NCBI GenBank assembly: GCA_963920765.1
Contig: OY987245.1
Span: 17,004,727-17,068,726, forward strand
DNA length: 64,000 nucleotides
Reading direction: 5' to 3'
Source of the DNA: Ulota crispa
Lineage: Eukaryota > Streptophyta > Bryopsida > Orthotrichales > Orthotrichaceae
Positions 1-64,000 of the stretch are shown piece by piece. Positions within the stretch are counted from its first letter, which is position 1, and every line of letters starts with the position of its first letter. The position numbers and the translations under genes were made by a program. Under the pieces are notes generated by a model that was not told the origin of the DNA, did no database searches, and saw only the letters and a program-made list of their open reading frames with translations.

Positions 1-202
1 CTTATGAATTTTGCATTGTGAGAGTATTTTGGTGATTAAGAGTGAATTTTATGATAATTTCTTCAAGACCTTACACCAATGATGAAAGATTTTGAAGGAA
101 ATATCATAAAATTCTCTCTAAATTATCAAAATACTCTCATTGATGGAAAATTATAGGTTCCAAAATTGGTTGGGTTTTGCCAAATTATCAAATATTGTGT
201 TG
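1..202. mobile_element. Miniature inverted-repeat element, truncated by window edge (ATTCGTTAAATTGGG family)
   Basis: The segment folds back on itself: the left part (AATTTTGCATTGTGAGAGTA...) is complementary to TACTCTCATTGATGGAAAATT near 130-155. The right end reads AAATTATCAAATATTGTGTT, as in the element at 6190-6421. It lies just beyond the last readable codons of the minus-strand gene, so it probably sits in an intron of that gene. The left terminus is outside the window. Confidence 0.6.
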
Positions 203-384
203 AATGACTAAATTGAGTTATTAAGAACAATTTTTTAGATATTGTGAACTCAATTTTCCTAGTAGTGATTTAAAAAACAAACCCGAATTTTGAAACACAC
301 TTTCATTTGTACTTTAGTGAAAGATAATAGGCTACATCTAAAATTGTATAAAAACTCTATTATATGGTGATCTAAAAAAGCGAC

Positions 385-1847
385 CTGTGCAAGTCTCATG
401 GCCTCAGCCATTTCTTCTGCCTCTTTCATTTGTTTAGCTTCATCAGTCTCTCCACCCAAATCATTAGGACCATCAAATGCATGTTGGTCCAAAACAACAA
501 CATCTTCACCATTTATTTGGATTTCATTAATTTGCTCACCTTTGTCAGCAACTTCCGGTTGGTCCATTGTTATGAGTTTTGAACCCGTATGTGAAGCACG
601 AGGTGGATCCTCAATGCCCATTTGTGAGGAGCTTCTCTCAACATCATCAATGTTGTCCACATTAACATTAGACAATCGTTCTACCGTATCTGCAAAGTCT
701 TCGTTAGAAGCTCTCCAACTTGATGTGCGTGATTGAATTTGAGAGAATCGTTTCAAGTGTTTGAAAATTTCCTTGGGAACATCAACTTTTGGAAGACGTT
801 GAGGATCAAGGTGTGCTCTTCCAAATCTAGCCCATGGAATACGATCAATAGTCTTTCTATGATTGTGAAGAGGTGCTCTAATTGGATGCCACTTTCTTGT
901 CCTTTTTGCAACCCAATCAATTAGACCATCCGTCTACAAATCAACAAAAGTTTTACCAACATTAGATTAAAAAATTACATATTAAATAGTTTGAGCATCT
1001 CATCATTTGATTTTTTTTTCTTTATCCAAAAATCCTAGATATATGGTGCAAGATAGCACAAAGCATCAAAGATTTAACAACCATATGAGTTATTTGTAGC
1101 ACTCCTTAATAGATCAAAACTCTTTGTTACTACATTTAAGAAGGTCTTAAGATAAAAGTTACAAAATACAAATTGGAGTTGTTATTTTCCAAAACAAAGT
1201 TATTGGCATTCAAAATTGACAATTATTTGACAATTTTGGTCAAAACTTAGTTGATTTATGGTGTCTTGCAATGTATCATTTAGGTTAAAATTTGAAATTT
1301 CAAGAAAATTTCAATAATGATGAAGTTATAAACTATGTATTAATCATATATAATATTTGTTGAAGGAAGGTGAAAAAAGAAGGTCATAAATTAGTCTTAG
1401 CAACATATACCTAAGTTTAATGCAACACATGCAATAAGCATCTTATATAGAGGTTAAAGTCATAATGAAACTTCAAATTAAATCGTATGAAACGCTCTTA
1501 TAAAGAATCTTATGACTTCGAGATTGTACAAGTTAAAATTTGTTGACCTTAATTTGGAAATCTTAGAGGCCACCTAAGGCAACTATCGTTAAACTTTTCT
1601 AAACAGAAACAAAGAAACTTACAATACACTAAATGACGTTGAATAATTCTATCATTGTCCAGTGTATAACTTTTTTGAGAGAATAAAATTATTATATAAT
1701 TGCCAAATATATATATAGTATGCGACTTATTTATCTGATTACCTTCCATGCATTTGGATCAGGAGGGTTTGCAATTGTTTGTATTAATTGTGCTAATAAT
1801 TCATTTCCGACTGTTAAAGCCAGTTCTTGATCTGTTTGTTCTTCCAT
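385..1847 (-). CDS. Unrecognised plant gene, two exons visible, 3' part beyond the window
   Basis: Exon 1 (1743-1847, 35 codons) begins MEEQTDQELALTVGNELL and ends NAWK before a GTAATC donor. Exon 2 starts at 933 after a TAG acceptor and keeps frame, reading TDGLIDWVAKRTRKWHPIRA and onward. It is basic at first (KRTRKWHPIR, HNHRKTIDRIPW), then acidic and Glu/Asp-rich, ending in a likely helical EAEEMAEAMRLAQ stretch. A possible but non-consensus donor (CAG/GTCGC) lies at 385. Reading through it instead adds 42 residues to a stop at 259, but that tail is AT-rich, hydrophobic and looks intronic. The single intron is about 810 bp. I do not recognise the family and see no catalytic motif or membrane segment. 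The coherent two-exon frame is the main support. Confidence 0.5.
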
Positions 1848-2439
1848 TGCTAAAGAATTATTTCTTGTTTACCGCTTCCTTAGAATGATAAATAAAAACC
1901 AACCCTAGAACTGAAATGAAATTTAAAGCAATTTCATCTATGTCTCAAATTTGTAGAGTTAGCTTCGTTGACAAATACATTGCAGTAACAGAATGCAAGC
2001 AACACTAAAATTCTTGCTTATAACATCATAAATTAAGAAATTTCATTGACAAATTATATTTTAAATTTGTAACTTGATAAAAGCTTCACAATTTTTTTCG
2101 TTAATTTAACGTTCTTATTAAATCTCGTATTAAATCTAATGGATAAGTCAAAAACACATATAAAATCTTGTTAATTGTTTTTCTCCTATAAGTATAACAT
2201 GATTTTAGATTTCAAGAATCATTGGAACTGTGGTTTAATCTCTTAATCTATATACAAAATTTCAGAAAAAATGACATATGTTAGGTTAAAAAAATTATGG
2301 ATGTACTAAACATTTCATTAGATGGATTAATTCATGGTAAATTTGAAAAGTTTCAAATGTGTTATACTCTCTTTTCCTTTTATAGTTTCAAGTTCCAATA
2401 TATTTGTATTACATGTTTTTCTTGCAATTAGGATTAGAA
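1848..2439. other. AT-rich intergenic region, no gene seen
   Basis: This stretch would hold the promoter and 5' UTR of the minus-strand gene that starts at 1847. No open frame here has coding character and no repeat was identified. Confidence 0.5.
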
Positions 2440-2665
2440 CCTATATACTTAAACAAATGTTATTCAAAACTTCAAAGTATTGCCCTTCATCCTTATGCGC
2501 ACATTGCTTCTTTTTTGTTTCATTACATTCACCTCTTCAACATTGGTCATGAAGGAAGTACAAGTGCAACAAATAAATGCCTAAAAAGTATGGTCCAAGG
2601 GTATTTGTGCAATTTCAAAAAAATCAAGGGTATCTATACAAATAAAGCAAATTTCATCTTCCTTT
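2440..2665. repeat. Degenerate copy of the 'GGAAGATTTCATGGATACCC' fold-back family
   Basis: The right part (about 2575-2661: AAATGCCTAAAAAGTATGGTCCAAGGGTATTTGTGCAATTTC, then CAAGGGTATCTATACAAAT) matches the arrangement at 51164-51435, 55159-55440 and about 57520-57824. The left end is not clear. The copy adjoins the minisatellite that begins at 2691. Confidence 0.5.
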
Positions 2666-2690
2666 GTTACAACTTACAACTACAGAATGT

Positions 2691-3972
2691 AGATACCCGT
2701 TCCAAGACATCCATTTCTAGATACCCAATCCAAGACACCCATTTTCAGATACCTGTTCCAAGACATCCATTTCCATATACCTGTTACAAGACACCCATCT
2801 TCAGATACCCATTCCAAGACACCCATTTTCAGATACCCGTTCCAAGACATCCATTTCCATATACCTGTTACAAGACACCCATCTTCAGATACCCGTTCCA
2901 AGACACCCATTTTTAGATACCCGTTCCAAGACACCCATTTCTAAATACCCATTCTAAGACACCAATTTTCAAATACCCGTTCCAAGACACCCATCTTCAG
3001 ATACCCGTTCCAAGATACTCATTCCAAGACACCCATTCCAAGACACCCATTTCAAGATACCTGTTCTAAGATACCCATTTCAAGATACCCATTCCAAGAC
3101 ACCCATATCAAGATACCCGTTTCAAGATACCCATTCCAAGACACACATTTTGAGATACCCAATCCAAGACACCCATTTTGACATACCCAATCCAAGACAC
3201 CCATTTGGAGATACCCATTCTAAGACACCCATTCCAAGACACCCATATCAAGATACCTATTTCAAGATACCCATTCCAAGACACCCATTTCAAGATACCC
3301 ATTCCAAGACACCCATTTTGAGATACCCATTCCAAGACACCCATTTTGAGATACCCATTCCAAGACACCCATTTTGAGATACCCATTCCAAGACACCCAT
3401 TTTGAGATACCCATTCCAAGACACCCATTTTGAGATACCCATTCCAAGACACCCATTTTGAGATACCCATTCCAAGACACCCATTTTGAGATACCCATTC
3501 CAAGACACCCATTTTGAGATACCCATTCCAAGACACCCATTTTGAGATACCCATTCCAAGACACCCATTTTGAGATACTCATTCCAAGACACCCATTCCA
3601 AGACACCCATTCCAAGACACCCATTCCAAGACACCCATTCCAAGACACCCATTCCAAGACACCCATTCCAAGACACCCATTCCAAGACACCCATTCCAAG
3701 ACACCCATTCCAAGACACCCATTCCAAGACACCCATTCCAAGACACCCATTCCAAGACACCCATTCCAAGACACCCATTTTAAGATACCCATTCAGAAAC
3801 ACCATTTTAAAATACCCATCTCCAGATACCTGTTCCAAGATACCCATCTCCAGATACCCGTTCCAAAATACCCATCTCTAGATACCCATTCCAAGATACC
3901 CATTTTGATATACTCCTTTCAGGATACCATTTCAAGATACCCACTTCAAGATACCCGTTCCCAGATACCCGT
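2691..3972. repeat. 14-bp minisatellite, about 90 units
   Basis: The array is built from ACACCCATTCCAAG and variants (ATACCCATTCCAAG, ACACCCATTTTGAG). From 3300 to 3570 the variants alternate as a 28-bp higher-order unit. From about 3579 to 3778 the array is an almost perfect run of the plain 14-mer. The edges are degenerate, with more GATACCCGTTCCAAGA forms. Long open frames occur on both strands because the units rarely contain stops; they translate as QDTHSKTPIPRHPF and WNGYLKMGVLEWVS repeats and are not genes. The array ends about 100 bp before the dehydrogenase start codon. Confidence 0.95.
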
Positions 3973-4076
3973 AGTGTCTGTGGTACCCGACGGAGATAGA
4001 TATAATCCGAACCATGAACCGATCCGGTGGCCACTCTCTAGAACGAGGCGCTGAGCTCCAAGCCCGAAGCGGAGCC

Positions 4077-7000
4077 ATGGCCACTAAGCTCATGTTGTAT
4101 CGATGCTCATCTGCGAGTGTGCATTTCCAAGGCACATGCTTTCCCTTCCAATTCTGCTCGTTCTACTCTCGCCGTCACGTTCACTCCACCCTGGTTTCCT
4201 CTTCCACAGGTGACGTTACTCATTATCCTCACCTTGCGAATTTTTGAATTTCGTTGCAGGTTTCACATTACTACCAAACTTTCAATCATATTGTCAAGAG
4301 AGTCAGATACCGTTAGTGCGATTTCAAAGACTCCTTGAAGGTTTCGAAAACTGATTAACTTCACTGAATTTTTTGGTGTAATTTAATGAATGCTGGCTTT
4401 TGAGTTTAGCGGGGGTTTCGTTGATTTGTGCCAAAGCATTGATAACGAATTTTTATTTGTGTGTGAATTGAAGCTGTTGTTAGTTGATATTGACAGGATA
4501 TAAGAGCGCGAAGCTGGCTATGGCGCACATTGAGAAGGAGGTTGTTGTTGCTGGTCGAACAAAAGTCGGGTAATACAATAGTCTCATGTCTTAATTAGTG
4601 ATCAAATAGACTTCCATGAACCTTTGAATTCCTATTAATCTTTGATTAGAGCCTAGATGAGCTATAATGTAGGGGAAATTACAATAGGGGCGTGAAAATG
4701 AAAAATATTACACATAGGGGCATAGTTTCAAAATAAGTATAATTAGGGAAGTATAATTAGGGGGCACATTTTCAAAATAATTTGAATTTTTTTTTGTAAT
4801 TTTTTTTGGTTTGGACATTGGTTGATTCAGATACATCACATTAAATGTTAATTAACTTTCAAAAAACCTAAATATCTGTCCAAATCAAGCCTAAATAAAA
4901 AAATATTAGTGAAGGGGAGGACCATTTTTGGAGAGACCTTTAAGTTTTTTGAAAGTTAATTAACATCTAATGTGATGTATCTAAATCAACCAATGTCCAA
5001 ACCAAAAAAATTTCAAATTTTTTTGAAAATGTGCCCCCTGTCTGTAATATTTTTCATTCATGCCCCGGTTTGTAATTTCCCCTATAATGTATGTCTAGTA
5101 CAGCTTCTTTGAAATTGACACCGAAAAGAACATGTTAAGCATGGTTTGACAAATGTTTGATTGTCTCGAGTTTTCTGAAGCGAGAGGTTTCAAATGTGGA
5201 CGTGCAGATGGATAGGCACAGGAGTGATGGGACAAGCCATGTGTGGACACATTCTGGACGCTGGCTTCTCTTTAACCGTTTTCAATCGTACTGCCAGGTG
5301 ACAAATTGAATTTTCAGGTTTTGAATAATTTATCTAAGGTAGGAACACCCATAAGCGTTAGTGTCCCCATAACTGTCACCTCTAAAATCTTGGAAAATCT
5401 GTTAGAAGTAAATAGATGTAATTATAAGGATGTACAACATATGAACATGAAACCTTAGTGTTGGTTATTGGTACAATGGCAGTTTGCTCTTCAAAAATTC
5501 ACAACTTGTTCTCACAGTATCCAATTAATAAATTCAAAAGTGCAAACTTATTAATTTTCTATTCCTAATAGGATCCTATAATTTGCTAGGTGTTTAGTAA
5601 TACTCATCGTGTTCAAAACCCGTAAACTAATGCTTATGGGTGTTCCTACCTTAGTCAAGTTGTAGAAAGCCTTGCAGGATTTGTGTAAATCTCTGGTGAT
5701 GCAATTTAATATCTCCAGCAAAGCTTGTGAACTGAGAATGCAGGCTGCTATAAGAAAATGTCGCAGATATGTGTGAAATTCCGAAACAGCAAGGGAACCA
5801 GGTTCTTAATCTCTTGTACGTGTTTCATGTTTTTTTTGCAAGCAGTAAAGCTGAGGGACTATGTAAAAAAGGTGCGGTCATGGCAGACTCTCCGAGTGCT
5901 GTTGCTGAAAAGAGCGATGTAGTCTTCACAATCGTGGGGTGAGTTGTTTTATTTTCACGTTTCTCAACTTTTGATATAATGCAGTATTTGTGTTATACTC
6001 CGGTTTTTGTATCCTTACTTTTGTACTTTGTTGTGGCGGGACACCAGATATCCAGCGGATGTGCGGGAAGTGATTCTAGGAGAAAAGGGAATACTACAAA
6101 GTCTTCGCCCAGGTGGAATTGTACGTGTATTTAAGAAGAACTGTGATGCTTGCACAGATTTTGAGTTTCTCTATAAACTTAAACACCATATTCAATAAAT
6201 TGGGAAGGATACATTTTGGACTTCTGAATTTTGCATTTGTGATAGTATTTTGACAATTTAAAGTAAGTTTTATGATAATTTCTTCAAGACCCAATAATAT
6301 TGATGTCAGATCTTGAAGAAGTCATCATAAAATTCTCTCCAAATCACCAAAGTACTCTCAAAAATGCAAAATTCAAAAGTCTCAAATGTATTTTTTCCCC
6401 AATTTATCGAATGTTGTGTTAGTTATGCTTACCGTTACTGACATTGTAGCCATTCTCAACGGAGCTTGACAGGAGCTTCTGGCCTCTGCTATTTGCACTG
6501 CCTGATTAAATTCGGGTTCAATGTTTTCAGGTGGTTGACATGACAACAAGTGAGCCATCTCTGGCTCGAGAGATTTTCGCTGCCGCTCAAGAGAAGTACG
6601 TCCTCAATTCCTGGAGTTAGGTTTTTGCATTTTAATAATTTCAGAACTGTAACGCTGTATCTCTCTTGATGTTTTATGTTACGTCAACTGATGAGTTGTG
6701 CGTCAGAGGGTGTGATGCAGTTGATGCACCTGTGTCAGGGGGAGATAAAGGAGCTAAAGCAGGGACTCTTGCAATTATGGCTGGGGGTCAAGTAGATACG
6801 GTAATTGTTATTACTGAAACTCAAAGTTGTTAGTCTGTCTCTTCCATGAAGACTCAGTCTTCGATTGTTTTCCTTCTGATGCGGCTATGTGAAGAAGAGC
6901 CGTGCTCAACCCATTTCATGCTACAGACTTTTATCTATGTTCGCGTCAATTATAACTGCAGTTCTTCGCTAACAAGATTCCGAAGCAGATTAAGCAAGAA

Positions 7001-8802
7001 TTATGTTACTTTATTTTATTTTATTTTGTTGAGACCTGTATTCGGTTTTGCAGATGAGCATGTTGGCACCACTGTTTAAATGCATGGGTTCTGTTACTTT
7101 CATGGGCCCCGCGGGGAGTGGACAAAGCTGCAAACTAGCCAATCAGGTATGTTGTGATCACTTTTCTTTGATTTGTCTGCAGCTGTTCATATAATGCAAA
7201 TTCTTGGCTTCAGGAGTTTAATCTCTTGTTGTTTTGGAATTTTCTTTGGCAGGTTACCATTGCATCTACAATGGTGGGCTTAGTGGAGGTAAGTGATTTT
7301 CCCTTTGACTCAAGATCGACCATTCCTCAATTAAATACACTGTTCAGTGGACAATAACACTGAATTTCAAGCAGAATACGTTTCTATTATTCATCAATTG
7401 TAGCCTTCGTTGAGGAGTTGTTGGTGAGTTCAATGGTCTAGAGACGGTCTCATTCTCGAAGTGTTTCACCGGTTTCATCTGGGCAAGGTCTAAGTGCCCT
7501 AAAGTTCAAAACTTTGGTGATCGTGGTAAACTTTGCTTTGAATGACCTTGCTTATAGAATCTGTAATAACAATGCCATGAAATGTTAAATGGGTCAACAG
7601 AAGCAGTGCAGCTGCCTTGAATGATTACAAAGAGATGCGACAAAGAGCTATTGAATTGTAAAAAATTACTAATCTGGTGAATCTGAATTTGATAGGGGAT
7701 GTTGTATGCCCATAAAGCTGGGCTGGATGTTCCCACGTAAGTAACGCTCTTACCGTTTATAAGGCCTCGAATGTTATGGCAGTGCTTCAGCTCAAGGGCT
7801 TCATCTTCTTTCCCTTCTGTGCAGACTAGGCTCAATAGCTTCATCGTTTGAAAGCTATGAGATTGAAGCTCCTGAGAGAGCAAAGAAATCTAGAAGAAAT
7901 ACCGCTTCTCTAGATGTTGTACTAATATTCTAGTTTGTTTGATACAGCTATTTGCAAGCAATAGCTGGGGGTGCAGCTGGATCAAAATCTTTGGACCTGT
8001 ATGCTGGTCGCATCTTAAATCGCGACTTTGCTCCAGGTTGACACAATGTTCCGATTTATTTCTTTTTTTTTGGACGTCACCTCTCCTTTTTCATATCTAT
8101 ATATGTTTCTTGACTTCTTCACACTGCAATTCAATTCACACCTTATCTTTTCAAGAAAGTGAGGTTGGGGATATTATTGCGTCACTTTGAGCATCTTAAC
8201 ATACTTAGGATTGTGATATTTGGAAGATCACTCTAGAGCTGTGTACAAGAGGCCAAATCTGTCAAGAGTACTATGCACGACTTTCTAATGTTTTGTCAAA
8301 GTGGGAGGTTGTCGACTACTATAATAAGTGACAGTAGTTAACCCCATTTCCATTTAAAGATCTGTGGCTGTAGTTTGTTCAGTGTAGGAGATAAGGTCAG
8401 GTACCTCAGGGGTTTTATCTCCTCTTGAGCAAAATCTTTGTTTTGCAGGCTTTTATGTGAACCATTTTGTGAAGGATTTAGGAATCGCACTGAAGGAATG
8501 CCAACAAATGGGGCTTGCTTTGCCAGGGCTAGCTCTTGTAAGCCTTCGAACTCATTTCTTTACCGCGTTGATTGTGTAGCTGCCATCAGTCACTTTTTTT
8601 TATTTTTGGTGTGTGTCGGCAATATAATCACAATCGAGTTCTAACTCTATCAGCTTCTTAAAATCTGTTGGAACCTGTGCAGGCTCAGCAGCTGTATGTG
8701 TCCTTGCAGGCACATGATGATGGCAACCTCGGTACACAGAGCTTAATTAAAGCTTTGGAGAAACTCAACAACCTCGCATTGTCACAAAAAACCTCAGCGT
8801 AG
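4077..8802 (+). CDS. NAD(P)-dependent beta-hydroxyacid dehydrogenase, 3-hydroxyisobutyrate dehydrogenase-like / glyoxylate reductase family, organelle-targeted
   Basis: Thirteen exons join in frame: 4077-4209, 4497-4569, 5208-5297, 5846-5938, 6048-6120, 6531-6595, 6707-6800, 7054-7146, 7253-7288, 7696-7736, 7948-8036, 8449-8537, 8683-8802, giving 362 aa. The first 45 residues are Ser/Arg-rich without acids, like a mitochondrial or plastid presequence. Then come the Rossmann motif [12 protein letters not shown] (69-80), [10 protein letters not shown], the substrate motif [14 protein letters not shown] (182-195), and the catalytic Lys234 in GQSCKLANQ with Asn237. The C-terminal helical domain includes [14 protein letters not shown] and [13 protein letters not shown]. 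The family reduces small aldehydes or oxidises 3-hydroxyacids (3-hydroxyisobutyrate, glyoxylate, succinic semialdehyde). The closest match I recall is Arabidopsis At4g29120, 'probable 3-hydroxyisobutyrate dehydrogenase-like'. The substrate cannot be fixed from sequence. An in-frame upstream ATG at 4014 would add 21 residues; 4077 (GCCATGG) has the better context. The introns carry three miniature elements. Confidence 0.93.
4671..5082. mobile_element. hAT-like miniature element in intron 2 of the dehydrogenase gene
   Basis: The terminal inverted repeats are AGGGGAAATTACAA at the left and TTGTAATTTCCCC at the right. A nested internal palindrome includes the GTTAATTAACTTTCAAAAA region around 4849 and its complement near 4940-4965. 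The identical 8-mer TATAATGT flanks both sides (4663-4670 and 5083-5090). An 8-bp target duplication is the hallmark of hAT elements. A half copy of the inner sequence is at about 13902-14060. No coding capacity. Confidence 0.8.
5335..5653. mobile_element. Miniature inverted-repeat element, TAAGGTAGGA family, in intron 3 of the dehydrogenase gene
   Basis: The left end reads TAAGGTAGGAACACCCATAA and the right end is its complement (TTATGGGTGTTCCTACCTTA). The inverted repeats extend to roughly 28 bp. The terminal ten bases match the two elements inside the chitinase-like gene. It is about 320 bp with no open frame of note. Confidence 0.85.
6190..6421. mobile_element. Miniature inverted-repeat element (ATTCGTTAAATTGGG family) in intron 5 of the dehydrogenase gene
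   Basis: The ends are TTCAATAAATTGGGAAGGAT and CCCCAATTTATCGAATGTTG. The interior is a long hairpin (TTTTGCATTT... paired with AAATGCAAAATTC, and GATAATTTCTTCAAGA with TCTTGAAGAAGTCATC). It is the same family as the fragment at 1-202 and related to copies at 16133, 19040 and 21208. Confidence 0.8.
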
Positions 8803-9641
8803 ATGATTGTTTAGGACCTGATTTCCAATTGATCCCGGGAGTATCTCTGTGGCACCGTCCATGGAAAGAGCCTAATTTAATGCTTGTCCATTGCTTCTAC
8901 TGATATCTCTTTGGAAGCGATGCCCTATGTATTGAAAGAGCTCATTTTCGACATACAATAACCCCACCTGCTATACTTGTTGATCTTTGTATTACAATTC
9001 CTTCATCTATGGAAGGACCCTCCCTCACTATTAATGTATGTCACTGAAATGGAGAGAACTCTGATACTGTCTATATGGGCCAGTTCGTTGATACTAGCCT
9101 CAAAAAATAAAATTTTGAACTTGTACTCCTATATATGCAAAACAGAGTTTTTTTGGGTATTAACTAGTGATGTACGGGTGTTTGTTTTTGTAATTACCAC
9201 TTGTGTTTTGAAACGTTTGAAATTTGAAAATCGTTTGGGCACTGTGGGGCGCGATACCATACACTGAGGAACGGGTTAAGGATTTTTTTAAAGAATTTGT
9301 ATTAAGCTTACTCGAAACCTGGAATCATTCCTAAGCTGGGACCATTTCTGAGCTCTTTTTCAATGAGATTGCTCAAATTTTCGGTGGGTTGACACGTACG
9401 GGAAGTTCAATGCCTTTTAGGGCTTTTTTGGGGGGCTCGAACTGTAAGAAGTGTAAAATGGTCCTAGGGTATTCTTACTTGATTTCACATATTAAGGAAT
9501 TAGATAAGTGTGTTAGCAAATGAAAGAGAATCACAATGCTAGTTGTTTCATAGTTTGCACACTCTTCAACAATATTCTCCAAAGTAGTTTAAATCATAGA
9601 AGAACCGATTGTTATATTGCGCTCTACATAATTGACAAATA
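8803..9641. other. 3' flank of the dehydrogenase gene, otherwise featureless
   Basis: This contains the 3' UTR after the TAG at 8800-8802. No second gene, RNA or repeat was seen before the transposon that begins at 9642. Confidence 0.5.
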
Positions 9642-11044
9642 CTCCCTCTGTCCCAATATAAAGCTCCAAATTAGGCATAGTTCTTGTCCCACTAAAAAGC
9701 TCCCTTTTGTTAATTTCAATTGTTGAGAAAGTATTTGTCATGTCCAATGATTTCATGGGGACAAGTTAAGCATCTGAAGAGCATTCCTCTCCTAACAAGC
9801 TTGGCCTTGCCCATATGAGGTACCATTGTTGCTACTGATCTTAAAATCATCAATAATGAGGAGCTAGCAACATGTACAAATATGGTACTTTTTGCATGGA
9901 ATTTGGGTGCCCAAATGGCAACATCAAAACTAGAGATTTTGCACACATTTGGTAGATGGTATATTGATTCTAGAACGCATGTGTCATTAGTACAAAAACT
10001 AAAATAAGGAGGAGCCGGGGGAGATGGCACAATCAAGGTACCATTGAATGAGCTTGTTGGAAGTCCAAATAGGACTCTTAACTCACTAGTAATAGTGAGT
10101 CCAAAGTATTTTTGTTTAGGCAAAAATTTGAATTTGCAAGTGTTGAGAAATTTTTCTTAAGCTTTCCTTACATTAAGACATTCATTTAGAAAGTTTTCCC
10201 TCCATCAAAAGGACTTTTTTGATTTTTTTTCACAGCATAAAAGTGATTAGAACCCAAATGTCTTGATCTGGACTTTTATTGACTTGTAATTTGTAATGGC
10301 TCCCTAAAATGACCTATTAACATTTTAATAATTTTGACCATATGTGCACCTAGAAATAAGTATATATGCATGCTTTTGCCACTTGAAAATAAAATTTACA
10401 AATTTTTAATGTTCTTTATTGTATGTGGAAAAATGCTCACAAAATTGTCCCTAAAAGAATTCATAACAACTAATTTTAATAATCTTTGGACTAATACACT
10501 TTAAATTCATGGACCATAAAAGCTTGCACAACTATAAATGCATTAACCTAATTCCTACTAACCAAATTTGTAATCCGGATGAGTCCTTTACTTCATTTGA
10601 TGAAATGAGACAGTTCTAGAACTTCTTACAAAATTGCTCATTTGGACATGATAACATTCACCATTTGAAAAAGTCTATTTTTTTTCTACTAATCTACAAG
10701 TATAAGCAACTTCTTGCCAAATAATTAAGAGCATAGCACTATCTAGTAAAACATAATAAATAGCAAAAGTATCATGTGTATGGCCAAATCAGAGTTAAGC
10801 AGTCCTTTTTGGGTACCCTAATCGTGCCATCACCCCCAGCAGCCTTCACAAACTATGCACAAATATGGTACTTTTTGCATGGAATTTGGGTGTCTAAACA
10901 GCAACATAAAAACTTGAGATTTTGCTAATATTTGGTAGATGGTATATTGATTCTAGAATACATTTGTCACTAACATAATGACTGAAAAAACAATTAATCC
11001 CTCATGGAGAAGTTTTTTGAAGCTTTATAATGGGACAGAGGGAG
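9642..11044. mobile_element. Mariner/Stowaway-like element, long form, about 1.4 kb
   Basis: The left terminus is CTCCCTCTGTCCCAATATAA and the right terminus is its near-perfect complement (TTATAATGGGACAGAGGGAG). Both are flanked by TA, the Tc1/mariner target. The first ~400 bp and last ~250 bp match the short form at 22783-23364 in opposite orientation. The extra ~800 bp in the middle (about 10140-10840) is unique here and shows no transposase motif I can recognise. Confidence 0.85.
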
Positions 11045-11281
11045 TATACAATATTGAAAACTAAGAAATAGGGCTAGGACTAAGCATTGCAATTGGGTAA
11101 TGATGTATTGGAATCATGGATTTTTTTGCACTTTTCTTCCTAACCATGGTAGTGCTAGATGTGATAGTCATGAGATGGAGCCTCATCAATTTCTATTTCA
11201 GATAAAAAATTTATTTGACATAAGACTTTACGTGTATTCATTGATGATTTTTTTGAAGAATAATTAGATGAAAAGTTTTAA

Positions 11282-12209
11282 CCCCTAAAGGATTGTTGTC
11301 CTTTTAGGGGACAGGTGGGAGTTTGGGCATGTACCTTTGGATAAGTTACTTTGTGTGATTTTTAGAGACTTTTATTGAAGGTGGGGAATTCAAAGATCAA
11401 CACGGGCATCTAATTTTTTCCTCATTCCAACAATTATTGAAGAAGTTATGCAAGAAAATCTGAAAAGCAAGGGAGGACTGCCCACCCAAGCAACCCAAAA
11501 ACTTCTTTAAAAATTAATTTTTTTTAAAATTAAAATTTGAAATTGGTTCTTTAGACTTTTTTTATAGGTGAGAAGCTTTGAATCATTCAATTTCAATCAA
11601 TGACATGAAAGTTATGAGGAGTTATTGTTTGCGGGCAGTTATGGAATCTCTACTCTAAAATAAACTTTGAAGTCCTTTGTTTTACTCAATTTTTATTAGT
11701 TTGGAAAAAAACAAAACCAAAGGATGTAGATTGTTTATCACAACGTTATGACCGTTGGGATTTGCATTTTTCATTTTAATAATTAAATTCTTAACAATTT
11801 TGTGATTTGACTCATTCTCTACTTCTTTTTACTTATTGATTTTTCCTATGTGTTGTGTAGTTCCAATTGATTTGAAAATTCTCCCACACATAGCTAACTT
11901 GATCTCCTACATGGGAAAAATAAAGTGCAAAGTTGCCTAGAGCAATTACTTTCATGTAAGAATGGTTAAAGACTTCTAAAATTTTGCGACAGCATGAAAA
12001 AAAACTTGTCTTTTCACTTTAGATGTAAATATCCCACTCATGTCCATCTGGAATGATCTAATTTTTTTCCACAAGTACCTAATCCAATTTAGGGCAAGAT
12101 CCTATGATTGGATTTCCCAAATTTTCAAAAAAAATTACCTTCTTACTAACCCTAAAAAATGGTAGTTTTAAGTGATTTTCACTGAAAAAATGGCTCAGTC
12201 CTTTAGGGG
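11282..12209. mobile_element. TTAA-flanked inverted-repeat element, copy 1
   Basis: The termini CCCCTAAAGGAT and GTCCTTTAGGGG are complementary apart from the last base, and each is flanked by TTAA (11278-11281, 12210-12213). The left arm carries a small hairpin (CCTAAAGGATTGTTGTCCTTTTAGG). The body matches the copy at 12900-13876 over most of its length, including GCATGTACC, GAAGAAGTTATGCA and GCTTTGAATCATTCAATTT. No coding capacity. TTAA duplication with CCC/GGG ends is the piggyBac pattern; a PIF/Harbinger-type TAA target is the alternative. Confidence 0.75.
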
Positions 12210-12899
12210 TTAATCAATTTTTTTATATTATTGTTTATATGGTTACGTTTTTTGATGTACTTTTCCAACGATTATCAATAAAATTTGAATTCAAAAACTC
12301 AGTCTTCTTTCTAAATTGTTCATGTATTGAATACTAATGGTTTTCTTTAGATTTTTATTTTGTTTTTTTGTATATTTAAATTCTAACTAGGAGAATATGT
12401 TTTGGAATTTTCATCCAGCTCTGAAACTTCATAATAAAGGCCCATTTTTAAAATTAAGAAAGTAGTTTTTAATGTACGTAGAACATACTTATTTCTTTTG
12501 AGCTATAAAATACTTGCGCACATGAGTTTGAAAATTAATATATATACCAAATAAATGTTAAAAGCCATTGCAAGCAAGTACATGGGTAAATAGTCAAGTT
12601 CTTGCATACATGGTGTATGTTTGCATTGTTCGAAATTGGAAGGCATATTAATTGGCTTAACTAAGAGCATGAAGATTGTGACACTCAATTGTATTGAAGC
12701 TATACAAAGAAAAAATTAGAGTGGATTTTGGTTTCAAATCACTTTTCTTTAAAAATGTCAAAATTGTAAATATATGCTAACTGAAGACAACAAAATTTTT
12801 TGTTCCTTCTATTGGGCAAATTAGGTTTTTTCTTTGGGGTTAAAAGAATATTGTTCTATTGTGAATGAGTGATAGCAAAAATGTTCTTGATCTTTTGAA

Positions 12900-13876
12900 C
12901 CCCTAAAGGACCATTGTCCTTTTGAGGGACAAATGAGATTTTGAGCATGTACCTAACTACCTATGGCTAAACAACCTAAACTAAACTACTTTGTGTGATT
13001 TTTTGAAACTTTTATTTAAGATGGGAAATTCAAAGGTCTGTGTGGGCATCCAATTTTTCCTTCATTTTGACATTTATTGAAGAAGTTATGCATGAATATT
13101 TGCAAAATAGGGGAGAGCAAGCAACCAAACACTTTTTTCAAAATAACTTTTTTTCAAAATAAAACCCTTAAATTGGTTCTTTAGATTTAAGCATATGTGG
13201 GGAGCTTTGAATCATTCAATTTTGATTTATGAGTGAAAGGTTTTAGTTTGTGGGCAAGTACATGACTCCCATACCTCCATTCCTTTTGCCTTTGCCCTTT
13301 GGTGCTTTACTTTTTTGAGCTCTTTGTGAATTTGTTTTTTAACTTCTTTTTTTCCAAGTTGTAGTAGACTAAGATTCCTTAGTTGGTTTTCACCATTTGG
13401 ATCAAAGTAAATAAATTTTGAATTTTGAATATTACACAAATCCCCCATTTTGGCGTAGTGTATATGCAAATTTGATGGCCTTACGGCATTGCAATATTTT
13501 ACAAAGTGTGATTCACACCTCCAGTTTGTTTGAAAATTCTCCCACACTTACTTAACTTGGTCTTCTACATGGAGAAATAAACCTCAACTTTGCATAGAGC
13601 AATTTTTTTGATTTAGGGGTGGTTAAAGGCTTCTGAAATTTTTGGGCAACAAGAAAAAAAACTTTTTATTTCACTTCAGATGTCAATATCTCACTCCTCT
13701 ACGTCTAGGATGAGTTGAATTTTTTTTCCACAAGTACCTGAGTACCTCCCATAGTCTAGGGCAACATCTTATAATTGCATTTCCAAAAACAATTATTTTT
13801 GTACCTTTCTACTCATTCCTCCAAAGTGACAGTTTTCAATAACTATCACTAAAAAAAGGGCTTGGTCCTTTAGGGG
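12900..13876. mobile_element. TTAA-flanked inverted-repeat element, copy 2
   Basis: The left end is CCCCTAAAGGACCATTGTCC, preceded by TTGAA; the right end is GGTCCTTTAGGGG, followed by TTAA. It is the same family as copy 1, about 700 bp downstream in the same orientation. The TTGA at the left shows a mutated or imprecise target site. The minus-strand open stretch near 13227-13547 is not conserved in copy 1 and is not called as a gene. Confidence 0.72.
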
Positions 13877-13901
13877 TTAAAACATGATAGAACATACATT
13901 A

Positions 13902-14060
13902 ACTGTCCCCTTTATTAATTTTTCCTTATTTAGGCTTGATTTGGAGAGGCCATTGAGTTTTTGGAAGTTAGTTAATATTGAATGTGGTGTATCTAAATGA
14001 CTAAATGAACCAATATCGAAACCAAATTTTATTATATTTTCACAACAAGCAATTATACAC
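13902..14060. mobile_element. Half copy of the hAT-like miniature element
   Basis: It shares the order TTTAGGCTTGATTTGGA..GAGGCCATTGAG..TTAGTTAATATTGAATGTGGTGTATCTAAAT with the right half of the element at 4671-5082. The other half and the termini are missing, so it is a decayed fragment. Confidence 0.55.
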
Positions 14061-15481
14061 CCTTCAAAAGTTCAAATCATGATAATTTATAATATTTATA
14101 TTATAATGTACTGACTATTAAAAAGATCTAGCCTGATATATTGGGCCTATTTGCCAAGAGAGGACCGATGCTCTACATTGAATATTACATTCAAGTAGCC
14201 CCACACTAATTTCTCAGTAGTTCACATTATACAAATATTTGCTACTATAGTAGTTTTCTAAAAAAATTACTGCAGCAAACAATTTTTGAATTTAAAAGCA
14301 TATCAACAATAATAATGCTAAAAGAAACTAGCAGCACCTAAATCAAAATCATGTGAGATCTAAGTATTTAAATTGTTGCATACACCTCCAGGCCGAGGCT
14401 CCAAGTGGTCAAGTGATGAGTCATGAGGTAACTTATCAGGGTAAGATAACCTATTGACATGTCAAGGCAACCTAAATACAATAGTCAGTGTCAACAACTT
14501 ACGAGTACACGTGTCCACTACCAAAGTGATTCCAGTTCCCTCACTTCCATCATGAATTTCAGGAAACCCTATTTTAAACAGCTTCGAATTGGCGGCGCCA
14601 CGTAGACTCCCGCCAACCTCTCTCCACTCCTCTCCCCGCCCTCGCACGGAACGACACTTCTACCCAGTTATTCTGCTGTCTGTCGGCACTCCCTTTGTGC
14701 GTTCGTGCGGCGAAGTCCCATGCAACTCGCTTCGGCTTCATCTCACCAATGCTTCTCTCCCATTCCTCACTGCACCTCGTCGACTTCGACTTCTGCGTGC
14801 AATTCCTGTGCCACTACTCAGCCTGCTGGCGAGCTGCTCCTCCATCCAATTCTCTCTTGCAGCCTGGAACAGCAACTGCAACTGCGCCACTTTTCTCTCT
14901 CGACTACGACAGGCGGTAAATACTTCTAAATTATCTATCGTCCTCTGAGTCATGCTGATCGTGATTATTGTCGTCCATTCCTAGAATTCTTCTCTCCGAT
15001 CACCTTTGTAGCTCTCTCCCCACCACTTTCCTTCCTCGATTTCTTCCACTTCACGTTCTAACTATGAGTCTTCATGGCATTCCATTCCGGCGTAGTCTAT
15101 AGCTATGCTACTCTTCAGTTGCAATGGAGTGCATCTGGATGTGGCTGCATAATCTCTCCACCTCCAGGACACTTTTTCTGTGCTAGTCTGCTAGAGCGCT
15201 ACCCCTCCGAGGGTCCTCCAGATTCACACTTCTAGATATTAAGTTTCTACACGAGTACACATCCCCTGCACTTCTCATGCATTTGTGCACTTTTGGTTTC
15301 AGTCACACTGATTTTTGGTTCCTCTGTAGTTAGATTCAGTAGTCGAGACTTCGTCGTAGCAGTTTGTTTCCACGGAGAACGTAGATTCGCCTCATGCTGA
15401 AAAACTGCTGTGTTGTGATGAAATACTGCTGTGTTGTGATGCAGATTAGTCTGTCGGAGTATCAGCTGACTGCGTGCCACC
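14061..15481 (+). other. Upstream region and probable 5' leader of the finger-protein gene
   Basis: From about 14580 to 15240 the base composition becomes C-rich and stop-poor on both strands (CTCCCGCCAACCTCTCTCCACTCC). This resembles a plant 5' UTR or CpG-rich promoter more than the AT-rich flanks. Several overlapping open frames here have Ser/Pro/Leu-rich, unconvincing translations. A short duplicated motif (CTGCTGTGTTGTGATG) occurs twice at about 15406-15442. An unseen first exon is possible. Confidence 0.4.
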
Positions 15482-15979
15482 ATGACACCCGGCAAGCGAC
15501 GCTCATCAGAGCCCAGACACCTCGCTAGGATGCAAAAGACATGCCCCCGCAGGGATTGTCCCAACCCGACCCGAGGAATGGAATGGAGAGGCTCACCCAA
15601 ACAGCTTCAGTACCACTGCTTTGGCTGCTGGAGGAAGTTCAACTACGGTGGAATTCTGCGATCCTGGGCGACACAAGTGACTCCGTCTGTCGCTTGGCTC
15701 CGAGGGCTCCCTGAACACGAGAGGAGCAAACCTCCAGATCTTCTTGATCCACCACGCCGTTCAGTTTCGCCAGAGCATGAGCCACGGCTGCGTTCAGTTT
15801 CGCCAGAGCTTGAGCCAATATTAAGACGTTCAGTTTCGCCAGTGCCTGATCCACCGCGCCGTTCCGTTTCGCCAGTACCTGCAGCACAGGCTGCACAGCA
15901 AGTTCATGGTAGAACAATGGGCGTTCAACTTAATTTGGTAGCTATCACTGGTGTTGGCAAACATTTGTGCAGATGCAAA

Positions 15980-16062
<83 letters not shown>

Positions 16063-17835
16063 AAACCACAAACCACAAACCTGGGGCATTTGCAAGTCAC
16101 TGATATGGAACTTAGCTCACTAAACACCATATTAGTTAAATTGGGAAAAACAGGGGTTCCATTTTGTACTCCACCTTAAATCCAAAAAGTTATCTTAAAT
16201 CAAATCATATTCAAAGGTATCAAATTCAGTCTGAGCAGCTAAGAAGTTTTTCCTCCCAAATTCCTCCTCTCAGGTGAGGACACATGTACCAGAAAAAACG
16301 CTCGAGCTTGGATTAAGGTGATCACCTTAATCCTTCAGAAGTCCCAAAATGTACTGTTTTTCTCAATTTAATTAATATGGTGTAGTAGCCTACTAATTGG
16401 TGGAGTTGATGCCAGATTCCACTAACGTCTCTGTTTGCGTTATGTTGAGTTAACCAATCCAGACAGGGGTCCAGACTCCGGACTTTAAAGAACATGCATG
16501 GTGCCATTCCTATAACTTCGACAGTGATTGGTGTTCAACTTGAGCTTGATTGCTAGTAATCCCAGAATGATAGCAAAACGCCATGACTTTCTAATCTTTA
16601 TAGTGTCCTGTCTTGTTCTTTCCAGTTCCGCTAGTGCATCTGGGTTTTGCTAATCAGGAATTTGGAACCGGAAAACTGCAATAGTAATGAGCCGCTCCGT
16701 CGTGTACCAGGAGCATGCTGCTGCAAAATCTAACATTATGACTGATGTTGCAATGTTGCAGGGCTGGCCGCAGGACAGGCCGAGCCATCAGTTGCTAGCT
16801 CATCTCAAATAAGAGGCCGTGCTGCCCGAGGCTTGCATGATGTCGCTGATTCCTACCTGACTTTGGGTCCTGCAGAGCTCGGCCTCGAGAGGAACCTCAG
16901 AGCAGACAACGTGCAGAGAAAGGTAACTAAGATACATTCAACCCTGTCATTCCTATCTTAAGCACAAGTCAAATTATTTGTAACTTAAATAGGATAGTTT
17001 CAGGCTGCGCAAGAGGTGTATTATAGACTTAGAGATGCTGTTCCAGCAGAGACTCTAGGCTAATTCTTCATCTCACCGACATGCACAACACTAATAATAC
17101 TATACATTGGTACCATGTTGATGAATTCGATTGCTACCAACTTCTGCAGCATCATCCACTTCGATCAAAACTTCAAACCCAATATCAGCTCCGAAATGGG
17201 CTTCTAACAGATAACCGTTTCTTCTGTTTTATCCGATGTGACCCCATCAGCAGGAATCAGGAGCTCGTGCCATGCAGGGTTATGATAGAGAGGCTGGTGG
17301 ATCAGCCTCGGCTGACATTGACTTGGTGGGAAACTGTGCTGGTGAAGGCGCACGGAATGGCATTCGAGCACCAACTCCTACCTGGCATGATCTGAAGATT
17401 GATCTGACTCCATTCGACACCTTCGATGAGTTTGGAGTTGGTGGCAGCCCCAGCGATTTGCTCCTCCAGCCATTTGATGACTTTGGAGTTGGTGGCTGGA
17501 ACGATTTTATTCCACAGCCACTTGGTGAGTTCGGGGTTGGTGACTCGGCCTTACCGACCTTGAGCTTCAACAGTGCAGACAGCTTCTGGGAGGATGGGGC
17601 TTCCAGCTTTGGAATCGAGTTCCCAGCTGTAGCTGTTCCCGAGCCACCTGGCACCATTATCATTTCTGCTTCGGACAACTCACACGATGTGCAGAGCTCG
17701 AACCATTCTAACACGGCCTCAAGTGCTAGTCCTACAGCCGAGCATTTGGTTTTGCCACAAGGGAAAACTGTGAAGATATCGTTCCTTCGGTACGCTGTAC
17801 CCACGGTGACTTGTATGTATGCACTGAGCTGCTGA
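15482..17835 (+). CDS. Unrecognised three-exon gene: four-cysteine finger, RSVSP repeats and FGVGG repeats
   Basis: Exons 15482-15908, 16762-16922 and 17251-17835 join in frame (phases 1 and 0), giving 390 aa. The start ATG has a CCACCATGA context. Residues 21-53 read as a finger, C-x4-C, 19 residues, C-x2-C, then WRKF. This spacing and the YHCFGCWRKF half resemble the zinc ribbons of IS1/MULE-type transposases and other DNA-binding ribbons. Four RSVSP motifs follow at 93-97, 104-108, 116-120 and 127-131, typical of proline-directed or SR kinase sites. Exon 2 is Arg/Leu-rich. Exon 3 has three acidic-aromatic repeats (E/D)FGVG(G/D) at about 256, 273 and 289, resembling an activation domain, and a Ser-rich tail. 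The last residues (KTVKISFLRYAVPT) look like the start of a folded domain, so a missed 3' exon is possible. The function is unknown; a nuclear DNA- or RNA-binding regulator is my inference. Confidence 0.6.
15981..16061. repeat. (TA)n microsatellite in intron 1 of the finger-protein gene
   Basis: About 40 uninterrupted TA dinucleotides lie 70 bp after the GTAGAA donor. Both strands translate as Tyr-Ile runs, which are not coding. Confidence 0.97.
16133..16380. mobile_element. Miniature inverted-repeat element (ATTCGTTAAATTGGG family) in intron 1 of the finger-protein gene
   Basis: The ends are ATTAGTTAAATTGGGAAAAA and TTTTTCTCAATTTAATTAAT. Internal blocks shared with the copies at 19040 and 21208 include TTTTGTACTCCACCTTAAATC, ATTCCTCCTCTCA and the TCAGAAGTCCCAAAATGTAC arm. 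The order is inverted relative to them. Confidence 0.8.
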
Positions 17836-19039
17836 TCAATTTGAGGTACTTAATTGTCTCCAGCTTTTGCCCTGACCAGACTGTATGTTGGTTCTGTTCT
17901 GCTAGACGACGGGGCTTTCTGTACGGACACCCTTGTGTGAGCAAGTGGATTGAGAAACTATTATATCGGTGGCTATTTTTGGACGAGGTATTATTTGGCA
18001 AAGCAAGCCTGGTGGTGAAGAGTGACTACACCCATGCATGGACCTGTGCAATTATAGCATCCGCGCTTGAGCTGCTAAGAAAGCGATACAGATGTGGGGT
18101 TGTTCTGATATATTGATTTGTTACTACCTGATACGGTCTCAAGGCAAACAGGTTTGAGAAATCTGATTGTGTTAGAGATCTCAAAATACCTACACAGCAA
18201 TCTGTGACTGGGAGCAGTTTAGTCAGAATGAAGTGGGAACTCTGTCATTTAGTTTGATTAAAGATGGAACTTGTGTCAAGCAAAGTCTATTCTTCTTTGG
18301 TGATCACTTAATTGCTAGCAATTTAAGAGTGTCTGCAGTATGATGACGTCAAACAGCATCATACGTCTACACGAGTCACGGAAGAATCCACCACTTTGGT
18401 ATGAGTAATCTTACTAAATTTTGCTTAATCTATGTTTGCTGTTGACCTCCGGACTTGAGCCTGTTTCGACCTTGTAGTAGGAGAGGATTTGTTTTCGTTC
18501 CAAGGCAACTTCCGGGTACTAGTATACTTACACTAGTCCACACAGTCGACCCTTCTGAATTCTGATGGCTCGTTTCCATGTGGGCTGTATGAGCAAAGGT
18601 TGCAACCAACTAATGGTCAACCAACTAATGGTCAACCTGGGCGTCATCGGTGTCATATTTTCCAGCGAGGACGATCGTGTTTAACAGTGTAAAGCTGTAA
18701 TGTCTGAAAGCCACATGGAAGCGCTTAAATAGTTCAGAAACAAGGTCAACAGCTTAAGGTTTTTGTTTAGTCTCAGATTTATACAATTAAAATTGTCGGT
18801 TGAGACTGCAGAATAATGAAGTATTGTTGTTAGAGTCGGATGAAATGATAACTTTAGACTGAACCTTGTTTGACATGACTCTTTCAGGCCTCCAATTATT
18901 GTATTATCTTACTTGTAAGTTGAAGATATCCACGTGCCCACTGCCTTTTTGAGTAATCTGAGCTTCAAGTCAGAAATACTAACTAGTTTTGGTCGTGATC
19001 AGCCTCGTAAATCAGCTTAGGAGCCTGCTAAAAGACAAT
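17836..19039. other. 3' flank of the finger-protein gene and intergenic DNA
   Basis: A plus-strand open stretch to about 18116 follows the stop in another frame. It has no consensus splice link to the gene and no recognisable domain, so I treat it as 3' UTR or non-coding. The rest shows a small direct duplication (CAACTAATGGTCAACC at about 18608-18637) and nothing else. Confidence 0.45.
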
Positions 19040-19305
19040 AACACGTAATTCGTTAAATTGGGGAGAAAGTGAAAAACAGTACATTTTGGGACTTCTGAAG
19101 GTTTCAGGTGACCACCTGAAACCGAGCTCACAACATTTTTTTAGTACACGTGCCGAGGAATTTGCAAAGGAAAAAATCTTAGAGGTTAAGACTAAATTTG
19201 ATACCTTCAAATCTGATTTCAAATCTGATTTAAAGTGACTTTTTGGGTTTAAGATGGAGTACAAAACGGTACCTCTATTTTTCCCAATTTAACGAATAAT
19301 GCGTT
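19040..19305. mobile_element. Miniature inverted-repeat element (ATTCGTTAAATTGGG family)
   Basis: The ends AATTCGTTAAATTGGGGAGA and TTTTTCCCAATTTAACGAAT are complementary. The interior carries CAGGTGACCACCTG, GTACACGTGCCGAGGAATTTG and GGAGTACAAAACGGTACC, shared with the copy at 21208. Confidence 0.88.
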
Positions 19306-21207
19306 CCATACTCGACCAGACTCGGAATGGCAGTTCTATGCTTGGTTTTTGCTGAATGGCCTGATTTGGTGTTACTGTTTTAACATGCTCGATTGTGGCA
19401 TTTTGCGGGGCTCTTGGAGTTGTTAGTCGGTGTTTAATATGCTCGATTGTTGCATTGTGCAGGCTCATGGAGTTGGAGGGAGCTGGGCCACTGCTGGGGT
19501 GGGTTGGGACTTGGGACTTGGGAGTGAGGAGAGAGGACAGAGGGATGCGGCGGGCTCTCGTCTACCTCAATGAACTGTGGCTGGCACTTCAATGGAAGTA
19601 ACTTTTATTTTCTTTATTGTCTAGCGGATGGATACGGATTGGATAGGTTTGAGAGGCACTAGAGCAAGCCTTAAAGGAAGACAGTTCAAAGGTGACCTGT
19701 GAATGTGATGCCTTCTGGCCAAGTGAGCGCTCACCCCAGGCATCAATCAATAATGGCCATTCTGCGATGTTTTTGATGTTGGTTTTCTCGGTCACATAGG
19801 ACTAGGAGGCTGTCTCTAGCTGGGGAGTCTAGGAGTGCAGGCCTGACCACTTGTTCATTAAGTTTTGCGTACATACAATGATACAATGATAAAGCCGTTA
19901 CGATCTCTTGGGTTTTGCAGAAACTCAGTGTGCAACGCCGAAGACGTTTTGATCCCTTGTTGGTGCTTTATTGGAGTCATATGAGAGTGCGTTTATTTTC
20001 TAGGGTACTGTTTGGTCTTGTTTACTTCAAGATAGGGCTTAGTTGTTTGAAGTTTATTTTCGGAATTGTCTATGCTATCGATGTTTGTGGGGTCATTCAT
20101 GAATGTGGATGAACGTTGATTCTTTCCTTCGCTCCCTTGATACCTAAGCACAGCTCAAATGTCCACGATATCTTAATTTTAGTTTTTTTTGCGTTTTTGG
20201 TGACTGTTGTTGTCACAAAGAGCTCTGCTCTTGGGAGTTGCTAAGTTTTTTGTACAGGTGCCATGTGAGTGCACTTAGTACTGTAATTTTATGTAGTGAG
20301 CATAGGGCACTGGTTAATATAAATCATGTTAATATTTGAATTTACACCTCACACAAGGTTGCCAAATTAGGTGTTTATCAAAATATTGACTGTTTTGCGT
20401 GATCTTAGTTCTAAACTTCTAAGGCTCATGTTTAATACTAAACCATTTTGTAAAATGCCTTTTGTAAAACAAATTGAAGTCAAGTACTTCAATTGTGGTA
20501 AGTAGCGTTGTTACTTAGGGCAAGTTTAGGCTGTAGGATAGCATAGGCGGACAGAAAAACCAGACTAGCTAGGCAGATTGACTTGTCAGCTCTTGTTTAT
20601 TAGGATATTTTTAGGGTTCTTGACCTAAAAAGGGAAAAATCAAGTCACTATTTTTCATTTTTACTGTGTGCTATGACTTTAAATCCATATTTGGACTTCA
20701 TCTTGGCAAGAAATCACAAATGTGATATTCAAAAGAGGCTTTATTGAGAGTTCTAATCTACTTATGTGAAACTTTGTTGTTTGTATTGGGCAACAATCAC
20801 ATTAGCTATTTAGCATACTAGGGAATTTTGAAATGAATGGCTAGATTAGAAGTAGTAATTGATAATGAAAGGATAGTGTGTGATGGTCAATTTGTGTTTA
20901 AGTAGAGGATGAAGACAGGAATCAAATGTATCAATTCCAATAAGTAATTGAGTTATTGGGCATTCTTTTTTAGCTCAAGCCTAGAAGGTCACTTCGAATG
21001 AAGTTGAATTTCACAACCGAATAAGTTGGAAATCAAGATTCATTGTTGGTGTGCACCGTTTTCCTTCACTTTTGTGCTTTGGATATTAGAATTTAAAAAT
21101 GATGACATTTATATCAAAGTATATGTTGCACTTGTTTGTTTAGGATGTTTGAGGTGGAGAAAGGTATGAAGTTTGCAAGTATGTATCAAGGACTTCAGAA
21201 TTATGTA
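19306..21207. other. Intergenic, no supported feature
   Basis: AT-rich unique-looking DNA with short open frames of no coding character. No RNA gene or inverted-repeat element was recognised. Confidence 0.4.
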
Positions 21208-21466
21208 CAACGCGATATTCATTAAAAAGGGAAAAAGCTTACAAACTGGGACTTTTGCAGGATTAGGGTGGTCACCTTTATTCGAGCTCCAACAATTTTT
21301 TGGGTACACGTGGCCTCACTTGAGAGGAGGAATTTGCAAGGGAAAAAATCTTAGTGGCTCAGATTGATTCTGATACCTGCAAATCTGGTTTAAGGTGGCT
21401 ATTTTGGATTAAGGTGAAATACAAAATGGTACACATGTTTTTCCCCTTTTAATGAATATTGCGTTG
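21208..21466. mobile_element. Miniature inverted-repeat element (ATTCGTTAAATTGGG family)
   Basis: The ends are CAACGCGATATTCATTAAAA and TTTTAATGAATATTGCGTTG, flanked by TA. The interior matches the 19040 copy (GGTGGTCACC, GGTACACGTGGCC, GGAATTTGCAAGGGAAAAAA). Confidence 0.88.
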
Positions 21467-22782
21467 TACGTAGGAGATAGTTTTAGGCTAAAACTAAAAT
21501 TAATTTGTTATATTTCAAAAGGATTTTTAGAATAATCAACATCTTTGTGAAGAAATAAAAGAAATTTGCATTTTTTCTTTCTTAAGAATAACCATTTTGG
21601 CAACTATGTTGATGAATATTTTGATACTTGACAAAAGGTCAAGTTTTGTTTGTGTATTACAAATTCAACAAGTTCAATTGAGTTTCAATAATTTCTGTTA
21701 ATTAGCACCTTAGCAACCTAACTATGTTTCAATCCAATCAACTACAAAAAAATGATGCTCACACTTGATATTGGATTTAGTTGATAATTTTTTCATAATG
21801 TAGAAATACAGAAATTAATTGTAAGTCATGTTATATTGCTTAAATTTGTCGCTCAATAAGCCAAAGTAGCAAAATTGCTAAGAATACTAGAGCAATTGAT
21901 TCATTGTGATTTTTGGATTTTGTAATTCTCAAACTTAGAAAAATATTCTACGCTTAACTTCGTTGGAATACTATCTTGTATACAAATCCAAATAGCAAAG
22001 TAGCAAGCATTGTATATATTTTTAAATTTTCCGATACATATTGTGACATAAAATATCATATATAAATCAATTTTATTAGTTCAACAATTCCTAAATGATA
22101 CACATGTTTCTTGCAATCACATAAAATAATATAAATAGAATTCAACTTGTATGTATTCACCATTATCAAAGAAGTTTAGAGAGTGATTCTTACATGCAGT
22201 ACTACTAGTATACATTGAAGAAGTAATGAGTATTGTTCTGTAAATTCAGTTCTATTTAGTTTTTAAAATAATATGGGTTACCATATAATGAATCTAATAT
22301 TTTTTATAATATTATCCTAGGCCCCTAGTTTGTGATTACATACGTACAACCAAATAACAATAAAATAAAATAAATTAGCAATGGGTTTACTTTGAGATGA
22401 TTCCAAAGATAATAGAATTTGCAACAAAATCTGATTTTGGAAAAAAATATATACTTATCAAATTTGAGAAAAATGAAGATTTTTATGCAAGTGAATATTT
22501 GATTTTGTCTAGAAAACACACATACTTAAATACTTCAAGCTTGGTTATATTAATATAAAGGAAATGCATATACACCTATATGTTTTCTTGATTTTAGAAG
22601 AACTTTTGGCCAAAACAAAATTCTATATCCAACATCTTATTTGTAGATTAAAGTCCAAATTGCATTGAACCTTCAATACGTATATCCACCCATAAAAAAC
22701 TTTGTGTATGTTTAGATTTATGTCATTAGTGATCTGTTCACTCTCTAATATTAGACGTTGATCATTTTTGATATGTTTTCTA
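21467..22782. other. Very AT-rich intergenic DNA, no supported feature
   Basis: No gene, RNA or clear repeat was seen before the element that starts at 22783. Confidence 0.4.
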
Positions 22783-23364
22783 CTCCCTCTGTCCCATTAT
22801 AAAGCTCCAAAAAACTTCTCCATGAGGGATTAACTATAGTTTTAGTCATTATGCTAGTGACAAATGCATTCTAGAATCAATATAGCACCTATCAAAAATC
22901 TGCAAACTCTCAAGTTTTTATGTTGCCGTTTAGACACCCAAATTCCATGCAAAAAGTATCATATTTGTGCATAGTTTGTGAAGGCCGCCAACTCCTCATT
23001 ATTTTAGTCTTCATACTAATGACACATGCATTCTAGAATCAATACACCATCTACCAAATGTGGGCAAAATCTTGAACTTTGATGTTGCCGTTTTGGCACC
23101 CAAAGTCCATGCAAAAAGTACCATATTTGTACATGTTGCTAGTTCCTCATTATTGATGATATCAAGATTAGTAACAACAATGGTACCTCATATGGGCAAG
23201 GCCAAGCTTGTTAGGAGAGGAATGCTCTTTAATTGCTTAACTTGCCCCCATGAGATCATTGGACATGACAAATGCTCTCTAAGCAATTGAAATGAGCAAA
23301 AGGGAGCTTTTTAGTGGGACAAGAACTATGCCTATTTCGGAGCTTTATATTGGGACAGAGGGAG
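22783..23364. mobile_element. Mariner/Stowaway-like element, short form
   Basis: Termini CTCCCTCTGTCCCATTATAA and TTATATTGGGACAGAGGGAG are flanked by TA. It is the reverse-oriented, internally shorter relative of 9642-11044. Both copies keep an open frame over a ~70-codon shared stretch (FVHVASSSLLMI.., PHMGKAKLVRRGMLF, CLTCPHEIIGHDK), at about 23060-23290 here. Confidence 0.87.
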
Positions 23365-24086
23365 TAAGTTTTTAAAGAAAATAGAGTTTTAATATCAGCA
23401 TTTGTACTTTATATGTTGAAACTCCAGAGTGTGTTGAAGCTCCAGAGTGTGTAAATTCTATGCTGCACACGTTTCTCAATTGATGACATATTATTGCATG
23501 AGAAATTCTTCCATTTAATTCTAACTACTGTCGTAGAGAATCATTACTAGAATACAAAATAAGCTACGATAGAAACTAGACAAAAATACACAAAAACATC
23601 CAAAAGAAAAACAACACTTCTTATCATACTTAACTAGACATACGCAGTAACATGGTCAATTATGTCAATGAAAAAAACTACAACATTTTGTACATCATAG
23701 CTCTTCTACAACTATATTTGGTGATTTCCCCTCTTTCAAAGATTTCTTTGAAATAATTACTTCATACGAAGACGGATCAACACTTAAGATTTCAATCAGT
23801 AACGATGGATGTGGTCTTGGTGCATGCACCGTATATTACAAGGGAAATTCCTCTCCTCCCCATATATTTTCCATATACATCAGCTACTATTAAAAATTAG
23901 GTGAAATCGCTATGGAAGGGTTGCTGCAGAATCAGGATACATGCCTCTTCGATCCATTCTATGGTCCTGGTCAGAAATCGTCTGGAAATTGATCAGAACG
24001 CATTTCACTATGGTACAATATCTGACAGCCCTTCAGAAAATCATCAGCACCTCTAGTTGAAGTGCTTAAATGTAGGAGAAAGATTA
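23365..24086. other. 3' flank of the polymerase epsilon gene and intergenic DNA
   Basis: Probably includes the polymerase 3' UTR. No other feature was seen. Confidence 0.4.
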
Positions 24087-24857
24087 TCAAAAAGTTGATC
24101 CAGAAATTGTACCCGATGGAGGCGTTACAAGCCAAGTAACAACTTCCTCCAGCAACTCAAAACCGTGGTATTTTGCAATATTTAGGAACACTTGCAGTCC
24201 TCTTTCAAACTCAACAGGGCTGACGGTGTTCGTAAATGCTCCTGCACAAGTGCACTGATCCGCTAGATGCGTTGCCTTCACCTGCCAATTCCAATAGCAG
24301 GGTTTGCTGTGTTTAGATGGTCGAAGATTATGCATACGATTACCGAAGAGCCCAGCTCGTAAGTACACACAACCATTGCAAGTAAAGAAATGGCATCGAA
24401 ATCATTACCTGCCGGCATTTTATGCACGTAAGGTCTTGAAGGTGATACAGACGGTCTCGTTGACGCACTATTTGAAGGAGAGCGTTTTCAATCCATGCAC
24501 GATCATAAGGTTGGCCACAAGAGGGCACAACGCATCGCCAGTCATGCTCCAGTAGAGCAGCATCACGGCAAAGATCCAGGTCTCTGCAGTCATTACAACA
24601 ACTGTTCCACAACTATGTGTTAATCACAAATCTAAACGTATCTGTGGCAAGAAAATACACATATTTGTCAGTAGATTTATCGAGTAAGGTAAAGCCACTT
24701 TTTGTGACAGTTGAAGTCATCCTGCACCTTGCAGTGCCATCCATTACCTGCATATGACATTTGGTAGGGTGAAAGAGCGGCATGGGTCTTCAAAGGCGGC
24801 CTCAGCAGAGAACTCCCGGACGTGCACCAACTTCAACAGGTTTTTTCTCATCACCTG
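24087..24857 (-). other. POL2: Pol epsilon C-terminal zinc-binding exons
   Basis: The exon ending at 24748 carries [14 protein letters not shown] and splices (AG/T) to [11 protein letters not shown], then [12 protein letters not shown] and the CIKCRQ exon, then the last exon 24087-24281 ([14 protein letters not shown]). The two cysteine sets (CysA, CysB) that bind the B subunit are complete. The split of the VICSxCNDC motif across an intron is confirmed by frame. Confidence 0.9.
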
Positions 24858-27800
24858 TGGTGGCAACAACTTTTAGCACTTCTAAATTTTGAACAAACTC
24901 CTTCATAGGTTGGACGTCTATGCAGTCACATCAAGAAATTGCTTTCTAAAGTAAGGGAAAATGCAGAGTATTTATAAGTTCAAATCCCAAGAAACTCAAA
25001 TTGTTGAAGTTTGAATCTAAAACGTAGCGCCTGGATGTAGCCTAGAAGCAGCAGCACGTCGTTTGAAAGTTCCTTGCAAACCAAGACGTCAAAAAGGTAA
25101 GGTTCTTACCATTATATTGTGTTGCACACGATTATCAAGAGCCAGGACAGCACACACTTGCTTAATGAACTCCAACGCTGGATCAGACATAGCCAAATGA
25201 GAGCCAGCCAATTTCGGAAACTCTCGGGAAAGTTGAGTTCCAGGATCGTCCTCGTCTCGTTTTCTTCCACTGACGAGCCTTTGCACATCTCGGACTACTC
25301 TCAAAAGTTTGTCTGTGAAATAAGACGTAATCTGCAAATGTGATCATGAGATAACAATTTAACATGTTCATGAGTGCCTATTCGTACAAAATAGGTGCTA
25401 GAAAACCTGTTCATAAATACAAATGAACGAGTCCATTTGATTGACAACCACTGGAAATGCTACTAATTTGGTGGCAAAGACATAAGAGTTAGACTAGACA
25501 GTGATGAAATACCAAGGACTTCAACGCACCTGTTCCTTGAGGTACGCAACTTCTTGCGCTTCCATATCAGCGCCAGCAGAGGTTGTGACAGAAGGTGTGG
25601 TTGATACGAATCCTCCGTCTCTATTTGCAGCAATTAAAGCTGCTCGATCTTGAGAGTGCTTCCATGGAATATAGATGTATTCTGACACTATAACTACAAA
25701 GTAATCCTGCACAACATCCAGTTTCTTGCTTTTAGTTTGATACTTTGTGTACGTTAAGATCGCATGGCTCCAACAACACAACAATGATTTGCTCTAGATG
25801 CAAACAGGCACTGCTAGGCAGAGGTGAAGTTGGATAGTACCTGTGTCACCTTCGGCAGGAACTCTGCTATGTTCCAGCTTGAAACTATCTCATTAGAGCC
25901 ACTCTGAGTTGGGTCTTCAGATAGGTCACTGGACTCGAACTCTGGTCGAACATCTTTTGCTTGAATACCACCATAATTGTACTGCAACAGCCAATCATTG
26001 AAGTCGTAAAACCTTGGAGTTATTTGCAGAAACAAAGGTCCAACTTGGACTACTGTCTGTACAATAGGTCATTTCTGTGCTTCATAGAATTCTGAGGGTA
26101 AAATGAGTGATAAGTAGACAATGTCTTCATTATTTCAAGTATAAAGTTCCGTTTCATAATCCATAGCCTATTGGATCGAATCGGTAACGTCCATCACTCA
26201 ACCTCATCCGCAGACAACGCCTATCTCGACCAACAGGATCATTGAGGTTACCTATTTTCAAGGTCATGATTTGCTTCAAGTATAAGAAGAGCATGCTGCC
26301 ATAGGAATCTAACCTGATCCATGAAAAGCAGAGAATGCCAGTAGCGCTTTGGCTCCAACTCTATCCATTCAAATAACTCCCTGGAAGACATGGCCGGTTA
26401 GAAGCAGAGGTAGAACGTCAATACGAAGAAGTTTGAACGATGTGACCAACAGTCTGATTGATATGATAACCTGAGTAAGATTCAAGATGACCTAAGGTAC
26501 TCACTATACCCAACGTTGTGATGATGGCCAAGAGCAGATTCTGATTGAAAAAGCATATGGCCCATTCGAAGTATTGCCCTATACGGATCGATAAAAAATG
26601 GGGTGATATAATGGATAAGAGATACACCTCGATTTGAGAGTCTTTAGTAGGTACTCGCAGTAGCCTTGAGCAGCTGCCATATTATACTTTCCAGTAGCTA
26701 TGATAACGCGTGAGAAGTCAGCAAAGACTATGGAAGCTCGCAACTTTCGCAACTCCGAAAGCAGCAGAGCAAACACCTTCTGCATAATCTGGCAAAAACC
26801 CGCATCCTAAACACTTAAAAGTTGCCTGAAAGACGCTCTAAAATGACAAGGGAAGGAATAGCTAAAAGAGAAAAATGAGAGAAAACGAAGATGATTCTTT
26901 CTTAACAAGACAATTTCTTAAAAATTTGACCACAACCAGATGTCAGATATTCCTCTGGTGATTGATGTAGTTCACCACACGGTAAAGTCATCAGTGGTAG
27001 ACCTAGATTTGCGAACCAATTTATGCACGAAGGATGAAGAGCATAATGGTAAGACCCCATACCTTGTGAAGGATACGGTGAAGAGCTGGGTCGTGCAGCT
27101 TTGATGCCGGACTAGCATTCCACCAACATGTAATCTCATCAGAGGAATTGACTAGGATAGTGAAGTAATATTAATCAGGTTGAACAAAAGCACGTAGAAA
27201 CTACCAGCAGGCCTGTTAATTCTACGGACCAACTCAATCAAACAGATGAGGCCGACTTAAATGTCAAACGAGATGAGAATAGCACACCTGCATAGCCAAC
27301 GGTAAAGGTGTTGCAAGAGAGCATCTGCAAATGTATTGCCAGATGAGACAGCGTCACTAAGCCAGCCTTGAACAAGCTGTTTCAGTACCCGGAAGGCTGG
27401 AGCACATGATACGCTTTCATCCCAGTTTGCTTGTCCAGATCCAAGTGTAACAGTATCCTGAGATTCTGAATTAAAGCCTAAGAGAGCACCACCTTCTAAC
27501 TCATTAATCTGGCTGCTTTTAAGCAAAGCATTCACTGCCAGGTGATGCACCTGATAACATAACCAACTTCAGTCACAAGAAATTTATTATTTCATAGAAA
27601 ACGAAATAGCCCAGTTAGTAGCTACAAATACACTTCAAAAAGCATCCGGTTGAGTATTCAATACAGCAGACTGTTCAGAAAGTGTATAACAAATCGAATG
27701 AGATAGATGAGCAGGGAGCCGAACCTTGAGTTCAATACTAATACTTCGATATGCGCCTGGGTAAATCAAAGCGGGCTGCTGAACCTAGAGGTCAAAGCAT

Positions 27801-30800
27801 AATTTACATACTAAAATCAGCTAATGCTATCAATTGGGGATCAGAATCTAACCTTTCTATTTACTAGATTGACCGATACAAAACAAATTATCCTTCACTC
27901 CGAACATAATTAGCTCTGGATGTATACCCTCCATGCTCGACAACTCTACTGTGTTTGAAATCAACAAGAGATGCTGAAGATGGTACTAAGAGAGCAATCT
28001 TACAGTATTAATCAGGAGATAATAATTTCTAAAATTTGGATTTGAAACCAGAAACGAAGAATTGAAGGGTCTACCTCATCCACAAAGCTAGGTTCCTCCT
28101 CGGGAACTCCTCCAAAATCTGGTACTCCATCGTTTGAAACCCAGAGTACCTGCATTCACGAATTTTAACGTCAAATTGAGCTCAATGCGGGGGTTGCGTG
28201 GCAGGGACGGTATGACTTCTACAAGGCGCCTACTACTTTCTGTAGCTTGGACAACACAGTTCGAGGCTTGGACCAATGGGAGCACGTCTCGCGTGGAGCT
28301 TTTACAGGTGGAGTTCCAAACTAGAGAGGGTATAAATAGAAGAGGCAATTCCAATCCCATTTGCATTCTGGCTTGCAATATTCTTGCAATTGCTGAATGC
28401 TTGAGCTGTGAGCTCTGTGAGTATGGGTGAAGAGAATACTCCTTTGTTGGGTGGGAAAGTGAGGAGTTGGTGGAGGAGGAAGATGGGCAGGGAGAAGAGG
28501 GGACGGGAGAAGAGAGAAAGGGAGAAGAGGCCTCCCGGTGGTGGGCAGGAGCCTAAAAAGCTCCTGCTCCCATTAGGGATGGTCTCCCCCTTCCCCCTGG
28601 TGGTGAGCAGGAGCCCTAAAAAGCCCCTGCTCCCATCAGGGATGTTCCACTAAATTTTTCCGGGGTCTTCGGACCCCACCCCGCCACTCTGCTGTGCCAA
28701 ACCCTAAATTTACATCTTCTGCCCTTGATCTGTCGAGAGTTTCTTATCTGATAGTTACGACGTAGAGGACTATGAGAATGCTGTAAACCTGCTTTTCATT
28801 AAAATTTTGCTTAAAAAATAATTACTGCATGTTAAGAAGCACCAGGAAGTTCATGCAATTATTGTAGTCAAACAAACTCTTGTAATATCAGATATCTCAA
28901 TAATTCCACAACTCCCGATCATGAGTAAAACCAACAAAGCTTGAAGATCTGAGACTAAGTTTAAGGCATTCACCTGCTGATGATCACGTAAAGCACGCGC
29001 AAAAAAAGTGTCTGCTGTGAAAAGAAGCCAGTCCGAATTGAAGTTTCCAAGTGGAACCTGAAAAATCAGCAATTTATAAATTATGGGGCTATCTATACTC
29101 CCACTTGAATCAGTCTATGCCAAGAGTGAATCAACATCTAGGTCGAGTATGACATTAAATCAAAGGAGAACATAATTGCTCAATACAGGCTGAAATGCTA
29201 GTGACGATTTCTACAGAGGCAAAATTACGAACGTGTGCGTATCGTGCTAGAGTAACCCTCTCCTGAAGCCATATACTGGATGCTGCACAACGTTGCATGG
29301 CTACTCTGCCAGCTAGGGGTTGCCATCCAAGTGTCTGTACATGACAACGACGAGGTTTCTCAATAGAGTGCAAAAATACAGAATATGTACAGCATAAACC
29401 ATCAGAGAGGTAACTGATGTCTTGTCGGATTATATTGCATCGAAATCGACTATTGTGAACGCTTAAAAGGACACATTGCTTAAAAAAAGCACTCTCATTG
29501 GCTGTAGGGCGCACAAACCTGATAGTGACTATCGCGGGCATTGCATGCAACTGGTATACAAGGGAATTCCGAGAGGGCTGGGATTGCAGTCTTGATTGTG
29601 TCCAAGGTTGGACATTGCACAAGAGCCAGAGTCGGAGCTCGATGCTGATCTCTGAACATCATAATCAAAGTGCAACTTGTAAATTAAAACGAGAATAAAA
29701 ATACGAGAGTTTAGGCACATACACAAGAAAACAATAAAATTGCAATATGAATCACGCAAACCTAAGTGCATAGAATACAACTTTCGACGCTAATTCAGGA
29801 ATCGGCGATTCCCATCTAAGGAATAGTAACATACATTTGAAGTAAATAGTGCATGAACAATTAGAATCTCATCGAAATCAATGAAATTATGTCAGACTTG
29901 CTAGAGAGATTCGAAACAAAATGAAACTACAGCCCTTCTACACATACTGCTACACGGACTGACCATATCTTATCCTCAGTTAACTATCAGATCAGGTCGA
30001 GCAGTTTCCAAAAGTCCTAAAGTGAAAGTAAATCTTCTAATTGGACGTGTAATCTCAAAATTCAATAGATAACTCTGTATTGACAAGAAAATGGGTTACT
30101 GAGTTATACCTGTAGTCGTTTAAATTTCTTTGTAATAAACGTCCTGCATCTGCATTACTTGAAACATATTCCACCTGCGGAGTGAATGTTACATCAAAGG
30201 CTGGCATTGGATCCAAGATAGAAAAACACTAAACGAGAAAAATAAATCTGACATAGCAGTAAAGACGAGTATACTATACATATTAGTATCAAGACAATAA
30301 TATCGATATTTAGCCATGCATTCAAGCTTCAGCTTGGTCATTCTTACCTTGCATGCCATCTCAGAAGTGTCAACGTTAAGCGGGCTCTGGTTACGTACTG
30401 CATCACGAAATTGGCGCTCCAGCTGGGCAATGGCAATTTCACGATTGTTGAAGGGATTTACAACCACAACAAGTGCTGTGGAAGTTGTAGGAGTGTACAA
30501 GGCATACAATCCCCTGTTATCCATCCAGCTGTTCTCCAAGCGATTTTCCAATGTTAGACAGTACAGCAAAGACAATGAGCTCACAATCTGAACACCAGAG
30601 CATGAAAGTTCCAGTTGGCTTGCTGCTTTCTTACCTTTCAAATGAAAATATCCTAAACGTCCTAGCATATTCTCAGCATAAGCGTACGTTAGGAACCGAA
30701 TGGCTGGCAGATGTACACACTCACTTGAAACGGAGACAGAATTTACATTTTGACACTCTTGACATGACATTTTTTTGAGCTCGATCATTAATTCAGTGAA

Positions 30801-33800
30801 AATGGAGACCAACCTGTGGTACAAGAAGATATACGGTAATTCTTCGGCTAGATATGAGCACTCTGTAGTCGTTTTCATATGAAGATCATTCAGAGACCAT
30901 CCATCCTTTATTGTATGGTTTCGTGCCTTTGAATTTACTGTACACACACAACCCAGCTGCAGCAAGGCATGTAGACCTATTGCTAGCTTCGTCTCATATA
31001 CCCCCTGCTCACGTCATCTCAAATACGGGTATTAGATTTTAGAATAACCGTCAAGAAAGAAAACACCGGGTGCATAAAGATGGAAAGAATTTCACGATCA
31101 ATTAGGTTTGCAAGACCCAGGTCGATAAATAAGGAAACTATTAGAACTGTCAGACGTACCTCCACTTCAGGATCAGCAAGATGCGCTGCGAGTTTCCTAC
31201 CCGCTACCTTAAACTGTTCCTCGTCAACTACTACCTGCATTGTACATTTCAATCAGCCTAATATTTACTATAAAATCATAGCACACTGAGAGGACATAGT
31301 GCCAAAGAAGAGCACATTTTCTGGTATGTCACAACAAGGGGGCTCCAGGTTTTACCCAGGAAGCTAAATTCAAAATTGCTCCTCGACAGTACCGCAACAT
31401 CCTATAGTCATCACAGATAACTTCAAAGCACAGATGAAATACAGGTCGATGATAGTCATATGATCTATCACAACAAATTTCCGGAAGTCAAAATCATGAT
31501 GCACGGGTGCTAAAAGCTTAGAATTAGGACAGGTTTGCATTTCAGCTGACAAAAGTCTTATACGAAGGTTCAATGCTACGCTAAATTCAACGCAACAGAC
31601 AATTACAACAGATGTGGTTATAGTCAAAATACCTCAATTGACCTCTGCAAGTTAAATTTTCTCACCTTAATAAGATTAAAAATTGGTCGTCCATGTGGCA
31701 AAATGCGAGTGACCCGTACTCCAGGGTATTCCTCAGTGTTGGATGCTTGTGTATTTAAATAAAAAACACGTGGGACTTGTAACGGGACCTTGTACATATC
31801 GCCGTCTGCGAGCACCCAAGCTGTAAACTCCCCAAGCCTCTGGGCAGGATCCAGGTGGAGAATCTGTATAAAGAGATTTCAGCCAAAAGAGAACAAGGAA
31901 TCAGGAACTGCAATAGGTGCATCATCGACAAACATGAATGAGAGGTACACAAAAGTGCACAGAGGTAAAGTGCAGGTTTGATATGAAATAGGCAAGTACC
32001 TGCCAATGAGAATGTGTTAAAGAAGCTGCTCTGTCTCGAAAGAAAGCTCCTACACCAGCTCTTGCTTGAGTTGCTCTTCCCTTCTTGTTCGTTAGAGAAG
32101 TACGTGGTGCTTCACCACTACCATTCTCAATGCCAAGCTCCGGTCTAAAGATATTCAGATAGATCATATAATATAAATTTCCAATGCTAGAGTTGGACAG
32201 AATTCACAACAGAAAGGACAGTATATAAATAAGTTCCACGTGCATGCGCAATAGAGTACAATATTTGAGTCTTCGTAATTTAATATGTGACCAATCTACA
32301 CATCAGAAGAAGTAACATCCCCATTGACCCATTCTTTAACACATTGAAGGTATGAGTATGACTAGGGATTAGTAGGATCATCGACCTGGATCGTCTTCGT
32401 TGGTCGCGAGTTTCTTTCCATTTCCTTTTCTTGTGCTCCAACCAAGCTTCGTAGTCTTCGTTCTTGTCGGGTGTAATCTCTCTTACTTTTCTTGCAGATG
32501 GCACTTGATTACCATCTTTTGATGCAGGAGCGGTTTGGAGATTACTGCTCTGTTTATCTATTTCATAGATACGAACCACAGGTCGAGGATTCTTGCGAAC
32601 ATTTTTTCGAGCACTGACCGTGTCCTCTAAATCTGCTTCAGGACGATCCTCGAGATTCGGTACCTCAACTTGGTCAACTTTTGGCCCAAACATATCTCTT
32701 AAGCTCCTTTGCCTGTACTTGTCATCTTTTTCTCGAATTTTCTTCCAAAGCCAATCAGGATGGACAACACGTGGAACTGGATTTACAACCTGTACAGGTT
32801 GACGGTCAAATATTCAACAAATAAACATTCATTTGAATATTCGGACACAGGAACCTGCTCGCTTGAAAGTACATGGATGATAGTAGTCCTAGCCTCTGTA
32901 CAAACAGCAACCTATTGGGATCCATGTGCACCACTAAACTCTTGGTTCCACATGCAACTCCAAAAACCCTCAGAAGTGTTACCTTTTGCAAGGCCGCAGG
33001 AATAGTGATTATCTTTTGAATAGTCGAATTGAGACGTTGGCGATAGTAAGCCCAATCTACAATACTGCGTAGAGCAACATCCGCTGACGACTTGCACCAT
33101 TTTCGAACATATACTCTCATTACCTCTGTAAACACACCAATAGTAATTAGATCAAGCAGTCTTTCCCTTAAAAACCTCTCAACTTCAATTAATCGCAAAA
33201 CACAAATCTGCAATACGCAACATCATTTGCGTCAATTCAGATGTACACCTAGGGTTTCATCGTTCGGAACATACCGGCCTCGGTTTCAAAAATTGCGACA
33301 GGAATTGCACGCTCACTCACCGGTGCACCCTGCATTACAAAAGATCGAGTTCAAAGAGAACACTATTGGAAACTTACAATACAACCGCCGTATTATCACA
33401 TGCATATAAGGGCAACAGAGCTGTTCAATAAGAAATTCACCTGTGGATCACGAGCGACAATGTAACGACAGCTTAGACCTTTGTCTTTCACCATTTCATC
33501 CCCCAGAAAATCAGCTAATCGCCGAGCTGTGGTAGTGGCGCACGATTTTCGATCACCATAATCTTCTAAAGATTTGCTCATTGTGCTTGATTCAGAAATA
33601 TACTCTAGTAATTCACTGTCTGCTACATCTATACCTTGATTCTGTACAAATCAATTACAGGAATTTCCGTTCAACACTTTCGAAAATATGATCAGAAAAA
33701 TGACTTCCTCGATTGATAGAAGAAAATGACGAAGTGCTTAGCATCAGTCAAGCAACATTCAAACTCGCAACATATTACGCATAATTTCATGTGAATGGAA

Positions 33801-36800
33801 CTGTTTTAAGTATGCATCTGCGTCGATAGCCTTAGAACGCACTTCAATGGCAGTCACATACCTCAAGAAAATCTAACCAGCGATCCGCAACAGCAGCTAC
33901 AGCCGCATAGCACTCTTCCAGGGTCTCCCCGTGGAGAAAATTATCAAAGATTTCTGCCTGTTATACATTATGAATCATCAAGTCAGTAGGTATCACAAGT
34001 CAACCTGATATATGCTCACCAATGATACTTTCCACAGACAAGAAATTTTCCCCAGAAGAACTTTGATGTGCTTAAAGTCTCATTTCGAAATTTAGCATAT
34101 GCGTAAGTCAAGTATTGTTTGAGTCTTGGTACACACATATTTCTGCTACTAGTTCTGTAGTGAGAGAGTCCAGAAGCAGAGCATGACTAGCACCCAAATT
34201 TAACCAATCAGACAAAGAATATGTCCATAAATCGTACTGAAAAGCTGTAGCTAGTCCTGCAAAAGTTGGGACACAAAATAATTAGACCTGGAATACTTTG
34301 ATAAGTTTGAGCTCTCCACGCCGTTTTATCTCAAATCCTTTTAGCTCTGCCAATGTGCCATCGTGGTTGAATACTGCATAACGCTTCTTGAGAAGAACGT
34401 TTTCTTCCTTGGAAGCAGGTAAAATCATAGCCTGTTTGATGCCCATCAAAGACAATAGGGACAAAAGTGTAAATTGTTGACAGCTCATGTCACGTGAATT
34501 TAACAGAGATGGAAACTAATTAATAATAAATCACCTTATAAGGCCCATCAACTTCAAACTCGATGGAGCACTCGCTACTTGTTGCATAACTTCGCTGCAC
34601 AGGATCCACCAACGTCTGCATGTGCCACACATCTTATCGTTAGACATTCTATATGCAAACCAAAACCTCAAAATCCAAACTACTCAAAATAAAAGACCCA
34701 AATTGTAATTCATCATGACCACCTAGGCATCACTTGAGTCGATATGGACCATCAAGGGGATCTCTTCACAGCAACCCAAACAAGAAGAGGAATGCAAGTT
34801 GAGAAATGTGACCTGATATTGGTCATTGGTATTTTTCAGAGCAACATCAACATTGAGCATCACACAAGGGTACGAAATAAAGTGTTTCTTCCCGGTTCTG
34901 CGAGCATGGTATAAAGGATGCTTAATATCAGTCAAAACCGTAGGAGAAAAGAGACCTAGTGAAAATCTTGACATCAGAACACCTAATATTTTGACATAAA
35001 AGCAGAATTTGCACTGCACTGATGTGGATGGAGTAACTGCATGAGTCATCAGTATTACATACTAATCCTCCAAGATGACCTCGTTTACCAAATGTAGGAA
35101 CCAAGCAATGTAACAAATAGGACTGCAAAATGTCAACGGTTCAGATGGGTGCTGTAGCAAAGTACAAGGAGGTGCAAAATCATCCTGTGAAGCTCACAAT
35201 GCCATACAAAACTCCCAAGATATGATCAGAATTGATCTAAGCGGGCAAATAAGAAAGGCAATTGTTGCATGCCATACGAAATTAAGACAGAAAAGAATTA
35301 CGCACGAGGTCTTGAACGTGAAGTTCTCTGGAAAAGACCCAGGCAGGCAACACCAGATCCCATCTGTATCAAGCTCAAGAGGCTTTCCAATTTGCTCAAC
35401 CAAGACGCGGGCATTTTGGATTATCTTTGCCCCTGTGTAAGTCACAACCCCTGCCATCTCCATGGAGTACCATCGAGCTCCTCTGCAATACACAAGTTAC
35501 AAAGTTTGAATACAAAATCATAGAGAAGCTCTTCTACTCGAGGAAATAACAAGTCACGTTTCAATTCGGACATGGACGAGATACCCTACGCAATCCATGA
35601 TGAAATAATCTACAGAATGCATCACCCACAGCCATTTAATACAGATCACTCTCAAGTTCCAGTATGCATGAAGCCCAGATGAAGTTGAAACAGAAAATTT
35701 TGATGCAAATGGGATGCTCTAGATACTTTCAGGTCTAAAACCTGGTCGTAAAAGACCACAGAACGAGATCAAAACTTAGTACATTTAACAACATCAATAG
35801 AGGGCCATCCGAAGCACTTTACTTGCGCATGACATAGCCGTAGAAAGAATTCAGAATGCATTTGTGCGCTAATTGGAGCGAATCATAGAGAATAACCATA
35901 TCCTGCAACACGTTCCAGAACACAAAATTAAAAATGAAAGTGTTTGTTTCTAAAATAAACCTCATTGAGAGCTATTACACTCAAAAATATTCAGAGAACA
36001 CAAATGGCAATAAATGACATAGTACCTAAAAGGCCTATAGAACGACATTCCGGCCAAAATCTAGAATATCTTTATACGATCATGGGACCTACTATAAACG
36101 CCATCGACTAATTTGTTTGGGCTTACCGAAGCTTCTTGGATTTTGATCGGATTGCAACTGGCTTTTGCGTCGCCGAGCTTCCCTTTCCATACCTTGTTAA
36201 GACCTTTGTATTCATAACGCCTATCTCGAAAACTGAACAGTCATAAAACAAAATTATTATTTTAAGAAAACGGAATGAGCAAAACTTGCTAGCATCCATG
36301 TGGAAAGAAATAATTGCTTCAAGCTGATGCGTACAAAATCAGGAGAAATAGTGCACCTTTTGACGGTATCTACATAGAAGGGGTTCTCTCGCATGCAGAT
36401 ACTAGCAGTTCGAACATCTGTAATCGGTTTATCCAGCACTCGTTTGTATACCTAAGATACAGCCACAAACAAAATTTGTGAATTTAGGGGTCCTGCAGAA
36501 CTACTGAGAAAACAGAGAGAAACTGCGTCTAGCAATTCCCAAGAAGCCACAAGAAAATATATCACAAAAGAATACTTGTTATAGAGACTTGAGCTCCCAG
36601 CACAGCCCAGTGGCCATAGGTTAGTAAATATAATATACAAGAAAAAGTTTATACAATTCCTGACATCGTCAGGGACTGCTCGATCGTTGATCAAACATTT
36701 GCAATATGGAAAATAAGAAAGACAATTAATAAATGCAGTGAGCAAACCACAATATAGGCATAACTTCCGACTACGTCAAAAGCATAATGCTTCATATCCA

Positions 36801-39800
36801 AAAAACCTTTTGACAGTATTTCTTCAGCCGCTCTTTCAACTTGCTCTGCTGCTCATCCTTCGGGAGATCACGGAAGTATCTAAAATGACCCCCCTCCGTA
36901 GTGGAGGGAAACTGTTCCGATTCGATTTGATTTTTCAAGTGCATGAATTCACTGGGAAAATTCAAAGGAAATTATTAGTTCTAAGTTCTCGAATAATTTG
37001 TAGGACGTTATAGTACTTAAACAGTTTCAACAAGCAATCAAAAAACGCATGAGAGCGCAGTATTACGAACAGCTGGCAAGCCAAGGTAGCACGCAACATG
37101 TTCAGAACTGGATTTTAAAACAAAAGATGGATCTACGTTGGTTACTCAAAATGACAAGGGAGCCCAAGTTACTCAGATGAGTAGAGACCTCCGTTTAGCC
37201 GCATAAGTTTCACCTCTCCAGACCCATTCCATGTCTTTCATACAAGTCTTGCCTGGGCGGTTGAAGTCGCATGCTGCACAGATCTCATCTGTTACAATAG
37301 ATGACGGCTGCAACCACGAATTCTTTTAATTAGTTATCTGAATCCCAAACATGGAGACTGCCATCATGGATAACTAAAACATTTCTGTGTCACTACTTGA
37401 CATAATAATGATAAAGTTCTCGCTGCAATCTACATACGGAAGTGCTGATCTTGCCTGAAGACGATTCGTAAGAATGATGTTGGGATACATTGCAGCCACA
37501 TCCAGATGATAAATCAGAGGGCGTTCATCTCTGATAGAGTTGTCACGAAGAACTTCAAGCTGATAAGCAAACTTAAGAGATAAGTATTTTCGATCAGCAC
37601 CACAAGGAAGTTACAGCTAGTTCAAACTGATATATACTAAATCTCCAGTAAGAGACTCTTGCAACGCTGATCAAGAAGTAAAAGAACAACAATTACATTA
37701 TTGTAAGAGATTCTGAACATGAATGATGGTAACTTTCTACAACACAAGCTGAAAGATGTGAACCTACTTTGCGTTTAATTTCTTCTTTAATATCATCATA
37801 GTTGGTCACTGTATCCAGCGACAGCTTCCCTTCCTCTTCAATTGCATACTTTAAGTCGCGATCTAGATTGTCAATCAATTTCTGCAAAATCAAAAGATAA
37901 TGAGCCTGGAAAGTACCAAACAAATGAAAGCTTTCAAGATGTGCATTGGAAAAGAATGAGAAAAAGGGATTGAAAGTCACTTGGCAAAGAGCAACAGACG
38001 GAAACTCTAATTAAGACTCGAAGTCCTCAGTAGATTTCAAAAAACATAAGAAAGCAAAGACAGAACTAAAATATGATATGATAGTGATGACTACGAATAC
38101 ACTGGCCACTTGAAGGAACCTTGAATCTTAAGAGTTGATCAAACAAAGTCCAAATTCTTTTCTGAAGGGTCATACAAGTTTGTTTGAGCTAAGGACCAGA
38201 CTGACAATAAGTTTAGGACTGTGTTGTACAGGAATCTGTATTAACTAATTCCGTGTTTAAATTTTTCTTCACTTTCAAAATTCAAATCCAATGCATCTTT
38301 TAAAATAACTTTAAAAACCTGAGAACAATTGACAACTGATAGACGAACGATCAGATGGATTCCACTCAATGCGCAGAAATTAGTATATCAGCTTCATTTA
38401 TTCAAAAGAGAGGAAGCACCTGATATGCATCAGGAATGAGATGGAACCGTGTAGGAATATCAGATCGATAGACACCACTTTCCAAACACTCCACATGCCC
38501 ACCAATGTAGGTCTCACTCTCGAGCATTCGCCCACTGTATACTTTCTCTTGTTCAGCTCTGTGTTTGTTGGGGCAGATAATGTTCCCCTCGAAAGCCTAC
38601 AGAAATCCTCACTTAGAGCTACATACAGGTCTAGATGCAAAAATATTCTTGTCATTAACAAGATGTTAAACCTCTCTGCACAGTTCACATTTCTCCTATA
38701 TCCTGAGAAAATGCTTTCCAAGAATGGAATCATAGATTTCAAGGCAACTACTGAAAGGAATGAGAACATAATAATTTACAAGCCCCCTTCACAAGCGCAT
38801 TAGAATAAACGAAAGAAAAACACGTACTTGGACCATGAGAAGCGTCTCACAGAGAGTTCCAGATCCTTTGCGCAACACTTCATCTGGTGGCATTGGGATA
38901 ATGGTTGCCAGAGAAAAGATGAACGGATGCACATATGTCATGTACAGGTAATACGTTGACACAGCATCGGACACTGAGTATGACGCCATTGTCTGCAAAG
39001 AAGAATGGTTGTAAGAGGTCAATAGAAGAAAATCTCAGCCATGGTCTACCTCCGGTCGGGATTCAAATTTCAAATGCCTCGATGGTACTTAAACTGCTTA
39101 TCATTTCGATAAGCTAAGTCGCATTTAAAGAAAATAAAGGAGTCCCCGACTTTGGTCATGTTGCAGTGAGATGGGTGGATGAAGGTCCATTTCATGAGGC
39201 AGAGATTTGAAGAAATTCATCGAAAAAAATGCGCAAACATTTCAATAAATAAACTATTCTGAGAACAAACCAATATTGCCAAGGAGCTGACCTGTGGTTG
39301 CTCAATAGCAAAACGAACCATGTCTTCAGGATTGACCTCTAACGGGTCGAAACCCAATTTGGTCTTCGTTACAGCCTGTAAGACAACTCGGTCCAATGCA
39401 TTCAAACAAGATTAAAATTTGAATTTATCAGAACCAGGAAGAGTCAAAGAGCAAAGGCTACTGCATAAGCAGGATATGCAGATGTGCTTTTAGAAACTAG
39501 TAATAAATCAATCAAACATAATGAAACTCCATGAGGACAGCAGATGAAACACCGAGCAACTCTACAGAGTGCAAGTGTAAAGTTCAAGTTATAAGTCTTG
39601 ATTATTGAAACATCTGATTTTAACTTAAAGCACCACTATATCAGCAATAACAAGGTATTTAGGAAAGGGTGATTGTACCTTGAGACCTTGACTTCCCTGC
39701 GGTAAATAACTGTCACGCTTCACCCATGCGAAGCAATCCAAGTGGCAGGCGAATTTACTCAAACACTCACCCTGCTGCTCATTATGCTTAAATCCTATCT

Positions 39801-42800
39801 CCTGCCAGATAGTCAAGCCAACCATGTTAACTTCATGTTGATATAACAAGCGCTGAATCCAGTTCTCTGATTGGTTATACACTAATCCGATGATCAATCT
39901 GTATCAAACAATTGACAAAGACAACCTCTGAAGTGAGAATCGGCAGATTCCACTAGCCATCTTGAAATGAAGTTTACTCTAAAATGGAAGCAGATTATAG
40001 GTAAATTTGTAGTGGTTGTATCTGTATAGGAAGGTGTAAAAATATCCAGAGTGGGTTAAAAATATGCAAACAAATTTCTGTTTCACAACAATAAAATAGA
40101 TACATGTGGAACAATGACAACCTATACAAGCAAATGGTACGTTTCAAGAACATCTCCAACCCTTGGTTCAGTTTTCTCTACATCTACTTCTAAAGAAATT
40201 CAACTTCATTCCGTGGTGAAACACGAAAGTAGGTGACCAACTAACCTTCATTGTAATTATCCTAATGCTTGAGGTGATAGTTACAAAAACTTACGTCATG
40301 CATTCTCATTCCATGATGACGAGCACGTGCTTCTATAAAAGGCCAATCGAAAAAGTCACCATTGTAGGTGACGTAGATACTTGGCTTCACCTCTCGCATG
40401 TGAGAGAACCAGCTAACGAGAAGCTCTTTCTGCAAGTATCAGCGGTCCAGATTAGTCAAACTAGGACATTCCTGACTTTCAGGTAGACAATCCATACGGT
40501 ACTTTATAAGCCGTTCTACAAAGATACAGCCAGTGATTCATCAATTAGCTCCGCATTCAAATTGAGCAGAAAATATTGCTCGGTATTCCGATTGATGCAG
40601 AACTGCAGAGGAACAAACACAACTGTGGAAATCTTAACAGCATAAAAAATTCCACATACCAGTTTCCTAGTATCTCGTCATTAGCCTAGCAAGAAAATGA
40701 CGAGGTCCGATCAACACAAAACAGATCATGCTAGATTTTTAAATGAGCATGTCCCACCTCAGTCCGTGTATTGGTGACCTTGAAGTGACCTTCAAACTCT
40801 GGCTTTGGGGTGTATTCTAAATCTTCGATATCGGCACCCACACACTAGACACCGCCAACCACATATTACAGATCAGCATTTACTTGTACATTGCCAAGGA
40901 CGTCTTGAGAACATAAAAAACCGCTCATTCATTGCAAAATTAGCTCAGGCAGAAGCCTTGTAGAGGATGAAAGGATCACTGGAACAGCCGAAACAAATCC
41001 TTTTCAGATAGATTTTGTGGTTCGATTAAATTAATCCCGGAGTTAAGTTATAATCAAAAGAGCTGAACTTGTTGGAAAATTTGATCACAAAAATAATAAT
41101 GTAGAAAGAAACTTTACCTCACGGTTAACTATTAGAAAGCCCTGGGCGTCAATCATATATGAGATCATCATCACGCTATCGTAAGAGGGATCGGGAAACT
41201 TCAAAGGAAGCTTTGTTGTTTCGATATCAAATGCACAAACTCGCACCTCAGCACGTTGCAGAAGATCTGTTCTTCTTTGCAGTTTTGTTGTGGACGATTC
41301 TACACTGACCATATACCAAAGGCCACATCTAATATCTGCTCACCACATTACATTGTTTTACGTAGTTAGGACATCGAAGGCACTTCTGTACTAAATTCGA
41401 AAGCTCGACTAAGTCGCCTCCTCTCTATCTTACAAGGAATTCTAATTGGTGCAGTTTCTTGACAGCGTATTAAATATTCTTCAGCGCTGAGGGTGGACTA
41501 TTGAAAGCAACGATTCCAAACCCGTACAAAAGGTCGAGTTATTCACAGTCAAGTCATGGCTCTGGGTCATCACGCCTTACCATTATCAATCGCAAACCGA
41601 ATATGATAGGGGACATCATATTCTCTAAGATCCAGCATATGTTCAACGTAGTCTTGAATTTTTCCTGGATGTTTATTTCTGAAATCATCAACAGTATTCA
41701 AAAGTCACTACATTTGCAAGAAAGCCATACAACTTTCTAGAGATGTGCTAAACCAGTGAAGGGCAATCTTCAAGCTGTCTAAAACAGGAAAACAGTAAAC
41801 AGAATTTTCTGAATTCAGTCAACAGAAAGGACAGAAGATCATACAGCGTGCACATTGTTTGTGATTTAGGGAGGTGGAGAAAAGTTCGCCCACTTACACT
41901 ACACTGCTAAAGAGTGACTCATAGGCCTGGGCAGCATCCAATTTTGCCCGATTTCGCTCAACCAGAGGCAGCAACTCACTCTTTACACTCACTAGCTCTT
42001 GCACAGTGTTGAAACTGACTTTTAAGTATTTACGTTGCAAGCCTGAAAGATGATTTTTCTGCAATACGGTAAATACTGAGAATGAATTTAAGCTTCTGAA
42101 TTAATCCAACAGGAGAGCAGTCGAATAAAGACTTCAGTTTCATATTCTAACCACAGTTCGCAGAACGAGTCAACTGGATAGAACTCTATAGAAACACTCA
42201 CCAAGTCAAGATCCTCTTTATTAACTATATCGATGTTAGCAATTTGCCCCTCATACCGCCGCCTTAGATAAGAATCAACCTCCAGCTCTGTATTTTCCTG
42301 CAAATATAATTCATTGTAAGTAGCATAGATACAGATGCTGAAGAACTTGATAGAAGAGGAACGATGGGCATTTCTAACTTTCAGCACTTCTTAGTTTCAA
42401 CTTAAACACGACTTGAAAAGTATCCTCAGATCCAATATATTATTCCATCCATGCCAAAAAAACTCCGGCGTTGCTCTTTGCTTGTTCATCACAATACTAT
42501 GCAAAAATAAGGAAGACTGCCCAGCGTTAGCTACTACCTTGGTTCCCAAGTAAAAGTAAGGGGCAAACTTCACTTGTGCCTTGAAGGTAGAACCATCCTG
42601 GATACCATTGAGCATCTTCGTCAGTACTACGGTATATTCGCTCGACAAGTGGGCAGTGTTGATGTCATATCATGATATATATTATATCTCTACATACCAA
42701 AGTAAAGAGAGAGTGGCTATTCGATTTCAGGTAGCTGAATGATTTGCAATTGAAGACATTGAGCACAAAAAACAACTCTTCAATAAACAGGGTAAAATAC

Positions 42801-43401
42801 CTGGCACATGAAGTAAAGGTTAACACAGCTGTATGTGACATTGTCATTATTGGGATCATCCATTGCCGACTGCGTCAAAAAAATAAATGTAACATGATAA
42901 GACTTCAAATACTTAACAAAATTGTTACATAGAATCACTGAGGACTCCAGGACTAAAGAGGCAAGAAGCGAAGCTCGAACACCATCTAGTGTAAACGGAA
43001 AACCCTAAGTGAAAATTTTGGCTAAGGAGTCGAGGATCCCGTCAAGATATTCCAGCCAGCAGATTGAATTGAGCGGCAATAGAAAAAGACGAGAAAATCC
43101 AAATTGAAGAAACGCTTAAAGAGAAGAAGAAAAAAATTGAACATACCGAGACCATGTTGAGAAGCCATCCCAGACGAGGCTCCCCTTCGGAGAAGATCTG
43201 ATATCCAAAGCTTGCCTCCAACGCGTCTTCGGAGGTCCGCCATACTTTCGACCTGCCTACTCGTCTTACACTATCACCCCCGTCCTTGTGACTCTCCGCA
43301 AGTCCTCCTTCCTTCCCAAATTTACCCCTTCTTCTCCCTCCAAACCTGCCACGGCCGCCATCCGCCCTGCCTCCAAAAAGCCCTCTCCCTCGCCCTCTCA
43401 T
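24087..43401 (-). CDS. POL2: DNA polymerase epsilon catalytic subunit A, complete gene with about 45 exons
   Basis: This is the leading-strand replicative polymerase, catalytic subunit of the CMG-linked Pol epsilon holoenzyme in the nucleus. Translation from 43401 starts with a G/R-rich leader ([11 protein letters not shown]) and joins [16 protein letters not shown] of the conserved N terminus. The first exons, with exact frame, are 43147-43401, 42801-42869, 42538-42597, 42202-42297 and 41898-42058. The 3'-5' exonuclease ([28 protein letters not shown]) and B-family polymerase motifs ([30 protein letters not shown]) are intact. The inactive second half is present. The C terminus ends in cysteine clusters ([22 protein letters not shown]) and a stop at 24087. 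Introns are short. The frame is preserved at every junction I checked, so the gene looks functional. Arabidopsis has two such genes; only one lies here. Confidence 0.96.
24858..33126 (-). other. POL2: Pol epsilon non-catalytic second half
   Basis: Conserved blocks are [10 protein letters not shown] (32983-33126), the basic linker [18 protein letters not shown] (about 32385), [18 protein letters not shown] (31666-31862), [20 protein letters not shown] (30346-30530), [20 protein letters not shown] (28977-29060), [15 protein letters not shown] (near 28080-28160) and [21 protein letters not shown] (27280-27550). This half is the degenerate polymerase/exonuclease fold that anchors the holoenzyme to the helicase. 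Exon ends between 25,000 and 31,000 were not all resolved. Confidence 0.85.
28165..28840. mobile_element. GC-rich insertion in a Pol epsilon intron, possible solo LTR or small retroelement
   Basis: An 800-bp intron interrupts the [12 protein letters not shown] junction, while its neighbours are about 70-300 bp. The plus strand contains GGGTATAAATAGAAGAGG at about 28329, a textbook TATA box, followed by A/T-rich leader-like sequence. A purine-rich tract comes next (28455-28530), then two imperfect copies of GGAGCC(T)AAAAAGC(T)CCTGCTCCCAT (about 28550 and 28610). Composition differs sharply from the flanks. No coding domain was seen. Confidence 0.45.
33442..38597 (-). other. POL2: Pol epsilon polymerase core with iron-sulphur cysteines
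   Basis: Motif [20 protein letters not shown], is at about 37455-37562. Cysteines follow in [16 protein letters not shown] (about 37190-37310), with a further one in KKYCQK (about 36809-36955). This is the set that binds a 4Fe-4S cluster in Pol epsilon. The finger helix [14 protein letters not shown] is at about 35821-35903. Motif [10 protein letters not shown], is at about 35310-35484. The thumb runs through [13 protein letters not shown] (34288-34433) and [12 protein letters not shown] (33442-33642). Confidence 0.9.
38829..41330 (-). other. POL2: Pol epsilon 3'-5' proofreading exonuclease exons
   Basis: Exo [16 protein letters not shown], is in the exon ending at 41118. Exo [18 protein letters not shown], is near 40300-40435. 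[22 protein letters not shown] is at about 39678-39799. Exo [23 protein letters not shown], is at about 38829-38997. The metal-binding acids (D and E of FDIET, D of NGDFFDW, D of SVSDAV) are all present, so proofreading should be active. Confidence 0.92.
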
Positions 43402-45109
43402 GGTTCCCTTGCCTGAATGTCAGGACCTCCGTTCTCTTTATGTGATGGTAACCATAAAGCGCCAACTTTTCAACCTGTCCGCTATACTTACAACCTCTGT
43501 TATGCAAAAGCCCTAGCATTAAAATGCTCTACTATATTCTCCCTGTGTTGGCAAGATTCTAATTTCCTCCAACGACATAGCTTCCATCCTCAGGCCGAGG
43601 ACTTCGCCGGGGTCTCAGTCCTTCCGATTGACCTCGAGTTCCATCCTAAGAGCCCCACGACCAGATTACCTAGAGGAATTCCTACCTGCCAACACATCTA
43701 ACATCACCTCAGGAGTCTATACATGCCTTCAAATTCGAGCTCAGATAATTAATCAATATGCTCAATTTAAAATCTCCGGAAATCAGTGAAGGCCGCAAAA
43801 GCTCCAAAGCGAGATTCATCTCCAGCGTACATATAAACCTCAAAAGTAGTTTCAGGTCCCGGTCTCAACCTTACGAATTAAAACGAAAAACATAGTTGCA
43901 AATGGTATCCAACGTCACGAAAAACGGTCGAAAACTACAGATTCCAGAATATTGCACTGCATTCTCGACTGTTCTGTTTCAGCATGCTATGTTTGTCAGC
44001 TGTAACCTCTCAGACGCAACTGGAAAACGTTGGAAAAGCGTTCTAATTGAGGCTAGCTTAGACAAAAAGAAAGTTCGTTTTTGGTAATGCCTACGCGGTG
44101 AAGAAAATGCCACAGCCAGAACGCCGGACCGAACGCCACAAAAAAGGTTCAAGCACATAAAATCCTTCGCAAACCTCAAAGATCCAAAACAGAATTTTCA
44201 AAGCATCACTCCGGGATTGTAAACTCACCAAAAGATCTCTTCCCGAATACAAATGATCACGAGATCTTCAACCCGAAGACCTCCACGAAGTCCGCTTTTG
44301 TAATCCAATGCAATCCATCCAAAATGACACCACAAACGCACCGCACCGCACAATGCTCCTCCTTGTGCGCCCTAGTGAAGTGAACTTCCACTGTAATGCA
44401 CCGAATTCGACGCTAGATAGCAGAAAATGCTCCTCTCAACACCTACAATTCAACTCCGCGCCTCACTGAATCATGTCACGAGCATAAAACGGCGACAAAT
44501 CGTGAAGGAAATGTGCCGCAGCTCAACACTCAGGTTTCCCTTTCGATTTCTCTGCGCTCAGACGCAAGGGCGGGAAACAGCCTCACTGCGATCTAACCAC
44601 AACGTAGATAAACGGAATGAAATATCTTTTAGTTTTGTTCATTTGGTAATGTACGTATCCGGTAGATCTAGGAAAAGGGTAGGTCAGTGCAGACCAGAAA
44701 GACGTTGCTCATTTAGAGTGTGCAAACAGCGGATCGTGTAACGTCGACGTCAGTCAAATGGTGCTGGAATTTTCAATGGAGTGTCTGTCGGTTTTTTTGT
44801 GATTTCCGATGAGTGCGAGGAACTTGTGTCACGGCAGGCATGATGGATAGCGCAACGGTGGAAGTGCAGCAATATTCCACACTTGGTTGTGCGGAGAGGG
44901 TTTCATGACACTGCGACAACAGCGTTTTGAGGTATAATTAGACTATAGTGGTTACACCGCAAATACCGGTCTCTTTGTTCATTCTTTGTGTTTACATTCA
45001 TCCGTCTTGCGAAATCGGTTGTATGTTGTTGAGTTTGAGACTTTTTTGTGGAGTTTACGATTGAGCTGCAGAGTGCAGAGGCCTTGGTTAATATTAGACC
45101 AATTTACTA
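43402..45109. other. Head-to-head intergenic region between polymerase epsilon and COI1
   Basis: The two start codons are 2986 bp apart on opposite strands. The region nearest 43401 is C/T-rich on the plus strand (G/A-rich for the polymerase), as in a promoter or 5' UTR. No third gene is supported: the small frames near 43417-44741 have no domain or splice support. Confidence 0.5.
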
Positions 45110-45840
45110 AGATGCGTTTTCTTTCAGATAGAGAAGCTGAGAGCTTAAGTGATTGAGTCCTAGTTTTGAGTTACACGATTTTCGTTTGCATTCGGCAGAG
45201 TACTGGTCCATAGCTTTTCGTTTTAACTGCTACCGTTTTACTTAATCCTCATGTGTTTAGAAGATGCTCTGTTCTGTCAGATAGCAAGTTGAGAGAGCTT
45301 AAGTGATTTGAGTCCTAGTTTTAAGTTACACGATTTTCGTTTGCTTTCGGCAGAGTATTTGATTCGGTGCAGAGCTTTTCGTTTAAGCTGCTACCGTTTT
45401 ACTTAACCCTCATGTATTCAGAAGATGCTCTGTTCTTTCAGATAGCCAGTTGAGAGTTCTTAAGTGATTGAGTCCTGGTTTTAAGTTACACGTTATTCGT
45501 TTGCATTCAGCAGATTACTGGTCCATAGCTTTTCGTTTAAGCTGCTACCGTCCTCGTGTGTTCAGAAGATGCTCTGTGTATCAACCTTCGCATGCTTTGA
45601 TGATTGCTCAGAGGCCATGGACTAATTTACTAAGATGCGTTTTCTTTCAGATAGCACGTTGAGTGCTCAAGTGATTGAGTCCTAGTTTTAAGTTTCACGA
45701 TTTTCGTTTGCATTCGGCAGAGTACTGGTCCATAGATTTTCGTTTAAGCTGCTACCGTTTTACTTAATCCTCGTGTGTTCAGAAGATGCTCTGTGTGTCA
45801 ACCTTCGCATGCTTTGACGATTGCTTAATGAAACTTAAAC
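45110..45840. repeat. Four tandem ~150-bp repeats upstream of COI1
   Basis: Units start near 45110, 45261, 45421 and 45630. Each opens with AAGATGC, then TCAGATAG, GTGATT(T)GAGTCCT, TTACACGATTTTCGTTTGC and GCTGCTACCG. Two spacers contain TCAACCTTCGCATGCTTTGA (about 45576 and 45798). They lie 550-1280 bp upstream of the start codon, in the promoter or 5' UTR region. Confidence 0.88.
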
Positions 45841-45992
45841 AACAATTTATATGTAAAGTTCTGGTGTTGCTCAGTGGACGATAAAGTTTTGAAGTATTCA
45901 GGAACTTAATACCGACAACAATTTATATGTAAAGTTCTGGTGTTGTTCAGTGGACGATAAAGTTTTGAAATAGTCAGGAACTTAATACCGAC
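45841..45992. repeat. 76-bp tandem duplication upstream of COI1
   Basis: Units 45841-45916 and 45917-45992 both run from AACAATTTATATGTAAAGTT to GAACTTAATACCGAC with only a few mismatches. The array directly follows the ~150-bp repeats. Confidence 0.93.
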
Positions 45993-46378
45993 TTTAGCCA
46001 AGATTACGGTTCTGCAACTCGATTCTCTTGCTCAATTTTTAGCTGCCTTGGTACATAGTTTATGACTGTATGAAGTTTGAGTGGTGTTGTTTGGAGGCTT
46101 AGAACATTTTTCAATTAGAAGGTTTAGAGGGACGTGTGGTGCTCGGAGGACAATAACCCTTGAAATGTAGAATGTCGGTATATTTTCTCGCATAGAACTC
46201 ACACCGGGTTTCGTCGGAGCAGCACTCGCGTAAGGTGTTGATGAGGTACGATCACTGCCTCATTAGATATTGCAATTATAATTCTCTTTCTAGTTGCTAG
46301 GGGTGGCTTGAGCTTAAGTCTGGAGTTTTGTCTATGGAATTAGGAGCAGTAGGTGATGGAGTTCAGTTTGCAACTCTT

Positions 46379-46390
46379 ATGTCAGCATGA
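46379..46390 (+). promoter_or_regulatory. Three-codon upstream frame overlapping the COI1 start (ATGA overlap)
   Basis: ATG TCA GCA TGA at 46379-46390 terminates on the TGA that overlaps the COI1 ATG at 46387-46389. If the transcript starts upstream, this minimal frame could lower initiation or feed it by reinitiation. Confidence 0.5.
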
Positions 46391-48496
46391 GTTCAAACCC
46401 TTCTGTTTCGGGATCGGGAGAGATGGAGTCAATGTTTGGGCAAAACAATCGGGCGAGGGTGGTGGCTACGGGGGCGATGGCGATGACGGACGAGACCCTG
46501 GCGTGTGTGTTGAAGTACGTCGATGAGCCGCGGGATAGAGCAGCGGTATCACTGGTGTGCCAGCAATGGCATCGCGTGGACGGTATGACGCGCAAGGTTG
46601 TCACCATTGCCAACATGTACGCCACCAGCCCTGCATCGCTCACGCGGCGCTTCAAGTGCCTGCGAGGGCTGCGTCTCAAGGGCAAGCCGCGCGCAGCGGA
46701 GTATGACCTGGTACAGAGCAACTGGGGAGGCTATGCTGAGCCATGGCTGCAGGAGCTGACTGGGAACTACAGAGACCTTCACACTTTGCAGCTGCGGCGC
46801 TTGACGGTGCTGGATTCGGATTTGGCGCTCATTGCGGAGTCAACGTATAGCTCGGGGTTGCAAGTGTTACACCTGCACAAGTGTGTCGGTTTCACCACCA
46901 ATGGCCTTATTCCTATTGCTCGCTCTTGTCGGTAAGCCTCATTTCTGCCATCTGCCGAAATTCTAGGGTTCAAATTTTGAAATAATGTTTTCTAAGGACG
47001 AGTGTTTTCTGATAACTGCTTCTATCTCCTGCTCAAATCATGTCGGACTATTTCTATGATGGTTTCTAACTCGGAAATCTTTGATTTCGTGGACATCACC
47101 TGAAAGGAGTGTTATTGCTGAATACGATCTGCCTTCTGCTGTGTGACTTCTAGGTCTCTGAAAAGGCTGAGCTTAGAAGACAGCGAAGTAGAAGACAAAG
47201 GAGGAGAATGGATACATGCCTTAGCTCACTGCAACTCGACCTTGGAAGAGCTGCATTTCGGTGTCCTGGGAATCGGAGATGTCGACGTTAGAGATTTGGT
47301 GATGTTAGTGGAGAACTGCAGGTCATTGGTGTGCCTGAAAGTGGGTGAAGTTGAGATGCTTAATATGGCTGATGTTCTGAGGAGAGTGCCTCATCTCGAA
47401 GAGCTTGGTGCAGGGTGTTACAATGAGGACGAAGATGTTGTGGATGAGAACGTTGTGCCCGTCGAATTGCCAAAGCGCTTAAAATCATTATCAGGAATGT
47501 GGTCCCTCACGGACGTTGGATTGTCAATGATTCTCCCTGTTGCACCGAACCTAAGAAAACTCGATCTCAGATTCACTCTTCTAAGTAGTGAAGGCCAGTG
47601 CTTGCTTTTCAGTCATTGTCGTTCTCTCGAAGAACTGCAGGTGCATCATCTTTATACATGAGCTAAATTTCTTAATTTTTCTGTGAATGAACATCTTCGT
47701 AAATGAAGCGAGATTCATCAAAGTGGCCATTGTTTTGTTCCATGGACAGACACGGAATACACTGGGCGATGATGGCATGGAGACACTCGGAAGGACATGC
47801 AAAGAGTTAAGGAAGCTGCGAGTAGAGGATGATGAAACAGGAGCTATTACCCAGAGAGGTGTTGTTGCAGTGGCTCAAGGTTGTATAAAGCTAGTACAGC
47901 TGATTCTCTTTGTCGCCAGCGTCAGCAACGCTACTTTGGCGATGGTGGGTCAATGCTGTCCAGATTTGACGGATATCCGTATTGTTTTAGAGGCCAGGCC
48001 AAGGCCTGGCCATGACCCTCCAGATTTCCCTCTTGACGATGGCTTGAAGTTAATGCTCAAGGGCTGTGTTCACCTGACCCGGCTGGCTTTCTATTTACGT
48101 CACGGTTGTTTAACAGACAGTGGAATGGAATACATAGGCATTCATGGTCCCAACCTCAAGTGGTTACTGATAGGATGCACAGGTGCAAGCGATGTTGGGC
48201 TAGCGAATTTGGCATTCCGGTCCCAACGTATCCAACGACTGGAGATTCGGGACTGCCCTTTTGGAGGTGCAGGCCTTGCTGCTGCTGTTACAGCCATGAG
48301 TTCCCTCAAGTATCTATGGGTGCAGGGAACCCGAGCCATGGAAGCTGGGCGTAACTTAGCGGCACTTGCTCGTCCTTTTCTTACCGTGGAGGTCTGTCCT
48401 CCAGCTGGTGGGGAACCACAGCTGCAGCTGTTTGCTTACTACACCCTTGCTGGGCCTCGCACAGATGGCCCTTCGGATCTCACGATTTTCGCTTGA
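46387..48496 (+). CDS. COI1: COI1-type F-box/LRR jasmonate-family receptor
   Basis: Exons 46387-46931, 47154-47640 and 47750-48496 give 592 aa, the same length as Arabidopsis COI1. The protein would be the substrate receptor of an SCF ubiquitin ligase that binds JAZ repressors with an oxylipin hormone in the nucleus. An F-box lies at about 33-75 (ETLACVLKYVDEPRDRAAVSLVCQQW), then leucine-rich repeats with KGKPRAAEYDL (99-108), NWGGYAEPW, TQRGVVAVAQGC, FYLRHG, KYLWVQG and AYYTLAGPRTDGP. Aligning to my recollection of Arabidopsis COI1, the pocket arginines R85, R348, R409 and R496 (here 102, 368, 421, 511), Y444, W467 and L469 are kept. A384 is Ile396, Y386 is Phe398, M88 is Glu105 and F89 is Tyr106. 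TIR1-type auxin receptors are less similar. The gene stands alone, head-to-head with polymerase epsilon. Confidence 0.94.
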
Positions 48497-48975
48497 ATAT
48501 GCGGCCAGAATTCCTGCTCTCACAGAATCCACGGTGCAGGACAAATTTGTCTTTTTGCCAGTTTTCTGGGCTATAGGCAAATAGATAGCGTACTACCACC
48601 CTACTTGGCATGTTCCTACCTCTAAATCCCTTCTTTCGATTTTCGACATGTAATCAGCAGAGAGATCTTTACAAAATTTGTACTATTGTGTGCAGAGTAG
48701 TTGTTCCAAGTACGCACCTGATTATTCTTGAACACAAGTGCCAGCAGTATGCAGATATCGGCCTTGGCTTTGGATTCTTTTCATCCACTACCACCACCTT
48801 GGCTATATCATAGCAAATGCATTATGAACTTGTGGTATGTGTAACTTGTTCACCCTTCCATGAAGGTCGCTATGTAGTATGTGATTAGGTTTGAGAGAAT
48901 AATCTCCTTTGATTCTGTTTTCACCTGAGTAAAGGATTTTGCACATTTTCAGCTCTCTTTGCTTTTACTCTTTGT
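48497..48975. other. 3' flank of COI1
   Basis: Probably the 3' UTR and terminator region. No other feature was seen. Confidence 0.5.
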
Positions 48976-49600
48976 GTACTGTAGGTTGAGAGCAGATTTG
49001 GCATAAATTAATTTCCCAAATTATAGCCCGATTATTCTGTAAATTATTCTCTGAAAAAAGCCCAATGTCAAATAAAACAAAAAATTGAATTACCTATTAT
49101 TGTAGAAGTCATTAAGCCTACACCAAATAGTGCATTTAGGTTGTCCCAGACTATATGTTGACCATGCTTGGATTTGACATGGTTTGCAACTTAGATGTTA
49201 ATTTATTTTTTGGCAGCTTTGTAGTGGTTGTAAGGCCATTCAAATTTTGTTTTTTTGCATGAAAATCATCTTCACTGCATTAAAAGTGTAAGATATGAGA
49301 AATTAGTGTGGGGCAACCTAAATGCACTATTTGGTGTAGCTAATTTTGGAAGGTCAAGGCTAATTCTATTAGGGTTCAATTTACTACAAACTTTGTACCA
49401 AGGCCTAATTTTGGAAAGTCAAAAATACTTGGAAGAAGGCTTGATTCTACTAAAAAAGTAGTTGATTGCCATATAGTAATTTCTTTTTTTGAAAATGCCT
49501 AATTCTCAACTAATTACTAAATTGGATGTTGAATCAAAAATTTCTGAAAAAGTAATTAATTTGACAGTTGACTGTCAAATCTACTCTCAACCTATAGTAC
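48976..49600. mobile_element. Inverted-repeat element, TAGGTTGAGAGCAGATTTG family, long copy
   Basis: The left end GTACTGTAGGTTGAGAGCAG is complementary, with one mismatch, to the right end (CTACTCTCAACCTATAGTAC). The sequence GGAAGGTCAAGGCTAATTCT and the GCCTAATTTTGGAAAGTCAA arm recur in the copy at 60346-60746. Confidence 0.83.
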
Positions 49601-49861
49601 TCTTTGTGATTACATTTATTTTTCAATTACCAAACCAAATTTAATGTTAAGTTACTAGGATTTCACTAACAATAAATGAATTAAAGTCATAAGGAGAAAT
49701 AGTGGTCATCAATGATATAAAATAGGTTTTAGGTAGGCTAGTTCTATTGGAATTATTGATCAATTATTTTTACTGAAATAAAGTTTTGCAATGGTTGTGT
49801 GGGGATATGGTTTTTATTGGAATTGGGGGATTTATGGTTCAAAGGTTATTGGTGTTTTATA

Positions 49862-50214
49862 CTCCCATTGTTTCTGAAAGAAACCCGGATTCATGAATTT
49901 TTTTTGTTTCAGAAAAAAACCCATGTTTGTCTCTTGAGTTGATTTATTTTATTTTATTGATTGCTAATGTTAGCATTACAAAATTCATTTAGTGATTTTT
50001 GTTTGCAAATTTTGCTTATCATTAAGCTAGAATTTTCAATAATATCAACATAAAGATTTGGTTTTTTTATAGATGGGACTATTTGAAAAAACTGAAATTA
50101 GGTTTGAAATGGTTTAAGCCTAATATCCAATAACTTCCAATTACAATTTGTTGTTAATATTCCTTAATTCCTCACAAATTCTCAAATACAGGTTTCTTTC
50201 AGAAACAGAGGGAG
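49862..50214. mobile_element. Stowaway-like miniature element, second family
   Basis: Ends CTCCCATTGTTTCTGAAAGA and TCTTTCAGAAACAGAGGGAG are inverted repeats flanked by TA. The termini share CTCCC/GGGAG and the TA target with the elements at 9642 and 22783. The next bases (TTTCTGAAAGAAACC) define a separate family. No coding capacity. Confidence 0.85.
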
Positions 50215-51163
50215 TACGTTTTTTTGTTCAAGGGATAACTTGGGCATACAATTTTCCATTGACATCTCACAAGGGCAACCAATGAAGGCATGATATTCAT
50301 TGGAATATGTCCAAATCAATAATGTACTAAATAAATACATTATTGTATTGAGTAAACAAAAGGAAAAATTCCATGGACACCAATCCCTTAACTCGTAAGC
50401 ATCTTGCTAAGAAAATTCAGCTTACCTCCAACATGAAATCTTCAACACATTCTCTAAGTTTTTGGAAAGTTGAACAACTAATCACATAATCCAAACCGGT
50501 CATTCTATATCCAACTATAAATCAAATTTTTTAAACCAATTTGATTTCAAATCCAAGTAAATCTGCAAAATCTTCACCATTGAGAATCTCATGTTTTCCA
50601 ATTTGGGCAACAGTTCAAAATATGGATTTTGGACTTTCATGTAATAATTTCTCAAAAAAAAGGTTTACCTAATAGCTAATCCCATGAGATTGTGTCTAGC
50701 TATACTTGACAAAAAAAAAAAACTCCACAAATGGAAAAAAAAAAACTCCAAAAGATATGGTCACTCAAAGTAGCTAGATTCCACTTGCTCCTTATTTTAG
50801 AGCATTAAAAACCTTGCCCAAATCAAGAAAAAAAAAAGTGACACATCACCAAACTTCTCCCTTGTACAATGCAAGACATGAGAGCACCCATCCCATCCGC
50901 TCTCTAAGCCGCTCCCTTAGTTTTCCAAAAGACATTCTTCTCCTAATTGTTGAAAACATAGAATATTTTCCATATTCCATGTAGAATCTAGAGCAAAGGA
51001 GGCACTTCAAGGAACAAGCCAATCAAAAAAAAATCTTGAACTAGCAACTCCATTTCGACTTGAGCGGCAGACCAAAATTTGAGCTAAAAATACCTCTTTT
51101 GTATACTTTCACACCTACAAGCACTCCCTTTGGCCATATTGGGCTCTTTGGTCCTTTAGGGGT
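50215..51163. mobile_element. AT-rich DNA ending in one terminus of a TTAA-flanked element
   Basis: GGGCTCTTTGGTCCTTTAGG plus GGTTAA at about 51140-51165 is the complement of the terminus at 63153 (TTAACCCCTAAAGGACCAAG, then GAGCCCA). The opposite end was not found, so the left boundary is unknown. Only the right few hundred bases are likely to be element. Confidence 0.5.
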
Positions 51164-51435
51164 TAAAGTTTGCAATATTTTCATAGATACCCTTGTTTTT
51201 TCAGAAATATCACAAATACCCTTGGACCAAAAAAGTTAGGCATTTGTTTTGTTATGCATGTCACTTCTTTCTCCTTTTATGCATATAAGACTTCTTTCTT
51301 GTGATGCATGCACATAGGAAAAAGGGAAGTGGCATGCCCAACAAAGCAAATCCCTAAACTTTTTGGTCCGAGGATATTTGTGATACTCTGAAAAAGCAAG
51401 TTGCAAACTTCAGGGGTATCCATGAAATCTTCCTT
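51164..51435. mobile_element. Fold-back element, 'GGAAGATTTCATGGATACCC' family
   Basis: The left arm is AAGTTTGCAATATTTTCATAGATACCCTTG, with AAAAAGTTAGGCATTTGTTTTG. The right arm carries the complements (CAAATCCCTAAACTTTTTGG, GTATCCATGAAATCTTCC). It abuts the TTAA terminus at its left. Confidence 0.8.
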
Positions 51436-51840
51436 ATTTTAAACTAGGGATAATTTGATAAATGTTAGTGTTTTGTGTATTTTGATGAATACCCTTAATT
51501 TTTAGGAAGTTGTGAGAAAATCCTTGTAGAGGTCCAAAGAGGGGACAATGACCAATCTAGAACTCCAATTTGTCACAAAACAAGTTATTTGGGTGTGTAC
51601 ATCACAACATGGTTCCCGTGGAAGATTTACTTGGGCCTCACTAAATACCACAAAACAAGCAATAAGTGCTCAAAGAATGCAATTTTGACCAACATAATGA
51701 ACACATGCCAATACCAACTAACAACAAACTAAAAGAACTCAACAACACAAAGACCAAGGATGTGACTGCTAACACTGCAAGCACATCATTCCTTGAGCTC
51801 TTTGCAACCACAACATTCTCAAACGTATCCTTGGAATTTC

Positions 51841-51975
51841 TACAAAATCAAGGATATTCCTCAAAATATTGCACAGTGCAAGGGTACATACCAAGTTTTC
51901 CCTTAAATTCAAGGATATTCCTCAAAATATTGCACAGTGCAAGGGTACATACCAAGTTTTTCCTTAAATTACATA
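51841..51975. repeat. ~60-bp tandem duplication
   Basis: CAAGGATATTCCTCAAAATATTGCACAGTGCAAGGGTACATACCAAGTTTTxCCTTAAATT occurs twice, at about 51850 and 51910, nearly identical. No coding meaning is evident. Confidence 0.85.
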
Positions 51976-52039
51976 CATCAAGCATTTCATCCTCCATTAT
52001 GGGGACAGACAGTCACTACAATCTTGCAACCAATAGGGG

Positions 52040-52670
52040 GCTTCAAGCATAAAATCTGGTCTTTGATCTTCTTTGATCTTCTCCGCTCACTAGTGAATTG
52101 TTTTTGTTCCCTCGCACACGCAAAGTCTAAGACATCCGTGAGTTTGCGGAAGTTTGTACAAGAGAGGTTTTGGGGTTTGAGGACTCACATGAATGAACTC
52201 CAAGAAGCCACAAAGATGAGTTTTTGAAGTTCACTCCTCACGTGAATCACGTTAGGAGTGAAGTCCAGAGGTGAGTCACCTTACAGTTCACCAATGAATT
52301 CACAAAGGTGAATCATAACGTGAGTCACCTACAAAAGTTGATGTTTGAAGCCCCCTAATAAGGGGTTCAAACATAAAATTTGACTTACAAATTTCTCACC
52401 TCACAAAATCCCCACTCACTAGTGAATTATTTTTCTTCACTTGCACATCCAAAGTCTAACACACCCGTTTGAGCATATGAGCCACCAAAGAGGATGCGCC
52501 GCACAAAAATAAGTTTCTGAAGTTTACTCCTAACATGAATCACATTAAGAGTGAATTCTAGAGGTGACTCACCTTATTGTTCACTAGTGTATTCACCAAG
52601 GTGAATTGCACTGCAAGTCATTCACCAAGGTGAATTGCACTGCAAGTCACCTGAAAAAGTTGATGTTTGA
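52040..52670. repeat. Tandem duplication of a ~310-bp unit
   Basis: Two units run from AAxCATAAAATxTG (52048 and 52370) to AAAGTTGATGTTTGAA (52335 and 52656). They share CACTAGTGAATT, GCAAAGTCTAA-type blocks and GTGAAT(C)-rich motifs. The second has an extra 33-bp duplication (TCACCAAGGTGAATTGCACT). Confidence 0.8.
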
Positions 52671-53158
52671 AACCCAAATTTTATACTAAATTCTAGATTT
52701 GCCAAATAGACCAAGGGAGCTGCAAATGAAAGCACTTGAGCTGCTATGAATTCAAAAGCATACACGCACAACCAGAGAAGTGATAAACAAGTTTTGAACT
52801 GCAAAAATAATACATGCAGCAGATCATAATACTCAAAACAAGGGCTGAACCAACGTAAAGACAGATCAAAGGTATATTTGTGCCAAACATTCATCAAATT
52901 TACAACTGTGGCACTGTCAGACCAAAGCCAGAAGAATGTATAATACAGCACAACAAAGTAATATCAGGCAACAAATAGCAATGCTCCTGACCTTCCGCAA
53001 AACAGTAAACTAGTAAACACTCTACCTACCTTATTCCCATAGTGAAGCTGACCGAGGTTTATTGCCGAAACAACAAGTGTGAAGGAGCCTATACTTACCA
53101 CTGAAATTATACATAAAAGTCTCACCAGCGTTGTGTTTCTAGCACGTTGGCACAAAAG
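52671..53158. other. Intergenic, no supported feature
   Basis: Lies beyond the minisatellite on the 3' side of the chitinase-like gene. It may include that gene's distal 3' UTR. Confidence 0.4.
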
Positions 53159-53465
53159 TGACAAAAGCCCTCCAAACACACGGACTTCGGTTACAAAAAC
53201 CCTCGAACACACGGTCTTGGGTTACAAAACTCCTCCAACACACGGTCTTTGGTTATAAAGCCCTCCAACACACGGTCTTCGGTTATAAAGCCCTCCAACA
53301 CACGGTCTTCGGTTATAAAGCCCTCCAACACACGGTCTTCGGTTATAAAGCCCTCCAACACACGGTCTTCGGTTATAAAGCCCTCCAACACACGGTCTTC
53401 GGTTATAAAGCCCTCCAACACACGGTCTTCGGTTATAAAGCCCTCCAACACACGGTCTTAGGTAT
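53159..53465. repeat. 30-bp minisatellite in the 3' UTR position of the chitinase-like gene
   Basis: Ten units of TATAAAGCCCTCCAACACAC plus GGTCTTCGGT. The seven copies nearest the gene are almost perfect and the first three are degenerate. Because 30 is a multiple of three, both strands stay open (repeats VIKPSNTRSS and LEGFITEDRV), but this is not a gene. The array stops about 5-10 bp from the stop codon at 53471-53473. Confidence 0.95.
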
Positions 53466-53470
53466 AGATT

Positions 53471-55812
53471 TTAGAGTGATGCATATGCCAGGGGAATCAC
53501 ACCTTGCAGACCACACCCCAGATTCTGGCCCGGATCCTGAACACCGAAGTAACCTTGGAGGAAGTACAAGTAGTGCGAGATGCGAGACTGCATACGTGGA
53601 TCATCGCCATGGCCGCACTCCTCATCACCGGTCTTGATGTTGATGGTTAACCCAAACCCGGGCTTGCGTTCAGCAAGCGTGTCTACTGTCGATGGCGTCC
53701 ATTTGTTGATCATGATCTGGTGTGGCGATGGCCTGGTCTTTGCTGGTGTCATCCAGTACCAAATGGCTGCCTGCCAGGCTACAGTCTCGTTCTGAGACAG
53801 AATCTCCGGATGTTTCAACAAATCCTGCTTCACAGCCACCCCGGTGGGTCCATAGTTGTAGTTCCTGCAACAATTTCACGACATGAGCATCGTCCCTTAC
53901 ATTACTGTGCTTGGTTATGCATAAAAAATAAAAATAAAATCTGATCCACAGAAAAACAACCCTCAAATAGTCAAATCATATTATGGGTATAAAGTAGGAG
54001 GCTCTAATTCGGAGCAGGCTCTAAAATGGAGCACCTCCTCAAATGTACTCCATTTGTACATGTTGTTTTTCATAGCCCTTCATCAATGTACACTGGATGT
54101 ACATTTGAGGAGGTGCTCCATTTTAGAGCCCTATGGCCTTTCCATTTCAAAATTTTGTAACTAATTCCACAAAGCACCAAAAATTATGAAATAATTTGAA
54201 TTAGATGCCAATTCTTCTTGTCTTTCAAAGAAAATTTACTGAAAAAGATTTCAAGAAGATTCAACTACCCAAAATTCAGTTTCAGCCCTTAGATGCTCCA
54301 TTTGTGAGCCTTCTACCTTAGTGAAAGATTCAATAGAAACGTACCAGTACAGAGGGAAGGCTCCACGTCCATAATATCCAGCGCCTGCTGCACAAGGGTA
54401 CGTCAAATCGCCAGTCTTGCAGTAATCCTTTTCAGGTGCAAGCTCTTGGTTGTAGCAGAGTCCCCATGCGTAAGGACCGTCCTTGGCTCCACTCCATCCA
54501 CCTGCAAATACATCACATTCACAATCATCCTTTACAAATCCATATTTACCCACATTGGATGTTTCTCCAGAATTCCACAGTCCTGAGGCCTAAACTGCAG
54601 CACGAATGTCCTGTTAGGGTTTCGAGCCACCACCTTCAGAAATTATGGTAAGGTAGGAGGTTCTAAATATGTGCAGTCTCTAAAATGGTGCACCTCAAAT
54701 GTACTCCGTTTGTACATGTTGTTTTTTCATATCTCTTCAGTAATGTACATGAAATGTACACTTGAGGAGGAGCACCATTTTAGAGCCCTATGCCATTTCA
54801 ACTTCAAAACTTCATAACTAATTCTACAAAGCTTCAAAAAATATGAAACTTCGGTTAGATACCAATTCCTCTTGTCTTTCAAGGAAAAATTTACTGAAAA
54901 ATATCTCAAGAAGTTTCATCTCCCCCAAAATTCAATTTCAGCCCTTAGATGGTCCATTCATGAGCCTCCTACCTTACATTCTTATCATACAACGAACACA
55001 CATTATGTGTCACTTCAGAAATTCATAACTAAAGAATCTGAACCATACTAATAGTGATATGTTAGAAACCTCTTGCAAGAACCACAACACATGGTTGCAA
55101 GACAGAGAGTGTTCACAGAAGCGAGCTACAGTCAGAAAAAAGCGTGGTAAAAGATGAAGGGAAGATTTCATGGATACCCCTGCTTTTTTAGAAACATCAC
55201 AAGTACCCTAGGACCCAAAAAAGTTAGGCTCTTGTTTTGTTGTGCATGTCACTTCAATCCCATCGTCCTTTGTGTGCACGCATTACAAGAAAGAAGTAGT
55301 GTGCACACAAAGGGAAAAGGAAGGAAGTGATATGCTCAACAAAACAAACGCCTAAAAATTTTGGGTGAAATTTCTGAAAAAGCAGAGATACGTATGAAAA
55401 CATTGCAAACTTCAGGGGTAGGTATCCATGAAATTTTCCCAAAGATGAATGGCATGGCATGGCATGTGCGCTTACATGAGGTCTCGTGGGCCACGTGGGC
55501 GAAGAAAGCAGCGAGCTCTCGTTTCTGCATATCATCGCCACCGACGGAGCCGAAGCCGTCCTTCTGGTAGAGCTTGGCTGCAGCGATGAAGCCGTCGTAG
55601 CTCCAGAAGCTCTGCGCGTGCGCCACGCGGTCGTTGCGGTGGTTGAACATGCCCTCGAACATGTCCGCCGTGAACAGCTCTTCCACCGTCTGGTTGCACC
55701 CCTTCTCCTTGAAGTCCTTCTGGCACACCAACGCTTGGCTGCTCTGCACGCACATGCCCATCACCACCACCACCACCACCGCCATCGCCATAGCTGATCC
55801 CTTCTTCGCCAT
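53471..55812 (-). CDS. Secreted GH19 chitinase-like protein (CTL type) with both catalytic glutamates
   Basis: Exons 55476-55812, 54345-54501 and 53471-53864 join in frame to 295 aa. Residues 1-27 form a signal peptide with a VVVVVV core. The mature part begins LVCQKDFKEKGCNQTVEELF, with no chitin-binding module. GH19 motifs follow: HVAHETSCGWSG (Glu110), WGLCYNQE (Glu132), YYGRGAFPLYWNYNYGPTG, WQAAIWYWMTP and SHYLYFLQGYFGV. The order and the AFPLYWN motif (PIQLSHN in active class I/II chitinases) place it with the plant CTL group, of which Arabidopsis CTL1 acts in cellulose assembly and cell-wall growth. As I recall, CTL1 has lost the first acid (SKTSCG). Here the pair is present at the family's 22-residue spacing. 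Introns 1 and 2 hold three miniature elements; a 30-bp minisatellite follows the stop. The protein is probably apoplastic; activity on chitin is uncertain. Confidence 0.92.
53990..54320. mobile_element. Miniature inverted-repeat element, TAAGGTAGGA family, in intron 2 of the chitinase-like gene
   Basis: The ends TAAAGTAGGAGGCTCT and GTGAGCCTTCTACCTTA are inverted repeats. An internal hairpin is formed by CTAAAATGGAGCACCTCCTC and GAGGAGGTGCTCCATTTTAG. About 330 bp, alignable end to end with 54649-54976. Confidence 0.88.
54649..54976. mobile_element. Miniature inverted-repeat element, TAAGGTAGGA family, in intron 1 of the chitinase-like gene
   Basis: The ends TAAGGTAGGAGGTTCT and ATGAGCCTCCTACCTTA are inverted repeats. 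It has the same internal hairpin and the same TACCAATTCCTCTTGTCTTTC block as the intron-2 copy, in the same orientation. Confidence 0.88.
55159..55440. mobile_element. Fold-back element, 'GGAAGATTTCATGGATACCC' family, in intron 1 of the chitinase-like gene
   Basis: The ends GGGAAGATTTCATGGATACC and GGTATCCATGAAATTTTCCC are inverted repeats. AAAAAGTTAGGCTCTTGTTT pairs with AACAAACGCCTAAAAATTTT, and a central hairpin surrounds CTTTGTGTGCACGC / TGTGCACACAAAG. About 280 bp, lying 36 bp inside the exon-1 donor. Confidence 0.87.
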
Positions 55813-56375
55813 AGCTGCAACCCACCGAGCTTCTTCTTCTTCGATCTTCTCTCAGTTCTGCTCTTCTCAGAGAAGTGCTAGAAGTAGAAGACACCTCAAG
55901 AATGATGCTAAGGGAGGTGCAATCATGGAAAGCCGGTGGACTGATTGCTGTGAGAGTGCAGCTGCTGTAGTAGTGCTGTCATGAATGTCACTCCTTTCAG
56001 TCCTTTTGTTGGGCGTCAGGCTTGGGGTGGGCCGGGTTTGTAATAATACACATCCTTCCCCCTCCCCAAGGAAGCAAAACCCGTCAGGCCGTCACCCCTA
56101 TGGTACGTGACGCTCCCCCCTCTGTTCCCAGAGTTCCCACCCTCTGTAGTTACTCATGACATCTGTAAGTTCTACTTGGTAGTTGGTACCTTCGGTTCTG
56201 TGCTTACGATACCGATGTATTGAAGGCTGCAGGTGTCTGTCTGTCAGTGGGAAGCGCTGGTTGTCTTGCAAAATACAAAATTTCATTGTCATCCGCTTTT
56301 GAAAAAAAGAAGGTGTTTGGTGACTTTGGTTTGGACGGTTAGTGAATTAATTAGGTATTGCAATCTTGTATAATA
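55813..56375. other. Promoter-side flank of the chitinase-like gene
   Basis: Upstream of the start codon at 55812. Small open frames on both strands were seen, but no supported gene or repeat. Confidence 0.45.
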
Positions 56376-56646
56376 CAACATATTCATTAAAATGGGAGAT
56401 TGGGCACCTCCCAAAATAATCAAAGGAGATAAAAAATTCAATTTTAGGTTAGTTTTGAAAGGTTTTATTGCAATTTAGGTCAAGTTGACCTAAATTACAA
56501 TAAAATCTCCTAATTTTAGGTAAAATTTGAAAAAATTTATGTCAATTCAGCTCAAATCGAGTTGAACTGACATAAAATCTTTGGCCACTTTCTTTTACAT
56601 TACCTCTTATTTCAATGGAAAACTCCCATTTTAATGAATATGAGGT
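56376..56646. mobile_element. Miniature inverted-repeat element (CAACATATTCATTAAAA family)
   Basis: The ends ATATTCATTAAAATGGGAGA and ACTCCCATTTTAATGAATAT are inverted repeats. The interior pairs AATTTAGGTCAAGTTGACCTAAATT around 56470-56510, with a further GTCAATTCAGCTC / GAGTTGAACTGAC hairpin. Related to 58659-58917. Confidence 0.82.
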
Positions 56647-57519
56647 TTATTCTGTCAAAGGTATCTGAATGAGTATACAGGGTGGAAGGAAAAAGGTTGC
56701 AAACCTTGGTAGTAAGGTAGGTAGCTCAAAAAGCAACACTTTGAGGGTTGATTTGTCTTTTCATGGGCATTTTGAGACAAGAAGATATTTTGTGTAATTT
56801 TTAGACAAAGAGAAATGGATGCCAAGTGTGATACAATTATTTTCATATTTTTTGAAGCATTATTGAATCGTTGATGAATTTTCAAAGTTTTTTTGTAGAA
56901 GGTACCTATTGGTGATTCTAGGTCTCCATTAAACATTTCCCTTGCAACTTATAAGGAGATGAGATGAAATTAAGGAGTGTGTTTGGTTCTTGCAATAGAA
57001 TAAACCTTTTCTTTTATGACTAAGGATTAAGGAGGGTCCATTCAAAAATCACCTCATATCCATTCTTGAGCTACCCATGGGACGCTTTATCTACAAGGGG
57101 ACGCAATTTGAGCTACCTACCTTGGTCAACAACGCCCAATACCCAACTTATAGGGGGGCCGATTTCCAATCTCACCACAAATAGGTGTTTTAGAATGTGG
57201 TCTTTTGACTTTTTCAAGGTTGGGATCACCCAAATCATGTCGCATGTTTCAAAGTGAAGGAGGAAATAATAATTAGAAAATAGTTTGGCTATTATTTGAA
57301 TTGCATGAGACTAGACATTGGCCATGGGCTCAAAACATTAATTTGACTACCAAATATTATGTTATAGTAATTTTATGCAAATAAAATTAAGAAAAATTTG
57401 TAATCCCAATGTTCTTATTCTCTTACATGGGAAAAACATTTGTTCCCTCAAACTCTTTACAATTTGTTGCAAAATTGCTTAAGTTATTAGGTATGTGTGC
57501 TTCCACCGTACCCCTAAAA
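56647..57519. other. AT-rich DNA, no supported gene
   Basis: A ~50-bp stretch near 56658-56708 (GTATCTGAATGAGTATACAG, then GGTGGAAGG) recurs in related form at about 57828-57876. No coding support. Confidence 0.4.
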
Positions 57520-57824
57520 TTTTACAATATTAGTACAAAATGATTTTGGTTTTCAGAACTTGCATAAATATCCCTGGGTTATAACATTTAAATGTTTGTT
57601 CTATTGTGTTAGCCATGCCACTTCCTTCATGGCCTATGCTCAAGTGTGAAGTACAACAAAATGAGAAAAAAATAATGTACGCACAAAGGGAGAAGAAAAT
57701 GGTGTGCACAATAAAAAAAAATGCCTAAAATCTATGATTTGAGAATATTTGTACAATTTCTGAAAAACTAGGGACATCTATATGAATATTGCAAATTTTA
57801 GGGATATCCACCAAATTTTCCCTT
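57520..57824. mobile_element. Degenerate fold-back element, 'GGAAGATTTCATGGATACCC' family
   Basis: The right arm GAATATTTGTACAATTTCTG, then GCAAATTTTAGGGATATCCACCAAATTTTCCC, and the central GCACAAAGGGAGAAG block match the copies at 51164 and 55159. The left arm is more diverged. Confidence 0.65.
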
Positions 57825-58658
57825 TAAAGGTGTCTGAATGATTGTACGTGGTGGAAGGGAAGTTGGAGGTTGCAAAAGACAGTAACCTTGCTTGTAGAAC
57901 CCCACAGGGCTACAAGTTTGCTCACAGGAGAGAAGGGAAGCCTAGGCAGTTTGTCGGTGGTCGGAGTTGGATCAAGCAATCAGGTCACAAAATCTTTCAG
58001 GACACAAATAAAAAGTTGAACAAGAAAATACTCAATTTTTTTATTATCCCTTAAATGCCAATGCAGACATTTTCTGTCCAATGGATGGCAAAAACAAACA
58101 ATTCGTAGGATGGAAACAATCCGTTTTTCATCTTTTTCTTTTAAAAATGTAATCATGTGGATATGGTCCATCATGAAAAGCAAAAATTAACCTCATTGAA
58201 TGTACTCATATTTTTTAATAATGTAAATTGTGAGAGGATTCACAAACATAATGTTGAGTTCTATGTTGCTCTTCTTGCAATTTTCATGAGGGTAGCATGC
58301 AATGTTGATTTATGTAAATTTTGGAAACAAGAATTAAAATGTGCGGGCACTTGCCACATAATTGTAGCTTCACCCACTACAATTAGCCCAACATTTAAGG
58401 TTTGAGTTATTCTCCAAATGCCACTCCATTGAATACCTTCACCAATGTTTGGGGAGAAGTTTCTAGTTTCATCCTCTAAAATATGACCTTTCTCATTTTC
58501 AACCAATTTTTATAAACATTGATTGTTTTCTCAAATTTTCATATTTCCAATATTTTTATATACTATGATTAAATGTTTGAAAAAATTGGCTAATTTTTTA
58601 TTACATAGTTTCAAGTTTCAACCAATATTTTTGCAATTTCAGCCAATTGATAATACTA
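57825..58658. other. AT-rich DNA, no supported gene
   Basis: Short frames at 57842-58054 and 58157-58405 have no recognisable domain or splice context. Not called. Confidence 0.4.
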
Positions 58659-58917
58659 ACATCATATTTGTTATAATGAGAGAATGGGAACCTCTCAAAA
58701 TATACATCACAATGAGAGTTTTTAGCTCAAATCGAGCTAAATTGACATAAAACCTTTCAATTTTAAGTCAAATTTGAAAAGTTTTATGTCAATTCAGCTC
58801 AATTGACCTAAAACTTTTCATCAAATTGCCCTAAAACTTTTTAATTTCAAGTTGTATTTCCTTTAAATTACCTCTCATTTCTCTGAAAAACTCTCACTAT
58901 AATAAATATGGTGTTAT
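58659..58917. mobile_element. Miniature inverted-repeat element (CAACATATTCATTAAAA family)
   Basis: The ends AACATCATATTTGTTATAATGAGAG and CTCTCACTATAATAAATATGGTGTT are inverted repeats. The interior contains AGCTCAAATCGAGCTAAATTGACATAAAAC and related pairs, shared in type with 56376-56646. Confidence 0.75.
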
Positions 58918-60345
58918 ACACTAAATGCCGGTTCTCCTAGGACCTTGGGCTTCACCCATGCAAATGAAAGCACTCAGTATGCAAAAAGATGGACCTATGA
59001 GCCAACATTGTCTGACATCACTTGTAAATTGTGATGTCTTTTAGCGGGGTGACTTACCTTCCAAACAAAATTAAAGGGATTACGCCACTTGTCACTTACG
59101 GATGTTTGTAAGTAAACCATAATTTTGTGTAGTCATCTGCACTTCAACTCTCGTGTTGTGTTATAAAGAGAATGAATACCGAGGGGCGCTATTTTCGACG
59201 CAATTTTTTGTGTGAAGGAGATTTAAATTTAGCAATAATGTCATGTTTAACTAGTTCTGGAATATTCATGTGATTATGTATTTTATATGTAATTATGAAT
59301 TATGCAAAACATTGAGAGATGCTTTGATTTTTAGACAAAAGTAAGGTAAAATATTGGAAGATTTGCTGATGATTTGCATTTGTCTCCAAAGTTCCTTTCC
59401 TGGATTGTGTAAGTCAAGGGCCGTAGATAGTCCATACTGAGTTCAATATATAGTAATAGCATTTTGTAATAATTTAAACCACAATCAATTCCTTTGAATT
59501 ATATGTTAGAAGTTTTTTGTGTGCTCTGTAGTCAATTGATGGACATATACTAAACTTTAATAATTAATGCCAAAATAAATTTACAATTAAATGTTGCAAT
59601 TATGCTATTTTAGTAAGGAGTAATATTTTTTGTAGTTCTAAACTTCCCAAATTTTTATCGCATTGTATCAATTTGGATCATTATCATAGTGTAATTTTCA
59701 ACTAATCAAATAATATTTAGGCCACTAAAATTTCACTAATTCTATGGATGGTGAGTGGATATGGACTTTTGGGCACTTCCAATCACATTTTGAAGCACGT
59801 GAGTAGTATATGTTACATAACATTGATCACATAATGCATAGGTTACACAATCAATCTTGGTTAAATGTGTTTAGTTTCTTACATTTGATGGTATTTGCAA
59901 CACTTTTGGATTTAATTTCTTCTTAGAAATACTTGATGTTATTTGTTAAGAAGGTTGGCATTCTAATGAGTTTACTTTCTCCCTTTTACCATCTTAAGTG
60001 AAAATTATGATATGTTATATAGTAAAATTGTATACATTTTTTATTTACTAAACAACATGATTTTATTGAAAATGAAGTTGTTTAAATACCTATCTAACTA
60101 TCCATAACATAATAAATGATAGTTTTATAAGCTTCTTACTTTTTTTCCAAACATTAATATGAGTTAGATCTAACCATAAGGTCTCATGGATCTACCTTTA
60201 ACAATTTCTACAAAGAGCTTTGAAGATTCAAATGTATAGATAAAATATTATAAAATTATGAAGAATTCATAAGGCAAGTTGTTTTTCTCATCTTTTGGCT
60301 TCAATAGCAAATTTCTATACAGTATTTTTTTAAAACATTCCACAT
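58918..60345. other. AT-rich intergenic DNA, no supported feature
   Basis: No open frame with coding character, RNA gene or clear repeat was seen. Confidence 0.4.
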
Positions 60346-60746
60346 ACTATACGTTGAGAGCAAATTTGGCATAAAATAATTACCCAAAATTCAGCACAAT
60401 TATTTTGTAAATTATTCTCCAAAAATGCCCAATGTCAAATTAATTTTTTCTTGAATTGCCTAATATTGTAAAAGTCATTCAGCCTAACTAATTTTGGAAG
60501 GTCAAGGCTAATTCTAGGAGGGCACAATCTATGGCAAACTTTGTACCAAGGCCTAATTTTGGAAAGTCAAAGATTCTTTTTGGAATGCTGGATTTTACTA
60601 TAAATAAATAGTTGATTGCCCATATAGTTTTTTTTTTTTGAAAACCCCTAATCCTCAACTAATTACTAAACTTGATGCCGAATCAAAATTTCTCAAAAAA
60701 TAGTTAATTTGGCACTTGACAATCAAATCTGCTCTCAACCTACAAT
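60346..60746. mobile_element. Inverted-repeat element, TAGGTTGAGAGCAGATTTG family, short copy
   Basis: The ends ACGTTGAGAGCAAATTTGGC and CAAATCTGCTCTCAACCTAC are inverted repeats. The body aligns with 48976-49600 but lacks about 230 bp of that copy's middle (roughly 49120-49350). Confidence 0.82.
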
Positions 60747-63152
60747 AAACATGAAGATACTATGCATGGAGATAACATCCACACAATGGAGTAGTTGCCA
60801 AACAATAGAAATCAATGTTACTTGGTAATGACATGATGTACAAAAAAATGTTTGCATTACAATGAGAGTTGCAACATATCATGTCCACAATCATAAGTTA
60901 CACTCACATGCTGCTTTTATTATAAATTGTAATTACTTCATAATTCTAAGCATATGATCTACCATGCTTGCAAAACCATGAATAGAATCACAAGACAATC
61001 TTATCTTAACAAATTAATTATGGATGGAATAAGTGCAACAAGAGTTATTACAATCCAATTTCAACATATTTTTGTACATAATGTACAACAACAATAGGAT
61101 AATTGCCCAGAAGTTAGATGATCATATTCAATTTGATGATTTTAAGTTAATACAATTCTTCCACAAGTTCAAAAACTAATTTCCAACATCTTGAGATGTA
61201 ATATGAGTTGTTTAATATTGACTTGGGAAAAACTTTAGCCCCCTCTTTGGGATGAAACTTGAACCACTTAACATCAAAAATGGTGTTCCCAAAATGGTGA
61301 AAGGGATGATAACGGTGTGGATTTGGTGGATATTTGGGGGGGGAGGGGGGTTAGATCAGGCCACCTTAAAAGTGGTAAATTCACTTTTATCCAAAACTAG
61401 CTTAAAAGTGGTACATGGCAAGAGTTAAAAGTGATTATATCCACTTTTAATCATTTAATCCATTTTTTGTGTGTTTACTAGCCTATTTGAGTAAAACCAA
61501 ACACCTTCCAAAAACAAATTAGTAATGGACTCGTGGTATCAGTCTTTCTCCCATCTAAGGATGGAGAAGTCAGACTCCACAACACTTTCCAAGGACAAAT
61601 AGGTAATGGATTTGCGATATTAGTCTTTCTTGCATTCAAGGATGGAGAAATCAGACTCTATAAATGCAGTATTTGAAAACAATGTGGCAACACCTCCTGC
61701 CCAATCATGCAATGATTTGTATCACTGACCAACATGGAGAGCATGGCTAGGCAAAAATCCCGCCCAAGATTATTTGGTAGATGTCATCTTTGACTTAAAA
61801 CAATCTATAAAAAAACTAGAGAATGTTAGACTAGAGAATGGTTTGTGAAAATGATTTTCAAAAAATTGGGCAATAGTAGAATGGAGAATGGTTTGTAATT
61901 TAGCAAAGAACCTTAGTCACAAGTCACAAATGACATATTGATCATATCCTTCCATGACTTCATTGCCTTCCCTCCCATTGATGCCTCCCAAAAGGTCCTT
62001 TAAAATGAGAAACAACTAATCTTAAAAGTGATAAAAATGGCATCTATTAATAGATTTAAGGTGCCCTGGGTTAGATCCTTCTCAATGCCCTAAAAGTGGT
62101 GCATTTAAAAGGAGGAGAATATTGAAACAAAACTTGATAATCCAACCTCTTGTTTGGACAGTGATTGAGGACATGAGGAGTCTCAAACAAATACACGAGT
62201 ATATCTCACATAGATTTTGGAATTGTTTAAATTATATGTGTAGCCTACTACAACCATTACTCCTAAAATTTTGTTACTTTTTTACCATGCCTCCAAAATC
62301 TATGCAAATAATTTTTCCATTTGCTCAGAAGAGATGGCCAATATGCAAAAAATATGTATATATGTACTTTTGCATCAGCATGGTGCCATTGGAGCTTATT
62401 CAAACCATCTTAGCTTAAATTCACTTCAAGATATGATACGGCTCAAAAATGAACTTCATAGCACGTGCAATAGCAACCTAAACAATTCCACAAACTAACC
62501 ACCTGATCATAAAAGACATAAAAACATGAGGACATAAAAGTAACTTAAATGTCGTTTGAATGAAATATTTTGCGCTTTTGGTTGCCCATACATTTGCAAA
62601 TGTAACAATGAGAATGGCAGAGTGATGTCACATTGCATAATGTTACTCTTGCAACAAAAAGGATATGTGAGAATATTTTGTTTAAACAAACTTAATGCAA
62701 GTTGAGAGCCTCATGCACTGACAATCTCATGTTTGCGTTTGTGATTACTTAGACTTTGCCCTAACTTTCATTAATTTAAACATGAGAATGTCTTTGCATG
62801 AGGCCCTTACCCTACACTATTATAATGCCATTTTTTTGGGAGCAAACCGGTTGCAAAATTCTACCGTTTCAAAATTAGGTCTTATAACATTATTCCTTTG
62901 CAAATTTTTCTTAGTTTAAACTATACACACGTACCAAAACACACTTATTTAAAAAATAAAATAAAACGGTTATAGGATCATCAATAAAACTAAACAAACG
63001 ACATGATCAAAATAGCATAACTAGCAAAGGAAATGGTTTATGGGTAAATTGGTGTTTACTTCATAATTCATTTATGATTTATTCATTTGTATCGAATTAC
63101 CATGTGCTATTCCAACCTTGATACGTGATAAGATTTTAGGTGTCATTACTTA
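60747..63152. other. AT-rich intergenic DNA with one ~80-bp tandem duplication
   Basis: A ~80-bp unit is repeated at about 61506-61585 and 61586-61665 (GTCTTTCTCCCATCTAAGGA versus GTCTTTCTTGCATTCAAGGA, each followed by TGGAGAAxTCAGACT). GGGTTAGATC occurs at about 61349 and 62069. No gene is supported. Confidence 0.5.
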
Positions 63153-64000
63153 ACCCCTAAAGGACCAAGGAGCCCACTTTGGGCTTTACAAGAACTTGGG
63201 CAAGATGTATTGACTTCATAATTTGGAAATTTTTCATGAAATTTTAGGATGGATGCTATTCATCATAATCTACATGTGAAGCTTTATTTCATGTCATTCC
63301 AATAAGAAATGCAAAAGTTATAAGGTTTTTTCAATTTCAATGTCAAACCGGGCAACAAAAAATATATTCTAAATTTTTTATTTTTATTTTTATATAATTG
63401 TATAGATTGATACCTACTCAAAAAAAATTGAATCACTCAATTCCAAATAATGAGGTAAGAATTAAAAGAAGTTTTCTTTTGCGGGCAATGAAGTTAGGTA
63501 GGAAGAGGGTAGAAGAAACATATAAAGTTATCTTTTACTCTCAAAATTGAATATTTTCAAATGAGAATGAAAATGAAAGTTACTAGTTGTTTGTTAGAGC
63601 ATTCTCACCATTGGGATTAACAATTTTCAAATTCTTCCAAAATTTATTAGCATATTAGTTATATCTTTCATTCATCAATACCTTTCACTTTACAATTTTT
63701 GTAAAAATGAATCCATTTTTTATATATATATGCTTTCAACCCATTTTCTGACATATTGCAAAAATTACACAAGAAAAACAACATACGTGTTTTTCTCTAA
63801 AAAGTTTGAAAAAAAAACTTCACCTTCTAGAAGGATTAGAAAAACCTACATTTTGAAATTTAGGGACATTGATCTTGCAATCGGTGAGGATTTTCATTCT
63901 GAAATTTTGGGACAATGTACTTATGCAAGTCAACTAAAGAATCCTACGGTTGAATATGTGAGAAAATAAGTTTCAATGAAAATTTTGACCCTAGTTTGAG
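63153..64000. mobile_element. TTAA-flanked inverted-repeat element, cut by the window end
   Basis: It begins TTAACCCCTAAAGGACCAAG and contains GAATCACTCAATTCCAAATAATG and TTTGCGGGCAATG. These correspond in order to GAATCATTCAATTT and TTTGCGGGCAGT in copy 1 (11282-12209), so it is the same family though diverged. The other terminus is not in the window. Confidence 0.6.

Follow-up and report, generated by a model that had tools for sequence, protein, structure and literature searches.

Our results suggest that the window, the whole 64 kb stretch of Ulota crispa DNA that was analysed, carries an intact moss-type COI1 kept under selection. As the F-box LRR component of an SCF ubiquitin ligase, its product would probably perceive, together with a JAZ repressor, an oxylipin of the dn-OPDA type and not JA-Ile, and Phe398 would have little effect on the native ligand. 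This reading builds on the observed structure of the gene, its pocket residues, its clade and its constraint, and on the JAZ-type Jas motifs and allene oxide cyclase matches present in the genome. As far as its sequence goes, the gene is best described as an ordinary receptor, set apart by a paralogue-specific substitution that can be tested; the Ile that headed the preliminary description is a known moss feature.

Gene structure and identity

The gene spans 46387-48496 on the forward strand, from an ATG at 46387 to a TGA stop that ends at 48496, exactly the limits assigned to it in the preliminary description. Its three exons splice into one open frame of 592 aa, and both introns have GT..AG borders. 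Exon 1 (46387..46931, +) encodes the F-box, the Transp_inhibit domain and the first LRRs, and its 3' border reads TTGTCG/GTAAGC. Exon 2 (47154..47640, +), with borders CTTCTAG/GTCTCT and CTGCAG/GTGCAT, encodes LRRs, and exon 3 (47750..48496, +), which begins after GGACAG and runs to the TGA, encodes the C-terminal LRRs and most of the ligand pocket. The Pfam profiles of the F-box (PF18511, aa 31-70), the TIR1 Transp_inhibit domain (PF18791, aa 91-136) and LRR_6 all match the protein above cut-off.

When the whole protein was compared with solved structures by phmmer, the best match was Arabidopsis COI1 (3ogk_B, E 6.8e-140, 470.7 bits) and the second was TIR1 (2p1m_B, E 5e-96, 325.9 bits), a lead of 145 bits for COI1; identity is 41.5% to the former and 35.1% to the latter. 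A tree of ten rows, partly made of exon pieces joined via their profile match, places the gene with Arabidopsis COI1, a close paralogue and a third gene of the same genome in a COI1 group of four rows (support 100/98), although the long branches of the third copy and of Arabidopsis call for a warning of the long-branch-attraction type and the fine branching is unreliable. The gene falls outside the TIR1 group of this tree and is not a TIR1/AFB member. Judged by sequence, it belongs to the COI1 clade, nearer to COI1 than to TIR1/AFB or to a third, XFB-like clade.

Two tandem duplications, at 45139-45551 (161 bp x 2.6) and 45839-45992 (76 bp x 2.0), lie 0.4-1.2 kb upstream of the COI1 start and could affect its promoter.

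Relatives in the genome and constraint

A whole-genome search with exon 3 gave at least 13 matches, which by place amount to eight genes. The paralogue lies at C3:19633749-19636842, is 78% identical to the window gene and has an Ile-Ser-Tyr subpocket. Two genes group with TIR1 in the ten-row tree and are TIR1/AFB-like. The third COI1-clade gene (C10:13053000-13067500) has more introns, is more divergent, combines a Val-Met-Tyr subpocket with all four arginines, and resembles the description of Calohypnum plumiforme CpCOI1b (PMC8201998). A further clade without Arg348 and Tyr444 (C2:6598500-6609500, C2:6634500-6640500 and C1:10295500-10301500) is probably XFB; its C2:6634500-6640500 copy reads Thr-Tyr-Phe, and the other two read Ile-Ile-Tyr.

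Between the window gene and its paralogue, dS is 0.63, dN 0.14 and dN/dS 0.22 over 572 codons (Nei-Gojobori counts), and their end branches in the ten-row tree are alike (0.13 and 0.15). The dN/dS points to constraint, and both close copies look like working genes. That the window copy is a pseudogene is ruled out by this ratio together with the complete frame and the GT-AG borders.

The ligand pocket

The block IKLVQLILFVASVSN (residues 390-404) aligns with Arabidopsis QELEYMAVYVSDITN free of gaps in HMMER, with flanking gaps no closer than ~19 residues on its N-terminal and ~25 on its C-terminal side. The MAFFT alignment agrees: Ile396 corresponds to Ala384, Leu397 to Val385 and Phe398 to Tyr386. 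The replacements first proposed, Ile for Ala384 and Phe for Tyr386, are thus borne out, and the concordance of the two programs rules out misalignment as their source. All on the forward strand, the codons of this trio are ATT at 47903..47905 for Ile396 (Val377 in the Marchantia numbering of PMC8201998), CTC at 47906..47908 for Leu397, the third wall of the same subpocket (residues from PMC5856746), and TTT at 47909..47911 for Phe398 (Marchantia Tyr379 by numbering offset). The alignment also agrees with the earlier statement that four pocket arginines are kept: Arg102 (46690..46692, CGC), Arg368 (47819..47821, CGA), Arg421 (47978..47980, CGT) and Arg511 (48248..48250, CGG), again on the forward strand, match Arg85, Arg348, Arg409 and Arg496. 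With Tyr459 (48092..48094, +, TAT) in the place of Tyr444, the gene has all five residues expected of a COI1 pocket. Two further pocket changes had been missed, Leu397 for Val385 and Tyr106 (46702..46704, +, TAT) for Phe89, which is Tyr85 in Marchantia; other differences from Arabidopsis are Met88 to Glu105 and Tyr472 to Cys487.

On a list of 11 pocket residues drawn from PMC3540053 and PMC5856746, the window gene is identical to Arabidopsis COI1 at seven (232 of 554 aligned residues overall), the paralogue at eight and the third copy at nine. The four residues that differ in the window gene are the entire Ala384-Val385-Tyr386 trio and Phe89. The Val or Ile of bryophyte dn-OPDA-type COI1 at the Ala384 position is present as Ile396. 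The all-Tyr aromatic cage of the MpCOI1 docking model (Tyr85/Tyr379/Tyr437) is incomplete, with Tyr106 and Tyr459 matching and Phe398 replacing Tyr379; this cage is one species' model and no published group criterion, and was not counted against membership. A structure predicted for exon 3 from the single sequence places exon-3 residues 50-55 on a strand (52 is residue 396 and 54 is residue 398), but its confidence is low (mean pLDDT 62, and 55-58 in two ten-residue blocks around Ile396 and Phe398) and it was not used for geometry.

Ile at the Ala384 position

Ile predominates in moss COI1s at the position of Marchantia Val377 (Inagaki 2021, PMC8201998, citing Monte 2018). The nearest known counterparts of the window gene are Calohypnum plumiforme CpCOI1a and the COI1 genes of Physcomitrium patens, moss members of the COI1 clade, for which Ile is the predominant state on record (PMC8201998). 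Calohypnum has Ile in CpCOI1a and Val in CpCOI1b (PMC8201998), and the present genome repeats this pattern, with Ile in the window gene and its close paralogue and Val in the third COI1-clade gene. The moss literature (PMC8201998), the Ile of the paralogue and the Val of the third gene rule out that the Ile is new or marks an unusual receptor. A bulky residue at this position is the usual state in mosses and bryophytes, expected of a dn-OPDA-type receptor, and the window gene confirms a published moss feature. The preliminary description had spoken of a working receptor with altered ligand choice. Its first part agrees with the evidence, as does the idea that JA-Ile is not favoured, but the wording misleads, because it presents a known bryophyte state as an alteration.

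Phe at the Tyr386 position

At the Tyr386 position, Phe398 (TTT) of the window gene stands against Tyr383 (TAC) of the paralogue and Tyr in both the third copy and Arabidopsis. Marchantia keeps Tyr379 there (PMC11225365), an equivalence that we infer from the offset in residue numbers seen at Val377, Tyr437 and Arg489. For the Calohypnum COI1s, the residues in contact with ligand and JAZ 'were conserved' in the words of PMC8201998, whose available text does not name Tyr386; if that residue is included, the window Phe departs from them too. TIR1 (Leu378, Phe380) and the two TIR1-like genes of the genome also have Phe here, paired with Leu in the place of Ala384. These three resemble the window gene in the large aliphatic residue and the Phe, but differ from it by their TIR1 grouping, a gap at the Tyr444 position and other pocket residues. 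The simplest reading, provisional since the comparison covers four sequences plus a single published residue, is that the change from Tyr to Phe arose on the branch of the window copy within the COI1 group. Among the literature matches listed, we came across no report of a moss with Phe here, which does not imply its absence from print, and no mention of Y386F or Phe386.

Arabidopsis COI1, the paralogue and the third copy agree at 147 columns, and the window copy departs from them at six of these; paralogue-specific changes at otherwise conserved columns number seven. Phe398 is the sole change of the six that falls within the list of 11 pocket residues. The probability that at least one of six changes lands on the eight pocket columns among the 147 is 0.29, so that the position of Phe398 is in itself no evidence of selection, and an enrichment of copy-specific changes in the pocket is unsupported. 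The substitution is chemically conservative, and is copy-specific among the sequences compared.

The hydroxyl of Tyr386 bonds the amide of JA-Ile in the crystal structure 3OGL (PMC11225365), and its contact has also been described for coronatine (PMC3540053). In the docking model of MpCOI1, Tyr379 is part of the aromatic wall, the arginines and Tyr85 hold the dn-OPDA carboxylate, and the available text lists no bond from Tyr379 to dn-OPDAs (PMC11225365); these contacts derive from docking on a homology model and not from a bryophyte complex structure. The earlier claim that losing the hydroxyl removes a ligand contact thus concerns a contact described for JA-Ile and coronatine, and the equivalent of Tyr85, which bonds dn-OPDA in the docking model, is present as Tyr106. 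Phe398 by itself is therefore no argument for a new ligand. The difference between close paralogues provides a clean natural test of the Tyr386 hydroxyl when the ligand has no amide, and bears on which ligand moss COI1 binds, a question left open by PMC8201998.

Proposed function

Docking indicates that Ala384, Val385 and Tyr386 of Arabidopsis line the amino-acid pocket for coronatine or its Ile analogue (PMC5856746). In the window protein, Ile396 and Leu397 would fill the subpocket which in Arabidopsis accommodates the side chain of the amino-acid part of JA-Ile or coronatine. With Phe398, the hydroxyl that bonds the amide of these ligands would be gone and the aromatic wall kept, and Tyr106 and the arginines would hold the carboxylate of free dn-OPDA. 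The protein would then act as a receptor for free dn-OPDA-type acids, at little cost from the loss of the Tyr hydroxyl. A filled amino-acid subpocket would fit the inhibition of dn-OPDA activity by conjugation to amino acids that is reported for Marchantia (PMC11663715, PMC13364333).

The known dn-OPDA receptor MpCOI1 of Marchantia polymorpha (PMC8201998, PMC11225365) resembles the window gene in its bulky aliphatic residue (Val377) and in the Tyr at the Phe89 position (Tyr85); it differs in having Val instead of Ile and in keeping a Tyr (Tyr379, equivalent by numbering offset) at the position of Phe398. Arabidopsis COI1 (3ogk, 3ogl, 3ogm) shares the F-box LRR organization, the four pocket arginines and Tyr444, but has Ala384, Val385, Tyr386 and Phe89 where the window gene has Ile, Leu, Phe and Tyr. 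What chiefly speaks against a settled ligand is the work on Calohypnum, where the COI1-JAZ interaction was not demonstrable with OPDA, dn-OPDA or dn-iso-OPDA according to the available text of PMC8201998, whose authors give an inactive protein or another ligand as possible reasons.

The rest of the genome gives a context for such a receptor. A search for the Jas motif returned eight matches at E up to 1, six of them above the family cut-off; the same search matched two of 14 control genomes, none above cut-off. Three of the six loci (one on C9, two on C7) read ELPQARKASLARFLE(K/R)RKDR, and the putative JAZ degron peptides of this moss are of the ELPQARKASLARFLEKRKDR type. From the Jas motif alone, we infer that these loci are JAZ. 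Allene oxide cyclase gave 14 exon-level matches on five contigs, all above cut-off, two of which read across stop codons, and matched none of the 14 control genomes.

Alternative readings

The two close copies might be specialized, with Phe398 and Leu397, and Ser in the paralogue, giving them different ligand preferences or JAZ partners. A precedent is rice OsCOI2, which like the window gene is a duplicated COI that naturally has a residue other than Tyr in the place of Tyr386, although this residue is His and not Phe (PMC3540053). Its His-391 narrows JAZ interaction, with three of the 12 OsJAZ proteins tabulated interacting, whereas H391Y widens it and enables complementation of coi1-1, achieved in 8/10 lines against 0/38 with OsCOI2 itself (PMC3540053). 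The Tyr386 position can thus tune partner choice in a duplicated COI. In the present genome, the window copy is the odd one out at this position beside the third copy, the paralogue and Arabidopsis, and a dS of 0.63 left the copies time to diverge. Yet only one of the six copy-specific changes is on a pocket column (P 0.29), and neither branch is accelerated. A change from Tyr to Phe is also far milder than one from Tyr to His, which counts against specialization. Overall, we consider this reading rather improbable.

A stricter form of the same idea would be a division of labour, in which the Ile-Leu-Phe window copy is fully sealed against JA-Ile and jasmonates conjugated to amino acids, and responds exclusively to free acids of the dn-OPDA type or works with a JAZ set of its own. 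The Ile-Ser-Tyr sister would retain the hydroxyl that binds the amide, and conjugates or further forms of OPDA might be sensed by it. We give this little credence; if true, moss jasmonate receptors would divide their labour at the level of the pocket.

It is very unlikely that Phe398 is one of several changes tolerated in a duplicate that is being lost. A degree of redundancy is likely for one of two close paralogues (78% identical), but the frame is complete, the splice borders are canonical, dN/dS is 0.22 and all four arginines are kept, and the window copy has six copy-specific changes at otherwise conserved columns where the paralogue has seven. It is barely credible that the protein roughly equals Arabidopsis COI1 in its perception of JA-Ile or coronatine, since it retains Tyr444 and the four arginines of the pocket but has other residues at all three positions of the amino-acid subpocket, and exogenous JA is described in a review as causing no growth inhibition in Marchantia, P. 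patens and a hornwort. A maintained receptor of the dn-OPDA type is the reading that we prefer.

Neighbourhood of the duplicates and other features of the window

We compared the 64 kb window with the 60 kb around the C3 paralogue. Window positions 63150-63998 have 87% nucleotide identity to a stretch ~7.5 kb downstream of the paralogue, in the same orientation; four ORFs tested in this segment gave no Pfam match at E up to 0.1. Positions 11279-12219 and 12900-13880 match two sites close to the paralogue at 71-82% identity, with the opposite strand in 7/7 blastn rows, and look like dispersed repeats. Within these 64 and 60 kb, one shared block besides COI1, together with dispersed-looking segments, is too little to call a segmental or whole-genome duplication.

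Elsewhere in the window there are two minisatellites with long repetitive ORFs across the array, one at 2691-3970 (28 bp unit, ~46 copies) and one at 53164-53463 (30 bp unit, ~10 copies). The N-terminal part of a GH19 chitinase is found at 55336-55812 on the reverse strand (PF00182, E 3.1e-16, profile positions 3-79 of 232).
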